Part shown: piece after piece, positions 1 to 40,968 of the stretch
Position numbering within the stretch: position 1 is the stretch's first letter
Layout of the letters: every line of letters begins with the position of its first letter
Assembly: GCA_017513195.1 (NCBI GenBank)
Contig: JAFXGM010000023.1
Span: forward strand, 1 to 40,968
DNA: 40,968 nt
Direction of reading: 5' to 3'
Source of the DNA: Clostridia bacterium
Lineage (GTDB): Bacteria; Bacillota; Clostridia; Oscillospirales; Acutalibacteraceae
Position numbers and translations under genes: made by a program
Notes under the pieces: generated by a model
The model's database searches: none
What the model was told of the DNA's origin: nothing
What the model saw: the letters and a program-made list of their open reading frames with translations, nothing else

Positions 1-141
1 GCCACGCCCTGCCGTTGCTTTCTGGGTTAGTCAAGACTTGTTCTGTTGCTATCTGCCATTCAGTTACAACTCTTTGCATATACTCACGGCATATCTTTTC
101 ATCGCTCAAACATTCAATCGCTTTTTGTATGCGGTCTTCAC
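1..141. repeat. Terminal direct repeat, left copy (circular contig overlap)
   Basis: These 141 bases are identical to the last 141 bases of the window (40828-40968). The repeat lies inside one continuous reading frame that only becomes complete when the ends are joined. The simplest reading is an assembly overlap of a circular or circularly permuted molecule, giving a unique length of 40,827 bp. A genuine short terminal repeat is less likely, because the end falls inside a gene and far from the terminase genes. Confidence 0.93.
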
Positions 142-241
142 TCAAAGGCGGTGAGTTATACATACCGCTTTTGTAATCTTCCCACAATTCATAGCGATAA
201 TATTTCTGTGTAATGTTTGATATATCATTTGCCTTTGCCAT
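1..241 (-). CDS. Conserved phage protein, N-terminal part (gene spans the circle junction)
   Basis: The ATG is at 241. The frame runs off position 1 and continues at the other end of the window to a TGA at 40631-40633, giving about 145 aa in the circular genome. The first 44 residues are only visible here and begin MAKANDIS. I do not recognise a family. It lies between an IbrB-like ParB protein (start of the spacing only 20 bp upstream) and an IbrA-like PAPS-reductase protein whose ATG overlaps its stop, so it looks like the middle member of a three-gene translationally coupled cassette. The protein is rich in Trp, Tyr and charged residues, with no membrane segment. Confidence 0.85.
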   Translation of the reverse strand, partial: MAKANDISNITQKYYRYELWEDYKSGMYNSPPLSEDRIQKAIECLSDEKICREYMQRVVTEWQIATEQVLTNPESNGRAW

Positions 242-261
242 AACGCCTTACCTCTTGACTA

Positions 262-930
262 TCATTCCTGCAACTTTGTATCGTCAATAACTGTCTGCTT
301 TTCGTCATCGTCATAATCGCATTCCCAAGCCTGCGAGAAATCACGGTCTGCAAACATTTCGGCAAGTCCCTGTATCTGTGCCAATCTCAATACTTCGTCA
401 GCATCCATACCCAACTCTTTCGCAATCTTCGTATCACTCCAATTACGCTTTTTGAGGTCAAGAACAATGTCGCTCATTGCTTCAACTTTGTGTTTACCTC
501 TTGCCCTGTTATGACGGATTGTTGATGCAATTCTATCGCCTTTATCTTCACGGTCATTATTGATAACTACAACAGGCAAATAACCATGTATGCGTTCTTT
601 AATGTCTGCGTATTCCTTGCCCACTCTGTTTCTATGGAAGCCGTCAACAACTTCATATATTCCATCGTGTTGCCATACAACAATAGGTTGTGTGTAGCCG
701 TCCTCTTGAATTGAAGTGTGCAGCAATTCCATTTCTGGCGGTGCTACGCTATTTGGGTTGTAATCGTTTGCAAAAACGAGGTCCTGTTTAACCCATTGCA
801 CGCACTCGACTGGCTCTGTTGAAAACGGGCTAACCTCTTTCAACATCTGTTTAATGTTGTTAATCGCTTCGGTGCGTTCCTCAATGCTTTCCATTGATAA
901 TAATTCTTCTTTTAAGTTCTGGTAATTCAT
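262..930 (-). CDS. ibrB: IbrB-like ParB/sulfiredoxin-fold protein
   Basis: The 222-aa protein has a ParB N-terminal nuclease-like fold. NDYNPN at about residues 55-60 and the catalytic-type motif DGFHRNR at about 96-102 match the ParB/Srx family GxxR region. A helix-turn-helix-like segment (about 163-193, NWSDTKIAKELGM) follows, then an acidic tail. The overall plan and the phage setting match IbrB, the partner of IbrA first described as an activator of eib genes in E. coli. The RBS AGAAAGGCAAGG precedes the ATG. It is followed by the unknown 145-aa gene and the IbrA homologue. The molecular activity of IbrB is not established; DNA/nucleotide binding or CTP/ATP hydrolysis is inference from the fold. 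A plasmid-type partition role is unlikely because no ParA is present. Confidence 0.82.
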   Translation of the reverse strand: MNYQNLKEELLSMESIEERTEAINNIKQMLKEVSPFSTEPVECVQWVKQDLVFANDYNPNSVAPPEMELLHTSIQEDGYTQPIVVWQHDGIYEVVDGFHRNRVGKEYADIKERIHGYLPVVVINNDREDKGDRIASTIRHNRARGKHKVEAMSDIVLDLKKRNWSDTKIAKELGMDADEVLRLAQIQGLAEMFADRDFSQAWECDYDDDEKQTVIDDTKLQE

Positions 931-932
931 AA

Positions 933-1121
933 TTATAGCCTTGCCTTTCTTTCTTTAATTCTTTGCTTTAATTTACGCTTAAATCGTCTGTAATGACCTT
1001 TTACAATGCGTTTTACATTCTGTTCAAAGTTAATCACTGCTTCTTCATTAAAAAAGCCGTATAAGAGTAATATAGTGATAATAACTTCTATTCCCGTTTG
1101 CATAATGTGTTCAGTTGACAT
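933..1121 (-). CDS. Small membrane protein with basic tail
   Basis: About 62 aa from the ATG at 1121. A GTG at 1130 is also possible, but the Shine-Dalgarno AGGTAGGTG lies 6 nt before the ATG. One hydrophobic segment (GIEVIITILLLYGFF, near residues 9-23) is followed by a strongly basic tail rich in Lys and Arg. The likely topology is a single-pass membrane anchor with a cytoplasmic nucleic-acid- or lipid-binding tail. The start overlaps the upstream 70-aa gene by 11 nt, and the stop lies 2 nt before the IbrB-like start. Function unknown. Confidence 0.7.
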   Translation of the reverse strand: MSTEHIMQTGIEVIITILLLYGFFNEEAVINFEQNVKRIVKGHYRRFKRKLKQRIKERKARL

Positions 1122-1323
1122 TGTTTTCACCTACCTTTACAAAGCCTTTGCGTTCTCTCAAAAACTCTTGAACTGAACTCCAGCCCATTTCCTTTAATTT
1201 CGCTTTCACGGGTCTTAATGTTGTACCGTCTTTGAATTTGGTGATTATTTCATAATTGCCCTCATCGTCAACGGTAGTTATCACATCAAACCCGTTTCGG
1301 TGTTCTTCTCTTTTATATTCCAT
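1111..1323 (-). CDS. Small phage protein, 70 aa, unknown
   Basis: The ATG at 1323 follows GAGG at an acceptable distance (about 8 nt). The protein is soluble and charged, with a predicted beta-rich N-terminal half (ITTVDDEGNYEIITKF) and a short helical C-terminus. I do not recognise a family. It sits in the leftward accessory operon driven from the promoter at 1875-1902 and overlaps the next gene by 11 nt, which suggests coupling. Confidence 0.7.
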   Translation of the reverse strand: MEYKREEHRNGFDVITTVDDEGNYEIITKFKDGTTLRPVKAKLKEMGWSSVQEFLRERKGFVKVGENNVN

Positions 1324-1329
1324 AGTTAA

Positions 1330-1470
1330 TTACCTCACAAGGTCAATGATGTCTTTTACTGTGAGGGCTTCAACCTCGTCCTGTGCCAGACATTCCATAA
1401 CTGCTACGCCGTTTACTTCAATGCAATAGCCACAGTTTTCCGATTTTGTGATTTCAATAATTGTTTTCAT
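1330..1470 (-). CDS. Small protein, 46 aa, unknown
   Basis: The ATG at 1470 is preceded by GAAAGGACAAACT, a good Shine-Dalgarno. The protein begins MKTIIEITKSENCGYC and ends DIIDLVR. It contains a CGYC motif and a third cysteine (MECLAQ), so metal binding is conceivable but unproven. It sits 6 nt before the start of the 70-aa gene, in the same operon. The good RBS, tight packing and normal codon use support it as real. Confidence 0.6.
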   Translation of the reverse strand: MKTIIEITKSENCGYCIEVNGVAVMECLAQDEVEALTVKDIIDLVR

Positions 1471-1491
1471 AGTTGTTTGTCCTTTCAAATG

Positions 1492-1587
1492 TTATTTATT
1501 TGCTCTTGGGTCATCAAGAAACGCATCGTAAGTTTCGTCCGTGTCTTCTTCGACACCCATAAAATCTAACCATTCGTAATAACTCAT
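1492..1587 (-). CDS. Very small acidic protein, 31 aa, unknown
   Basis: The ATG at 1587 has an excellent RBS (AAAAGGAGTACAAATT). The peptide starts MSYYEWLDFMGVEED and is strongly acidic. It lies between the 72-aa gene (14 nt away) and the 46-aa gene in the same operon. The strong ribosome binding site and close spacing are the evidence; no family is recognised. Confidence 0.55.
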   Translation of the reverse strand: MSYYEWLDFMGVEEDTDETYDAFLDDPRANK

Positions 1588-1601
1588 AATTTGTACTCCT
1601 T

Positions 1602-1820
1602 TTACATTTCTTCAATGCTATTGATTACGATTGTTCTTTCTGTGCCACCAAGTCTAATAAGTAATCCTACATCTTCATCAGTTTCCTTATCTACATACCC
1701 TGCGGTGATGTATTCGCTATTTTCTTCCCAAACATCAATTCCCATTTCATTGAGTTCTTGTATAATGTCTCTTCTTTGCCCGTACCAGTTGCCTATCATT
1801 TCATTAAGTTTTTCTTTCAT
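1602..1820 (-). CDS. Small phage protein, 72 aa, first gene of accessory operon
   Basis: ATG at 1820 preceded by CGAAAGGAAAATAAAAA. The N-terminal half is helical and the C-terminal half contains a beta-rich stretch ending RTIVINSIEEM. It is the first gene after the promoter at 1875-1902 and heads the leftward operon that continues across the circle junction to the IbrA-like gene and beyond. No family is recognised. Overlapping + strand frames here are not credible because they lack RBSs and are rich in Ser/Ile/Phe. Confidence 0.7.
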   Translation of the reverse strand: MKEKLNEMIGNWYGQRRDIIQELNEMGIDVWEENSEYITAGYVDKETDEDVGLLIRLGGTERTIVINSIEEM

Positions 1821-1841
1821 TTTTTTATTTTCCTTTCGTTT

Positions 1842-1857
1842 ATACCCTGTGGGGTAT
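1842..1857 (-). promoter_or_regulatory. Perfect inverted repeat in 5' leader (possible operator or hairpin)
   Basis: ATACCC-TGTG-GGGTAT is a perfect 6-bp inverted repeat with a 4-nt loop, starting about 10 nt downstream of the expected transcription start. It could be an operator for a phage regulator or a 5' stabilising hairpin of the accessory operon mRNA. No T-tract follows, so it is not a terminator. Confidence 0.5.
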
Positions 1858-1874
1858 CTCTTTGGTATGGTTAT

Positions 1875-1902
1875 ATTATACTCTTTTTTGAGTACAATTC
1901 AA
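1875..1902 (-). promoter_or_regulatory. Sigma-A-type promoter of leftward accessory operon
   Basis: On the - strand, TTGAAT (1902-1897), a 16-bp spacer, then TATAAT (1880-1875). The -10 is a perfect consensus. It lies 55 nt upstream of the first gene of the operon and downstream of the terminator that closes the lysis cassette, so accessory expression is separable from late expression. Confidence 0.7.
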
Positions 1903-1966
1903 GATGTAATATTCCACAAACTTCCATTTATATTTTTGTATAAATTGCACTAAAACAGACAAAACA

Positions 1967-1984
1967 TTCAAAGTATAGTTTGAA
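1967..1984. other. Short inverted repeat in the gap between lysis cassette and accessory operon
   Basis: TTCAAA-GTATAG-TTTGAA is a perfect 6-bp inverted repeat in the 252-bp non-coding gap 1821-2072. It lies about 65 bp upstream of the accessory promoter, far for a simple repressor site but compatible with an activator site. Apart from the promoter, this repeat and the terminator, I see nothing else in the gap. Confidence 0.3.
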
Positions 1985-2023
1985 TATTTACAGTCAAATA
2001 TTGATTTTTTGCAAAAAAAGGCA

Positions 2024-2059
2024 TAAAAAAAAGAGGGACAGAGCGTTTGCCCTGTCCCT
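2024..2059 (-). terminator. Rho-independent terminator after endolysin
   Basis: On the - strand, AGGGACAG (2059-2052) pairs perfectly with CTGTCCCT (2041-2034), and a run of eight T follows after one C. It ends the late transcript 13 nt beyond the amidase stop codon. Confidence 0.9.
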
Positions 2060-2072
2060 TAAATAGAGTTAT

Positions 2073-2912
2073 TTACTTTTTGAAGCCGTGTTTTTCAAGT
2101 GCTTTGAGTGTTAGTGGACCAAAATAGCCGTCTGGTTTAAGTCCGCTTCTTCTCTGGAACTCTTTAACCGCTTTAATAAGGTTATCGCCGTAATAATTGC
2201 CCAGTGCTTTTTCGCTTGTATAAGACGGAAAAACTCTACGCATAAAAGCAGCGATTTTACCGATATTTTCGTGTCGGTCACCTTTCTTGAAATATCCTCT
2301 TGAATGAAGAAAACTGCCACTTGTTGTGTTTTTTACGGGTGTTTGTACCGCTTTTTTCTTCAAGCCCAAGAACTCAATCAAGCCCTCTGCAACTGCTTTT
2401 GCATAGGCGGTCTGTCCTGCATCACTTGTGATGTACTTATAGTCTTTTGTACCGTCCATAAAACCGCCCTCAACGAGTACGGCGGGTATTCTATCTTGAT
2501 TGATAACCGCAAAATCGCACTGTTTTACGCCCCTGCCTTTAAGACCTGTATTTTTAACAAGTCTTGTATAAATGCAGTTTGCAAGTTTTGTGTCACTTGC
2601 AAGAGGGTTTTTATCGGTGTACACTTCAACGCCTGTTGCATTGTTCCATTTGCCTGTGTATGCGTTATGATGAATAGAAACAAACGCTTTAACACCTGCT
2701 TTGACATATTTGTTATGTCGGCTTGCAAGGCTTTCATCGGTTGCACCCTCGTTGTTATCTGTGTGAATAATCTCACAATCATAATCAGCAAGATATTTTA
2801 CAACCTTGTCACGCACTTTGTCATTCAAAGTCCATTCTTTGATGCCGTCTGGTGTCTGTTTGCCCTTTGTTTTCAATCCGTGTCCTGCATCTAAACCGAT
2901 TTTAATTGCCAT
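2073..2912 (-). CDS. Endolysin: N-acetylmuramoyl-L-alanine amidase (Amidase_3) with C-terminal peptidoglycan-binding domain
   Basis: 279 aa. The N-terminal zinc amidase domain (about 1-180) shows DAGHG (His11), an acidic ligand candidate near residue 26, SIHHN near residue 80 and the catalytic Glu in VEGGF near residue 147. The C-terminal 70 residues (GNYYGDNLIKAVKEF, KPDGYFGPLTLKALE) match PG_binding_1. It cleaves the bond between MurNAc and the stem peptide at lysis. No signal peptide is present, so export depends on the adjacent holin. It is the last gene of the late operon and is followed by a strong terminator. Confidence 0.95.
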   Translation of the reverse strand: MAIKIGLDAGHGLKTKGKQTPDGIKEWTLNDKVRDKVVKYLADYDCEIIHTDNNEGATDESLASRHNKYVKAGVKAFVSIHHNAYTGKWNNATGVEVYTDKNPLASDTKLANCIYTRLVKNTGLKGRGVKQCDFAVINQDRIPAVLVEGGFMDGTKDYKYITSDAGQTAYAKAVAEGLIEFLGLKKKAVQTPVKNTTSGSFLHSRGYFKKGDRHENIGKIAAFMRRVFPSYTSEKALGNYYGDNLIKAVKEFQRRSGLKPDGYFGPLTLKALEKHGFKK

Positions 2913-2919
2913 AATTCAA

Positions 2920-3231
2920 TCACTCGCTTTCGCCAAAAGTTTCGTTGATTTCGTCTTGTGTAATCTTGTAATCATTAAGCCAATTTCTAAAAAGATTGAT
3001 TGCAATATTAAGAGCTGCCGTCAATCCTGCCATTACCGCTGACAAAATCGTTGTATATGCAAATTCTTTTATGCCGTCAATGGTTGATACGCTATAAAAA
3101 CTTTCAACAGAAACAACCAAAGAAGCACCAACCGCAACAATAAATGTCTTGAATGTTCTAACTGCTATATCTTTTGCCTGTTCCTTTGTAATTCCAATTC
3201 TTTTTAATACTTTGGTAAAAAAGTTTTTCAT
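2920..3231 (-). CDS. Holin
   Basis: 103 aa. A basic N-terminus is followed by two hydrophobic segments (about residues 31-47 and 58-83), with a charged C-terminus. Size, topology and the position directly before the amidase match phage holins of the Firmicutes LLH type. It permeabilises the cell membrane at the time of lysis to release or activate the amidase. Start: ATG after a GAAAGGCGG ribosome binding site. Confidence 0.82.
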   Translation of the reverse strand: MKNFFTKVLKRIGITKEQAKDIAVRTFKTFIVAVGASLVVSVESFYSVSTIDGIKEFAYTTILSAVMAGLTAALNIAINLFRNWLNDYKITQDEINETFGESE

Positions 3232-3249
3232 AAGATTACCGCCTTTCTT

Positions 3250-3546
3250 TTATTTGTGGTATTTTTCAAGGTCATCAATTCGATGATTGATAACTTTGAT
3301 TTTTTCTTGTTCTACTTCGTCCGATTTTTCAAGTTTATAAACTCTCTCAATAACCTTGTTATGCTTTTCAACTTGGCTTTTGAGTTCGTCTATTTTGGTG
3401 TCTGTTACTGCCTGTGCAACTACAAGTTTGTTTTCAATAGATTTGTTAGATTTTGAATTTGTGATAATAACACCTATCAAAGTCATTAAACCTACCAAAA
3501 ACGAGCTGCCTGCGGCTACAAGAGCAACCACAATGTCCTTATCCAT
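3250..3546 (-). CDS. Membrane-anchored coiled-coil protein (XhlA/BhlA-like, lysis cassette)
   Basis: About 98 aa from the ATG at 3546; a GTG at 3555 is also in frame but the RBS GGGGGTGTG suits the ATG. One transmembrane segment (IVVALVAAGSSFLVGLMTLIGVIIT) is followed by a long charged helix with heptad-like spacing. It resembles XhlA/hemolysin-type accessory lysis proteins. Its position between the tail fibre gene and the holin supports a role in lysis. In some phages such proteins are instead virion components. Confidence 0.65.
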   Translation of the reverse strand: MDKDIVVALVAAGSSFLVGLMTLIGVIITNSKSNKSIENKLVVAQAVTDTKIDELKSQVEKHNKVIERVYKLEKSDEVEQEKIKVINHRIDDLEKYHK

Positions 3547-3559
3547 AACACACACCCCC

Positions 3560-5611
3560 TTACCAGCCGATTACATAGCGAAGAACAAACGCACTGTTTG
3601 AGTATGTAATTCCACCAATCGTGAAATCGGCGTTGTTCTTTTCGTGTCCCACGATTTTGTCATCGTGAATATATAGGTACTTAATTCCGTTTCGCCAAGG
3701 TGTCAACAATGGCACAGAATGACCGCACCCACCGAACAAACTAACCGATTTTTTCAACACGGTGTATTCTACTATTTCGGCATTTGAAGCCGCCCCATTA
3801 CTATAAAGAGAAAATATAAGCGTTATTCCGTGTGGTTGTTCGCTTACCTTTTGCGTTAATGTTACGGTGTGTCCCGCCGTCATATAATAGCCACCTGTTT
3901 CAAGTGTTGAGCCGTCCCATAAGACATTACCTGCAACCGAATATATCTGTTGCCAATCACCCCAAGAGCCAGAATGATAAAATCTTTTCCAGATACGGAA
4001 TTCGGCTTTACTGGTATATGTGATAGTTTGAACAATCTGTCCCTCGTCACCAGCACTCGCAACCTCTAATGAGAATGTTCCACTTGTTACAGGGCAATTT
4101 TTGTATGTTAATACATTTCTATCAATGCTTACATAGGTATTCGGCTGCACTACATCATTCAAGTCAGTGTTTTCGGGCAGTGTTATATTTATAAAGCCCT
4201 CATTTGCTCTTATTACATAACCCACATCAAGACCGTTCTCAATTTCGCCAACCTTACCAAGTCCCATTCCTTTGCCGTCTGCTCGCCAGTGCATCAAAAC
4301 TGCACCCGTTGAAAGAACTGTCGGTTTAGTTGTTGTTGCTAAATCGTCTTTTACGATAATACGAACATCGTAAGTTGAGCCGCTATCGGCTTCAAAAATA
4401 TATGAAACTTCGTTCACGCTATAAACACCAGTGTAACTATCGAAAGTTATTGCGGTGTATGTTGCTTCGCTCTTTTTCTTATATTCAAGGGTATATTTTG
4501 CAGAATTAAGATTGTTAAGTGCGGTTACGATTGCCGAGAATGTTACCTGTGCATATTCACCCAGAATGTTCTCTGTGCCGTCCTCATTGCATCTCTTAAC
4601 CTTTAATTCTGTTACTTTTGGTTGTGAGTAATCAATAACGCTTCGGCTTGTTTCTGCTGACCCGCTTCGTCCTCGATTATCCTTAACGGTTGCTGAAACT
4701 TTCAGCGTTCCCGTTGAGTTCAACGCACCTGTTGTAAAATTCGCCTTTGAATAGGTCAAGCCGTTTGCCTTTACGCTATACGAAGCAATAGCCGAGCCAT
4801 AAGCGGTTGTAGGTGTTACAACTACCGCAAATTTTGAATAGCCTTTAATATATGCCCCGTATTTATCTGCATACCCTGTCGCATCAGTCACGGCAAGAGT
4901 ACAAGACGGTTTAACACTATCGGGAACATAAACAGTAATGTTTTTATAAACATCGCTGCCAATTCGTGTTGTGCCACTCAAAGTACGCAAACACAGTTGT
5001 AATGTTCCACTTGTTGCGTTTGGAAATTGTGAGCAAGTTGCCATATCAATAGTGAACTCTTTTGAAGTTCCTATTCCTGTGCCTAAATCATACCAAGCAC
5101 TATTGCCGACCTTATACCACAACTGGTGTGTAAAAGACGAATTTTGTCTTGTTATGTTTACGGTCATCTTGCCACCGATTGTATTGCCACTTACTGTACC
5201 AAATGACGATGCTCTCGCTATATTCGTCAATGTTGCCGTTCCAGATGCAGAAACGCTTGAAATGTATTGACCGCTTAAAGTTACGGCAATATCAAGTTTG
5301 CAGCTTACGGCAATACTCTTTTTACCGTCCGAATTGTGCGTAATATTTGAAACGGTTTTACTCCAAAGAGTTTTTGTTTGTCCGCTACCAACACCAACGG
5401 TACAAGTGCTTGAATAGGTTGTGCCGTTTATTGTGAAACTGATTTTTTTTGATGCTGAACTGTTAATCGTATAACCGCTTGCAGTTTTCAGTTTTGCAGT
5501 AATGGTAATATCCGATTGGTTGTTCGCAACATCAACATTGCTTTCAGCCCACTCAACAACCAAAGTCCAACCCGTCTTAAATGTATTTGAAAAACTTCCG
5601 CTTGTTGCCAT
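3560..5611 (-). CDS. Tail tip/baseplate protein, DUF859-like
   Basis: About 683 aa from the ATG at 5611 (GTG at 5617 also in frame; AGGTGGGTG precedes the ATG). The N-terminal half is Ser/Thr/Gly-rich repetitive beta structure with Ig-like character (SITVSC-, NGTTYSST-type strands), as in siphovirus DUF859 proteins of streptococcal and clostridial phages. The C-terminal third carries a phage-fibre-type end (WRADGKGMGLGKV, EFRIWKRFYHSGSWGDW) common in receptor-contacting proteins. The likely role is a distal tail or receptor-binding component. Its start overlaps the stop of the tail endopeptidase gene. Confidence 0.75.
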   Translation of the reverse strand: MATSGSFSNTFKTGWTLVVEWAESNVDVANNQSDITITAKLKTASGYTINSSASKKISFTINGTTYSSTCTVGVGSGQTKTLWSKTVSNITHNSDGKKSIAVSCKLDIAVTLSGQYISSVSASGTATLTNIARASSFGTVSGNTIGGKMTVNITRQNSSFTHQLWYKVGNSAWYDLGTGIGTSKEFTIDMATCSQFPNATSGTLQLCLRTLSGTTRIGSDVYKNITVYVPDSVKPSCTLAVTDATGYADKYGAYIKGYSKFAVVVTPTTAYGSAIASYSVKANGLTYSKANFTTGALNSTGTLKVSATVKDNRGRSGSAETSRSVIDYSQPKVTELKVKRCNEDGTENILGEYAQVTFSAIVTALNNLNSAKYTLEYKKKSEATYTAITFDSYTGVYSVNEVSYIFEADSGSTYDVRIIVKDDLATTTKPTVLSTGAVLMHWRADGKGMGLGKVGEIENGLDVGYVIRANEGFINITLPENTDLNDVVQPNTYVSIDRNVLTYKNCPVTSGTFSLEVASAGDEGQIVQTITYTSKAEFRIWKRFYHSGSWGDWQQIYSVAGNVLWDGSTLETGGYYMTAGHTVTLTQKVSEQPHGITLIFSLYSNGAASNAEIVEYTVLKKSVSLFGGCGHSVPLLTPWRNGIKYLYIHDDKIVGHEKNNADFTIGGITYSNSAFVLRYVIGW

Positions 5612-5613
5612 AA

Positions 5614-7293
5614 TCACTCACCCACCTTTAACACCATAACCGAATTATCGGTACGGGGAAGAAACGCAAAATTTCCAAGTTGAAAACGCTCACCCAAGCG
5701 AATGATAATGTTTCCTGTATAGAAATTTTCGCCGTCCCAATAACCGAATATAACGCCGTTTCTCTTGAAATTGATTACATCGTTTTCAATAGTCAGTGTT
5801 ATTGCACTGTCACTTGCCCCCAATTTAATTGAGCCACCCGCAAAACTGATATACTGATACAATTCGGTGAATTTTGTCTGCAAATCATCGTCAACGCCTA
5901 TAATTTGCTCTGTTGTAGTTGTAAACTTCAACAAGATTTCATCGGACAATATCTTTAATTGTGCTTCAACAGTTTTCCTGTATTCTTCATCATCAGTTTT
6001 GTTTACATAGGTTTCGGACACGCTTGACAATATACTGTCTGCGGTCTGTTTAATCAGTGAGTTTATAAGGAAGTTTTCGCTGCTTAACTTCTCATTTGTG
6101 ACATAATCACTTTCGATTTTTGCAATAGTTTGTGTTGCAGTGTCGATTTTCCCTGTTTGCTCAATTTGTAAGTCACTTAATGTTTTGAAGTTCTCGCCCA
6201 CTTCAATAGTGCTTTCGACTTCTTCACAAACATTTATATTTTTCTTGATAATACGGGCGGTATCATCAATACCGAGCAAAGCGTTAATAATTGGGTGATA
6301 GTTGTGTACTTCAAAATCGTCAATATCTAACCCAAGAAGAGATAAATCAAGGTTGGTGATTGAGTATTTTACCTGTACTTTGTTGTTTTCTGCAAGCCAG
6401 TTTTCACCCTTTGTTTTAAGGTTGAGTGCTTCGGTTACATCGTCCCATTCCACATAACCAACAATTAAGCCGTATTTTTCAATAGCCTGTTCATCGTCAA
6501 TGTAGTTTTTGCCGTCATTTACAGAAGAAATATCAAGTCTTTCTTCTGTTTCTACAAGTTGAGTTTGTTCGTTTCCCTCTGCATCAACCGTTGTTTCTTC
6601 CCTTTGGAGTTTGCAACCCAAAGGAATTAGTCTTGTAATATATGCGGACGGGTCTTTTTCCTTTGAAATTGACTTCATATTCCTTGACAATGCAATAGGC
6701 GTTGATTTTGTTTCACCGATTTGGGTTAAATAATCAATGTAAATCACACCGTCAACCACACGGAAGCGAATTTCACCACCTAAAACATCTATCAATTTCT
6801 TTTTGATAGTGTCCCAAGTGTTTTCACGCTGAATACCGCAATATAAATTGTCATTCGGGTCAGTCACAGTGACTTCACCAATAACAAAATGCTTGTATTC
6901 TTCCATTTGTGAATTATGAGTGTCAATAATGTGTTGTAAAAGTCCCGTTACCGTCCAGTTTTGCTCTGCAACATATACCTGCTTACTGTCGCAAAGAAAA
7001 CCGAAGAAACTTTCGCAAGTCACGGATTTTGTAATTTCACCGCTTTCACTCATAGCAGGGTTTGAGCAAAGCACTCTGCCTTGAAACTCAAAACGGTTTT
7101 TATTGGTGTTAAACACCTCTACAAGCGTTTTATACTCATAGAGGTTATTAAACCCTTTGTTAGACGGTAAAAGGGCAAAAGAAAAGGTATCAATCGAATT
7201 GATACCCTTTACAACATTACCGCTTGCCAGTTTTTGCTCGTGTCCGTGAATTTCTGTCGATATTCCGTTGTTATAAATATTTACTATATACAT
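5614..7293 (-). CDS. Tail-associated protein (prophage endopeptidase tail, Tal)
   Basis: 559 aa. The N-terminal ~360 residues follow the Tal/gp44-like ring-domain pattern of siphophage tail tips (TWDTIKKKLIDVLGGEI, SRNMKSISKEKDPSAYITRLIPLG). The C-terminal part is helical and then ends in a beta segment (FKRNGVIFGYWDGENFYTG). It follows Dit with a one-base TAATG overlap, which is the usual Dit-Tal order. The length suggests no large lytic domain, so I would not assign peptidase activity. Confidence 0.82.
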   Translation of the reverse strand: MYIVNIYNNGISTEIHGHEQKLASGNVVKGINSIDTFSFALLPSNKGFNNLYEYKTLVEVFNTNKNRFEFQGRVLCSNPAMSESGEITKSVTCESFFGFLCDSKQVYVAEQNWTVTGLLQHIIDTHNSQMEEYKHFVIGEVTVTDPNDNLYCGIQRENTWDTIKKKLIDVLGGEIRFRVVDGVIYIDYLTQIGETKSTPIALSRNMKSISKEKDPSAYITRLIPLGCKLQREETTVDAEGNEQTQLVETEERLDISSVNDGKNYIDDEQAIEKYGLIVGYVEWDDVTEALNLKTKGENWLAENNKVQVKYSITNLDLSLLGLDIDDFEVHNYHPIINALLGIDDTARIIKKNINVCEEVESTIEVGENFKTLSDLQIEQTGKIDTATQTIAKIESDYVTNEKLSSENFLINSLIKQTADSILSSVSETYVNKTDDEEYRKTVEAQLKILSDEILLKFTTTTEQIIGVDDDLQTKFTELYQYISFAGGSIKLGASDSAITLTIENDVINFKRNGVIFGYWDGENFYTGNIIIRLGERFQLGNFAFLPRTDNSVMVLKVGE

Positions 7294-7961
7294 TAGAACA
7301 CCTCTTCAATAAAACTCACTGTAACCGTGCAATCTGCATTCGATTTTAATGTTACTGTGTTTGCCCCCTCTTTCAAGAAGACCGTATTAACTTTCGTTTC
7401 ACCCGCTGGCAATGAATAACTAACATTATCAAGTTTTGCCGTAATAGCTGCACTTGCATTTACTGTAAATGGTATTCTATGCGATGAGCCATTTACTACT
7501 ACCGCCGTGATTTCCTCACCAGCCGTAATAGTAAAGTCATATTTTTTTGGCTCATTTGCTATTGCATACGGGTAAACCGTAAATTTAACCGTGAGCGTGG
7601 TTTTCAAAAGGCTTTCGTCATCGTCTGGGTCAATATCTTCATAAGTTCCCAGATAGTGATAATCGGGAATAAAGGGGTCATATATCTTCTCGTTCATAAC
7701 ATTCATAACCCAGTTTGAAAAAGCCTGTTTTTTCTGCTCTAACATTTCGGGTGTGTCTGCCATAATCTCGAAAATGTATTCAAGTGTCCTTTCTTCCCAG
7801 TACAACTCACCGTTAATTTTTGAAAAATCATAAGTGACATTTGCAAAAGGTACGGTCTTTTTGATTGATTTCTTTTTCGGATAACTTATTTTTCTTTCGC
7901 TAACCGAAGCACCGAAATCGTCAAAAGATGCCTTTCCGCCTATAATTAACTGGTCTATCAT
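7293..7961 (-). CDS. Distal tail protein (Dit)
   Basis: 222 aa. The N-terminus (MIDQLIIGGKASFDDFG, PKKKSIKKTVPFAN) and central YWEERTLEYIFEI are typical of the Dit N-terminal tail-ring domain; the C-terminal part is a beta sandwich (FTITAGEEITAVVVNG). It forms the hub between tail tube and tip. It is coupled to the tail endopeptidase gene. What is unusual is that it lies three genes, not one, downstream of the tape measure gene. Confidence 0.85.
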   Translation of the reverse strand: MIDQLIIGGKASFDDFGASVSERKISYPKKKSIKKTVPFANVTYDFSKINGELYWEERTLEYIFEIMADTPEMLEQKKQAFSNWVMNVMNEKIYDPFIPDYHYLGTYEDIDPDDDESLLKTTLTVKFTVYPYAIANEPKKYDFTITAGEEITAVVVNGSSHRIPFTVNASAAITAKLDNVSYSLPAGETKVNTVFLKEGANTVTLKSNADCTVTVSFIEEVF

Positions 7962-7983
7962 AGTTTGTCACTCCATTTACAAA

Positions 7984-8307
7984 TTACATAATTTCGGGTT
8001 TTGGTGTTGTACCGCCACCATAAATGACTGCGTTTTCGGGTAATTCGTCAACCAATACTGTGTACAATTCTCGTGGGTTTTCAACAAAATCATAATTGAT
8101 ACCGCAAGTTGTACCTACTGTTGTAAAGCCAAGAGTAATAGAAACCAAATTGCCGTTTTGGTCGTATATAGCCCTATCTCTGCCCTTATCGTGCAATGCG
8201 TAACCGCTAATCGGTGTAATCTTATAATTAGTGTTATTCCCACTAATACTTGTGTACATTTGCATTGTTGTGTTTGGAATAATTGGTGTTACTTCCGTCC
8301 AAGCCAT
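7984..8307 (-). CDS. Small tail-region protein, 107 aa, unknown
   Basis: The ATG at 8307 overlaps the stop of the preceding gene by one base (TAATG), which chooses this start over an upstream in-frame one that would enter the previous gene by about 90 nt. The protein (MAWTEVTPIIPN..., ending TTPKPEIM) is predicted beta-rich. The family is unknown. Its place between a fibre-like protein and Dit suggests a baseplate or fibre accessory part. Confidence 0.75.
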   Translation of the reverse strand: MAWTEVTPIIPNTTMQMYTSISGNNTNYKITPISGYALHDKGRDRAIYDQNGNLVSITLGFTTVGTTCGINYDFVENPRELYTVLVDELPENAVIYGGGTTPKPEIM

Positions 8308-8978
8308 TATATAAGCCACCCTTTCTCTAATAAAACTTCGCCCAATAGTAAACCTAAACCCTCGTATTCGGGCATATAATCGTCTGCAAGAGTTTCCCAT
8401 AAAAAATTAGCGATATCGGCAGATACATATATTTGTCGAGTGTCTGCCATTTCTTGTATTTCAGGGTCAGGGTCATTTCTGAAATCTTTTGCTATAATTA
8501 CGGCTTGAATAACTGTATCAAAGTCTAATTCCTGGCAACTTGACACATCAAGGGTATCCCAAAGTTCCCCTAAAAGTCCGATGTGTTCTATCGAAGGACA
8601 GTTTGAAATCCATATTTCGCCCGAATTTCGTCCAACTGTAAGTGACGGAATTGTTTTTAACGAAATGCTGTTGTCAAAACTCCTTGCATAAAAGTTATGG
8701 TCATAAATAAGTTTCTCGTTACCTGCAAAAATAATCGGCACTTTTGTATCGGTTATTTTAGAACAAGCAAATAATCTCGTGCGATTAGTTGCATTTATAG
8801 GGTATTTTGGGTTGTATGTTTCGTCCGTCCAACCCTCACCCGAAAAAGCACCAAAGTAATCCGTTCTGTTGCCGTTGTCTTGATAGTTGTCCCAAAAATC
8901 GTCATATACGGATTTTGCTTTGTCATAGGCTTCTTGCATTTGTGAAGCAACTTTTAATAGTTTTTCTGCTATGCTCAC
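8307..8978 (-). CDS. Tail-region protein, 223 aa, unknown
   Basis: The N-terminus is helical (EKLLKVASQMQEAYDKAKSVYDDFWDNY). The middle holds repeats of short beta strands with LRR-like spacing (SLKTIPSLTVG, IWISNCPSIEHIGLL, LDVSSCQELDF), resembling a small leucine-rich-repeat solenoid as in BspA-type surface proteins. This is inference. It is coupled with both neighbours (overlap 4 nt upstream, 1 nt downstream), so it probably belongs to the same baseplate or fibre complex. Confidence 0.7.
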   Translation of the reverse strand: MSIAEKLLKVASQMQEAYDKAKSVYDDFWDNYQDNGNRTDYFGAFSGEGWTDETYNPKYPINATNRTRLFACSKITDTKVPIIFAGNEKLIYDHNFYARSFDNSISLKTIPSLTVGRNSGEIWISNCPSIEHIGLLGELWDTLDVSSCQELDFDTVIQAVIIAKDFRNDPDPEIQEMADTRQIYVSADIANFLWETLADDYMPEYEGLGLLLGEVLLEKGWLI

Positions 8979-10567
8979 GAATAATCACCGCCTATGATTG
9001 CGTTTTGAATGGCAAGAATGCCGTCAATCGCAGTTTCAATGTCACCCATTACAATGTTTGTATCTCTGTTATACTCACATTCTATTGTAATGCCCTCTGT
9101 ATCTGTTGAGAGTGTCATTGTTGGTGATACTGAAACAATTTCACAAGTGCCGTCTGCATTTGGTGTGTAGGTTGCACCTTTGTACTGTTCATAATTGGTT
9201 GCGGTGTCGCTTACTTCAATTTGTGGGTAAAATGTTTTGTTTACCGTTTCACCACTCATTAAGTAAATTGAAACAACATCATTATTTCTGTTATATGAAC
9301 AATCTGTTTTTACAATCTTTGTTTCATCAAAAATATGAATTTTACACAAAGAAAAATAACTGTCTGCGGTTGCCGTTCCTACTACTTTAACGCTTCCGTC
9401 AGCGTTCACAGTAAAAGTTACGCCATTATGTGTTCGGCTTGTTCCGTGAATATAAGGGGCAGTTATTAAATTCTTTCCACACCTTGTCAGCGTTACTGTT
9501 GACGGGTCAATGTATGGTGTGTATTCGGTTGCTTCTGTACCAAGTTCAATTTGAATGTTAGAAATTCTGCAATCACCTGTTCCGTAACCGTGCATTGTTG
9601 ATAAACCATAGAATGTTAATGGTGAATTAAGAAGTTCTTCGGTCACAACCATTGCTTTTCCAAATACCCACGATTTCCCAATACCAGAAAAATATATGTT
9701 TGTCGAATTACTTTCTGTGGTTGCCGACAATGTATATGTTTTGCCTATTTCCAAACTTGGACAGACTTCTTTTAATGGTTGTGTAGTGGTACTAAATCCG
9801 TTTCCTGTGTAATCATCATTTGTTGTAATGATAATATAATCTTCCCCAACTTCACTAATTACGGCATTGACTGGTGAAGTGGTAGTTCTTATTTTTGAAA
9901 TATCAAAAAAGTTTTTACCGTGTACCAATACATTCGCCGAATGTTCAATACAAGACACATCATCAACACGAACAACCTCACCGCTTGCCGTACCCTTAAA
10001 GGCGTTTGCTGCTGAATTTTTGATTATTCCTGCCGTTGTTTCGTTGCTTTTTGCGACTTTTTCAACAGTTTCAACAGACTTTTCAACAGTTTCAGTTGCC
10101 GTCTTTACGGCTTCGGCAGTGTCATTGATTGTGGCTACTTCGTCCTTAACCGTATTAACGAACTGGGTGAACTCATCGGGTGTAGGTGTACCCGAATTTT
10201 CACCGCCCCCGTATGCCTTACCACTTGTTGCAAGTTCAATACGAACTTCGCTTGTTGGCAATTCAATCGAGCCGTCTGTACCTGTTACAGATACAAATAT
10301 TTTGTTCTTGCTTCCTAAACTTGAAGTGCTTTCACTTGAAGCCACAAGCACTTCCCAAGGCACAACGCATACATTATCGCTACCGATAACCGATTTATAT
10401 ACCTTTGTGCCAAGACGGAACAACGCCGTTTTTACAAGCCCGTCCCAGTCTTTTGTAGCAAAATTGAATGTTGCTTTAAGATAATCAACACTGTCAGTTG
10501 CAGGGTCAAATCTATCAACCCTTTTTATTGTTTGATTTATTACTCTAAATTCTAACAATTTTACCAC
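8975..10567 (-). CDS. Baseplate/fibre protein (BppU-type N-terminus, carbohydrate-module-like C-terminus)
   Basis: 530 aa. Residues 1-about 130 resemble the N-terminal domain of upper baseplate proteins of Gram-positive siphophages. A helical stalk follows (about 140-200, alternating KTATETVEKSVETVEKVAK). The rest consists of two or three beta-sandwich modules with the GKNFFDISK / GKNLITAPY and ELGTEATEYTPYI signatures frequent in phage host-binding proteins. The likely role is receptor recognition. Start: ATG with AAGAAAGGTGGT upstream. It directly follows the tape measure gene, unusual relative to Dit. Confidence 0.75.
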   Translation of the reverse strand: MVKLLEFRVINQTIKRVDRFDPATDSVDYLKATFNFATKDWDGLVKTALFRLGTKVYKSVIGSDNVCVVPWEVLVASSESTSSLGSKNKIFVSVTGTDGSIELPTSEVRIELATSGKAYGGGENSGTPTPDEFTQFVNTVKDEVATINDTAEAVKTATETVEKSVETVEKVAKSNETTAGIIKNSAANAFKGTASGEVVRVDDVSCIEHSANVLVHGKNFFDISKIRTTTSPVNAVISEVGEDYIIITTNDDYTGNGFSTTTQPLKEVCPSLEIGKTYTLSATTESNSTNIYFSGIGKSWVFGKAMVVTEELLNSPLTFYGLSTMHGYGTGDCRISNIQIELGTEATEYTPYIDPSTVTLTRCGKNLITAPYIHGTSRTHNGVTFTVNADGSVKVVGTATADSYFSLCKIHIFDETKIVKTDCSYNRNNDVVSIYLMSGETVNKTFYPQIEVSDTATNYEQYKGATYTPNADGTCEIVSVSPTMTLSTDTEGITIECEYNRDTNIVMGDIETAIDGILAIQNAIIGGDYS

Positions 10568-10574
10568 CTTTCTT

Positions 10575-12947
10575 TTATTCGATTTCTAAACCACGAAGTT
10601 TCAACGAAGTTCTAAAACCGTTTACACTATCGCCAGCACTTGCCGTTGCTAATGCAAATTCACGGTCATTGATACGGAAATAGTTAGGACGGTTTGCCAA
10701 GTTATCAATCGCATCTGCTACCGCTTGAAGATTAACTACATTCATTCGGTCTTCTACAACCTCACTCATATATGTTTTTAACTTCTCAATCGGTAATATT
10801 GCTTCGTGTCCTGCTTCACCGCCACCCATAAGCCGTGTGCCATTAAAACCAAAGATTGTAGGTCTTGTCATAATACCGCCTTTTGCGTACCAATCTATCG
10901 CCAATTTAGGAACAGACGGTGGGTCAAGTGAGAACTTACCCTTTATGCTAAAATGGGGCATTTTAATATGAGGCAATTTCAGTTTTAAGCCACTGAAAAA
11001 GCCCTTAATCGCATCAATAAAACCTTTAACTTTGTTTTTTGCTTCTTCAACGGGTTTTGTTATAGCGTTCTTAATGCCATTCCACACACTTGTTGCCTTT
11101 GATTTAATACTGTTAAACACATTTGAAACGGTGTTTTTTACACTGTTAAATATGCTTGTCACCTTTGTTTTAATCGCATTTACAACATCAGTAAAGAACT
11201 GTTTTACAGGTTGAATAACATTTGTATCAATCCAAGTTACAAAAGTATTCCACGCACTTTTTACCTTTTCAACTGCACTTTGTACCGCAGCCACAATTTT
11301 GTCCCAGTATTCAATTACAAGAACAATAATTGCAACTACCGCCGCAATCGCTGCCACAATACCAACAATGACCCAAGTTATCGGGTTAGCCAGTATTGCC
11401 GAGTTCATCGCCCATTGTGCCACCGTGTACGCTATAACTACCGCCGTCAATGTTCCCAATGCCACCGCTACAACGCCAATAACCGCCCCAATTGTTTTCA
11501 TCAATACGGGGTGTTCTTCCATCCACGCCATAGCATCTAACATTACTGCACTGACTTTTTCAACCGCAGGAACAAGCCCCTGCGTTGACTCGTTTTTCAG
11601 TTCTTGAAATTTAGTTGTTACAGGCTCAATAGCATTTGCAAGGTCATTTTGTGCAAGTGTGTTTTCGGCGGCGGCTTCTTTGGCTGCTATCTGTGACCCA
11701 GATGCTTCCTCATATTTTGTGGCTGCATCACCATACAACGCCGTCAATGTTTCAGTGATAAGGGCTTGTCGCTCTTCCTCTGTGGTACATTCCTTTAATG
11801 CTTCATTGAACGCATCTTCTGCGGTTGTAACATCTTCGCCCATATACTTTGAGAACATTGATGCTGCTTCGCTCGACCAGTTCAACGCATCGGCAAGTAC
11901 GCCTGTGACCTGTCCTACTTTGGCAGTTTCATTACTTGCTTCGGCAAGACCCTCGACTGGTAGGCTATCTTGATAAGTACCCCAAATGCCCTGTGTAATT
12001 GTTACCCAAGAGTTTAAGTCCTCTTGATTATCGGACATTTTCGCAATAAGGTTAGCAGCTTCAACGGCTCTGTCATCTTCACCGAATACGGTGTACAACT
12101 CTTTCCAAGTGTTTTTGGCTTGTTCAGTTGTAAACCCTGCTTTTTCAAATGAGGTGTCAAGCGTTGCCATATCCTGTCGCAATTCCCTTGTTGCTTCGGG
12201 AAGTTCACGCAAATATGATATAAATTCGCTAACCTTACTTATTGCCATTTGGATTGCTTCGGAAGCAAGGTCTGCTACTGCACCTTTGGCAATAGAAAAA
12301 CCGCCCTCTGTATCGGCGGCGGCATCCCCTACATCGTCAAGGCTTTTATCAAGTTTGTCTGCTTTATCAATAGCCCCTTGAAAATCGTTTTTACTGTTTT
12401 TCAATTCGCTTGATAAATCGCCAATTTCTCTTGCAAGTTTCTGGGCTTCGTCCGAAGTGTCACCGAATTTCAAGACCGCTTCAACATAGTCACCTTTTAA
12501 CTTTGTTAATTCGGTCTGTTGTTCATCAATTCTATTTGTTAATTGACTTGTGGCACTTTCTGCCTGTTTTGCTTCATTCTCAAACTGTTGTAATTCAGTA
12601 TTGACATTTGAGATAGCAAGTTTTAATTTTTCTTCATCGTTTCTTGCATTGGCTAACTGCCTTTGCAATTTGGTTACTTCGGTTGAATTCTCACCGAATA
12701 TTTCTACGGCTTTATTTAACTTTTGATTTAACGCTTCGGTTTTGTCCTGTGAGGATTTAAGTTGGTCACCAAGCAATTTTTGTTTTTGTTGTAAACCCTC
12801 AACGGAAGTCCCCGTATTTTTCATTTGCGTTTCATTAAGTTTTGTTTCTGCACGCAGTTTGGAAAGTTCATCATTTGACTTTTTTATCGCATCGTTGAAC
12901 TTCCCTGTTTCAGCCGTAAATTTAATTTTTGCTTCATTCTTCGCCAT
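10575..12947 (-). CDS. Tail tape measure protein
   Basis: About 790 aa from the ATG at 12947 (a GTG at 12959 is possible). Residues 1-about 210 are charged coiled coil. The central part is the PhageMin_Tail-like region, with hydrophobic segments near 490-560 (LMKTIGAVIGVVAVALGTLTA, ITWVIVGIVAAIAAVVAIIVL) and a helical repeat segment (NTFVTWIDTNVIQPVKQFF...). The C-terminus has LMGGGEAGHEAILPI, a signature of tape measure proteins. It sets tail length and is packaged by the two chaperones encoded immediately upstream. The region 12,941-13,002 + strand frame is a shadow. Confidence 0.93.
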   Translation of the reverse strand: MAKNEAKIKFTAETGKFNDAIKKSNDELSKLRAETKLNETQMKNTGTSVEGLQQKQKLLGDQLKSSQDKTEALNQKLNKAVEIFGENSTEVTKLQRQLANARNDEEKLKLAISNVNTELQQFENEAKQAESATSQLTNRIDEQQTELTKLKGDYVEAVLKFGDTSDEAQKLAREIGDLSSELKNSKNDFQGAIDKADKLDKSLDDVGDAAADTEGGFSIAKGAVADLASEAIQMAISKVSEFISYLRELPEATRELRQDMATLDTSFEKAGFTTEQAKNTWKELYTVFGEDDRAVEAANLIAKMSDNQEDLNSWVTITQGIWGTYQDSLPVEGLAEASNETAKVGQVTGVLADALNWSSEAASMFSKYMGEDVTTAEDAFNEALKECTTEEERQALITETLTALYGDAATKYEEASGSQIAAKEAAAENTLAQNDLANAIEPVTTKFQELKNESTQGLVPAVEKVSAVMLDAMAWMEEHPVLMKTIGAVIGVVAVALGTLTAVVIAYTVAQWAMNSAILANPITWVIVGIVAAIAAVVAIIVLVIEYWDKIVAAVQSAVEKVKSAWNTFVTWIDTNVIQPVKQFFTDVVNAIKTKVTSIFNSVKNTVSNVFNSIKSKATSVWNGIKNAITKPVEEAKNKVKGFIDAIKGFFSGLKLKLPHIKMPHFSIKGKFSLDPPSVPKLAIDWYAKGGIMTRPTIFGFNGTRLMGGGEAGHEAILPIEKLKTYMSEVVEDRMNVVNLQAVADAIDNLANRPNYFRINDREFALATASAGDSVNGFRTSLKLRGLEIE

Positions 12948-12962
12948 AAATTTGTTCACCCC

Positions 12963-13528
12963 TTATTTACGGCTTTTCTCTCGCTCTCTGTCGAGTACAT
13001 AGTTGAGCCACCCGTCATAAGCAGTTTTATTCTCAACCACACCCAACAAAAACGAATAGTCCGCAAACCAAAAAATGTCCTCTGGGATTTCGAGAATTAA
13101 AACATAATAGGTGTAATAATCTTCTATGTCTTCAAGAGCAAATTCGGGCGGTTTGATTTTTTGCTTCCGACTATGTGTTCTTAATCGGAACGGTTTTCGG
13201 AAGCCGTCCGTTTTTTTGGGTTAATCAATGCCCCCAGTGTTTCTGCTACGCCTGCATAGTCCGAGCCACACATCATTGTAAACTCGTCTTCGGACATCAA
13301 TTCGTCACTGTCCATATTGGCACACACATAAGCTGCATAAACGGCTCTAATCTGCTCGAAAATATCTTCCGTGCCATTTGCCAACACCTTTGTTACGCAT
13401 TTATAGAGTGACTTGTCTTTACTTGCCAATCTCTTTAACTGAAACATTGCAAGTGTGCATTTAACGGTTGTATCATCAAAAAACTGGTGTTCAACTGTTG
13501 TTGCAAGAAGAAGTTTATTTTTATCCAT
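12963..13528 (-). CDS. Tail assembly chaperone, frameshifted long form (GT type, 188 aa)
   Basis: The 115-aa short form shares its start at 13528. The last codons include AAC CCA AAA AAA CGG (13222-13208), which contains the -1 slippery heptamer C CCA AAA (13220-13214), overlapping a second slippery site A AAA AAA. A -1 shift there opens a frame of 84 codons that stays open to the TAA at 12963-12965, while the +1 frame stops after about 14 codons. The extension contains FADYSFLLGVVENKTAYDGW. The product of about 188 aa fits the lambda gpG/gpGT pattern located directly before the tape measure gene. The stop falls only 16 nt before the tape measure ATG. Confidence 0.85.
13181..13528 (-). CDS. 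Tail assembly chaperone, short form (G type, 115 aa)
   Basis: This is the unshifted product, a helical protein (MDKNKLLLATTVEHQFF...), located between the tail tube and the tape measure genes. Its role is to keep the tape measure protein soluble and recruit tube subunits during tail assembly. It is the major product; the long form is expected as a minor one through -1 frameshifting near its 3' end. Confidence 0.85.
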   Translation of the reverse strand: MDKNKLLLATTVEHQFFDDTTVKCTLAMFQLKRLASKDKSLYKCVTKVLANGTEDIFEQIRAVYAAYVCANMDSDELMSEDEFTMMCGSDYAGVAETLGALINPKKRTASENRSD

Positions 13529-13551
13529 AATGTTTACTCCTCAAAATTAAA

Positions 13552-13577
13552 GGGGCATCGCCCTTTGACAATGCCCC
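13552..13577 (-). terminator. Hairpin between small tail protein and chaperone (partial terminator/attenuator)
   Basis: On the - strand, GGGGCAT (13577-13571) pairs with ATGCCCC (13558-13552) over a 12-nt loop, followed by TTTAATTTT. A leaky terminator here would lower the level of chaperone and tape measure transcripts relative to the abundant tail tube. Readthrough must occur, because no promoter is evident downstream. Confidence 0.55.
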
Positions 13578-13586
13578 ACAGATTTT

Positions 13587-13781
13587 TTATTTTTCGGCTT
13601 TCTTTTCGTCTGCCTTTTTGTCAGCCTTAATTTCCTCAACGAACTTGCCGACTGTTAAGATTTCATCATAGCGTTCTTTTGTGATGTTCAACTTCGCACC
13701 GACCTTGTTGAGTTTGCCTGTGTGTTTATCTCTAAACGCTTTGATTACTTTTACTTTCATTTTGGTTTCTTTTTTTTCCAT
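13587..13781 (-). CDS. Small Lys-rich protein, 64 aa, unknown
   Basis: ATG at 13781 with AGGAGTGTTCTAA upstream. The protein is strongly basic-acidic (EKKETKMKVKVIKAF, ADKKADEKKAEK) with no hydrophobic core of note. A core motif FRDKHTGKLNKVG is seen in small proteins next to tail tube genes of Firmicutes phages. Function unknown. Confidence 0.7.
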   Translation of the reverse strand: MEKKETKMKVKVIKAFRDKHTGKLNKVGAKLNITKERYDEILTVGKFVEEIKADKKADEKKAEK

Positions 13782-13794
13782 TTAGAACACTCCT

Positions 13795-14358
13795 TTATGC
13801 AGTTACCTGTACCATTTCTGGTGTGAATGCAGTCATCCAAGTGTCTGCAATGTTTTCGTCTTTGAGTTCGTCTGCAAGTGCTTCATAAAGTCCGTTGCCG
13901 TACTCGTCTGGCATTACAGATACTTCGAGTTCAACTTCTGCAACTTCTTCTGCACCGTTTTCAATCTTGCGTGCAAGACCTGTTTCAATAACACAGTTAG
14001 GATATGCCTTGTATTTTTCAACGCCGTCCTCGTCTGTGATGTGCATTGTTGAACTGAAATTCTTATGTGTTGAGTTTGTACCGTATGCCTTAACGCCCTC
14101 AACAAGACCGTCAACATTCATACCGAATAACTCGGTGTAAACTGCCCAAGGCATATGCACAGTAATTTTATACTTACCGTCACCTGTGGGTTTTACTTTC
14201 TTTTTCTTTACAACACCCCTGCATTTCTTTGTGATAATTCTTGTGTTCATTTCTTCTTCACAAGAGCCAACACATTCAACAACGGTAGTTGCTTCTGCAC
14301 CCTCGGGCTTAATGCCCCACTGGTCGAGTTCAAAATCCGAAAATACTCTTTTGTCCAT
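13795..14358 (-). CDS. Major tail tube protein
   Basis: 187 aa. The beta-rich protein (TRIITKKCRGVVKKK, DGKYKITVHMPWAVYTELFG, GTNSTHKNFSSTMHITD) matches phage major tail proteins of the phi13 type. It lies between the HK97 gp10-like gene and the chaperone genes, as expected. It polymerises around the tape measure protein to form the tail tube. Confidence 0.85.
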   Translation of the reverse strand: MDKRVFSDFELDQWGIKPEGAEATTVVECVGSCEEEMNTRIITKKCRGVVKKKKVKPTGDGKYKITVHMPWAVYTELFGMNVDGLVEGVKAYGTNSTHKNFSSTMHITDEDGVEKYKAYPNCVIETGLARKIENGAEEVAEVELEVSVMPDEYGNGLYEALADELKDENIADTWMTAFTPEMVQVTA

Positions 14359-14360
14359 AT

Positions 14361-14762
14361 TTATACTCCTTTGTCAAAATTATTTACCAATCGGTTTATA
14401 CATCTGTCGATGATTTCGCCTTGTGTGTTCTCGCCACCCTTTGCGAAAAACTGTTGATTTCCTGCGTGCCGTCTTGTATTGCTACCATCGTCTGGGAAGT
14501 ATAAGTATTGATATTTTTTATTGGTTGTTACCGTAACCGATAAATCACCGTTTATATTTCTCAATGACTTACTTGTTTTAGCAGCGGGACTTTTGCCCCG
14601 CCAATGCTTATTAGACACTGGCATCAATCTTTTAATTTCGGTTTGTGCTAAATCGCCTGCTTCATTGTGCAAAACATCGTTTATTGTTGCTTCAACATCG
14701 CCTTGATAGTCTTTCATCGCTTGGTGTAGTCTATCTACATCTGCAATTTCTACCTTAAACAT
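14361..14762 (-). CDS. HK97 gp10-like head-tail/tail completion protein
   Basis: 133 aa. The pattern VDRLHQAMKDYQGDVEATINDVLHNEAGDLAQTEIKRLMPVS with a small basic core (AKTSKSLRNINGDLSVTVTTNKKYQYLYF) matches HK97 gp10/phi13-type proteins. It follows the capsid connectors and precedes the tail tube gene. It overlaps the upstream gene by 8 nt. Confidence 0.78.
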   Translation of the reverse strand: MFKVEIADVDRLHQAMKDYQGDVEATINDVLHNEAGDLAQTEIKRLMPVSNKHWRGKSPAAKTSKSLRNINGDLSVTVTTNKKYQYLYFPDDGSNTRRHAGNQQFFAKGGENTQGEIIDRCINRLVNNFDKGV

Positions 14763-15111
14763 TTGACTTTCTCGCTCTCATAAATGAAATAGTCAGCATT
14801 TCAACAACAATGTTTGTATTCGGTTTTTGCACATACTGAAACGCACTATCAACACCCGCAAGTCTTACCCCGTGAATTGCGGTTAACTTCTCAATTACTT
14901 CGGCTTCAATTCCGTCTGGAATATAATTCTCACGAATAATGTGAACATCGAAATAATCAGTATCGGAAGTTTTATTCGTATTATGTTTAATAGTGGTACG
15001 GTTGAACACAATATAATTCCATTCTGTTTCGGTCATTTTTGGGTCAACCATACCATAGAAAACAAGAGGGTCAATCTCTTGCAATTTTTCTTCAATATCT
15101 CGCAAAATCAT
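14755..15111 (-). CDS. Tail terminator-like protein
   Basis: About 118 aa from the ATG at 15111, which overlaps the stop of the preceding gene (ATGA). A longer in-frame start at 15141 would overlap by 34 nt and lacks a better RBS. The beta-alpha pattern and the position second-to-last before the tube gene fit a tail terminator (gpU / minor capsid-type) that caps the tube and joins the head. Assignment is by synteny. Confidence 0.65.
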   Translation of the reverse strand: MILRDIEEKLQEIDPLVFYGMVDPKMTETEWNYIVFNRTTIKHNTNKTSDTDYFDVHIIRENYIPDGIEAEVIEKLTAIHGVRLAGVDSAFQYVQKPNTNIVVEMLTISFMRARKSNV

Positions 15112-15449
15112 ATTTTCTTGACCCCCTCTAAATAAATCCACATTTCAACACGGTTTTTATCAACATAAGATACATCGTACAAATAGCCGTTAATTACCGC
15201 CTTGCACTTGTTATCTACTTCTGGCAGATAGCGTGTGTGTACTTTAAGCGATAATGAAAAGCCCATTTGTTGTGCAAATTCAATGTCCTGTTCTCTCTTC
15301 GAACTTTCTTCATAAGTGAGTTTCGCTATGAAGTCCATATCGTCAAGAACTGATACATTTTCTTTTGCACCGAAATTACTTCGTTTTTCTTTTTCACGGT
15401 AGATAGATATTACCCCGTCATTGTAACGGCTGAATTTTGTTTTACTCAT
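15108..15449 (-). CDS. Head closure protein (head-tail joining)
   Basis: About 113 aa from the ATG at 15449, close to a GGGTGACGG ribosome binding site. The beta-barrel-like sequence (FIAKLTYEESSKREQDIEFAQ, KAVINGYLYDVSYVDKN) matches head-tail joining proteins of the SPP1 gp16/HK97 type. It overlaps the upstream connector gene by 8 nt. Assignment is from pattern and gene order. Confidence 0.68.
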   Translation of the reverse strand: MSKTKFSRYNDGVISIYREKEKRSNFGAKENVSVLDDMDFIAKLTYEESSKREQDIEFAQQMGFSLSLKVHTRYLPEVDNKCKAVINGYLYDVSYVDKNRVEMWIYLEGVKKI

Positions 15450-15756
15450 CGCCGTCACCCTTGTTATCTAAATAATATTTAACCTCGTGTTCAGCCCTTA
15501 CCTGTGCAATATCGTTTGCATAGTTATCGTCAAACTCATTTGCACAATGGTCTCTTTCATAAAGGCAATAATTAAGAAACAAGGTGTTTTCTGTCCCCTC
15601 AATCGAAAAGTCAAAATTAGGGTCGGCAATTCCCAACTTTTTACGCATTGTCGGGATTGCCGAATTGATAATATCTTCTACACGGGCGTTTGTATCATCG
15701 TCATTCCAAGTGATGTCTAATTTGCGTTTGACTTGTTCAAAAAGTCTGTCCGTCAT
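15442..15756 (-). CDS. Head-tail connector (HK97 gp6-like)
   Basis: 104 aa. An all-helical N-terminal half and the sequence TDRLFEQVKRKLDITWNDDDTNARVEDIINSAIPTM (long run abbreviated) match the phage gp6-like connector family that sits beneath the portal. It directly follows the major capsid gene. Confidence 0.8.
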   Translation of the reverse strand: MTDRLFEQVKRKLDITWNDDDTNARVEDIINSAIPTMRKKLGIADPNFDFSIEGTENTLFLNYCLYERDHCANEFDDNYANDIAQVRAEHEVKYYLDNKGDGDE

Positions 15757-15778
15757 TTTTCATCACTCCTTGCTACAA

Positions 15779-16972
15779 TTAAGCAGTTGGTGCTTTTGTT
15801 TCGATTGTGATATAAGCAGGGTCAAGACCGCTAATATCAAGGTAAAGAGCAACTGTGTTGTCAAATGCTCTACCTGCACCGTACTGCTTAATCTTGAATA
15901 CTCGCATATCTTCAAGGAATTTGTATTCATCGGAATACTCGATAACACCGTTCTTTGTGCCACCCATACCCATAAAGTATTCGTTTTTAAGGAACATAAC
16001 TGCCTTGCCGTCCTCAACTGCATTTGATACATAAACAGTTGTTGGGAATGGGAAGAGGTTGTTCACATAACCGCCGTTCATATTGAGTACAGTTGTTGCA
16101 GGCATAATCTTTGTGAGATAGTCTGTCTGGTTGCAGATAAGACCAACCTCTGTGAACTTTCTCTTTTTGCCGTTTTCTGTTTCTGCGAGTTGAGCAACAA
16201 TACCACCGTATGTTGCAGGTGTGAAGTCTTTAACTACAACAGGTGTCTTTTCTGGGTAACCTGTTACAGAGTTGAACTCAACGCCCTCGTGAATATCACG
16301 AATAAGACCGATTGGCTCTTTTACACCAGTACCGCTAACAATAGCGAGTTCAAGACCACTCATAATTGCTTCTGCAAGAACTGTGCGAATATAACCGTCA
16401 AGGAATGTTGGACCGAGGTCGAGCATACCAACTTCAATGATTGCGTATGCTGATAACTTGTTCTGGTCAACATCAACTGTCTTGAATGCTGATGTGATTT
16501 CCTTAATGATTTCGTCTGTGATTGTACCCCACACTGCGTTCTGTGTAGAATGGTCATTCAAAATCCACTTTGTGATGTAGCCAACATACTGGAAGTTGAT
16601 AGCCTGTAAAAGTGGGTGTTCGTCAACGAGGTTTCTGTAAACATCCTCGATGATTGTTGTTGGCATAAGGTCTTCTTCGTTATCGCTACCGATAATTGCA
16701 GTAAACTGCTGTTTTGGGTCATTTGACTTCAAAGCAGCAATAACCTTTTGATACCATTTTGTTTCTTTTGAAGTTAACTGTCTGTAACCTCTCTGTGCAA
16801 GCACCGCTGCGTCCTGTGTTTCCTGTAATTCAAGGAAATCAGCCTTTACAGTTTCAGCAACAGAAGCGTGGAACTCCTGCCAAGCCTGCTTGATTTCGTT
16901 TTCATCGCCACTCTTGATAGCAGCAACAATTTTGCTCATACAATTTTTTTCGTTTGAAAGTTTAATTGCCAT
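15779..16972 (-). CDS. Major capsid protein (HK97 fold)
   Basis: 397 aa. The N-terminal ~120 residues are charged and helical, compatible with a delta domain cut by the protease encoded next to it. The rest follows the phage_capsid pattern (PTTIIEDVYRNLVDEHPLLQAI, VGMLDLGPTFLDGYIRTVLAEA, YFMGMGGTKNGVIEYSD). The order portal-protease-capsid is the HK97 order. No lysine/asparagine crosslink can be judged from sequence alone. Confidence 0.92.
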   Translation of the reverse strand: MAIKLSNEKNCMSKIVAAIKSGDENEIKQAWQEFHASVAETVKADFLELQETQDAAVLAQRGYRQLTSKETKWYQKVIAALKSNDPKQQFTAIIGSDNEEDLMPTTIIEDVYRNLVDEHPLLQAINFQYVGYITKWILNDHSTQNAVWGTITDEIIKEITSAFKTVDVDQNKLSAYAIIEVGMLDLGPTFLDGYIRTVLAEAIMSGLELAIVSGTGVKEPIGLIRDIHEGVEFNSVTGYPEKTPVVVKDFTPATYGGIVAQLAETENGKKRKFTEVGLICNQTDYLTKIMPATTVLNMNGGYVNNLFPFPTTVYVSNAVEDGKAVMFLKNEYFMGMGGTKNGVIEYSDEYKFLEDMRVFKIKQYGAGRAFDNTVALYLDISGLDPAYITIETKAPTA

Positions 16973-16989
16973 TTCTTTTTACTCCTTTT

Positions 16990-17823
16990 TTATAATTTTG
17001 AAAGTGCATTAAAAAAGACACACAATTTTTGTGTGGCTTCGTCTTCTTCGTCCTCTGTTTCTTCCTCTTCGGTTTCTTCTTCGGACTGTTTTTCGGGGTC
17101 TTCGTCCTCATCGGTGTCTTCCCCCTCGTTGCCCTCATCGTCTGGCTCACCCTCGTCATCGTCTGGGTTGCCCTCGTCTTCTGGGTCTTCTTCCTCGTCA
17201 TCATCTGCAACTTCCTGTCGGTGTTGCTTAATGATTTCAAGTAAACTCATTCTTGCGTTCTGGCTTGTGTTTTCAGTTTCTGTCTTTTCGATACTTGTAG
17301 CAAAGCCATATTCAAGTGCTTCTTCTGGCAATAACCAAGTTTCATTGTCCAGAAGTTCTTTGATTTCCTCTTCGGAAAGTGTCGAGTGTGACTTATACGC
17401 AATAACACTTGCCTGTGTGATTTTGTCAAGGTCTTCTGCCTGTTTTCGCATTTCGTCTGCGTTACCGCAAACATAACTCCAAGCATTGTGTATCATAAGT
17501 AAAGAACTTTCGCCCATTACTCTTTCTTCACCCGCCATAAAGATTACAGAAGCAATCGAACACGCAAAGCCGTCACAATAGGTATTAACCTTTGCTTTAT
17601 GCCTTTTAAGTGCGTTGTAAATCGCCAAGCCCTCTGCAACTTCACCGCCGTATGAATTGATGTACACATTGATTTCTGTTACATCTGTCAACTCTTCAAG
17701 TTGTCTTGAAAGGTTAGAAGCACTCACATCACCCTCAAACCACGGGAACGAAGTAATATCGCCGTAAATGTTGATTGTTGCTACATTCCCCGTCTGTGCC
17801 ATTGAGTAGTATTTCTTCTTCAT
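16990..17823 (-). CDS. Capsid maturation protease (ClpP-like, HK97 gp4 type) with acidic tail
   Basis: 277 aa. Residues 1-about 185 are a Clp-type serine peptidase. INSYGGEVAEG (about 55-65) forms the oxyanion-type loop; the catalytic Ser is within GFACSIAS (Ser89), and the His is in LLMIHNAW (His112). The last 80 residues are a run of Asp/Glu with few other residues, an unusually long acidic tail that may serve as a scaffold-like segment. It cleaves capsid delta domains. Its start overlaps the portal stop by 4 nt (ATGA type). Confidence 0.9.
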   Translation of the reverse strand: MKKKYYSMAQTGNVATINIYGDITSFPWFEGDVSASNLSRQLEELTDVTEINVYINSYGGEVAEGLAIYNALKRHKAKVNTYCDGFACSIASVIFMAGEERVMGESSLLMIHNAWSYVCGNADEMRKQAEDLDKITQASVIAYKSHSTLSEEEIKELLDNETWLLPEEALEYGFATSIEKTETENTSQNARMSLLEIIKQHRQEVADDDEEEDPEDEGNPDDDEGEPDDEGNEGEDTDEDEDPEKQSEEETEEEETEDEEDEATQKLCVFFNALSKL

Positions 17824-18980
17824 TCGCTCTCACCCCCCTCTGCATCAACATTTTTCAGTATATTTTCTGCCAATTCATAGTTCTTTGTTATGAAGTGACT
17901 TGTACTGAATTCAGTGTTAAGTTTCTTCAATCTTACTCGTGGTCTTAAATCGTCAATAGAAGCAAGACCAGAAGCGATTGCTTTATCTGCCTTGTCAGCA
18001 ACTTCAAGAATATCAACATAGTTAATACAAGAAGTGTCAAGTTCAATGCAGCAACCATTTTCCCATTCTTCAAAACTGTATCGTTTACGGGTGATTTCTT
18101 CCGAAAACATATCAGCCAACGGGTCAATGCAGAATGACAAATACACCTTTACAATTTCGTTCATATTCGTAATGTTGCCATACATCATTGTCAACGGAAT
18201 TTTGAACGCCTGTGCAGTTACCTCAAAGATTTCTTTTCGCATAGCGATAATGTCCGAGGTGTCAGTTCTACCCGACTTCGCTTCAAACTCTTGTAAGTCC
18301 ATACCCTTGAACTGTGGGTAAACTGCGTTGTCATTTTCGATAAAGGTTTTTAACTGTTCTTTCAAAACCTCTTCGTAAATCTTTGCAAACTCTGGGTCAC
18401 CTGCTCTGTACTGTTCAAGCAACAGTTTGTATTTTCTTCCGTTAGTTGCTTTGAAAGTCTGTAACGCCATTGCTATAATTTCGCCGTACTGGTTATAAAG
18501 CAGGTCAACAAGTTTCTTAACATTCTTGTTGTCAAGTTTGATATGGAATACCTCACTTGCCTTAAATCGCTTTTTAATCTGCTGACAATTAAATGAAACA
18601 TTGTAGTAGTAAAACTCTTTCAAGGGGTTTGTATCGTCAATGTCAAAGTCATCGGCACAATACAAGCAATCGTTATGCATTACTATTAGGGCTTCGCCCT
18701 TGTAAAAGTAATTCTCAAACACTTGGTTAATAAACTGGCTTGCGTTTTGGTTAGGGTTAGGCGATACATTCAACAAATAATAAAACTTGTCTTTTACTTC
18801 TTTGTCCTTATCGTAAACCTTTATTTCGCACTTGCTCATTGTGTTTGCAATATAAGAAATCGCAATATGCAAGGCAAGTTCTCTAAACGCCGTCTGTTCC
18901 ATTAACTTTGCGGTTACGGTGCTTATATCAGCCGTGTCAATCTTCTTTTCAAGAAAATTAAAAAGGTTGAATTTCCTCAC
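17820..18980 (-). CDS. Portal protein (HK97 type)
   Basis: 386 aa. The protein follows the phage_portal pattern: FRELALHIAISYIANTMSKC, YYLLNVSPNPNQNASQFINQ, EVTAQAFKIPLTMMYG. It forms the dodecameric channel for DNA packaging at one vertex. It follows TerL by 12 nt, with the strong RBS GGGGGTGAG. Confidence 0.92.
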   Translation of the reverse strand: MRKFNLFNFLEKKIDTADISTVTAKLMEQTAFRELALHIAISYIANTMSKCEIKVYDKDKEVKDKFYYLLNVSPNPNQNASQFINQVFENYFYKGEALIVMHNDCLYCADDFDIDDTNPLKEFYYYNVSFNCQQIKKRFKASEVFHIKLDNKNVKKLVDLLYNQYGEIIAMALQTFKATNGRKYKLLLEQYRAGDPEFAKIYEEVLKEQLKTFIENDNAVYPQFKGMDLQEFEAKSGRTDTSDIIAMRKEIFEVTAQAFKIPLTMMYGNITNMNEIVKVYLSFCIDPLADMFSEEITRKRYSFEEWENGCCIELDTSCINYVDILEVADKADKAIASGLASIDDLRPRVRLKKLNTEFSTSHFITKNYELAENILKNVDAEGGESE

Positions 18981-18992
18981 ATTCTCACCCCC

Positions 18993-20648
18993 TTACAAGA
19001 GAATTACGGGCATAAAATCAAACCCGAAACTTTCGGGCAATTCTTCTTCAAGTATTACGGCATTTACAAAAGCCATAAAGCCGTCTGTTTTTCGGCTCTT
19101 CGGCTCAATCTTGCCATACTTGAAATTATTATTCGGTGCAGGCTCTAACTTCGTATTGCGTGTAAACCAACGCATTAACGGGTCATCGCCCCAAATAATC
19201 TTATTTGAAATAAACATTGAACTGACTTTTTGAACAACCTGCATAATGTCGGACGGTCTTACTAACTTTATTGTTTTATCGTTAGCATCAAAGCCAGCAT
19301 CTCGCAGCTCTCTTGACAATATCGTGTGTCTGTAACTGTCAATGGCGATTTTCTCAATGTTATATTTTGACCGTTGCTCTCTCACCCAGTCTGCTATTAA
19401 CTTCGGGTGTATCTCAACATCATTAACCATTGTCAATGTGCCGTTTGCAACTGCTTCGTGTAACGGGAATTTAATACGGTGCTTATCACTTGAAGCCGTA
19501 CAAAACCAACTGTGATGAATGCCGTAATATCTGTCCCCGTCTTTGAACAATAAAAAAGCCGACACAAAGTCGGTTGTTTTTGAAAAGTCTATACCACACA
19601 CGCAAGTCTTACGGGTTAAGTCTGGGACTTCACCGTTTGTCTTCAAGATATTTTCCCAACTTGTAACCTCTGCATCTCTGTTGCCCTCTGGAATGTTCAT
19701 TCGCTTTGTCATAAAGGCATTGTTGATAACAGGGTCAAGCAAGTAATCGGCGTACTCTCTTTTCATTTGCTCTTTTAATATTGGCAAATATGGTAAAGAG
19801 GGGTTTGCCTTTTCCCATAAGTCTGGATTGTGTACTTCTTCTTTTTCGTCAAGTTTACAGATAAAAGGCAAGAAGCCGTTATCGTCCATTTCGCCGTTCA
19901 ATATCAAATGGCTTTTTTCAATGAGTTGGTCTAACGGACCCTCACGAACATCACCGTTTGTTGATACATAAGTACGGCGTGGGTGTGGTTTCTTACCTAA
20001 ACCCGTTGTAAATACATTTATGTTTTCCCAGTTCTCGTATGCGTGTGGCTCGTCAAAGTCAACCTTACCACTTCGCAAACCGTCCTTGCCTTTTGGGTTG
20101 TTCGTTCTGTATTTAATCTTTGAACGGGTTTTAATATTTTGTATCTCTGTTTTATTCCAGCGAAAATGCTTCTTGAACAATTTGTTGAACTGTGGGTTTT
20201 CAAGAATATTATAAATTTCGTCAAATGAGGTTTTTGCCTGTTCTTCACTGTTTGCACAGATGTCAATATCGTAATAGGCAACCCCGTTAGTTTCAGTGAT
20301 TAAGCAAAAATCCTCAAATGACAAATAACCATTCTTGCCGCCCCCTCGACCCATTAAAACAAACAGGTCACTCCAACGGGGCGTTCCGTCCGATTTGAAC
20401 ACGCAGTTATGCAGAATAAAACAAAACACTTCCCACGGGAATAACTTAAAAGGGAAGTATTTTTGATATGACATATATTTTTCAATCTGTATTTCATTAA
20501 CCCTTAAATCTTCCGTTTCAAAGGCTTTCTTTACAAGTTGAACTAATTGTTTTTGCTCTATGCAAGTATGGTGTATTTCCTTTTCAACGATGTCAATGTA
20601 TTCTTGCAGCCTTTCGGGAATAGGTGTTTTATAACTCATCGTCTTCAT
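18993..20648 (-). CDS. terL: Terminase large subunit
   Basis: 551 aa. The ATPase domain has a Walker A-like motif GRGGGKNG (about 100-107, with Asn after Lys instead of Thr/Ser), a Walker B VDFDE (about 196-200), and the nuclease domain has CGIDFSKTTDF and EKIAIDSYRHT as metal-binding motifs. It cuts concatemers and pumps DNA into the head through the portal. A second ATG at 20639 is possible. It overlaps TerS by 20 nt. Confidence 0.94.
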   Translation of the reverse strand: MKTMSYKTPIPERLQEYIDIVEKEIHHTCIEQKQLVQLVKKAFETEDLRVNEIQIEKYMSYQKYFPFKLFPWEVFCFILHNCVFKSDGTPRWSDLFVLMGRGGGKNGYLSFEDFCLITETNGVAYYDIDICANSEEQAKTSFDEIYNILENPQFNKLFKKHFRWNKTEIQNIKTRSKIKYRTNNPKGKDGLRSGKVDFDEPHAYENWENINVFTTGLGKKPHPRRTYVSTNGDVREGPLDQLIEKSHLILNGEMDDNGFLPFICKLDEKEEVHNPDLWEKANPSLPYLPILKEQMKREYADYLLDPVINNAFMTKRMNIPEGNRDAEVTSWENILKTNGEVPDLTRKTCVCGIDFSKTTDFVSAFLLFKDGDRYYGIHHSWFCTASSDKHRIKFPLHEAVANGTLTMVNDVEIHPKLIADWVREQRSKYNIEKIAIDSYRHTILSRELRDAGFDANDKTIKLVRPSDIMQVVQKVSSMFISNKIIWGDDPLMRWFTRNTKLEPAPNNNFKYGKIEPKSRKTDGFMAFVNAVILEEELPESFGFDFMPVILL

Positions 20649-21162
20649 CGTCCTGTGGTTGAGGTATTACCAACTTCAAACGGCTTGTAATAGTCAACCC
20701 CAATTCTTTCGCACACGCTAAACACTGCTTATGTGCTTTGTCTTGCAAGTTCATTAAAACGGTTATGTCTTCGCCCCGTTGCCGTCTTATGATTTTTTCA
20801 AGCAACTTTTTCAAGTCTTCTTGTTCTTCACAATCGGCTGCAAGGCTCTCAACCACACTCCATTTATGGACGGCGTTTGCCTTGTCGAGTATCTTTTTAA
20901 CCTGCTTACTATAACCGATATATAACTCTCTTGCTATAACGAACTGTGCCAATACATCAACATCAAGTTCAGTGAATATACCCAGTGCAACAAGTTTTTC
21001 AGCGTATTCGTTGAAATCTCTTTTTTGTTGTGCAGATAAATAGTCTGGCGGTGCAACATCAGTAAATGGCACATTTAATTCTTCCGCTTCCCTTTGCTCT
21101 TTTTCTTCTTTTGTGAAGTGCTTTTTATTGATTGCTACGGGTTTTCGTGGTCTTCCTGCCAT
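20629..21162 (-). CDS. terS: Terminase small subunit (P27 family)
   Basis: 177 aa. GRPRKPVAI at the N-terminus and PPDYLSAQQKRDFNEYAEKL, followed by a long helical oligomerisation region and an Asp/Glu-rich tail, are typical of P27-family small terminases. It recognises the packaging site, which is expected nearby; the C/G-rich segment just upstream (21232-21285) is the candidate. ATG preceded by GAAAGGCGGTGAAACAGT. Confidence 0.85.
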   Translation of the reverse strand: MAGRPRKPVAINKKHFTKEEKEQREAEELNVPFTDVAPPDYLSAQQKRDFNEYAEKLVALGIFTELDVDVLAQFVIARELYIGYSKQVKKILDKANAVHKWSVVESLAADCEEQEDLKKLLEKIIRRQRGEDITVLMNLQDKAHKQCLACAKELGLTITSRLKLVIPQPQDDEDDEL

Positions 21163-21199
21163 ACTGTTTCACCGCCTTTCTTTTTTATGTTAAAAATTC

Positions 21200-21228
21200 G
21201 ATTTAGGGAATTATTTTTACTTTGTCAA
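21200..21228 (-). promoter_or_regulatory. Possible promoter upstream of terminase genes
   Basis: On the - strand, TTGACA (21228-21223), 17 bp, then TAAATC (21205-21200). The -35 is perfect and the -10 is poor (3-4 of 6), so this could be a weak or activator-dependent late promoter. The late regulator gene is at 22976-23404. Confidence 0.35.
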
Positions 21229-21231
21229 CTT

Positions 21232-21285
21232 CCCCCCTCGTTTTTTGTCCCCCTAAAAAATAAGGGGTTAGGGGGAGTGGGGGGG
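21232..21285. other. C-run/G-run region with perfect inverted repeat (candidate packaging site)
   Basis: On the + strand there is C6 (21232-21237), then CCCCCTAA (21249-21256), then TTAGGGGG (21268-21275) and G7 (21279-21285). The inner pair is a perfect 8-bp inverted repeat and the outer C6/G7 can extend it. The G runs also satisfy a G-quadruplex pattern if the G7 run contributes two tracts. It lies in the 157-bp gap between an HNH nuclease and the small terminase gene, where cos sites usually sit. Confidence 0.45.
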
Positions 21286-21319
21286 TATTTATGCCCATTG
21301 TTCTTCAATCTTTTTCATA

Positions 21320-21682
21320 TTACCATTTCTCTTCATTAGTAAATTTATCTTTTCTTTGCCATTTAATTAACTTTTCGTGTATTAAGTTATGGCAAGTATT
21401 ACATAAAGGAATGAGATTGTATTGTGTCTGTCCTTTATCGTCTGTATAGTATCTACTCAATGCAAGGTCTGGTCTGTGTCTTACTTCGTTACAATGATGA
21501 ACACAGTCAGCCTTTGTATATCGTCCCTGCTTCAAACACTCTTGACATTCATAATGAAAGAACTCTAACACAGAAGTCTTTAACTCAATCCAGTCTTCCG
21601 ATAAATAGAACTTAACTATTTTATTCTCTGCTATGAGTTGTCTTATATATGTTGATAGTGGAATGTCTGTTGGTATTCTCAT
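21320..21682 (-). CDS. HNH endonuclease (terminase-associated)
   Basis: 120 aa. CQECL, DCVHHCNE and NLIPLCNTCHNLIHEK form the HNH/zinc core. HNH nucleases next to P27/TerL genes are required for cos cleavage in many HK97-like phages (established for several). It follows the methyltransferase with a 4-nt overlap, and is followed by the C/G-rich candidate packaging region. Confidence 0.85.
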   Translation of the reverse strand: MRIPTDIPLSTYIRQLIAENKIVKFYLSEDWIELKTSVLEFFHYECQECLKQGRYTKADCVHHCNEVRHRPDLALSRYYTDDKGQTQYNLIPLCNTCHNLIHEKLIKWQRKDKFTNEEKW

Positions 21683-22582
21683 ATACTCTCACCCGCTTTG
21701 AACTGTGATAAGTCCGCCCATTTACATTCGTTTGTGTATATATCTTTGATAGATTGTATATCGCCTTTATAGAATACTAATACATTCTGGTGTACTTTCA
21801 CTGTCTTTCTTCGTGAGTTGAATATGCCGCCTGCCCTCATTGGTGCAGTGCCGAACTGTTCTAACAGTATCATTTCATTGTATAAGCAAAGCCCACCGCT
21901 TTTGAATATGCGTTTTGTTTCACTTATGAAATCTCTGTACGCACCTTTGCTATCTCTTATATCACCCACTACAAACACCGCAAAGCGATTGTCTTTGAGT
22001 TTCCTGCAAGATAACAATATTATTTCTTCATAGGCTTTTATAAAGTCTTCGTAATTCATATTAGATAAATCTAACGGGTGATTACTGTATTTTTCTAAAT
22101 TGTGGTACGGTGGACAAGTGAATATTAAATCTGCCGAAGCATCGCATATATATTTGTCTGCGTTTTTGCTATCGTCACAATGCCAAGCAGGACAAACATT
22201 AAATTTGTCTGCGTTTATTTGGTTTGCATCTATCTGTTTTTGTGATAAATCAATGCCGATATAATGTTGTCCCAGTAATTCGGCTATAATTCCTCTAACA
22301 GAGCCACCCGCAAAGCAATCAAAAACAATGCCGTCTGGTATTCCAAACCAGTTATAAATAACCTCACACAAAACAGGGTCAAAAATGCTTGTTCCTGTGA
22401 GTTGCATTCCGTATTTATCGGCTAACTGTTTCATTCCATTTCCTAAAAGTGCCTGTTCTCGCCCGTCCCCGCTTTGCAGCCCGCAATTTTTCCATTCTCT
22501 TTTTCTGTTCTGCCAATACCCTTGTTTTGTATCAAAGACCGAAAACGGTGGGTATTAGGTATCTATCTTTTAGACTACCCAT
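21679..22582 (-). CDS. Phage DNA N4/N6-methyltransferase with a +1 frameshift near its 5' end
   Basis: From an internal ATG at 22434 there are 251 aa with SAM motif FAGGSVRGIIAE (Asp-Cys before it instead of the usual Asp-Pro) and the catalytic TCPPY. However, the same frame stays open to 22554 and encodes the conserved N-terminus (PPFSVFDTKQGYWQNRKREW). The natural start appears to be the ATG at 22582 with RBS AAAGGCG, whose 16-codon frame (MGSLKDRYLIP...) stops at TGA 22532. Deleting one C from the CCC at 22552-22550 would join YLIP to PPFSVFD in frame. So the gene is either broken, phase-variable, or misassembled at that tract; translation from 22434 could still give a shortened protein. 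It overlaps the HNH gene. Confidence 0.75.
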
Positions 22583-22604
22583 TTAACCACGCCTTTCTCT
22601 ACAC

Positions 22605-22632
22605 AAAAAAAGACACCTCATATTGAGATGCC
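22605..22632 (-). terminator. Rho-independent terminator at end of early transcript
   Basis: On the - strand, GGCATCTCA (22632-22624) pairs with TGAGGTGTC (22620-22612) with one G-T pair, followed by TTTTTTT (22611-22605). It overlaps the end of the 97-aa gene, and separates the early/replication genes from the late genes. Confidence 0.85.
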
Positions 22633-22911
22633 TTGTGTTATGTCTTTATTCCGAAGCCGTTGTTTCCGCAACTTGTTTTTCGCTTCGGCTTTCCGTTGTT
22701 TATTTGCTATGTACTGCTTTTCAATATTGATATATGTTTTTAAATATTCAATATTTTTATTGTAAATAACTTCAATAAGCCTGTTTGAGTTCCAAACTTC
22801 TATTCTATAACCCTTTAAAAATGCCTTTTGACATTTCCTTGCACTTGATGTTACTAACAATGTTTTTCTGGACTTCGTATCTATCAAGCAAAAAGTATTA
22901 TAGTTTGCCAT
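22618..22911 (-). CDS. Small basic protein, 97 aa, unknown
   Basis: The protein has KSRKTLLVTSSARKCQKAF and a very basic helical C-terminus (NKQRKAEAKNKLRKQRLRNKD), suggesting nucleic-acid binding. ATG at 22911 with AAAGAGGTTGACAA upstream. It lies 64 bp after the late regulator; that gap is AT-rich with TATAAT sequences, but no well-spaced -35 was found. Confidence 0.65.
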   Translation of the reverse strand: MANYNTFCLIDTKSRKTLLVTSSARKCQKAFLKGYRIEVWNSNRLIEVIYNKNIEYLKTYINIEKQYIANKQRKAEAKNKLRKQRLRNKDITQGISI

Positions 22912-22975
22912 TTGTCAACCTCTTTTTCCAATTATAATTATATTACAGTTGTTGATTAAAATGTTTTATAACTTT

Positions 22976-23404
22976 TTATATTATTTTATAATCTTTTCTT
23001 TTGAGTATGTTTTCAACCAAAGCCAACCCCCTGCCGTGAGCAGAAGCAACAGACGGGTATGAAACATCTCTCTCGTCTGCCACTTCATAAAGGGTTTTGT
23101 TTTGCACATAAATTTTATGAAGCACATCGTATTCTACTTCTGGTAAATATTCAAGGGTGTTTATCACATCTTTTTTAACTTCAATCAAATGGTCTATATG
23201 CTCGTTTATTTCCCGTTCAATATCAACATATTTGATTACCGCATCAGCCATTTTCTGCTTACTGCCAGAAGATTGCACTCGCACTTCGTCCGAAGCTGCC
23301 GAAACACTTTCAGCGAGTTTTTTCCAATGCTCACACTCAATAAGTTTGTTATTTATGATTGTGTCGATTTTTTTTATTTGCTCTAAATACTCTTTTGCGG
23401 TCAT
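22976..23404 (-). CDS. ArpU/RinA-like late transcription regulator (DUF1492)
   Basis: 142 aa. The N-terminal helical half and the C-terminal sigma-region-4-like segment (LEYLPEVEYDVLHKIYVQNKTLYEVADERDVSYPSVASAHGRGL; longer run abbreviated here as LPEVEYDVLH ... VASAHGRGL) match DUF1492 proteins. Proteins of this kind often lie between early and late genes and activate late genes. It is followed by a short gene and a terminator before the packaging genes, which fits that role. Direct evidence of activity is lacking. Confidence 0.72.
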   Translation of the reverse strand: MTAKEYLEQIKKIDTIINNKLIECEHWKKLAESVSAASDEVRVQSSGSKQKMADAVIKYVDIEREINEHIDHLIEVKKDVINTLEYLPEVEYDVLHKIYVQNKTLYEVADERDVSYPSVASAHGRGLALVENILKRKDYKII

Positions 23405-23595
23405 TATTCCACCTCAATATCATTCAAACTACAATGCAATACTGAATTCCCGTGTTTTGTGTCAAGCAGTTCAGCGGAATAATATATTCCGTCTTTGCCT
23501 TTACGAAGAGTGCAAGCAGTCATTTTATAAATGCCCTTTTTGCCTTTATATACAACCATTTTATTTAGGTTGCGTTTGACTTCCTGTAACTCCAT
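23404..23595 (-). CDS. Small protein, 63 aa, unknown
   Basis: Beta-rich protein with several strands (MVVYKGKKGIYKMTACTLRK, IYYSAELLDTKHGNSVLHC) resembling a small SH3-like or DUF-type fold. It overlaps both neighbours. No family recognised. Context: replication module, between the DnaC-like loader and the late regulator. Confidence 0.65.
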   Translation of the reverse strand: MELQEVKRNLNKMVVYKGKKGIYKMTACTLRKGKDGIYYSAELLDTKHGNSVLHCSLNDIEVE

Positions 23596-23755
23596 TGTCT
23601 TCTACCTCTTTATTCAAGAACTCATATATTGAATTCCACAGTTTTGTTTGCAGTGCTTTATCTTTTTCGCCGTTTATCAAAGGTAATGCGAACATAAAGA
23701 AAACGCCCACCATTTCTCTTAAACTCATTCTTTTAATAACTTCGTACTGTTTCAT
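23561..23755 (-). CDS. Small protein, 64 aa, unknown
   Basis: The ATG at 23755 is chosen because it has AAAGGAAAAGACT in front. An upstream in-frame ATG (MCHYE...) at 23791-23794 belongs to a repeated 17-bp element (see repeat at 23775) and is a less likely start. The protein is helical (MKQYEVIKRMSLREMVGVFF..., ending TGSQTQPK), with one hydrophobic stretch (VFFMFALPLI). Function unknown. Confidence 0.65.
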   Translation of the reverse strand: MKQYEVIKRMSLREMVGVFFMFALPLINGEKDKALQTKLWNSIYEFLNKEVEDNGVTGSQTQPK

Positions 23756-23774
23756 AGTCTTTTCCTTTCTTGAT

Positions 23775-23791
23775 GTTTCATAGTGACACAT
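23775..23791 (-). repeat. 17-bp early-region repeat, copy 1
   Basis: ATGTGTCACTATGAAAC on the - strand. Related copies lie at 27946, 32302 and 34047. It starts with ATG and lies just after the DnaC-like stop codon. In this copy the triplets read Met-Cys-His-Tyr-Glu-Thr and continue in frame with the 64-aa gene. Confidence 0.75.
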
Positions 23792-23794
23792 CAA

Positions 23795-24607
23795 TTACAA
23801 GATATTTTTCAAGCGATAGTTTTTCTTGCGGTCCTTTTGAATATTGGTGATATATTTCCCCGCCTTTTCAACCATACGCCCGAATGTTGCTTCGTCAATG
23901 TCGAGCAGTTCCCCTGCTTCTCTCTCACTTGAAATAATCGTTTTTAGCCCCTCTGTATATCGGTAGTTAATAATTTCGATTATGTATTTCAAGTCCGTTT
24001 CATTGTACTTTTTCAATAATTCGTCAATAAAGAGAATTTCAGCGTTTTTGACTTCATCAAAATACTTGCTGACAGTCTGTGCATTGTCGCTCATCATATC
24101 TCTTTTTAATCGGCTTATAAAGTCCGTCCAAGTGATATATACAACCGATTTATTAAGATTGAATAAATGATAGTTTGCTATGATTGAGCAAATGAGGGTT
24201 TTCCCTGCCCCAGTCTGCCCCAGAATGACAAACCAGTTATCATTATCACTCTTGCAATAATCACTTGCCTTTTGTAAAATGTCTTTTTGCCATTGCTCTG
24301 TTGCTTCATAGTCCTTTGAAGTCTTTTTGAGGTAATCACCCAAGCCACTTTTACGAGCCTTGTATAACAACTTTCGTTTTTCCATACACTCGCAATCTGT
24401 GACATATTCTTCCCAGTAATTGAACATAGGATTTTGACGGATTTTCATTACAAGTCCTTTGTTATTGCATATAGGACAGTCAATCTCTGTCAATTCGCCT
24501 TTTGACTTGTTATAATCGTCAACCCTCATATTGAGCAGTCGCATTTTGTTATCTTCCGTCATTTTAGTATGTGGCTGCTTTAATATTTCACTTAATTTTG
24601 TCGCCAT
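23795..24607 (-). CDS. dnaC: DnaC-like helicase loader ATPase
   Basis: 270 aa. A possible zinc motif (Cys44, Cys47, Cys72, Cys74) lies before the AAA+ domain; Walker A GQTGAGKT (130-137) and Walker B EILFIDELL (about 190-198) are clear. It loads the replicative helicase at the phage origin; the likely partner is the replisome organizer at 26271-26936. No phage helicase is seen, so host DnaB is probably recruited. The arginine-finger region near the C-terminus was not verified. Confidence 0.9.
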   Translation of the reverse strand: MATKLSEILKQPHTKMTEDNKMRLLNMRVDDYNKSKGELTEIDCPICNNKGLVMKIRQNPMFNYWEEYVTDCECMEKRKLLYKARKSGLGDYLKKTSKDYEATEQWQKDILQKASDYCKSDNDNWFVILGQTGAGKTLICSIIANYHLFNLNKSVVYITWTDFISRLKRDMMSDNAQTVSKYFDEVKNAEILFIDELLKKYNETDLKYIIEIINYRYTEGLKTIISSEREAGELLDIDEATFGRMVEKAGKYITNIQKDRKKNYRLKNIL

Positions 24608-24932
24608 TATTTATCGCCGTCCTTTTAGTAGGCTCAACAATGCCGTTGATAATTAACTCATATAACATTTGCATACATTCGGGTGTCGCAACTTCACTCC
24701 AATTGAAGCCTGTCATCCAAGCCTCATACTCAAAACGCTTAAACAATTTGCTATGCCAATCTCTATGTAAAACAAATGTAAAATGTCTTTTTTCCTGCTC
24801 ATTTATCCAAAATTTGCGATAGTATTCCTTAATTTCGCCTGTATCTGTATCATATTTTGGAACAAACCCAAACTTTAATAATTCTTTAGGCTCGATGCCG
24901 TCTTTTAATTGTAAATTAAGATATATTCTCAT
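24588..24932 (-). CDS. Unknown protein, 114 aa, replication region
   Basis: Start at the ATG at 24932 with AAAAGGTGAGAAA, rather than the GTG at 24941. The protein is mixed alpha/beta and rich in Trp, Tyr and Phe (YYRKFWINEQEKRHFTFVLHRDWH). It overlaps both neighbours by 20 nt or less. I do not recognise a family. Confidence 0.68.
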   Translation of the reverse strand: MRIYLNLQLKDGIEPKELLKFGFVPKYDTDTGEIKEYYRKFWINEQEKRHFTFVLHRDWHSKLFKRFEYEAWMTGFNWSEVATPECMQMLYELIINGIVEPTKRTAINNGDKIK

Positions 24933-25296
24933 TTTTCTCACCTTTTTCCTTTCTCTTTTTAATTATCAAATAAGGAATTAACCATAACGGAAGTGTGCCA
25001 TAAACAATGATTGCTATTACCCATTCCGCTACGAACTCGCCCAAAGTTTCAACCATATCAAGAAAATTGTTTGCACTGTCTTTTACATTTTCATAGACAT
25101 AATCTAATAGTGTCATTCTTTTGGTTATTCTTTTAGCCCTGTTTGTTTCATATTCTCGCATTCGATTTTCATCGTTTTTAGCCTTTATGATTTTATCGTT
25201 TCTCTCGTCAAGTTCTTTGCGAAACGCTTTGTATTTCTCACATTCAGCGTGGCAGTGTAAATGACGGTCTTCGCACTGGTAACAACAATTATTCAT
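24916..25296 (-). CDS. Cys/His-rich membrane protein, unknown
   Basis: 126 aa. The N-terminus has NNCCYQCEDRHLHCHAEC, with six Cys and three His in under 20 residues, typical of metal binding. A charged helix (about 20-60) precedes one or two hydrophobic segments (VAEWVIAIIVYGTLPLWLIPYLI) and a basic tail. The layout suggests a membrane-anchored metalloprotein with a cytoplasmic zinc head. The start overlaps the radical SAM stop by 8 nt. No family is recognised; pairing with the radical SAM gene is notable. Confidence 0.7.
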   Translation of the reverse strand: MNNCCYQCEDRHLHCHAECEKYKAFRKELDERNDKIIKAKNDENRMREYETNRAKRITKRMTLLDYVYENVKDSANNFLDMVETLGEFVAEWVIAIIVYGTLPLWLIPYLIIKKRKEKGEKNENIS

Positions 25297-26257
25297 TTGT
25301 AGTCCTCGAAATTAACGCATTACCGCAAGTAATTCTGTCACTGTCCTCTTCTTCACTGGGTACAAAAACAATTACTTCCCAACCCTCATCAAGTAAAGGT
25401 TGCTCAAATTTACGGTAAACATCATAGTCGGTGTATTCGGTTGTTATTCCAAAACCGTTTTTTACGGCTGAATTTGTTTTGTGAATAGGCGTGATTTTTA
25501 CAATGAATTTCTCTTTTTCAAAAAGTCTTGATAACTCTTTTGCATCAAGTATAGTATCGCCTGTTACCGCAAAATTAAGTGTGTACTTTCTGCCTTTTGG
25601 CATAGGTAACATTTTTGCTATTTTTGAAATTTCTTTAAGCGACTTGCTTCGTCCGTCAAATTGTTCGTTTCTCTGTTGTTCGTCTGTTGAGTTAATGCTA
25701 AATTGCAACCCTGCCTCGCCACCGTAAACCTCGTTTTTAATCCTGCACCATTCAAGCAAAAAGCGTTTAAGTCCTCTGTGTGCTTTTGGCAGCATTGTCG
25801 ATACAACGGGGTGTATGGTTTCAGCGGAAATATACTCGTTGACAATTTCCCTCAATCTTTCCTCTGTAAAGTCTAATACCGCACAGTTGAATGTAGGCTC
25901 GCCCATTCTTGCATAATGAACATTAAAGCGTTCTGTACTTTTAACTGTTTCATTTTGCAAAATTGTTCTTATTTGATATTCAAGGTCATCAAGATATGCG
26001 TTACCGTAAAAGCCAAATTTATGGCAATCGCAAAACTTACATTTCATAAAACAACCTTTTTGAGTGCTGATAGTGGCAACCCACTTTTTACTCAAATCGA
26101 CATTATGATGCTTAACGCCTTTAATTTCTTTATGTAATCCCAGAAACTCCGCTTTTATATTATTCTCTTTTCCGTAATCACCTACGGTCAAAAATTCAAG
26201 TCTTCTGTCACGGTCAACATATATCTTTCCTGTATGTGTATGTACTATTTCAATCAT
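25289..26257 (-). CDS. RlmN/Cfr-like radical SAM protein
   Basis: 322 aa. The 4Fe-4S motif CFMKCKFC (Cys69, Cys73, Cys76) follows ISTQKG, matching the VSSQxGC region of RlmN. RMGEP (about 117-121), FSINS (SLHA in RlmN), and VTGDTILDAKE (VN-DSxE region) follow in the RlmN order. The C-terminus DRITCGNAL aligns with the AACGQL motif, so the methyl-carrying Cys (Cys311 here) is present. The second catalytic Cys, seven residues before the first cluster Cys in RlmN (Cys118 in E. coli), is Thr62. The N-terminal RNA-binding domain of RlmN is replaced by about 60 unrelated residues. The substrate is therefore unknown: RNA, DNA or another molecule. Confidence 0.85.
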   Translation of the reverse strand: MIEIVHTHTGKIYVDRDRRLEFLTVGDYGKENNIKAEFLGLHKEIKGVKHHNVDLSKKWVATISTQKGCFMKCKFCDCHKFGFYGNAYLDDLEYQIRTILQNETVKSTERFNVHYARMGEPTFNCAVLDFTEERLREIVNEYISAETIHPVVSTMLPKAHRGLKRFLLEWCRIKNEVYGGEAGLQFSINSTDEQQRNEQFDGRSKSLKEISKIAKMLPMPKGRKYTLNFAVTGDTILDAKELSRLFEKEKFIVKITPIHKTNSAVKNGFGITTEYTDYDVYRKFEQPLLDEGWEVIVFVPSEEEDSDRITCGNALISRTTNE

Positions 26258-26270
26258 TTTCTTTTACCTC

Positions 26271-26936
26271 TTATACATTGAAGTGTGATAAATCAATATC
26301 ACTGCTTTTTTCTGCCTTTGCTTTTTTACCAGAAAAGCCGTTCCGTTCCCAAGTGCGTACCGCTGCTTTCCAGTCTTTCATTTTGTTTTTACCTACTAAC
26401 CAACCGTTAGAGGTGTAGTAATCAATAAAGTGTTCAGCATCAACATTGTTGTTTCTTTCAATGCAATATGCTTTGACTTCTTCAAGAGTGGGCGGTGAAA
26501 ATCGCTTTGCGGTTTTCTTTATATCCTTATCTTCCTCTAACTCTATCTCTATACTATCTCTAACCTGTGTATCCGTTATGTATCCATTTTGGATACAATC
26601 CGTATATGCTTTGTTATCTTTTTCAAGTAACTGTGCTTTTTCCTCTTGGTAGATAGTAGGTTTATAACGGTCTTTTTGTATGTAGTTGTGAATTTTCCAG
26701 TGCTTAATTACAATTACGCCACTTTCAAATGTGATAATAAATCGCTTTAATATAAGCAGCTTGCAATCATCGTCACTTGCCCCGACCATTCGTTGTATCT
26801 TTTTGGGGTTATTTATAAACCCGTCATCGTCTGCCCTCATTGATAAATGAAAATATAACGCCTGTGCCGATAACGGCATATCAAGAAAAGCATCACTATC
26901 AATTATTGTCTTTGCAAACATTCGTCTTTCAGCCAT
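26271..26936 (-). CDS. Replisome organizer (DnaD-type N-terminal domain)
   Basis: About 221 aa from the ATG at 26936 with AGGAAG upstream. The N-terminal winged-helix pattern (RRMFAKTIIDSDAFLDMPLSAQ ... RADDDGFINNPKKIQRM) is common to phage replisome organizers; a DnaD-like C-terminal helical part follows (SPPTLEEVKAYCIERNNNVD). It binds the phage origin and recruits the DnaC-like loader. An origin may lie within or near this gene, as in many phages, but I saw no clear iterons. It overlaps the GIY-YIG gene by 8 nt. Confidence 0.85.
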   Translation of the reverse strand: MAERRMFAKTIIDSDAFLDMPLSAQALYFHLSMRADDDGFINNPKKIQRMVGASDDDCKLLILKRFIITFESGVIVIKHWKIHNYIQKDRYKPTIYQEEKAQLLEKDNKAYTDCIQNGYITDTQVRDSIEIELEEDKDIKKTAKRFSPPTLEEVKAYCIERNNNVDAEHFIDYYTSNGWLVGKNKMKDWKAAVRTWERNGFSGKKAKAEKSSDIDLSHFNV

Positions 26937-27759
26937 TGGTTTCACTTCCTAATAGGTTTAATTGTTGCCATTGTTCTTTCGTTTCTATAACGCCTTTGGT
27001 ACACGCTATATTAAGCGACTTTTCGGGATTTTCTTTGTAATACTTTTGAATATAGTATTTTTCTCTTTCAAGAATATTTGCAGTTATAGGTACAATTTCA
27101 ATCACTTCAAATTGATAATCTAAAATACCTTTCATATCAAATCTATCTGTTTTAAGGTGTTGCCCCCAACGGAATATAGGTAGATAGATTGTTTGTCCTA
27201 TATAAAATTCCCCTGTTGATTTTTTACTAATTTTATAGATATAACCTGCAATATCATCACGCTTAAAATCTTCTCTTGTGATAAAACTTTCATCAACCAA
27301 CCCGTCCGCAAGACATTTTTGGCGTTCTCTTTTTATAAAATGTGATTTGCAATTATAAGAACAAAAACGCAAATTTTCATACTTGTCTAATTGGTTGCAT
27401 AAGTCATTCTTTATTTCCCAATCTTTTAATATTTCGCATTTATCAATATAGCCCACCACTTTACTACCGCAACAAGCACAGGTATATTCAATTCGATTGA
27501 AATACCTTTCCGTGTTGTAACAATGTTCTGCTATGATAATGCAATACAAATCACCTGTATTTAATTTCTTTGAATTGCGAAAAGATATATTGTCACCATA
27601 TTCATCTTTTATCAATTCTTTGAAATGCTCTCTGCTTTCACATATCTTACAATCCATAGTTAGTTCTATGTTGTTTGATACGCCCCAAAAAACACACCCC
27701 TTTTCTGGTGGGTTTTCGTGGTCTGCAACCTCATATATTCTATATATTATTTCAACCAT
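26929..27759 (-). CDS. GIY-YIG endonuclease
   Basis: 276 aa. GYIYK (172-176), FYIGQT (185-190), Arg198 and a catalytic-type Glu near 231-233 form the GIY-YIG core in the C-terminal third. A Cys-rich zinc module (Cys94, Cys96/97, Cys133, Cys137) lies before it. Free-standing GIY-YIG proteins are often homing endonucleases or recombination nucleases. It has a consensus promoter and a structured 106-nt leader of its own, unlike its neighbours. Start: ATG with AAAAGGAAAAAAT upstream. Confidence 0.88.
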   Translation of the reverse strand: MVEIIYRIYEVADHENPPEKGCVFWGVSNNIELTMDCKICESREHFKELIKDEYGDNISFRNSKKLNTGDLYCIIIAEHCYNTERYFNRIEYTCACCGSKVVGYIDKCEILKDWEIKNDLCNQLDKYENLRFCSYNCKSHFIKRERQKCLADGLVDESFITREDFKRDDIAGYIYKISKKSTGEFYIGQTIYLPIFRWGQHLKTDRFDMKGILDYQFEVIEIVPITANILEREKYYIQKYYKENPEKSLNIACTKGVIETKEQWQQLNLLGSETNG

Positions 27760-27779
27760 TATTTTTTCCTTTTCTAAAC

Positions 27780-27885
27780 AAAAAGCGTACCGTATGGAGT
27801 GTAAGCGGCACTCTCATACAATACGCCAGTGATAACAATATTCCGTTTTATCGTGAAACGATACCGCTTATATCGTTACCACTCT
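27780..27885 (-). ncRNA. Structured RNA leader/small RNA with intrinsic terminator and loop-loop pairing
   Basis: On the - strand, from the expected start near 27885: helix P1 (AGTGGTAACGATA 27883-27871 with TATTGTTATCACT 27840-27828; 13 pairs, two of them G-U). Inside it is hairpin P2 (TATCGT 27863-27858 / ACGATA 27854-27849). Terminator hairpin P3 follows one base after P1 (GCGTA / GTATG / GAGTG with CACTC / CATAC / TACGC; 27826-27785), with a T-run 27784-27780. The P3 loop CCGCTTA (27808-27802) is perfectly complementary to TAAGCGG (27870-27864) in the P1 interior, a 7-bp pseudoknot. An alternative hairpin AACGATA (27877-27871)/TATCGTT (27863-27857) would compete with P1 and P2. This may be an attenuator for the GIY-YIG gene or a small RNA. 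No Rfam match can be stated. Confidence 0.75.
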
Positions 27886-27891
27886 TGGAAC

Positions 27892-27920
27892 ATTATACCA
27901 ATATAATTTTGAATTGTCAA
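27892..27920 (-). promoter_or_regulatory. Consensus sigma-A promoter for the leader RNA and GIY-YIG operon
   Basis: On the - strand, TTGACA (27920-27915), 17 bp, TATAAT (27897-27892): both hexamers perfect with optimal spacing. It is the strongest promoter visible in the window and should be active without phage factors, possibly even in the lysogen. Confidence 0.9.
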
Positions 27921-27945
27921 TAATGTTTTGCAATTATTGTATAAC

Positions 27946-27962
27946 GCTTCATTATGACACAT
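27946..27962 (-). repeat. 17-bp early-region repeat, copy 2
   Basis: ATGTGTCATAATGAAGC on the - strand, overlapping the last codons and stop of the 110-aa gene at 27952. It lies 26 bp upstream of the consensus promoter. Match to the other copies is high, with one or two changes. Confidence 0.75.
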
Positions 27963-28284
27963 TATGTGCAACGGCAAATGCCTTGAATACTTCTTCCTTT
28001 TCGGCTCTCACTTTCTCAACTTCTGCCTTTGCTTTCAGTTCTGGGTGTTCTGCCTGTATTTTTTGTCTTGCCCTGCGTACAGTTTCAAAGTATGGAAAAT
28101 GCAACTGTTTAACATTACATAAGAAATAATCAACGGTCATTTCTTTTAAGTTAATCGGTGTTTCCTGCTTCGCTGCTACTCGTTCAAGCACTTTCAAATA
28201 CAAGTAACTGTCACTGTTTCGGGTGTCTGGAATGTCCGTCAACACTTCTTTAACAATATGTGATACTTTTATAAGTCCGTTCAT
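27952..28284 (-). CDS. Unknown protein, 110 aa
   Basis: The start ATG at 28284 overlaps the stop of the preceding gene (ATGA) and has AAAGGTGG upstream. The protein is helical with charged C-terminus (RRARQKIQAEHPELKAKAEVEKVRAEKEEVF; longer run abbreviated as RRARQKIQ ... EVEKVRAEKEEVF). Family unknown; common in phage recombination regions by position only. Confidence 0.65.
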   Translation of the reverse strand: MNGLIKVSHIVKEVLTDIPDTRNSDSYLYLKVLERVAAKQETPINLKEMTVDYFLCNVKQLHFPYFETVRRARQKIQAEHPELKAKAEVEKVRAEKEEVFKAFAVAHNVS

Positions 28285-28634
28285 TTGCCGTTCCACCTTT
28301 CTGCTTCAAAGCCTTTATAAATCGTCATAAAGTCTTCAAATTCCATAGTTACGAGAATATTGCAATTATTCTTTTTGTGGAATACAACAGGCAATAAGCC
28401 TTTACCGTTTGCGGTGGCATCTCTTTTCGCCTGTTCTACCCATTTATACAACTGCATTTGCTCTTGGTGTTTTGCTTCAATATGAATGTACGGTAAACCT
28501 ACAACATCGGAAGCATCGCCAGTATTACCGCAATATTGAGCCGTCCTGCGTGCGTTATTGTACCCGTGTTCACGGAATTTTGAAGCAAGTAACCGTTCAA
28601 ACCTTGCACCTTTTTGTTTGCTATTTACCGCCAT
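28281..28634 (-). CDS. PD-(D/E)XK-type nuclease, Holliday junction resolvase-like
   Basis: 117 aa. KGARFERLLASKF (N-terminal Glu), GDASDVVGLPYIHIEAKH (catalytic D-x(10)-ExK-like) and a downstream lysine/glutamine helix match the phage endonuclease/Hjc-like fold. Role: cutting branched intermediates in recombination or during packaging. The position next to SSB supports this. It starts with ATG at 28634, after the SSB stop. Confidence 0.78.
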   Translation of the reverse strand: MAVNSKQKGARFERLLASKFREHGYNNARRTAQYCGNTGDASDVVGLPYIHIEAKHQEQMQLYKWVEQAKRDATANGKGLLPVVFHKKNNCNILVTMEFEDFMTIYKGFEAERWNGK

Positions 28635-28646
28635 TATCTCACCCCG

Positions 28647-29051
28647 TTAAAATGGTAGTCCCTCGTCATCATCGTCAGCACCCATAGGGAATGTATCGCC
28701 GTACTCAACATTTGGTGCTGCATTTGTATTCTCATTCTTTGAGCCACAGAAAGACACCTGTTCAGCAACAACATCATACGCCGTTCTCTTGTTCCCGTTT
28801 TTATCTTCATAGTTGCGTGTTTGTAATGAGCCTTGAATAGCAATCATTTGACCTTTTTTGAAATAGGTTGTTACAAAATCAGCCGTACCACGCCACGCCA
28901 CGCAGTTGATAAAATCTGTTTGTCTTTCTTCGCCGTTTTTGTAGTTGCGTTCAACCGCTACTTGAAATGAAGTTACTGAAAGACCGCTTTGTGTTGTTCT
29001 TAATTCTGGGTCTGCGGTTAATCGTCCCATAATAATTACACTGTTTAACAT
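28647..29051 (-). CDS. ssb: Single-stranded DNA-binding protein
   Basis: 134 aa. OB-fold signatures MLNSVIIMGRLTADPELR, VTSFQVAVERNYK, TDFINCVAWRGTADFV, and an acidic C-terminal tail ending DDDDEGLPF (the conserved DDxxxPF-type tail). It protects ssDNA and recruits partners by the tail. Confidence 0.95.
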   Translation of the reverse strand: MLNSVIIMGRLTADPELRTTQSGLSVTSFQVAVERNYKNGEERQTDFINCVAWRGTADFVTTYFKKGQMIAIQGSLQTRNYEDKNGNKRTAYDVVAEQVSFCGSKNENTNAAPNVEYGDTFPMGADDDDEGLPF

Positions 29052-29065
29052 ATTTTTTTACTCCT

Positions 29066-29359
29066 TTATAGATATGATTTGCCGATAAGTTGCATAAACT
29101 CTTCACGGCTATGTGTTTCTTCATATTTGCGTTGACAATGTTGCTTTAACATTAAATCGAGTTCGTGTCCGTTTTTACCGTGTACGCCCTCGTTTGATTG
29201 GTTATGTAACCACCCTGCAAGGTACACAACAAACCCGTTTTCATCACTTATTTTTCGTCTGCTCCCTGCGTATATGTGGTGCAAGTGCAGGTTGTTAGTT
29301 TGTCCCGTTATGTAACACTCTTTTTTGTCACCTTGTAATATGCTTTTTTTCTTTGCCAT
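29066..29359 (-). CDS. HNH-type recombination endonuclease (NinG/Rap or DUF968-like)
   Basis: About 97 aa from the ATG at 29359 with GAGGTGTAAAA upstream. CYITGQ, LHLHHIYAG, HNQSNEGVHGKN and a C-terminal LKQHCQRKYEE match short HNH nucleases with His-rich cores found among recombination genes of phages. It lies 3 nt after the NUMOD4-HNH gene and 15 nt before SSB. Function inferred. Confidence 0.72.
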   Translation of the reverse strand: MAKKKSILQGDKKECYITGQTNNLHLHHIYAGSRRKISDENGFVVYLAGWLHNQSNEGVHGKNGHELDLMLKQHCQRKYEETHSREEFMQLIGKSYL

Positions 29360-29361
29360 TT

Positions 29362-29937
29362 TTACACCTCTGCGTATTCCCACAAAAAACCTTTGTGATA
29401 GTTTCTTTTACCTTTACAACATTCGGCAATATCGGCGATATTAAAACCGTCTTTTTTAGCTGCTGAAATACTTGCATAATGTACTTTTTCGCCTGTTTTA
29501 ATATTTGTGCGAATAACGGCTTTGCTTTTACTTGTCCCGCTTTGTTGTGCGTACCATTCCTTTGAGAAACGCATTCGATTTGATTTAATCGCAAACTTTA
29601 TGTTTTCGCTTTGTGTCACCCACTCCAAATTATTGGAATTATTATTTTTGGGGTTACAATCTTTGTGATTTACGATGTTGCAATTTGGCTTTTGAGGGCA
29701 AAATGCGGTTGCTACCAGCCTATGTACAAAAAACCTATTTTTGTTTCCGTTTTTGTCTATCAATATCACCCTGTAATAACCTGCTGAATTAACAGACGGT
29801 TTCAAAATCATTTCTTCATACATAAGCATTTTATTATTTTTAGTTAATATTCGCCGTTGCAACTTTTTCACATTTCCCAGATTGCTGACTTGATATAAGC
29901 CCTTATAACCTTTAATATCTCGCCAAATTTCACTCAC
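29362..29937 (-). CDS. NUMOD4-HNH endonuclease (homing type)
   Basis: 191 aa. NUMOD4 motif IWRDIKGYKGLYQVSNLG at the N-terminus; HNH core VHRLVATAFCP, NIVNHKDCNPKNNNSNNLEW in the middle; NUMOD1-type DNA-binding module (ASISAAKKDGFNIADIAECCKGK) at the C-terminus. Such proteins are free-standing homing endonucleases. It overlaps the upstream gene by 4 nt, so insertion next to an essential gene is likely. Confidence 0.92.
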   Translation of the reverse strand: MSEIWRDIKGYKGLYQVSNLGNVKKLQRRILTKNNKMLMYEEMILKPSVNSAGYYRVILIDKNGNKNRFFVHRLVATAFCPQKPNCNIVNHKDCNPKNNNSNNLEWVTQSENIKFAIKSNRMRFSKEWYAQQSGTSKSKAVIRTNIKTGEKVHYASISAAKKDGFNIADIAECCKGKRNYHKGFLWEYAEV

Positions 29938-30464
29938 TCATTATCACCCCATAAACTCTTTAATCTTGCAATTTCATCGGGCGTTTGCGTTTCAATCCCC
30001 AATGCCTTTGCTTCGTCAACAATTCCGTCAATGAATATTGACATTTCCAATGTGTCAAATTCGCTGCTACCTTTATACACCTTGTAATGCTTAAATAAAG
30101 TGCCGTTCAAGGTGCTTTCGCCTGCTTCTTCGCAATACTTCACATATTCGGTAATTGGTATATGTGCTTTAACGCTTATCATTTCACTTTGCCCGTATCG
30201 TTTGAGCATTAAAAAGTAAGCATCTTCTTTGTTCATTCGCAGAACATTGCCGATTTCGGTTAAGAGTTTCCAAGCATAATTGTTAGCATTCAGCGACCTT
30301 TTTTCTCGGTACTTATCAATCTTGAATGATAGTTTTTCAATGGTTGACAGTTCATCAAACATATTCAATGCCGATTGCTTTTCGTTGATTTTAAGCGTTA
30401 ATATCGGCTCGCCTGTCTGGAAGTCAAGAGATAACCCCGTCATTTTGCCCGTGAGTTCATACAT
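29934..30464 (-). CDS. NinB/Orf-like recombination mediator candidate
   Basis: 176 aa. EKRSLNANNYAWKLLTEIGN with LRMNKEDAYFLMLKRYG is the segment seen in many Firmicutes phage proteins similar to NinB/Orf. C-terminal TPDEIARLKSLWGD is also typical. The position between a C5 methyltransferase and HNH supports a recombination/repair role. The assignment to NinB is tentative. Confidence 0.55.
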   Translation of the reverse strand: MYELTGKMTGLSLDFQTGEPILTLKINEKQSALNMFDELSTIEKLSFKIDKYREKRSLNANNYAWKLLTEIGNVLRMNKEDAYFLMLKRYGQSEMISVKAHIPITEYVKYCEEAGESTLNGTLFKHYKVYKGSSEFDTLEMSIFIDGIVDEAKALGIETQTPDEIARLKSLWGDNE

Positions 30465-30487
30465 TGTGTTTCACTTCCTCTCTTTTG

Positions 30488-31360
30488 CTAACATACCGAC
30501 ACATTAGGTATATATGAAAATATGTATGCAATAACATCAACCGTCCAGCCGTTACCGATTGCCTTATATCTTGCACCGTCCGAAACGCCCTGTGTGTAGT
30601 TGTCGGGCAATGTTTGCAACCTTTCATATTCAATCGGTGTCAATTTTCTTGCCCTGCCGTTATCATAAACTTTCTTTTGTTGGTTTCCGCCACATACCGC
30701 CGTTAATGTGTGGCATTTGAAATCGGGGTTAAATACTCTTTTGTGCATTTCGTGATTATTATGCATCATTGTTGCACACACTTGTTTTGATAGATTGATG
30801 TTTTCAAGAGGGTAACTATAATAATATTTTTCATCCACACAGGGTTGTAAAATATCTTTTAATACCGCCTTTGATTTTGAATAATTCAATAGAACAGGAA
30901 TGTTCGTCCAGTATAAGCGGGGGCGTTCCTGTGCTGAAAAATCACCACTGTCAATGAAAATGGGTTTGCAGCCTAAACACTCCGAAATTACCGCCTTGCT
31001 TTCATCATTCATACTTGCAACATTTTCAAATAAAAAGTATTTCGGCTTCACCTCTTCTTTTGCTCTCACAAACTCAAAAAACAGTTTGCTTTTGCCGTCA
31101 AGGTGTTGTCTTGTTTTGCTTTGTACTATGCTCAAAGACTGACAAGGGCTACCGCCTATAACCAAATCAAAACCCATGTGTTGTGTGAAAGCTGCCGTTG
31201 TAACATCACCACACTGTTCAATTTGCGGGTAGTTCTTTTTTGATATTTTTATAGCATTCGGCTCAATCTCATAAGCAACATATCTTTCAACGGCTATGCC
31301 TGCCCTTTCAAGTGCCACCATTCCGCAAGAGATACCGTCAAATAAACTTAATACTTTCAT
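30488..31360 (-). CDS. DNA (cytosine-5)-methyltransferase
   Basis: 290 aa. Motif I FDGISCG (7-13), motif IV GGSPCQS (69-75, catalytic Cys73), motif VI FENV (111-114), motif VIII QERPRLYW (144-151) and motif X GNGWTVDVI. It methylates cytosine C5 in dsDNA. No cognate restriction enzyme is visible, so self-protection against host restriction is the likely role. Length is short for the family (no large target recognition domain); specificity unknown. Confidence 0.92.
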   Translation of the reverse strand: MKVLSLFDGISCGMVALERAGIAVERYVAYEIEPNAIKISKKNYPQIEQCGDVTTAAFTQHMGFDLVIGGSPCQSLSIVQSKTRQHLDGKSKLFFEFVRAKEEVKPKYFLFENVASMNDESKAVISECLGCKPIFIDSGDFSAQERPRLYWTNIPVLLNYSKSKAVLKDILQPCVDEKYYYSYPLENINLSKQVCATMMHNNHEMHKRVFNPDFKCHTLTAVCGGNQQKKVYDNGRARKLTPIEYERLQTLPDNYTQGVSDGARYKAIGNGWTVDVIAYIFSYIPNVSVC

Positions 31361-31374
31361 ACTTGTACCTTTCG

Positions 31375-32280
31375 TTATTTCGGCAAGGTGATTTTGACAT
31401 AACCGCTACGCCCGTTCACTCTCTTTTCAACCTCTTTCAAATACATTTCATATAAAGCGGTGTTTTCCTCTTTGAATGTATCAAGGTCAAATTCAGTCAC
31501 GGTCTTTGTGCTTGCTGGTGTGCCGTCAACTCTTGTAATCTTCGTGCCGTTTACAGTCTGCCAAGACTTAATATCGTGCTTTTGCATCGCTTCAAACAAT
31601 GCCTTTTTAATGTCTGCATATTCCTGCTCTGTCTTTTTCATTTCTGCTATGCGATTTTCAAAAACAAGCAGTTTGTTTGACAGTAAAACAAGTTCGTCTG
31701 GCTGGAAATCTTCTTCCGATAACAACGGGTTTTCTTTCAAACGCTTCAAATCGGCTCTAAAACGGTCAATTTCGGCGTTTATCTCTTCAAGCAAGGTTTT
31801 ATATTGGTTTATATCAATCTTGAAATCTTGCAATAATTCTGGGTCAAATTCGGCGTTAAAATCGTCTGGTCTTTGATACACTGCCAAGATACCTTTTTCG
31901 ACTTTGTTTTCTTCCATATATTTGAGCAACTGAACGAGATATATTTTGTATTCGTCAACAGTTTCATAAATGCGTGATGTTGATTTGATTTCAAGAACAC
32001 ACATACCGTCAAAGCCGTCTGTATGCCCTCTAAAATCGCCGTCAATTATTCTGTTTGGCTCAAAGCAAGTGTTATACTTGCTATTGATATAATCTCGTAT
32101 TTTCGGCTCTATTTTTTGACCGTACACGGTGTATCTGTTACCCGTGAAATCATTTTCAACGAGTTCTGCTTTTTCAAGCAGCAATTCCCACCTTGTTTTG
32201 AATGGTGACAATCCCATAATTGCGGGAATGTCCGAGCCACCAATATAATAACTTCTGTCAATGGTTACATCGTATTCCAT
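31375..32280 (-). CDS. YqaJ-family viral recombinase exonuclease
   Basis: About 301 aa from the ATG at 32280 with AAAGGAATTG upstream. GGSDIPAIMGLSPF (N-terminal), KIEPKIRDYIN and CVLEIKSTSR (E-x-K catalytic core) match YqaJ. A C-terminal helical part follows. It pairs with the ERF annealing protein at 33048-33701 to form a Red-like system. Confidence 0.9.
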   Translation of the reverse strand: MEYDVTIDRSYYIGGSDIPAIMGLSPFKTRWELLLEKAELVENDFTGNRYTVYGQKIEPKIRDYINSKYNTCFEPNRIIDGDFRGHTDGFDGMCVLEIKSTSRIYETVDEYKIYLVQLLKYMEENKVEKGILAVYQRPDDFNAEFDPELLQDFKIDINQYKTLLEEINAEIDRFRADLKRLKENPLLSEEDFQPDELVLLSNKLLVFENRIAEMKKTEQEYADIKKALFEAMQKHDIKSWQTVNGTKITRVDGTPASTKTVTEFDLDTFKEENTALYEMYLKEVEKRVNGRSGYVKITLPK

Positions 32281-32301
32281 ATTAAACAATTCCTTTCTTT
32301 T

Positions 32302-32318
32302 GTTTCATAATGACACAT
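32302..32318 (-). repeat. 17-bp early-region repeat, copy 3
   Basis: ATGTGTCATTATGAAAC on the - strand. It overlaps the stop of the C5-methyltransferase-like gene (TAATG) and lies just upstream of the YqaJ RBS. Frame: Met-Cys-His-Tyr-Glu-Thr-Lys-Glu-Arg. Confidence 0.8.
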
Positions 32319-33043
32319 TACCCCCACTGTTCAGCCATTGCTTTTGCAACGCCCTCAAATGTTTTACTTCTGCTCTTTGCTCTTTCGCCATTTTCAAAGC
32401 CTTGTACCATATGTCTGCTGAAAGTAACTTTTTTTCCGCTTTTACAAGTGTATGAAACAAGGTCAGGTTCAACAATTTCTGTTGGTTTGAGTAACGGCAA
32501 CCCTTTCAACCACAAACAAGTTGATTTTTTAGCGTTGTGTCCGTATTCGTAAGGTTGAATAATTTGAGATTGCTTTTTAGGAAGATTATATTTTTCTGCA
32601 AGGTCTGGAAACCATTTAGAAATATAATCGCCACTTATAATTCCTATTGGGTTTTCTATAGCAATCTTTTCGCAATCTGCTTTTAAGAATTGGCAAAAAA
32701 ATTCTATTGCTTCTTTCTGTCTTCCGTCTGCTCTCTTCTTTTCAAAGTGCCTTGCTCCACTTACCGCTAAATGAGTACAAGGCGGAAAAGCAATTATCAT
32801 ATCCCATTTTTTGAACAGATTGTGGTGTTTACCATCGCAAGTTTTGAATGATATGGCTGAAAAATAGCCATTTTCAACTGGCACATTTTTTAAGTTTAAT
32901 ATTTCAAGCACATCACCTTGAATATGCCATTCAGGGTGTCCCCCTGAACACTCGATAATATCGCACGAATACGCTTCGTGTCCTTTTTCTCTAAACGCCT
33001 TGCATACTGCCTGGCTTTCTTCACACGCAACTAATACTTTCAT
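32318..33043 (-). CDS. C5-methyltransferase-like protein (small, atypical)
   Basis: 241 aa. KVLVACEESQ (SAM-binding region), AFPPCTHLAVSG (Cys89, motif IV-like PC) and AIENPIG (motif VI-like ENP) are present in the right order, but motif I is atypical and no target recognition domain is visible. The final segment (SRHMVQGFENGERAKSRSKTF) is shared with many phage proteins annotated as cytosine methyltransferases. Enzymatic activity is not certain. It is coupled to the ERF gene above (5 nt away) and followed by YqaJ. Confidence 0.65.
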   Translation of the reverse strand: MKVLVACEESQAVCKAFREKGHEAYSCDIIECSGGHPEWHIQGDVLEILNLKNVPVENGYFSAISFKTCDGKHHNLFKKWDMIIAFPPCTHLAVSGARHFEKKRADGRQKEAIEFFCQFLKADCEKIAIENPIGIISGDYISKWFPDLAEKYNLPKKQSQIIQPYEYGHNAKKSTCLWLKGLPLLKPTEIVEPDLVSYTCKSGKKVTFSRHMVQGFENGERAKSRSKTFEGVAKAMAEQWG

Positions 33044-33047
33044 ATCT

Positions 33048-33701
33048 TTAACCCTCTAACTCTTTCAAAAGTTCTGCAAAGCGTTCGGGGGTTGTTTTGT
33101 TTGTCAAGCCCTTTTCTTTTGCGTACTCATTTGCATCAATGCCCTTTTCTTTCAACTTTGCAATAAGCATTTCACGAGGTGATTTCTGCTTTGTAGTTGC
33201 TTTGGTTGTTTCGGTTGCTTTGGTTGACTTCTTCGTGTATTTTGTATCTTCACTTGCGTTCTGGTCTGGGTCATCGCCTGTGGAGATTTTATATGCTTTC
33301 ATAAGTGCGTATTTATCGCCGTATGTCATCGCCTTGCCGCTGCCTTTGTCTTGACTGTCAATGCCCTCTGCAAAGGTTGTTGTTTCTATGTATTCTTCTG
33401 GCTTATCGACATTCACGAAACGATAAACCGTTTCAATTCTTGTCATAAAGGTTGTTTTTTGAGTAGTCTTGCCGTTATACTCGCTTTCACTTTCGAGAAT
33501 ATGACTTTCAAGAACTGTACGGCTTACAGGGTAACTATAAACACCGTATTTCTGTTCAAGTGGTTTAACCGCATCGAGAATGTTCCTCTCGCCCACTGCC
33601 TTGTATTTGTTGTTTCCTGTGCCTACGGTTAAGTTTTTAGCCACCGTCTGCAATTCGGCTGTGATTGCCGACATTCTTTGAAAAATGTTCAATTCACTCA
33701 T
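33048..33701 (-). CDS. erf: ERF-family single-strand annealing protein
   Basis: 217 aa. MSELNIFQRMSAITAELQTV, YKAVGERNILDAVKPLEQKYG and SGKAMTYGDKYALMKAYKIST match ERF proteins; the C-terminus is a Thr/Lys linker and small domain. It anneals complementary strands and partners the YqaJ exonuclease. Start: ATG with AGAGGTATCTAAAA upstream. Confidence 0.92.
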   Translation of the reverse strand: MSELNIFQRMSAITAELQTVAKNLTVGTGNNKYKAVGERNILDAVKPLEQKYGVYSYPVSRTVLESHILESESEYNGKTTQKTTFMTRIETVYRFVNVDKPEEYIETTTFAEGIDSQDKGSGKAMTYGDKYALMKAYKISTGDDPDQNASEDTKYTKKSTKATETTKATTKQKSPREMLIAKLKEKGIDANEYAKEKGLTNKTTPERFAELLKELEG

Positions 33702-33703
33702 TT

Positions 33704-33811
33704 TTAGATACCTCTTTCTTTTATTTTGTTAGCGAAATACTCCGCTAATCTTTCATTGTTTACTTTGCCGTTATCAATCAAATTAAGAATGATTTTCCGC
33801 TTGTTTCTCAT
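33704..33811 (-). CDS. Very small basic protein, 35 aa
   Basis: ORF from ATG 33811 to TAA 33704, overlapping the end of the Cro-like gene in another frame. Sequence begins MRNKRKIILNLIDNGKV and ends NKIKERGI. It has a GGACGGAA site upstream. It fills the gap between the Cro-like and ERF genes. Its reality is uncertain. Confidence 0.45.
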   Translation of the reverse strand: MRNKRKIILNLIDNGKVNNERLAEYFANKIKERGI

Positions 33812-34025
33812 TTCCGTCCCTGCCTTTGAAAATTCTTTTATACATTTCGCCTATGTTTTCATTCGGGAACTCTTCTTCGAGTTTCAACCAGAAACGCATT
33901 GAGCCTTTGCTCTTGCCGTTTTCAATCTTGTTGTACTGCGTTCTGCTTACGCCTGTTCGCTCTGCCATTTGGTCTTGCGTTAGGTCATATTCAAAACGAA
34001 GTCTTTTCAACTCTTTGTTTGGCAT
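33783..34025 (-). CDS. HTH XRE regulator (Cro-like)
   Basis: About 80 aa from the ATG at 34025 (RBS AGGTGGTG). LTQDQMAERTGVSRTQYNKIENGKS (shown as LTQDQMAERT ... YNKIENGK) is an XRE helix-turn-helix. The first gene of the leftward early operon, opposite the repressor, suggests a Cro or regulatory role in lysis-lysogeny. It is preceded by a repeated 17-bp element and a hairpin leader. Confidence 0.82.
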   Translation of the reverse strand: MPNKELKRLRFEYDLTQDQMAERTGVSRTQYNKIENGKSKGSMRFWLKLEEEFPNENIGEMYKRIFKGRDGNEKQAENHS

Positions 34026-34046
34026 ATTGTTCACCACCTTTCAAAT

Positions 34047-34063
34047 GCTTCATAATGACACAT
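34047..34063 (-). repeat. 17-bp early-region repeat, copy 4
   Basis: ATGTGTCATTATGAAGC on the - strand, 22 bp upstream of the Cro-like start codon. Its 5' end forms a 6-bp inverted repeat with the bases just upstream (ACACAT/ATGTGT, 34058-34072). Confidence 0.78.
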
Positions 34064-34079
34064 TTAATGTGTAAAAAAT

Positions 34080-34095
34080 GAGAACTTATGTTCTC
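34080..34095 (-). terminator. Leader hairpin with T-run (attenuator candidate)
   Basis: On the - strand GAGAAC-ATAA-GTTCTC is followed by ATTTTTT. It lies between the early promoter (34112-34139) and the Cro-like gene, so it can act as a leaky terminator controlling early gene expression. Confidence 0.6.
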
Positions 34096-34111
34096 TTTTT
34101 GTTATGTTTAT

Positions 34112-34139
34112 ATTATACTCTTAATAAGGGACTTTTCAA
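34112..34139 (-). promoter_or_regulatory. Leftward early promoter
   Basis: On the - strand TTGAAA (34139-34134), 16 bp, TATAAT (34117-34112). It should drive the Cro-like, ERF and following genes. Confidence 0.75.
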
Positions 34140-34226
34140 TTCGCTATTTACACAAATTTACATACATTTTGTTATGCATATTTTACATAATGTAAACAAA
34201 AAGACACAAAACACACGAAAACAAAA

Positions 34227-34239
34227 GGGCTTAAAGCCC
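34227..34239 (-). terminator. Terminator after the 65-aa gene
   Basis: On the - strand GGGCT (34239-34235) / AGCCC (34231-34227) with a short loop, then TTTTGTTTT. Short stem, overlapping the region just after the stop of the 34240-34437 gene. Confidence 0.6.
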
Positions 34240-34437
34240 CTACATTATCTTAAAAACTTCGTTGGTGTGTTTGCCCCACTCTGTGTATGTAATCATTCCA
34301 AAATCAACGGCGAGTTCCGCTGCACCCATTATCATATATGCGTGTAATTTTCTCTGTTCGGCGTTTTCAATCTTTTTTGCGTGTTCTATATCACGCTTCA
34401 ATCTCTCATTGACTGTCTTTCCCTGTTCATTCTTCAT
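34240..34437 (-). CDS. Small protein, 65 aa, unknown (control region)
   Basis: ATG at 34437 with GAGGTG close upstream; a GTG at 34443 is also in frame. The protein is helical and charged (NEQGKTVNERLKRDIEHAKK, ending GKHTNEVFKIM). Position next to the repressor and its own promoter suggests a regulatory or exclusion role. No family recognised. Confidence 0.65.
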   Translation of the reverse strand: MKNEQGKTVNERLKRDIEHAKKIENAEQRKLHAYMIMGAAELAVDFGMITYTEWGKHTNEVFKIM

Positions 34438-34483
34438 TGACACACCTCGTTACATTTTCAGTTTATTGTCACATTTCATAATC

Positions 34484-34512
34484 ATTATACTAACATAACT
34501 TTTTCAAATCAA
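34484..34512 (-). promoter_or_regulatory. Leftward promoter of the 65-aa gene
   Basis: On the - strand TTGATT (34512-34507), 17 bp, TATAAT (34489-34484). The operator-like inverted repeat at 34549-34583 lies immediately upstream. Confidence 0.75.
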
Positions 34513-34548
34513 CACAAATTTTGAGCATTGTTTAACTTTTTGTCACTT

Positions 34549-34583
34549 ATCGTGTACAAAATGTTTCACTTCGTACACACGAT
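34549..34583. promoter_or_regulatory. Operator-like inverted repeat between divergent genes
   Basis: ATCGTGTAC (34549-34557) and GTACACACGAT (34573-34583) are inverted copies with a 2-base insertion in the second half-site. It lies between the leftward promoter and the repressor start, the natural place for repressor binding. I could not identify a convincing rightward -10/-35 for the repressor. Confidence 0.45.
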
Positions 34584-34623
34584 ATGTTATTGTGTAAATA
34601 GATAGTGAAAAGGGGGTGAAAAT

Positions 34624-34947
34624 ATGTCGAAAAGCATAGGTAATAAAATAAAAACATTGAGAAAGGGGCGTGGTTTAACTCAATTTCAATTTGCCGATAA
34701 AATGGACTGCTCACGGGGGACTATCGCAAACTATGAAACAGGACGGCGTTGTCCCAGTTTTGCAGAAATTCGCCGTATGAGTGAGTTTTTCGGCGTGTCC
34801 GTTGATTACTTCGGCGTTGAAACTGTTGATGAAACATTTGAATTGTTGAGCAGGGCAAGGGCGGTTTTAACAAACAACGATATACCCAAAGAAGAACGGG
34901 AACAGATTTACAGAGAGTTAATGAAAATATATCTTGAAATGGAGTGA
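34624..34947 (+). CDS. XRE-family repressor (CI-like)
   Basis: 107 aa. The helix-turn-helix (GNKIKTLRKGRGLTQFQFAD, then GTIANYETGRRCPSF) fills the first 60 residues; the C-terminus is a short helix. It lacks a peptidase domain, so induction would need an antirepressor or another signal rather than RecA-dependent self-cleavage. RBS AAAGGGGGTGAAAAT. The integrase follows 5 nt later, so both are co-transcribed. Confidence 0.85.
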   Translation: MSKSIGNKIKTLRKGRGLTQFQFADKMDCSRGTIANYETGRRCPSFAEIRRMSEFFGVSVDYFGVETVDETFELLSRARAVLTNNDIPKEEREQIYRELMKIYLEME

Positions 34948-34951
34948 GAAT

Positions 34952-36547
34952 ATGGCAAGTCAGCGAAGAACAATACAGAGGAATGGAACGAAGATAAAAA
35001 GGGCGGTTGCATACGCTCGTTTCTCTTCTAATAACCAGAGGGACGAAAGTATAGATGCTCAATTAAGGGCTATACGGGAATATTGCGAAAGAAACGATAT
35101 TCAACTGGTTGACATCTATACAGACGAAGCCCAGTCAGCAACAACTGACAACAGGGACGATTTTAAGGTGATGATTGATAACATCTTAAAAGGCAAACTC
35201 GATATTGATGCCGTTCTTGTTCATAAGTTTAACCGTTTCGCCCGTAACAAGTATGACAGTGCTTTATATAAGAAGCGTTTAAGAGATATTGGCATAAATG
35301 TCATATCTGTTACCCAACCCATTGACGATAGCCCAGAGGGGCGTATTTTAGAAAGTCTTATCGAAGCAATGGACGAGTACTACTCCGAAAACCTTGCCCT
35401 TGAAGTCAAAAAAGGTATGTTAGAAAACGCCTTGAAAGGCAAGCACACAGGCGGTGGAAAATTACTGGGTTTGTCCGTTGATGATGAGGGTTATTATTAC
35501 CCAGACGAGAACGCCCCTATTGTTCAAAGGATTTTCAAGGAATATGCGGACGGCGTACCAAAGGCGAAAATCGTTGAACGCCTTAACCGTGAGGGGTATA
35601 AAAACCAGTATGGCAGACCGTTCAACACTCGCACCCTATTAGATTTGTTGCAGAATGAAAAGTATATCGGTAATTATGTCTATAACCACACCCAGACAGA
35701 TATAATACGGTTAGAGGGCGTAATCAAAGAGCCGATAATTGATGAAGATTTATGGGACGAAGTACAAAAACTGCGACACACCAAAAACAAGCCAAAACAC
35801 AGAAAAAGAAAGTACTTGTTGACAGGCAAAATGCGGTGCGGTTTATGTGGTTTTACCTACTGTGGCTCTGGGGGTAAGAAAACAAATAAAAACGGCGATG
35901 TTGCCGCCTATTACAAATGTCAAGGAAAAGTAAAAAATAAGAACGGTTGCACAAACCCGTCCTTAAACAAAGATTATTACGAAAAACTCATTACTGATAC
36001 TATAACAGAAACAGTCTTAACGGACAATGCCATTGAGGAAATTGCGGGTATGGTCTTAAAGCAGCTTGAAGACGATAGAAAGTCCCCACAAACACCAACG
36101 GCAAAACTGAAAAAGCAACTCGCCAAGATAATAGAAAAACAGACTAAATTAACAGACTTGTATCTTGACGGGGAAATGGACCGAAAAACATACGATAAAA
36201 GAAACGCCGTCCTAAAAGAACAACGGAAGAACACCGAACACCAGATAGAAAAGAACGAATATTTAGAGCAGTCGAATTCTTTGAGCGTTGAGGAAATTAA
36301 GTGGTTTATAACAGATTTCAAAAAATCCCTCTCTGCTGACGAAGAATATCAACAAACTATCTTCAATACCTTTGTTGATAGTATAATAGTTAATGAAGAT
36401 AACCTCGATGTCACCTTGAAAGTGGATTTCTCTACAATACGGGGTGATAAAGTGAATAACGGGGGGGCAACCCGCATTATATCACCCCTTGTTATTAACA
36501 AGACTATCAAAAGAAAGACACATCAACAAGGGTTAAAGAGGAAATAA
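34952..36547 (+). CDS. Large serine recombinase (integrase)
   Basis: 531 aa from the ATG at 34952 (RBS GGAGTGAGAAT). Catalytic Ser25 lies in YARFSSNNQ; the resolvase core continues (VHKFNRFARN, ESLIEAMDEYYSENLA), followed by the Recombinase domain, a zinc ribbon (CGLCG ... GC) near residues 290-330, and a coiled-coil (about 360-430). It integrates and excises the phage at attP/attB. The attP site is expected near this gene, but I cannot mark it without knowing attB. It shares a transcript with the repressor, which is a common lysogeny arrangement in such phages. Confidence 0.95.
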   Translation: MASQRRTIQRNGTKIKRAVAYARFSSNNQRDESIDAQLRAIREYCERNDIQLVDIYTDEAQSATTDNRDDFKVMIDNILKGKLDIDAVLVHKFNRFARNKYDSALYKKRLRDIGINVISVTQPIDDSPEGRILESLIEAMDEYYSENLALEVKKGMLENALKGKHTGGGKLLGLSVDDEGYYYPDENAPIVQRIFKEYADGVPKAKIVERLNREGYKNQYGRPFNTRTLLDLLQNEKYIGNYVYNHTQTDIIRLEGVIKEPIIDEDLWDEVQKLRHTKNKPKHRKRKYLLTGKMRCGLCGFTYCGSGGKKTNKNGDVAAYYKCQGKVKNKNGCTNPSLNKDYYEKLITDTITETVLTDNAIEEIAGMVLKQLEDDRKSPQTPTAKLKKQLAKIIEKQTKLTDLYLDGEMDRKTYDKRNAVLKEQRKNTEHQIEKNEYLEQSNSLSVEEIKWFITDFKKSLSADEEYQQTIFNTFVDSIIVNEDNLDVTLKVDFSTIRGDKVNNGGATRIISPLVINKTIKRKTHQQGLKRK

Positions 36548-36556
36548 ATGGTTAAA

Positions 36557-36585
36557 GGGGGCGATTTCTCGTCCCCTCTTTTTTT
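36557..36585 (+). terminator. Terminator after integrase
   Basis: GGGGGCGA (36557-36564) pairs with TCGTCCCC (36569-36576; one G-U), followed by TCTTTTTTT. It lies between the convergent integrase and 36596 genes. In the - direction the T-run is only three, so it is not clearly bidirectional. Confidence 0.88.
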
Positions 36586-36595
36586 ATAACTTCTT

Positions 36596-36985
36596 CTATT
36601 CAAGATAACTTAAATTCAAATAAATATCGCTTGGCACATTATTTTCCCAAACATAACTGTTTTTAAGAAGATAATTGTTATAGGAAGAAGCCGTTTTATT
36701 TGCCCTCATTTTCGCCTGCTCTGCCCATTCTTGCTTTTCTTCATTGTCACTATCCTTATACTGTTCATAAGTCAGTTTATCAGCATTATATGAAGAAATC
36801 ATAGCACGGCAAGTATCTTCAACTTTCTTTTTTGTTTTATAGTTGGTATCATCATCTGCCTTTTGTACGGCGTGAAACCAATTATTCCACATTGCTTTAC
36901 CTGTCGGCGTTGCACCAAAGAAAATAGGTAAACCGATTGCAACTACAAGAGCAAGTGCAATTAAAACTTTTGTAGATTTATTCAT
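36596..36985 (-). CDS. Membrane-anchored small protein, unknown
   Basis: About 129 aa from the ATG at 36985, which overlaps the stop of the upstream lipoprotein gene by 8 nt. The N-terminal hydrophobic stretch (STKVLIALALVVAIGLPIFFG) is a signal anchor; the rest is helical and charged with many Lys and Asn (KTKKKVEDTCRAMISSYNAD). Similar proteins are frequent in phages of Firmicutes by pattern; function unknown. Possible role: surface exclusion together with the lipoprotein. Confidence 0.75.
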   Translation of the reverse strand: MNKSTKVLIALALVVAIGLPIFFGATPTGKAMWNNWFHAVQKADDDTNYKTKKKVEDTCRAMISSYNADKLTYEQYKDSDNEEKQEWAEQAKMRANKTASSYNNYLLKNSYVWENNVPSDIYLNLSYLE

Positions 36986-37568
36986 TACCAGCACTCACTT
37001 TCAAAACGGGGTTTTCAACCTCAAATGGAATATCGGAATAAAGATATGTTCCTGTCCATTCAATATACTTACCGTCTGGCGTGAAGAAGAAAATACCATT
37101 ATCATTTTCCCCGTATGAGCCGTCAACATCGGAAAGCCAATTATTATCACTTACAAGCCAAGCACTTTCATCACTACTACGGTGTTGCTCATAATATTCG
37201 CTATCTGGTGTAAGGAATGAATTAAGACTTGACACCTTTCCGTCAACAATAAACGAGCCAATAACCGTTCCGCTTTCCCCAAAAAGAACGATATAACCAA
37301 GTGGCTTTTCAATTTCGCAAGGTAAAGCGTTTGCCTTTTCACGCTGCCCGTTTACCCAATAAGCTCTACGAATAAGATTGTATCGTTCAAGAGAATAATC
37401 AATATCTGTTGGTGTTGGTTGGTTTTCCTGTAACTTGTTTGCAACTTCAATAGTATTTGATTTGTCTTCTCTTGAGCCTGCACTTGCACTTGAAGTGCAA
37501 GAAGCAAATGTGCATACCATAAGAATAACTGCGATAATAACTGCAATAACTTTTGTTGTCTTTTTCAT
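36978..37568 (-). CDS. Putative lipoprotein
   Basis: 196 aa. Signal peptide (KKTTKVIAVIIAVILMVCTF) with the lipobox FASC, Cys24. The mature part has a Ser/Ala/Gly linker and a beta-rich domain (GYIVLFGESGTVIGSFIVDG, PDGKYIEWTGTYLYSDIPF). ATG with AAAAAGGAGTATTAAATAAA upstream. Being next to the integrase and not in the structural block suggests a lysogenic conversion or exclusion gene. It is followed by the membrane protein with overlap. Confidence 0.82.
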   Translation of the reverse strand: MKKTTKVIAVIIAVILMVCTFASCTSSASAGSREDKSNTIEVANKLQENQPTPTDIDYSLERYNLIRRAYWVNGQREKANALPCEIEKPLGYIVLFGESGTVIGSFIVDGKVSSLNSFLTPDSEYYEQHRSSDESAWLVSDNNWLSDVDGSYGENDNGIFFFTPDGKYIEWTGTYLYSDIPFEVENPVLKVSAGNE

Positions 37569-37699
37569 TTTATTTAATACTCCTTTTTAAAATCATTGTG
37601 TAAATCTTTTAGTATTGTACTGTTTGATTGTTGTTTTTTGGTGCTTTGCTATGTCATTAAGACCACCCGCTTTCCGAATATTCAATAAATTTATATCGT

Positions 37700-37722
37700 A
37701 AGTAACTCACTTTTTGTTACTT
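37700..37722. promoter_or_regulatory. Inverted repeat at the end of the XRE gene
   Basis: AAGTAAC (37700-37706) and GTTACTT (37716-37722) are a perfect 7-bp inverted repeat with a 9-nt loop overlapping the stop of the HTH gene. There is no T-run, so it is more likely a protein-binding site or RNA hairpin. The rest of the 148-bp gap 37569-37716 holds the RBS of the lipoprotein gene and a TACAAT element without a good -35. Confidence 0.45.
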
Positions 37723-38010
37723 AACTGCCTTATATTTGTTCGCTAACGCTTCGCTTTCGATAATATCTTCAATCCCACATTCAAGAGCCATACACAAGTC
37801 GCAATATGTGTTGAGTTTGGTGTGGTTTATATCATCGCTATTTTGTTCAAAACGCTGGATTGTCTTTTTAGGTACGCCAGACTTTTCCGCAAGTTCACTT
37901 TGCGATAAACCCTTTAATACTCTTAATCTACGAAGTTTTGTCCCTTTGCCTATTCCTTTTGCAATTCGCACCTTTTCGGCGGTTTCTGGGGACATTCCTG
38001 TTTTATTCAT
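37717..38010 (-). CDS. XRE-family regulator (end of accessory operon)
   Basis: 97 aa. KLRRLRVLKGLSQSELAEKS with PKKTIQRFEQNSDDIN is a HTH_3. The C-terminal part (YCDLCMALECGIEDIIE) matches small XRE regulators. It starts within a short overlap of the upstream gene. It may autoregulate the accessory operon via the promoter at 1875-1902 or the inverted repeat at its own 3' end. Confidence 0.8.
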   Translation of the reverse strand: MNKTGMSPETAEKVRIAKGIGKGTKLRRLRVLKGLSQSELAEKSGVPKKTIQRFEQNSDDINHTKLNTYCDLCMALECGIEDIIESEALANKYKAVK

Positions 38011-38410
38011 TTTCGCCCCTCATTTCCTTTAACTTTTGTTTGGCTTGTTCTTCGGTTGCAAAGCAATATTCTTCGGGGTAAACCACTAAATCTGTCTCTT
38101 GATTATCTTGTGTTTCGTTTATGTGGTATTCGAGTGTTTCATCAAGGTCATAATCGTTAATCCACGAAGTAGCAATTATACAACCTTTCGATTTTGCAAG
38201 AAACATATAGCAAGTTATATCAACTGCTTCACCATCTTCGGTTTCAACAACCCAAATTTCGTCCCCAACCTTGCAAGGTGGTACAATCACACCATTTGCT
38301 ATAAGGTAATCTGCAAGATAAGTTTCAATGTATGTAATATCACTTTTGGTAAACTCTTTTTTGCCTTGCCTTATCAATTCAACAAGTCTATCACTCATAT
38401 CATTCTGCAT
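38003..38410 (-). CDS. Unknown protein with NGVIVPPC motif, paralogue 1
   Basis: About 135 aa from the ATG at 38410 (TGAGGAAAATAATA upstream); the longer in-frame start at 38557 would fully overlap the neighbour and is rejected. Residues near 38-50 read LIANGVIVPPCKVGDEIWVV, shared with the next gene. The C-terminal half ends FATEEQAKQKLKEM, a common small phage-protein end. Family function unknown. Confidence 0.75.
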   Translation of the reverse strand: MQNDMSDRLVELIRQGKKEFTKSDITYIETYLADYLIANGVIVPPCKVGDEIWVVETEDGEAVDITCYMFLAKSKGCIIATSWINDYDLDETLEYHINETQDNQETDLVVYPEEYCFATEEQAKQKLKEMRGENE

Positions 38411-38564
38411 TATTATTTTCCTCACTTCCTTTGTCTTCATAACGGAATACTGTTGTTTCACGCCATTCATAACGGATATTCTTTGTGGTTTCAATACGAT
38501 TACCACAAATGTGTTTGAACTCACCAACAACAGGCTCAATCTCGCAAGGTGGTACAATCACACC
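38273..38564. repeat. 21-bp direct repeat within the paralogous genes
   Basis: The 21 bases at 38273-38293 recur identically at 38544-38564. They encode the shared GVIVPPC segment. Identity at DNA level over 21 bp suggests a fairly recent duplication or gene conversion. Confidence 0.85.
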
Positions 38565-38738
38565 GTTTTTGATAAGTTCAACAACAATACAATTCAAGGC
38601 ATAATCGGTGAATTGATTTCCCAGATTTGCTATCATTGTCTGTTCGGGAAACGGTGTATATTCGATTTTCTTTAACATCTCTTTCAGCCTGTTTGCCATA
38701 TCTACCTGTAAAGTCATAGTTAATTGTTCGTTCTGCAT
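38400..38738 (-). CDS. Unknown protein with NGVIVPPC motif, paralogue 2
   Basis: About 112 aa from the ATG at 38738 (AGGAGTGACAACA upstream). VVELIKNGVIVPPCEIEPVV matches the paralogue downstream. The N-terminal part (ANRLKEMLKKIEYTPFPEQT) also parallels it. Overlaps the next gene by 11 nt. Function unknown. Confidence 0.75.
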   Translation of the reverse strand: MQNEQLTMTLQVDMANRLKEMLKKIEYTPFPEQTMIANLGNQFTDYALNCIVVELIKNGVIVPPCEIEPVVGEFKHICGNRIETTKNIRYEWRETTVFRYEDKGSEENNNAE

Positions 38739-38753
38739 TGTTGTCACTCCTTT

Positions 38754-39410
38754 TTAATCATCACTAATATACATATTTGCTCTGCCGAGGTTACCCATAT
38801 CTGCAAAGTAATTGTAAAGAAATTCACGCTGCTTTTTAGTAAGTGGTTTTGATTGAGTTACAACATAACCACCGTCATTTGAGGGGTTGTGTATAAGCAC
38901 ATAGCCTTTAACATTACAGAGAAAGTCATTTGGAACAAAATTTCTTTTATCTGCAAGTTCCCAATCCTCATATTCTTTTGCCATATTCTTATTTTTAATG
39001 ATGTTTTCAGCAGATGTGCAATGAGTTCCCCACTCGCTTATAAAAAACTCACCCGTTGGAGATAACCAACCAAACGGCTGACTTGACTTTTTAGGCTTTG
39101 TTTGTTCTGCACCCGAGGGCAAAATTCCACTTTCAAACTCGGCTTTTAACTCATTATAGATTTTTATATCAGCGGGTAACGCTAAAATTTCGTCTGCGTG
39201 AAGCCCATTACTTGAACTATCTTCATTTTTAACCACCATAACAAATTCCCAACTTCCTCTAACACAATGAGAAAACGAAAGGTTAAAAATTTTCATAATA
39301 TAATAAAGTCCGAGTTTTGTATCATAATCAAGTTCCATAGTAGTAATAAAGTTACTACCCTTTAATTTGCTTAAAGCATTTTGAATATACCAACTAAATG
39401 TTTTTGTCAT
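38754..39410 (-). CDS. Unknown protein, 218 aa
   Basis: ATG at 39410 with AGGAGTGACACAAA upstream. The C-terminal half reads FGWLSPTGEFFISEWGTHC, ..., VPNDFLCNVKGYVLIHNPSN, ... KPLTKKQREFLYNYF; these are segments of a phage protein type seen next to other accessory genes. No enzymatic motif is recognised. It lies 12 nt downstream of the IbrA-like gene, in the same operon. Confidence 0.7.
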   Translation of the reverse strand: MTKTFSWYIQNALSKLKGSNFITTMELDYDTKLGLYYIMKIFNLSFSHCVRGSWEFVMVVKNEDSSSNGLHADEILALPADIKIYNELKAEFESGILPSGAEQTKPKKSSQPFGWLSPTGEFFISEWGTHCTSAENIIKNKNMAKEYEDWELADKRNFVPNDFLCNVKGYVLIHNPSNDGGYVVTQSKPLTKKQREFLYNYFADMGNLGRANMYISDD

Positions 39411-39422
39411 TTTGTGTCACTC

Positions 39423-40634
39423 CTATTCTGCAAATATGCCCCATTCGTTACGCTTGTTTTTTATTCGTTCAATGTACTTTGTATATGCACTCTGTTTTGT
39501 AGGGGAAAAGCCCAAGCCCTTGCACCAGTAATCATTACGCAAGAGTGTACGGCAAATTCTACGCCAACTCGGTACATCTCGTTTCTTTTCCATTTGCGGG
39601 TCTGCTTCGTCTGGTATTCCGTCTTCGTACCCTCTGTCCATATACCACTTGATATAAACCGCAATTTTTGACTTGTAGTGTTCTGCGGTCTTTTTCGGCA
39701 TAGTGTCAAGCAGGTATTTTGCGAAACTTTCCCAAGTATGATTAGGCGGTAATTTGATTTTACCGTTACCGAGAATATTGCCCCTTTCGTTGCAATAGAT
39801 ATTACCGTTATTCGCACCGTTTACACGGAACACCATTTTAGCCCAAGTCTGTGGCTCTAATATTTGATACATCCACAATGACCGTCTTGTTGTATCGCCA
39901 AAAGGCTCGTCAACTCTCATTTGATGAAGTGTCAACCCTGCTTTGTAGAACTGGTCATACAATTCGTTGTAGCATTTTTTGTACTTACCGAGATATGTCC
40001 AGTCATCCTCTGCACGCCAGTCATAAATCGGGTAAACATTGTAGATATTATCAGCAACGCAAGTTGTAAACAGTTTGTCTGCAAACACATTTTTACGCTG
40101 ATTTGTCAATGCTCTGTATCGGTTAAGACTTTCTCTTGTTCGTATGCCTACAAAACAAGCAGTTCTCTCGCCGTCCCCGTACCATTCCGCAAACTTCGGC
40201 ACAAACTCTTCAAAAGTAATGTGGTAATACCAGAACGGGAAGAAGTTTTCATCGGTTATGCTCATTTCTTCGGGTTGTCTTACCCAAGCATCTTTTTTGT
40301 CTTTGTCCCAGCAAATCCACTCTGGCTCAAACTGGCTGCACGCATTGTCTGTCAACAAGGGAAGAGCAATCCAGTACGGCTCAATGTGGTCCTTATACAT
40401 CTCGTAAATGTGCTTAATATGTTCGATTGTCATTTTGTACTGTATTTCCCAGTCAATGAAAAGCAATGCAACCTTTCTGTTTCGTTTTATTGCTTCTTCC
40501 ATAACAATATGTGTCATAACGGTACTATCTTTGCCACCGCTGAAAGACACGCATATTTTGTTGAAGTTGTCAAATGTCCATTCCACACGCTTTTTAGCAG
40601 CTTCATAAACATTCATATCAAGATTTCGTATCAT
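39423..40634 (-). CDS. ibrA: IbrA-like PAPS reductase/ATP pyrophosphatase family protein (DUF3440)
   Basis: 403 aa. The N-terminal PP-loop SGGKDS (32-37) and the following alpha/beta domain match the PAPS reductase/N-type ATP pyrophosphatase family; the C-terminal segment (SWRRICRTLLRNDYWCKGLGF, about 350-375) is the DUF3440 signature of IbrA. The family binds adenylated or ATP-type substrates; the actual reaction of IbrA is unknown. The start overlaps the stop of the 145-aa protein (ATGA), and the IbrB-like gene lies one gene upstream. Related domains occur in DndC, so a role in nucleic acid modification is a reasonable but unproven idea. A sulfate assimilation role is unlikely in a phage. 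Confidence 0.88.
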   Translation of the reverse strand: MIRNLDMNVYEAAKKRVEWTFDNFNKICVSFSGGKDSTVMTHIVMEEAIKRNRKVALLFIDWEIQYKMTIEHIKHIYEMYKDHIEPYWIALPLLTDNACSQFEPEWICWDKDKKDAWVRQPEEMSITDENFFPFWYYHITFEEFVPKFAEWYGDGERTACFVGIRTRESLNRYRALTNQRKNVFADKLFTTCVADNIYNVYPIYDWRAEDDWTYLGKYKKCYNELYDQFYKAGLTLHQMRVDEPFGDTTRRSLWMYQILEPQTWAKMVFRVNGANNGNIYCNERGNILGNGKIKLPPNHTWESFAKYLLDTMPKKTAEHYKSKIAVYIKWYMDRGYEDGIPDEADPQMEKKRDVPSWRRICRTLLRNDYWCKGLGFSPTKQSAYTKYIERIKNKRNEWGIFAE

Positions 40635-40968
40635 AAGTAATCTCCTATATCGTCAAATGTCATTTGGTAATTCGGGCATTGTTTAGAAAACTTTTTCAAC
40701 CATTCGTATATGACCTCTTCGGCAATCTTGTTAGCCCTCTTTTGTACTTTGGGTGCAAGTAATACCCACGCTTTGCGGGTTTCTTCATCATAACAACCGC
40801 CGTACATAAAACAGGCACACTGACCGAGCCACGCCCTGCCGTTGCTTTCTGGGTTAGTCAAGACTTGTTCTGTTGCTATCTGCCATTCAGTTACAACTCT
40901 TTGCATATACTCACGGCATATCTTTTCATCGCTCAAACATTCAATCGCTTTTTGTATGCGGTCTTCAC
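40631..40968 (-). CDS. Conserved phage protein, C-terminal part (gene spans the circle junction)
   Basis: The C-terminal part of the ~145-aa protein that starts at position 241 in the circular genome. Its stop overlaps the IbrA-like ATG (ATGA). A TTG at 40936 can serve as a formal start in the linear window, but the frame continues upstream with an ATG and good spacing to the IbrB-like gene, so the longer form is right. GRAWLGQCACFMYGGCYDEE contains three Cys residues, and the C-terminal part is helical. No family is recognised. Confidence 0.85.
   Translation of the reverse strand, partial: EDRIQKAIECLSDEKICREYMQRVVTEWQIATEQVLTNPESNGRAWLGQCACFMYGGCYDEETRKAWVLLAPKVQKRANKIAEEVIYEWLKKFSKQCPNYQMTFDDIGDYL
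40828..40968. repeat. Terminal direct repeat, right copy (circular contig overlap)
   Basis: Identical to positions 1-141. The junction lies inside the gene between the IbrB-like and IbrA-like genes. The exact length 141 is a common largest k-mer of metagenome assemblers, so an assembly overlap is more probable than a physical repeat. Confidence 0.93.

What the first reader, a model, noticed from the sequence alone, without database searches (positions are those of the whole stretch)
27780..27885. Compact structured RNA with pseudoknot-like loop pairing and its own terminator
Seen in sequence: a perfect consensus promoter (27892-27920) is followed by a ~106-nt leader. It has a 13-bp helix (27883-27871 with 27840-27828, two G-U pairs), an internal hairpin (27863-27858 / 27854-27849), and directly after it a bulged terminator hairpin (27826-27785) with a T5 run. 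The 7-nt terminator loop CCGCTTA is the exact reverse complement of TAAGCGG in the interior of the first helix. A competing hairpin 27877-27871 / 27863-27857 uses one strand each of the helix and the inner hairpin, so two folds are mutually exclusive. This is riboswitch- or sRNA-like architecture before a GIY-YIG nuclease, and I know no named class that it matches.
Basis: partly seen in the sequence, partly recalled or inferred. Interest (0 to 1): 0.85.

Follow-up and report, generated by a model that had tools for sequence, protein, structure and literature searches.

The report
Phage RNA switch with kissing loops
A phage carries a short folded RNA that ends in a stop signal for transcription, placed in front of genes for copying its DNA; two of its loops are exact partners of each other, and versions with quite different sequences in other phages keep that partnership, so it is probably a new kind of control switch.

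Summary
The minus strand at 27885-27780 is the most stable 106-nt fold sampled in the window (z -7.4). It has a perfect promoter at its 5' end, an intrinsic terminator at its 3' end, and no Rfam match.

The "competing hairpin" has the 7-nt loop UAAGCGG, the exact partner of the 7-nt terminator loop CCGCUUA. A search blind to sequence, for a terminator whose loop is fully complementary to an upstream hairpin loop, found four independent elements in 6.80 million strand-bases. All lie upstream of a phage DnaD-like helicase-loader gene. Three have other loop pairs (GUUGCGG/CCGCAAC, GAGUCAG/CUGACUC, GGUCAAG/CUUGACC): 28 of 28 Watson-Crick pairs, six of seven columns covarying. 400 shuffled sets of the dnaD-upstream regions gave one hit in all.

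The conserved partner is therefore the helicase-loader operon, not the GIY-YIG gene, which sits between RNA and dnaD in the window. Only 11-20 nt separate the U-tract from the next start codon, so those genes probably need readthrough of this terminator. Best reading: a new attenuator-type leader RNA, a "kissing terminator", controlling phage replication genes. Whether the loops pair in cis or between molecules is inferred, not shown. The element is rare among dnaD loci.

The parts
27892..27920 (-). sigma-70-type promoter TTGACA-17-TATAAT with TG before the -10 box
   Evidence: 12 of 12 matches, best of 82 in the scanned 20 kb; 6 nt between the -10 box and 27885
27780..27885 (-). structured RNA, about 106 nt, from the predicted start to the end of the U-tract
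   Evidence: MFE -45.7, z -7.39; lowest-energy 106-nt stretch of 20,432 sampled in the window; no Rfam match at gathering score
27871..27883 (-). 5' strand of the 13-bp outer helix (state 1)
   Evidence: fold; helix keeps pairing with changes on both sides in 6 of 14 pairs against L049/L050
27828..27840 (-). 3' strand of the 13-bp outer helix
27857..27877 (-). alternative 5' hairpin (state 2): stem AACGATA/TATCGTT, 7-nt loop TAAGCGG; probably forms first during transcription
   Evidence: a hairpin at this place is in the MFE fold of the first 28-52 nt (drawn with a 5-nt loop because of one extra U-G pair), replaced by the outer helix at 56 nt and more; same position in L049
27864..27870 (-). 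kissing sequence 1, UAAGCGG
   Evidence: exact partner of 27802-27808; the pairing is kept in four independent members, 28 of 28 Watson-Crick pairs
27849..27863 (-). inner hairpin TATCGT-TTC-ACGATA inside the outer helix
   Evidence: MFE fold
27784..27827 (-). terminator hairpin, 13 bp + 1-nt bulge + 5 bp apical stem, 7-nt loop
   Evidence: -24.8 kcal/mol alone; 3 of 5 apical pairs changed on both sides in L049/L050
27802..27808 (-). kissing sequence 2, terminator loop CCGCUUA
27780..27784 (-). U-tract (T5) of the intrinsic terminator
   Evidence: sequence; ends 20 nt before the next ATG
26929..27759 (-). GIY-YIG homing-type endonuclease ORF, lying between the RNA and dnaD; its end overlaps the dnaD start by 8 nt
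   Evidence: Pfam GIY-YIG E 5e-8, PHROG homing endonuclease; a homologue in L002 has no RNA upstream
26271..26936 (-). DnaD-like helicase loader, the conserved downstream partner of the RNA in other phages
   Evidence: phrog_8489 E 3e-73; element upstream of homologues in L049/L050, L255, L262

Best explanation
This is a cis-acting leader RNA that decides how much transcription passes into the phage's helicase-loader (dnaD-like) operon. A promoter starts transcription near the foot of the first helix, and an intrinsic terminator ends most transcripts after about 106 nt (promoter and terminator are visible in the sequence; their activity is inferred). The terminator's 7-nt loop is built to pair with a 7-nt loop displayed by the upstream hairpin; the complementarity and its covariation are shown, the pairing itself is not. 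Proposed mechanism (inferred): if the upstream loop catches the terminator-loop sequence as it leaves RNA polymerase, closing the adjacent 17-18 bp terminator stem is hindered and polymerase reads on into dnaD. If the upstream loop is masked (in the window and L049 by the competing 13-bp outer helix) or already occupied, the terminator closes and replication genes stay low.
For: Position: in four independent elements the hairpin + terminator stands on the sense strand upstream of dnaD (directly in L049/L050 and L255; one small ORF away in L262; the GIY-YIG ORF in between in the window). The U-tract ends 20, 14, 13 and 11 nt before the next start codon (window, L049, L255, L262). A promoter hardly fits there, so readthrough should be needed to express that gene. 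Complementarity: 28 of 28 WC pairs, 6 of 7 columns covary. Strict descriptor: 9 hits in 6.80 M strand-bases of 423 sources, all copies of these four elements; one hit in all among 400 shuffled sets of 183 regions (0 in the earlier run on 160 regions). Bistability: in both the window and L049 one strand (nt 10-15) can pair with nt 23-28 (kissing hairpin) or with the 3' strand of the outer helix; the three strands differ between the two. The outer helix and terminator covary: 15 of 40 pairs change on both sides, 96.5% of cells paired, against at most 3 pairs in slid controls (the alignment A2 was fitted to the model's structure, and two of its three rows are near twins). Two dnaD relatives without the RNA have a TTGACA-17-TATAAT promoter about 60 nt upstream of dnaD (L416; L417, read by eye) and a third about 200 nt upstream (L318).
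Against: No expression data. The kissing does not touch the terminator stem itself, so anti-termination rests on a steric argument. Outer-helix masking is seen in only two of the four (window, L049); L255 and L262 show a plain long hairpin. Promoters are clear only in the window (12/12) and L049 (10/12); L255 (score 8.5) and L262 (8.0) do not exceed the 90th percentile of background, 8.5. The element is absent from most dnaD loci: 5 of 183 distinct upstream regions carry it, window, L049 and its near twin L050 included, and 14 orf114 relatives have none next to orf114. In helix 4 two basal pairs of the window are not formed in L049/L050. A promoter overlapping the hairpins themselves cannot be excluded.
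Confidence: 0.5

Rival explanations
1. Trans feedback / copy sensing: the short terminated RNA acts on new copies of its own leader. Each molecule carries both partner loops, so two molecules can dock as a closed pair (loop 1 of one with loop 2 of the other, twice). RNA concentration, and so phage copy number, would then set termination before the replication gene, without an antisense strand.
For: Loop sequences differ between phages while complementarity is kept, as expected for self-recognition rather than a fixed outside target. 0-4 nt (7 nt in one fold of L255) between the two long stems makes pairing inside one finished molecule sterically hard (folds; geometry inferred). The 5' end lies close to the helix base in the window and, if their weak promoters are real, in L255 and L262. 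RepA_N plasmids use a small RNA whose terminator hairpin is also its putative kissing loop to control repA (PMC8129170, abstract and passages).
Against: No evidence of RNA abundance or dimers. In those plasmids the regulator is antisense, and here no antisense promoter rises above background (best scores 7.5-8.0).
Confidence: 0.25
2. Stand-alone small RNA with other targets (host or phage mRNAs, or a protein), placed by chance before dnaD.
For: Promoter, folded body and terminator fill about 106 nt with nothing left over.
Against: Other members are unlike in sequence but keep the place before dnaD and lie 11-20 nt from the next start codon; the loops are not conserved as sequence, so a shared external target is unlikely.
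Confidence: 0.13
3. DNA-level structure (cruciform or single-stranded hairpins) acting as replication origin or protein site next to the helicase loader.
For: Sits beside a replication gene; 27849-27863 is an inverted repeat with perfect 6-bp arms around 3 nt.
Against: 5-9 G-U pairs per element, and the sense strand folds much better than the antisense (-45.7 vs -33.0; -45.3 vs -25.3; -41.1 vs -29.5; -47.3 vs -24.1); a U-tract follows the second hairpin in all four.
Confidence: 0.05
4. Ordinary operon terminator plus promoter, loop match by chance.
For: Several dnaD relatives have plain terminators just upstream (L305-L307, L312, L317).
Against: Four independent perfect 7/7 matches at one genomic place, against one hit in 400 shuffled sets of 183 regions.
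Confidence: 0.03

Closest known systems
RepA_N plasmid copy control (pSA564/pSK41/pSK1: repA 5' UTR ON/OFF structures and antisense RNA1)
   Same: Leader with two exclusive folds and a terminator before a replication-initiator gene; a short RNA whose terminator hairpin doubles as a putative kissing loop (PMC8129170, abstract and passages seen).
   Different: There the kissing partner is an antisense RNA from the other strand; here both partner loops lie in one sense transcript, no antisense promoter stands out, and the setting is a phage helicase-loader operon.
ColE1 RNA I/RNA II loop kissing (recalled)
   Same: 7-nt loops that pair fully.
   Different: ColE1 pairs sense with antisense and acts on a replication primer; here it is one RNA with a terminator.
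OLE, ROOL and GOLLD RNA-only homo-oligomers (PMC12286853, abstract and passages seen)
   Same: ROOL and GOLLD are phage/prophage-encoded; kissing loops and other contacts hold copies of the same RNA together.
   Different: Far larger and much more elaborate; no Rfam match here; oligomerisation of this RNA is untested.
Purine and guanidine-II riboswitches (recalled; starts of abstracts in the listing)
   Same: Two hairpins whose loops interact, linked in places to transcription termination.
   Different: No conserved sequence core or ligand pocket seen; the loop sequence itself is not conserved; one of the loops belongs to the terminator.
Racr RNA anti-CRISPRs (PMC10651486, start of abstract seen in the listing)
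   Same: Small phage non-coding RNA.
   Different: Those mimic CRISPR repeats; I did not search for CRISPR repeats in the host or compare the RNA with any.

Membership tests
Any Rfam 15 family | match at or above the gathering score | tested here: not met
   0 matches in the window and 0 in loci L049, L255, L262; best weak match over 27740-27930 is salivarius-1, 23.2 bits vs cut-off 50, on the + strand of the promoter
Transcription attenuator (leader terminator before a gene) | intrinsic terminator between a promoter and the start codon, no room for another promoter | tested here: met
   terminator -20.3 to -26.7 kcal/mol and U-tract in four members; 11-20 nt to the next start codon; but an upstream promoter is clear in only two of four
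Transcription attenuator (leader terminator before a gene) | regulated change between termination and readthrough | not testable with these tools
   two exclusive folds predicted for the window and L049, none measured
Kissing-loop RNA | two hairpin loops fully complementary, kept by covariation | tested here: met
   7 of 7 pairs in each of four independent members, 6 of 7 columns vary
RepA_N-type antisense copy control | antisense RNA from the opposite strand over the leader | tested here: inconclusive
   no antisense promoter above background near any of the four elements; a promoter scan only, no transcript data
Riboswitch | conserved ligand-binding core | tested here: not met
   no conserved sequence core: pairwise RNA identity 0.49-0.59 vs shuffled 0.48-0.51; ligand binding not tested
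   1 homologue examined (L002, 79% identity): an ORF and no such RNA upstream

The most novel reading that the evidence does not exclude
A self-kissing terminator: a phage leader RNA that serves as its own antisense. Its two partner loops let finished copies dock with each other and with new transcripts, so that RNA concentration measures phage copy number and sets termination in front of the helicase-loader gene.
Probability: 0.22. Interest if true: 0.88.

Novelty: new variant of a known kind. Interest (0 to 1): 0.74.

Why it matters
It would be a new design of transcription attenuator, recognised by geometry (terminator loop = partner of an upstream loop) rather than by sequence, and so hard for sequence-based RNA searches: the single-sequence covariance model missed L049 with default filters and found it only unfiltered (27.3 bits). 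It puts an RNA switch directly in front of the step that loads the phage replicative helicase, a control point in the temperate phage cycle. The simple descriptor used here can be run on all phage genomes.

Tried and rejected
Nucleotide homology: blastn against phages and plasmids gave no match. In 99 related genomes, blastn at E <= 1 gave only short local matches besides the window; I looked at ten of those loci and saw no such RNA. Single-sequence covariance model R1: nothing but the window itself in 70 genus genomes; three weak hits besides the window in 391 class genomes: L038 and L040, nearly alike, match in the terminator hairpin only and no ORF of 60 aa spans them; L039 lies inside a 357-aa ORF. 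R1 found nothing at E <= 1 in 50 whole virus records and nothing at E <= 5 in 60 and 63 loci; in 46 further loci, which included L038-L040, it added only L139 (E 1.9). R1 with default filters also missed L049, so these negatives are weak. Relatives of orf114 (14 loci) first made me think the RNA was a lone insertion; this was wrong, because the partner is dnaD. A cI-type operator reading of TATCGTTTCACGATA was dropped: every other match in the window has 3 mismatches. An exact-pattern scan of viral contigs found 0. The genome-contig scan with the resolvase gave one locus (58% identity), and no such RNA was seen in the 2 kb read. Looser kissing criteria (6 of 7, G-U allowed) gave no further convincing member upstream of dnaD; L353 has a large terminator before dnaD with a different layout. 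Seven phage records were fetched around dnaD: none carries the element. The DnaD-like loci of the class (18 of 391 genomes positive, own included), phylum (6 of 398, own included) and order (20 of 394, own included) samples hold no strict element other than the window's. Papers: (seven searches of the held open-access library) listed nothing that I recognised as such an element; subscription papers are not covered. Corrections made on checking: the strict scan missed L049 because it used only the first TTTT after the loop; one search repeats it with every TTTT, on more loci, and there one shuffled region in 400 sets of 183 passes (none in 400 sets of 160).

Full report
WHAT WAS CHECKED. It has a 141-base direct terminal repeat, a serine-recombinase integrase, a repressor-like gene, Erf/RecE recombination genes, SSB and a DnaD-like loader, so it is most likely a circular or circularised temperate phage. 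The RNA lies on the minus strand, in the direction of the long gene row, between orf114 (27952-28296) and a GIY-YIG ORF (26929-27759) whose end overlaps the start of dnaD (26271-26936).

The fold is -45.7 kcal/mol, z -7.39, 0 of 200 shuffles as good. Among 20,432 stretches of 106 nt (every 4 nt, both strands) it is the most stable. The promoter is a perfect 12/12 and the best of 82 in the 20 kb scanned. Rfam gives nothing at gathering score; the best weak match is to the promoter's other strand.

THE KEY DETAIL. Both loops are 7 nt and are exact partners. For growing transcripts a hairpin at this place is in the best fold from 28 to 52 nt (drawn with a 5-nt loop because one more U-G pair can form); the outer helix takes over at 56 nt. 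In the outer-helix fold the same 7 nt lie mostly in the 5' side of the internal loop.

RELATIVES BY SHAPE, NOT SEQUENCE. Blastn and a one-sequence covariance model found no relative. I therefore searched the fetched phage loci for a hairpin with a 7-nt loop followed by a hairpin with the exact complementary loop. The first scan (4.57 M strand-bases) gave four hits outside the window; two, in near-identical contigs L049 and L050, lie directly upstream of a dnaD homologue, with the same 62-nt loop spacing and the pair GTTGCGG/CCGCAAC; the other two (L165, L204) I took as chance. The model run without filters then scored L049 at 27.3 bits, E 6e-5 on 18.5 kb. A relaxed scan over more loci added L262 (GGTCAAG/CTTGACC) and L255 (GAGTCAG/CTGACTC), again upstream of dnaD. 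That scan listed the best 25 of 60 hits; the rest of those seen were not perfect 7/7 terminators before dnaD and are taken as chance.

STATISTICS. A strict version (loops of 6, 7 or 8 nt tried, full complementarity, stems of at least 5, terminator <= -14 kcal/mol with T4, upstream fold <= -10) over 423 sources, 6.80 M strand-bases with overlaps between loci, gave nine hits. All are copies of four independent elements: window, L049/L050 (also fetched as L222, L321, L322), L255 (= L319) and L262. All have 7-nt loops and all are on the sense strand upstream of dnaD. Of 183 distinct dnaD-upstream regions (300 nt each) five carry one (window, L049, L050, L255, L262); 400 dinucleotide-shuffled sets of these regions gave one hit in all. 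The locus set is enriched in dnaD neighbourhoods because dnaD was one bait, but the 300 nt before dnaD in the 291 dnaD loci are only about 1% of the bases scanned. Across the four, 28 of 28 loop-loop pairs are Watson-Crick and 6 of 7 positions change. On window + L049 + L050 (two of them near twins, alignment fitted to the model's structure), the stems keep 96.5% of cells paired, with 15 of 40 pairs changed on both sides, against at most 3 in slid controls and a mean of 5.3 in shuffles. Overall RNA identity between the four (0.49-0.59) is near the shuffled level (0.48-0.51), while the first 140 residues of the DnaD-like proteins are 63-78% identical.

RESULTS AGAINST. The element is rare. 14 of 182 distinct upstream regions (window not counted) have at least 100 nt without an ORF before dnaD, and of these only L049, L050 and L255 carry the element; L262 carries it one ORF further up. 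The 14 orf114 relatives examined, some of them near-duplicates, have no such RNA next to orf114. No DnaD-like locus from the 391 class, 398 phylum and 394 order genomes sampled carries a strict element except the window (scan 106), nor do seven phage records read around dnaD. Besides the window the members are all IMG/VR virus contigs. Promoters are convincing in the window and L049 only.

HOW IT PROBABLY WORKS. Shown: a terminator stands 11-20 nt before the next start codon in all four, so a promoter hardly fits in between and the downstream gene should need readthrough; the terminator's loop is the covarying complement of an upstream loop. The functional molecule is most likely the sense RNA: each element has 5-9 G-U pairs and the sense strand folds about 12 to 23 kcal/mol better than the antisense. 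Inferred: the two long stems are separated by 0-4 nt (7 nt in one of two folds of L255), so a full loop-loop helix inside one completed molecule is sterically awkward. Two arrangements avoid this. (i) The upstream loop captures the terminator-loop sequence while the terminator's 3' arm is not yet made, which would delay termination and let polymerase pass into dnaD. (ii) Two molecules dock head to head, each loop 1 with the other's loop 2. The second makes the RNA its own antisense and would give copy-number feedback as in plasmids. I rate cis attenuation at 0.5 and trans feedback at 0.25.

COMPARISON. The nearest precedent seen is RepA_N plasmid control, where the repA leader has ON/OFF folds and a small antisense RNA whose terminator hairpin is also its putative kissing loop (PMC8129170, abstract and passages). 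The phage element has similar parts, but both partner loops are in one sense transcript. Kissing loops that help hold copies of one RNA together are known in the far larger OLE/ROOL/GOLLD RNAs (PMC12286853, abstract and passages). The structured-RNA surveys PMC2864571 and PMC8040213 were searched for phage, pseudoknot, kissing and replication (passages only); 'kissing' does not occur in the main text of either, and no such element before a helicase loader was in the passages shown. Seven library searches listed no paper that I recognised as describing it.

THE GIY-YIG GENE. It is most simply read as a homing endonuclease that landed between the RNA and dnaD: its homologue in L002 has no such RNA upstream, and the other members of the RNA stand 13-14 nt before dnaD (L049, L255) or 11 nt before a small ORF (L262), without a GIY-YIG-sized ORF between RNA and dnaD.

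Noticed in passing
window 1-141 and 40828-40968: Exact 141-base direct repeat at the two ends: the contig is probably a complete circular (or circularly permuted) phage genome.
   Followed up: partly
window 34081-34094: AGAACTTATGTTCT, with the GAAC-N4-GTTC core of Gram-positive LexA boxes (recalled), beside the leftward promoter TTGAAA-16-TATAAT (34139-34112) of the lytic side; suggests SOS control. It has 2 mismatches to the pattern searched, and matches of that quality are not more frequent than chance in the window.
   Followed up: partly
window 25289-26257 (-): Radical-SAM protein of phrog_24834 with weak similarity to RlmN/Cfr family models, far below their cut-offs; homologues up to 77% identical in 67 virus loci, several on contigs over 100 kb. 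Function unknown.
   Followed up: partly
window 39423-40634 (-): Protein with similarity to PAPS-reductase and DndC models, below all their cut-offs.
   Followed up: no
L316, L409, L416, L417, L422: DnaD-like homologues in prokaryote genomes with one or two in-frame stop codons counted by the search (TGA, TAG or TAA); could be stop-codon recoding in prophages or decay.
   Followed up: no
L353, 132 nt upstream of dnaD: A large branched terminator-like structure directly before dnaD whose inner 7-nt loop CTAAAAA is A-rich and could face the U-tract; possibly another leader design for the same gene.
   Followed up: no
L305, L306, L307, L312, L317: Simple terminators with 8-9-nt loops directly upstream of dnaD in genome loci: plain terminators before this gene also occur.
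   Followed up: partly
window 29934-30464 and 29362-29937 (-): NinB-like recombination mediator followed by an HNH endonuclease; the phage carries two homing-type nucleases (HNH and GIY-YIG) in its replication module.
   Followed up: no
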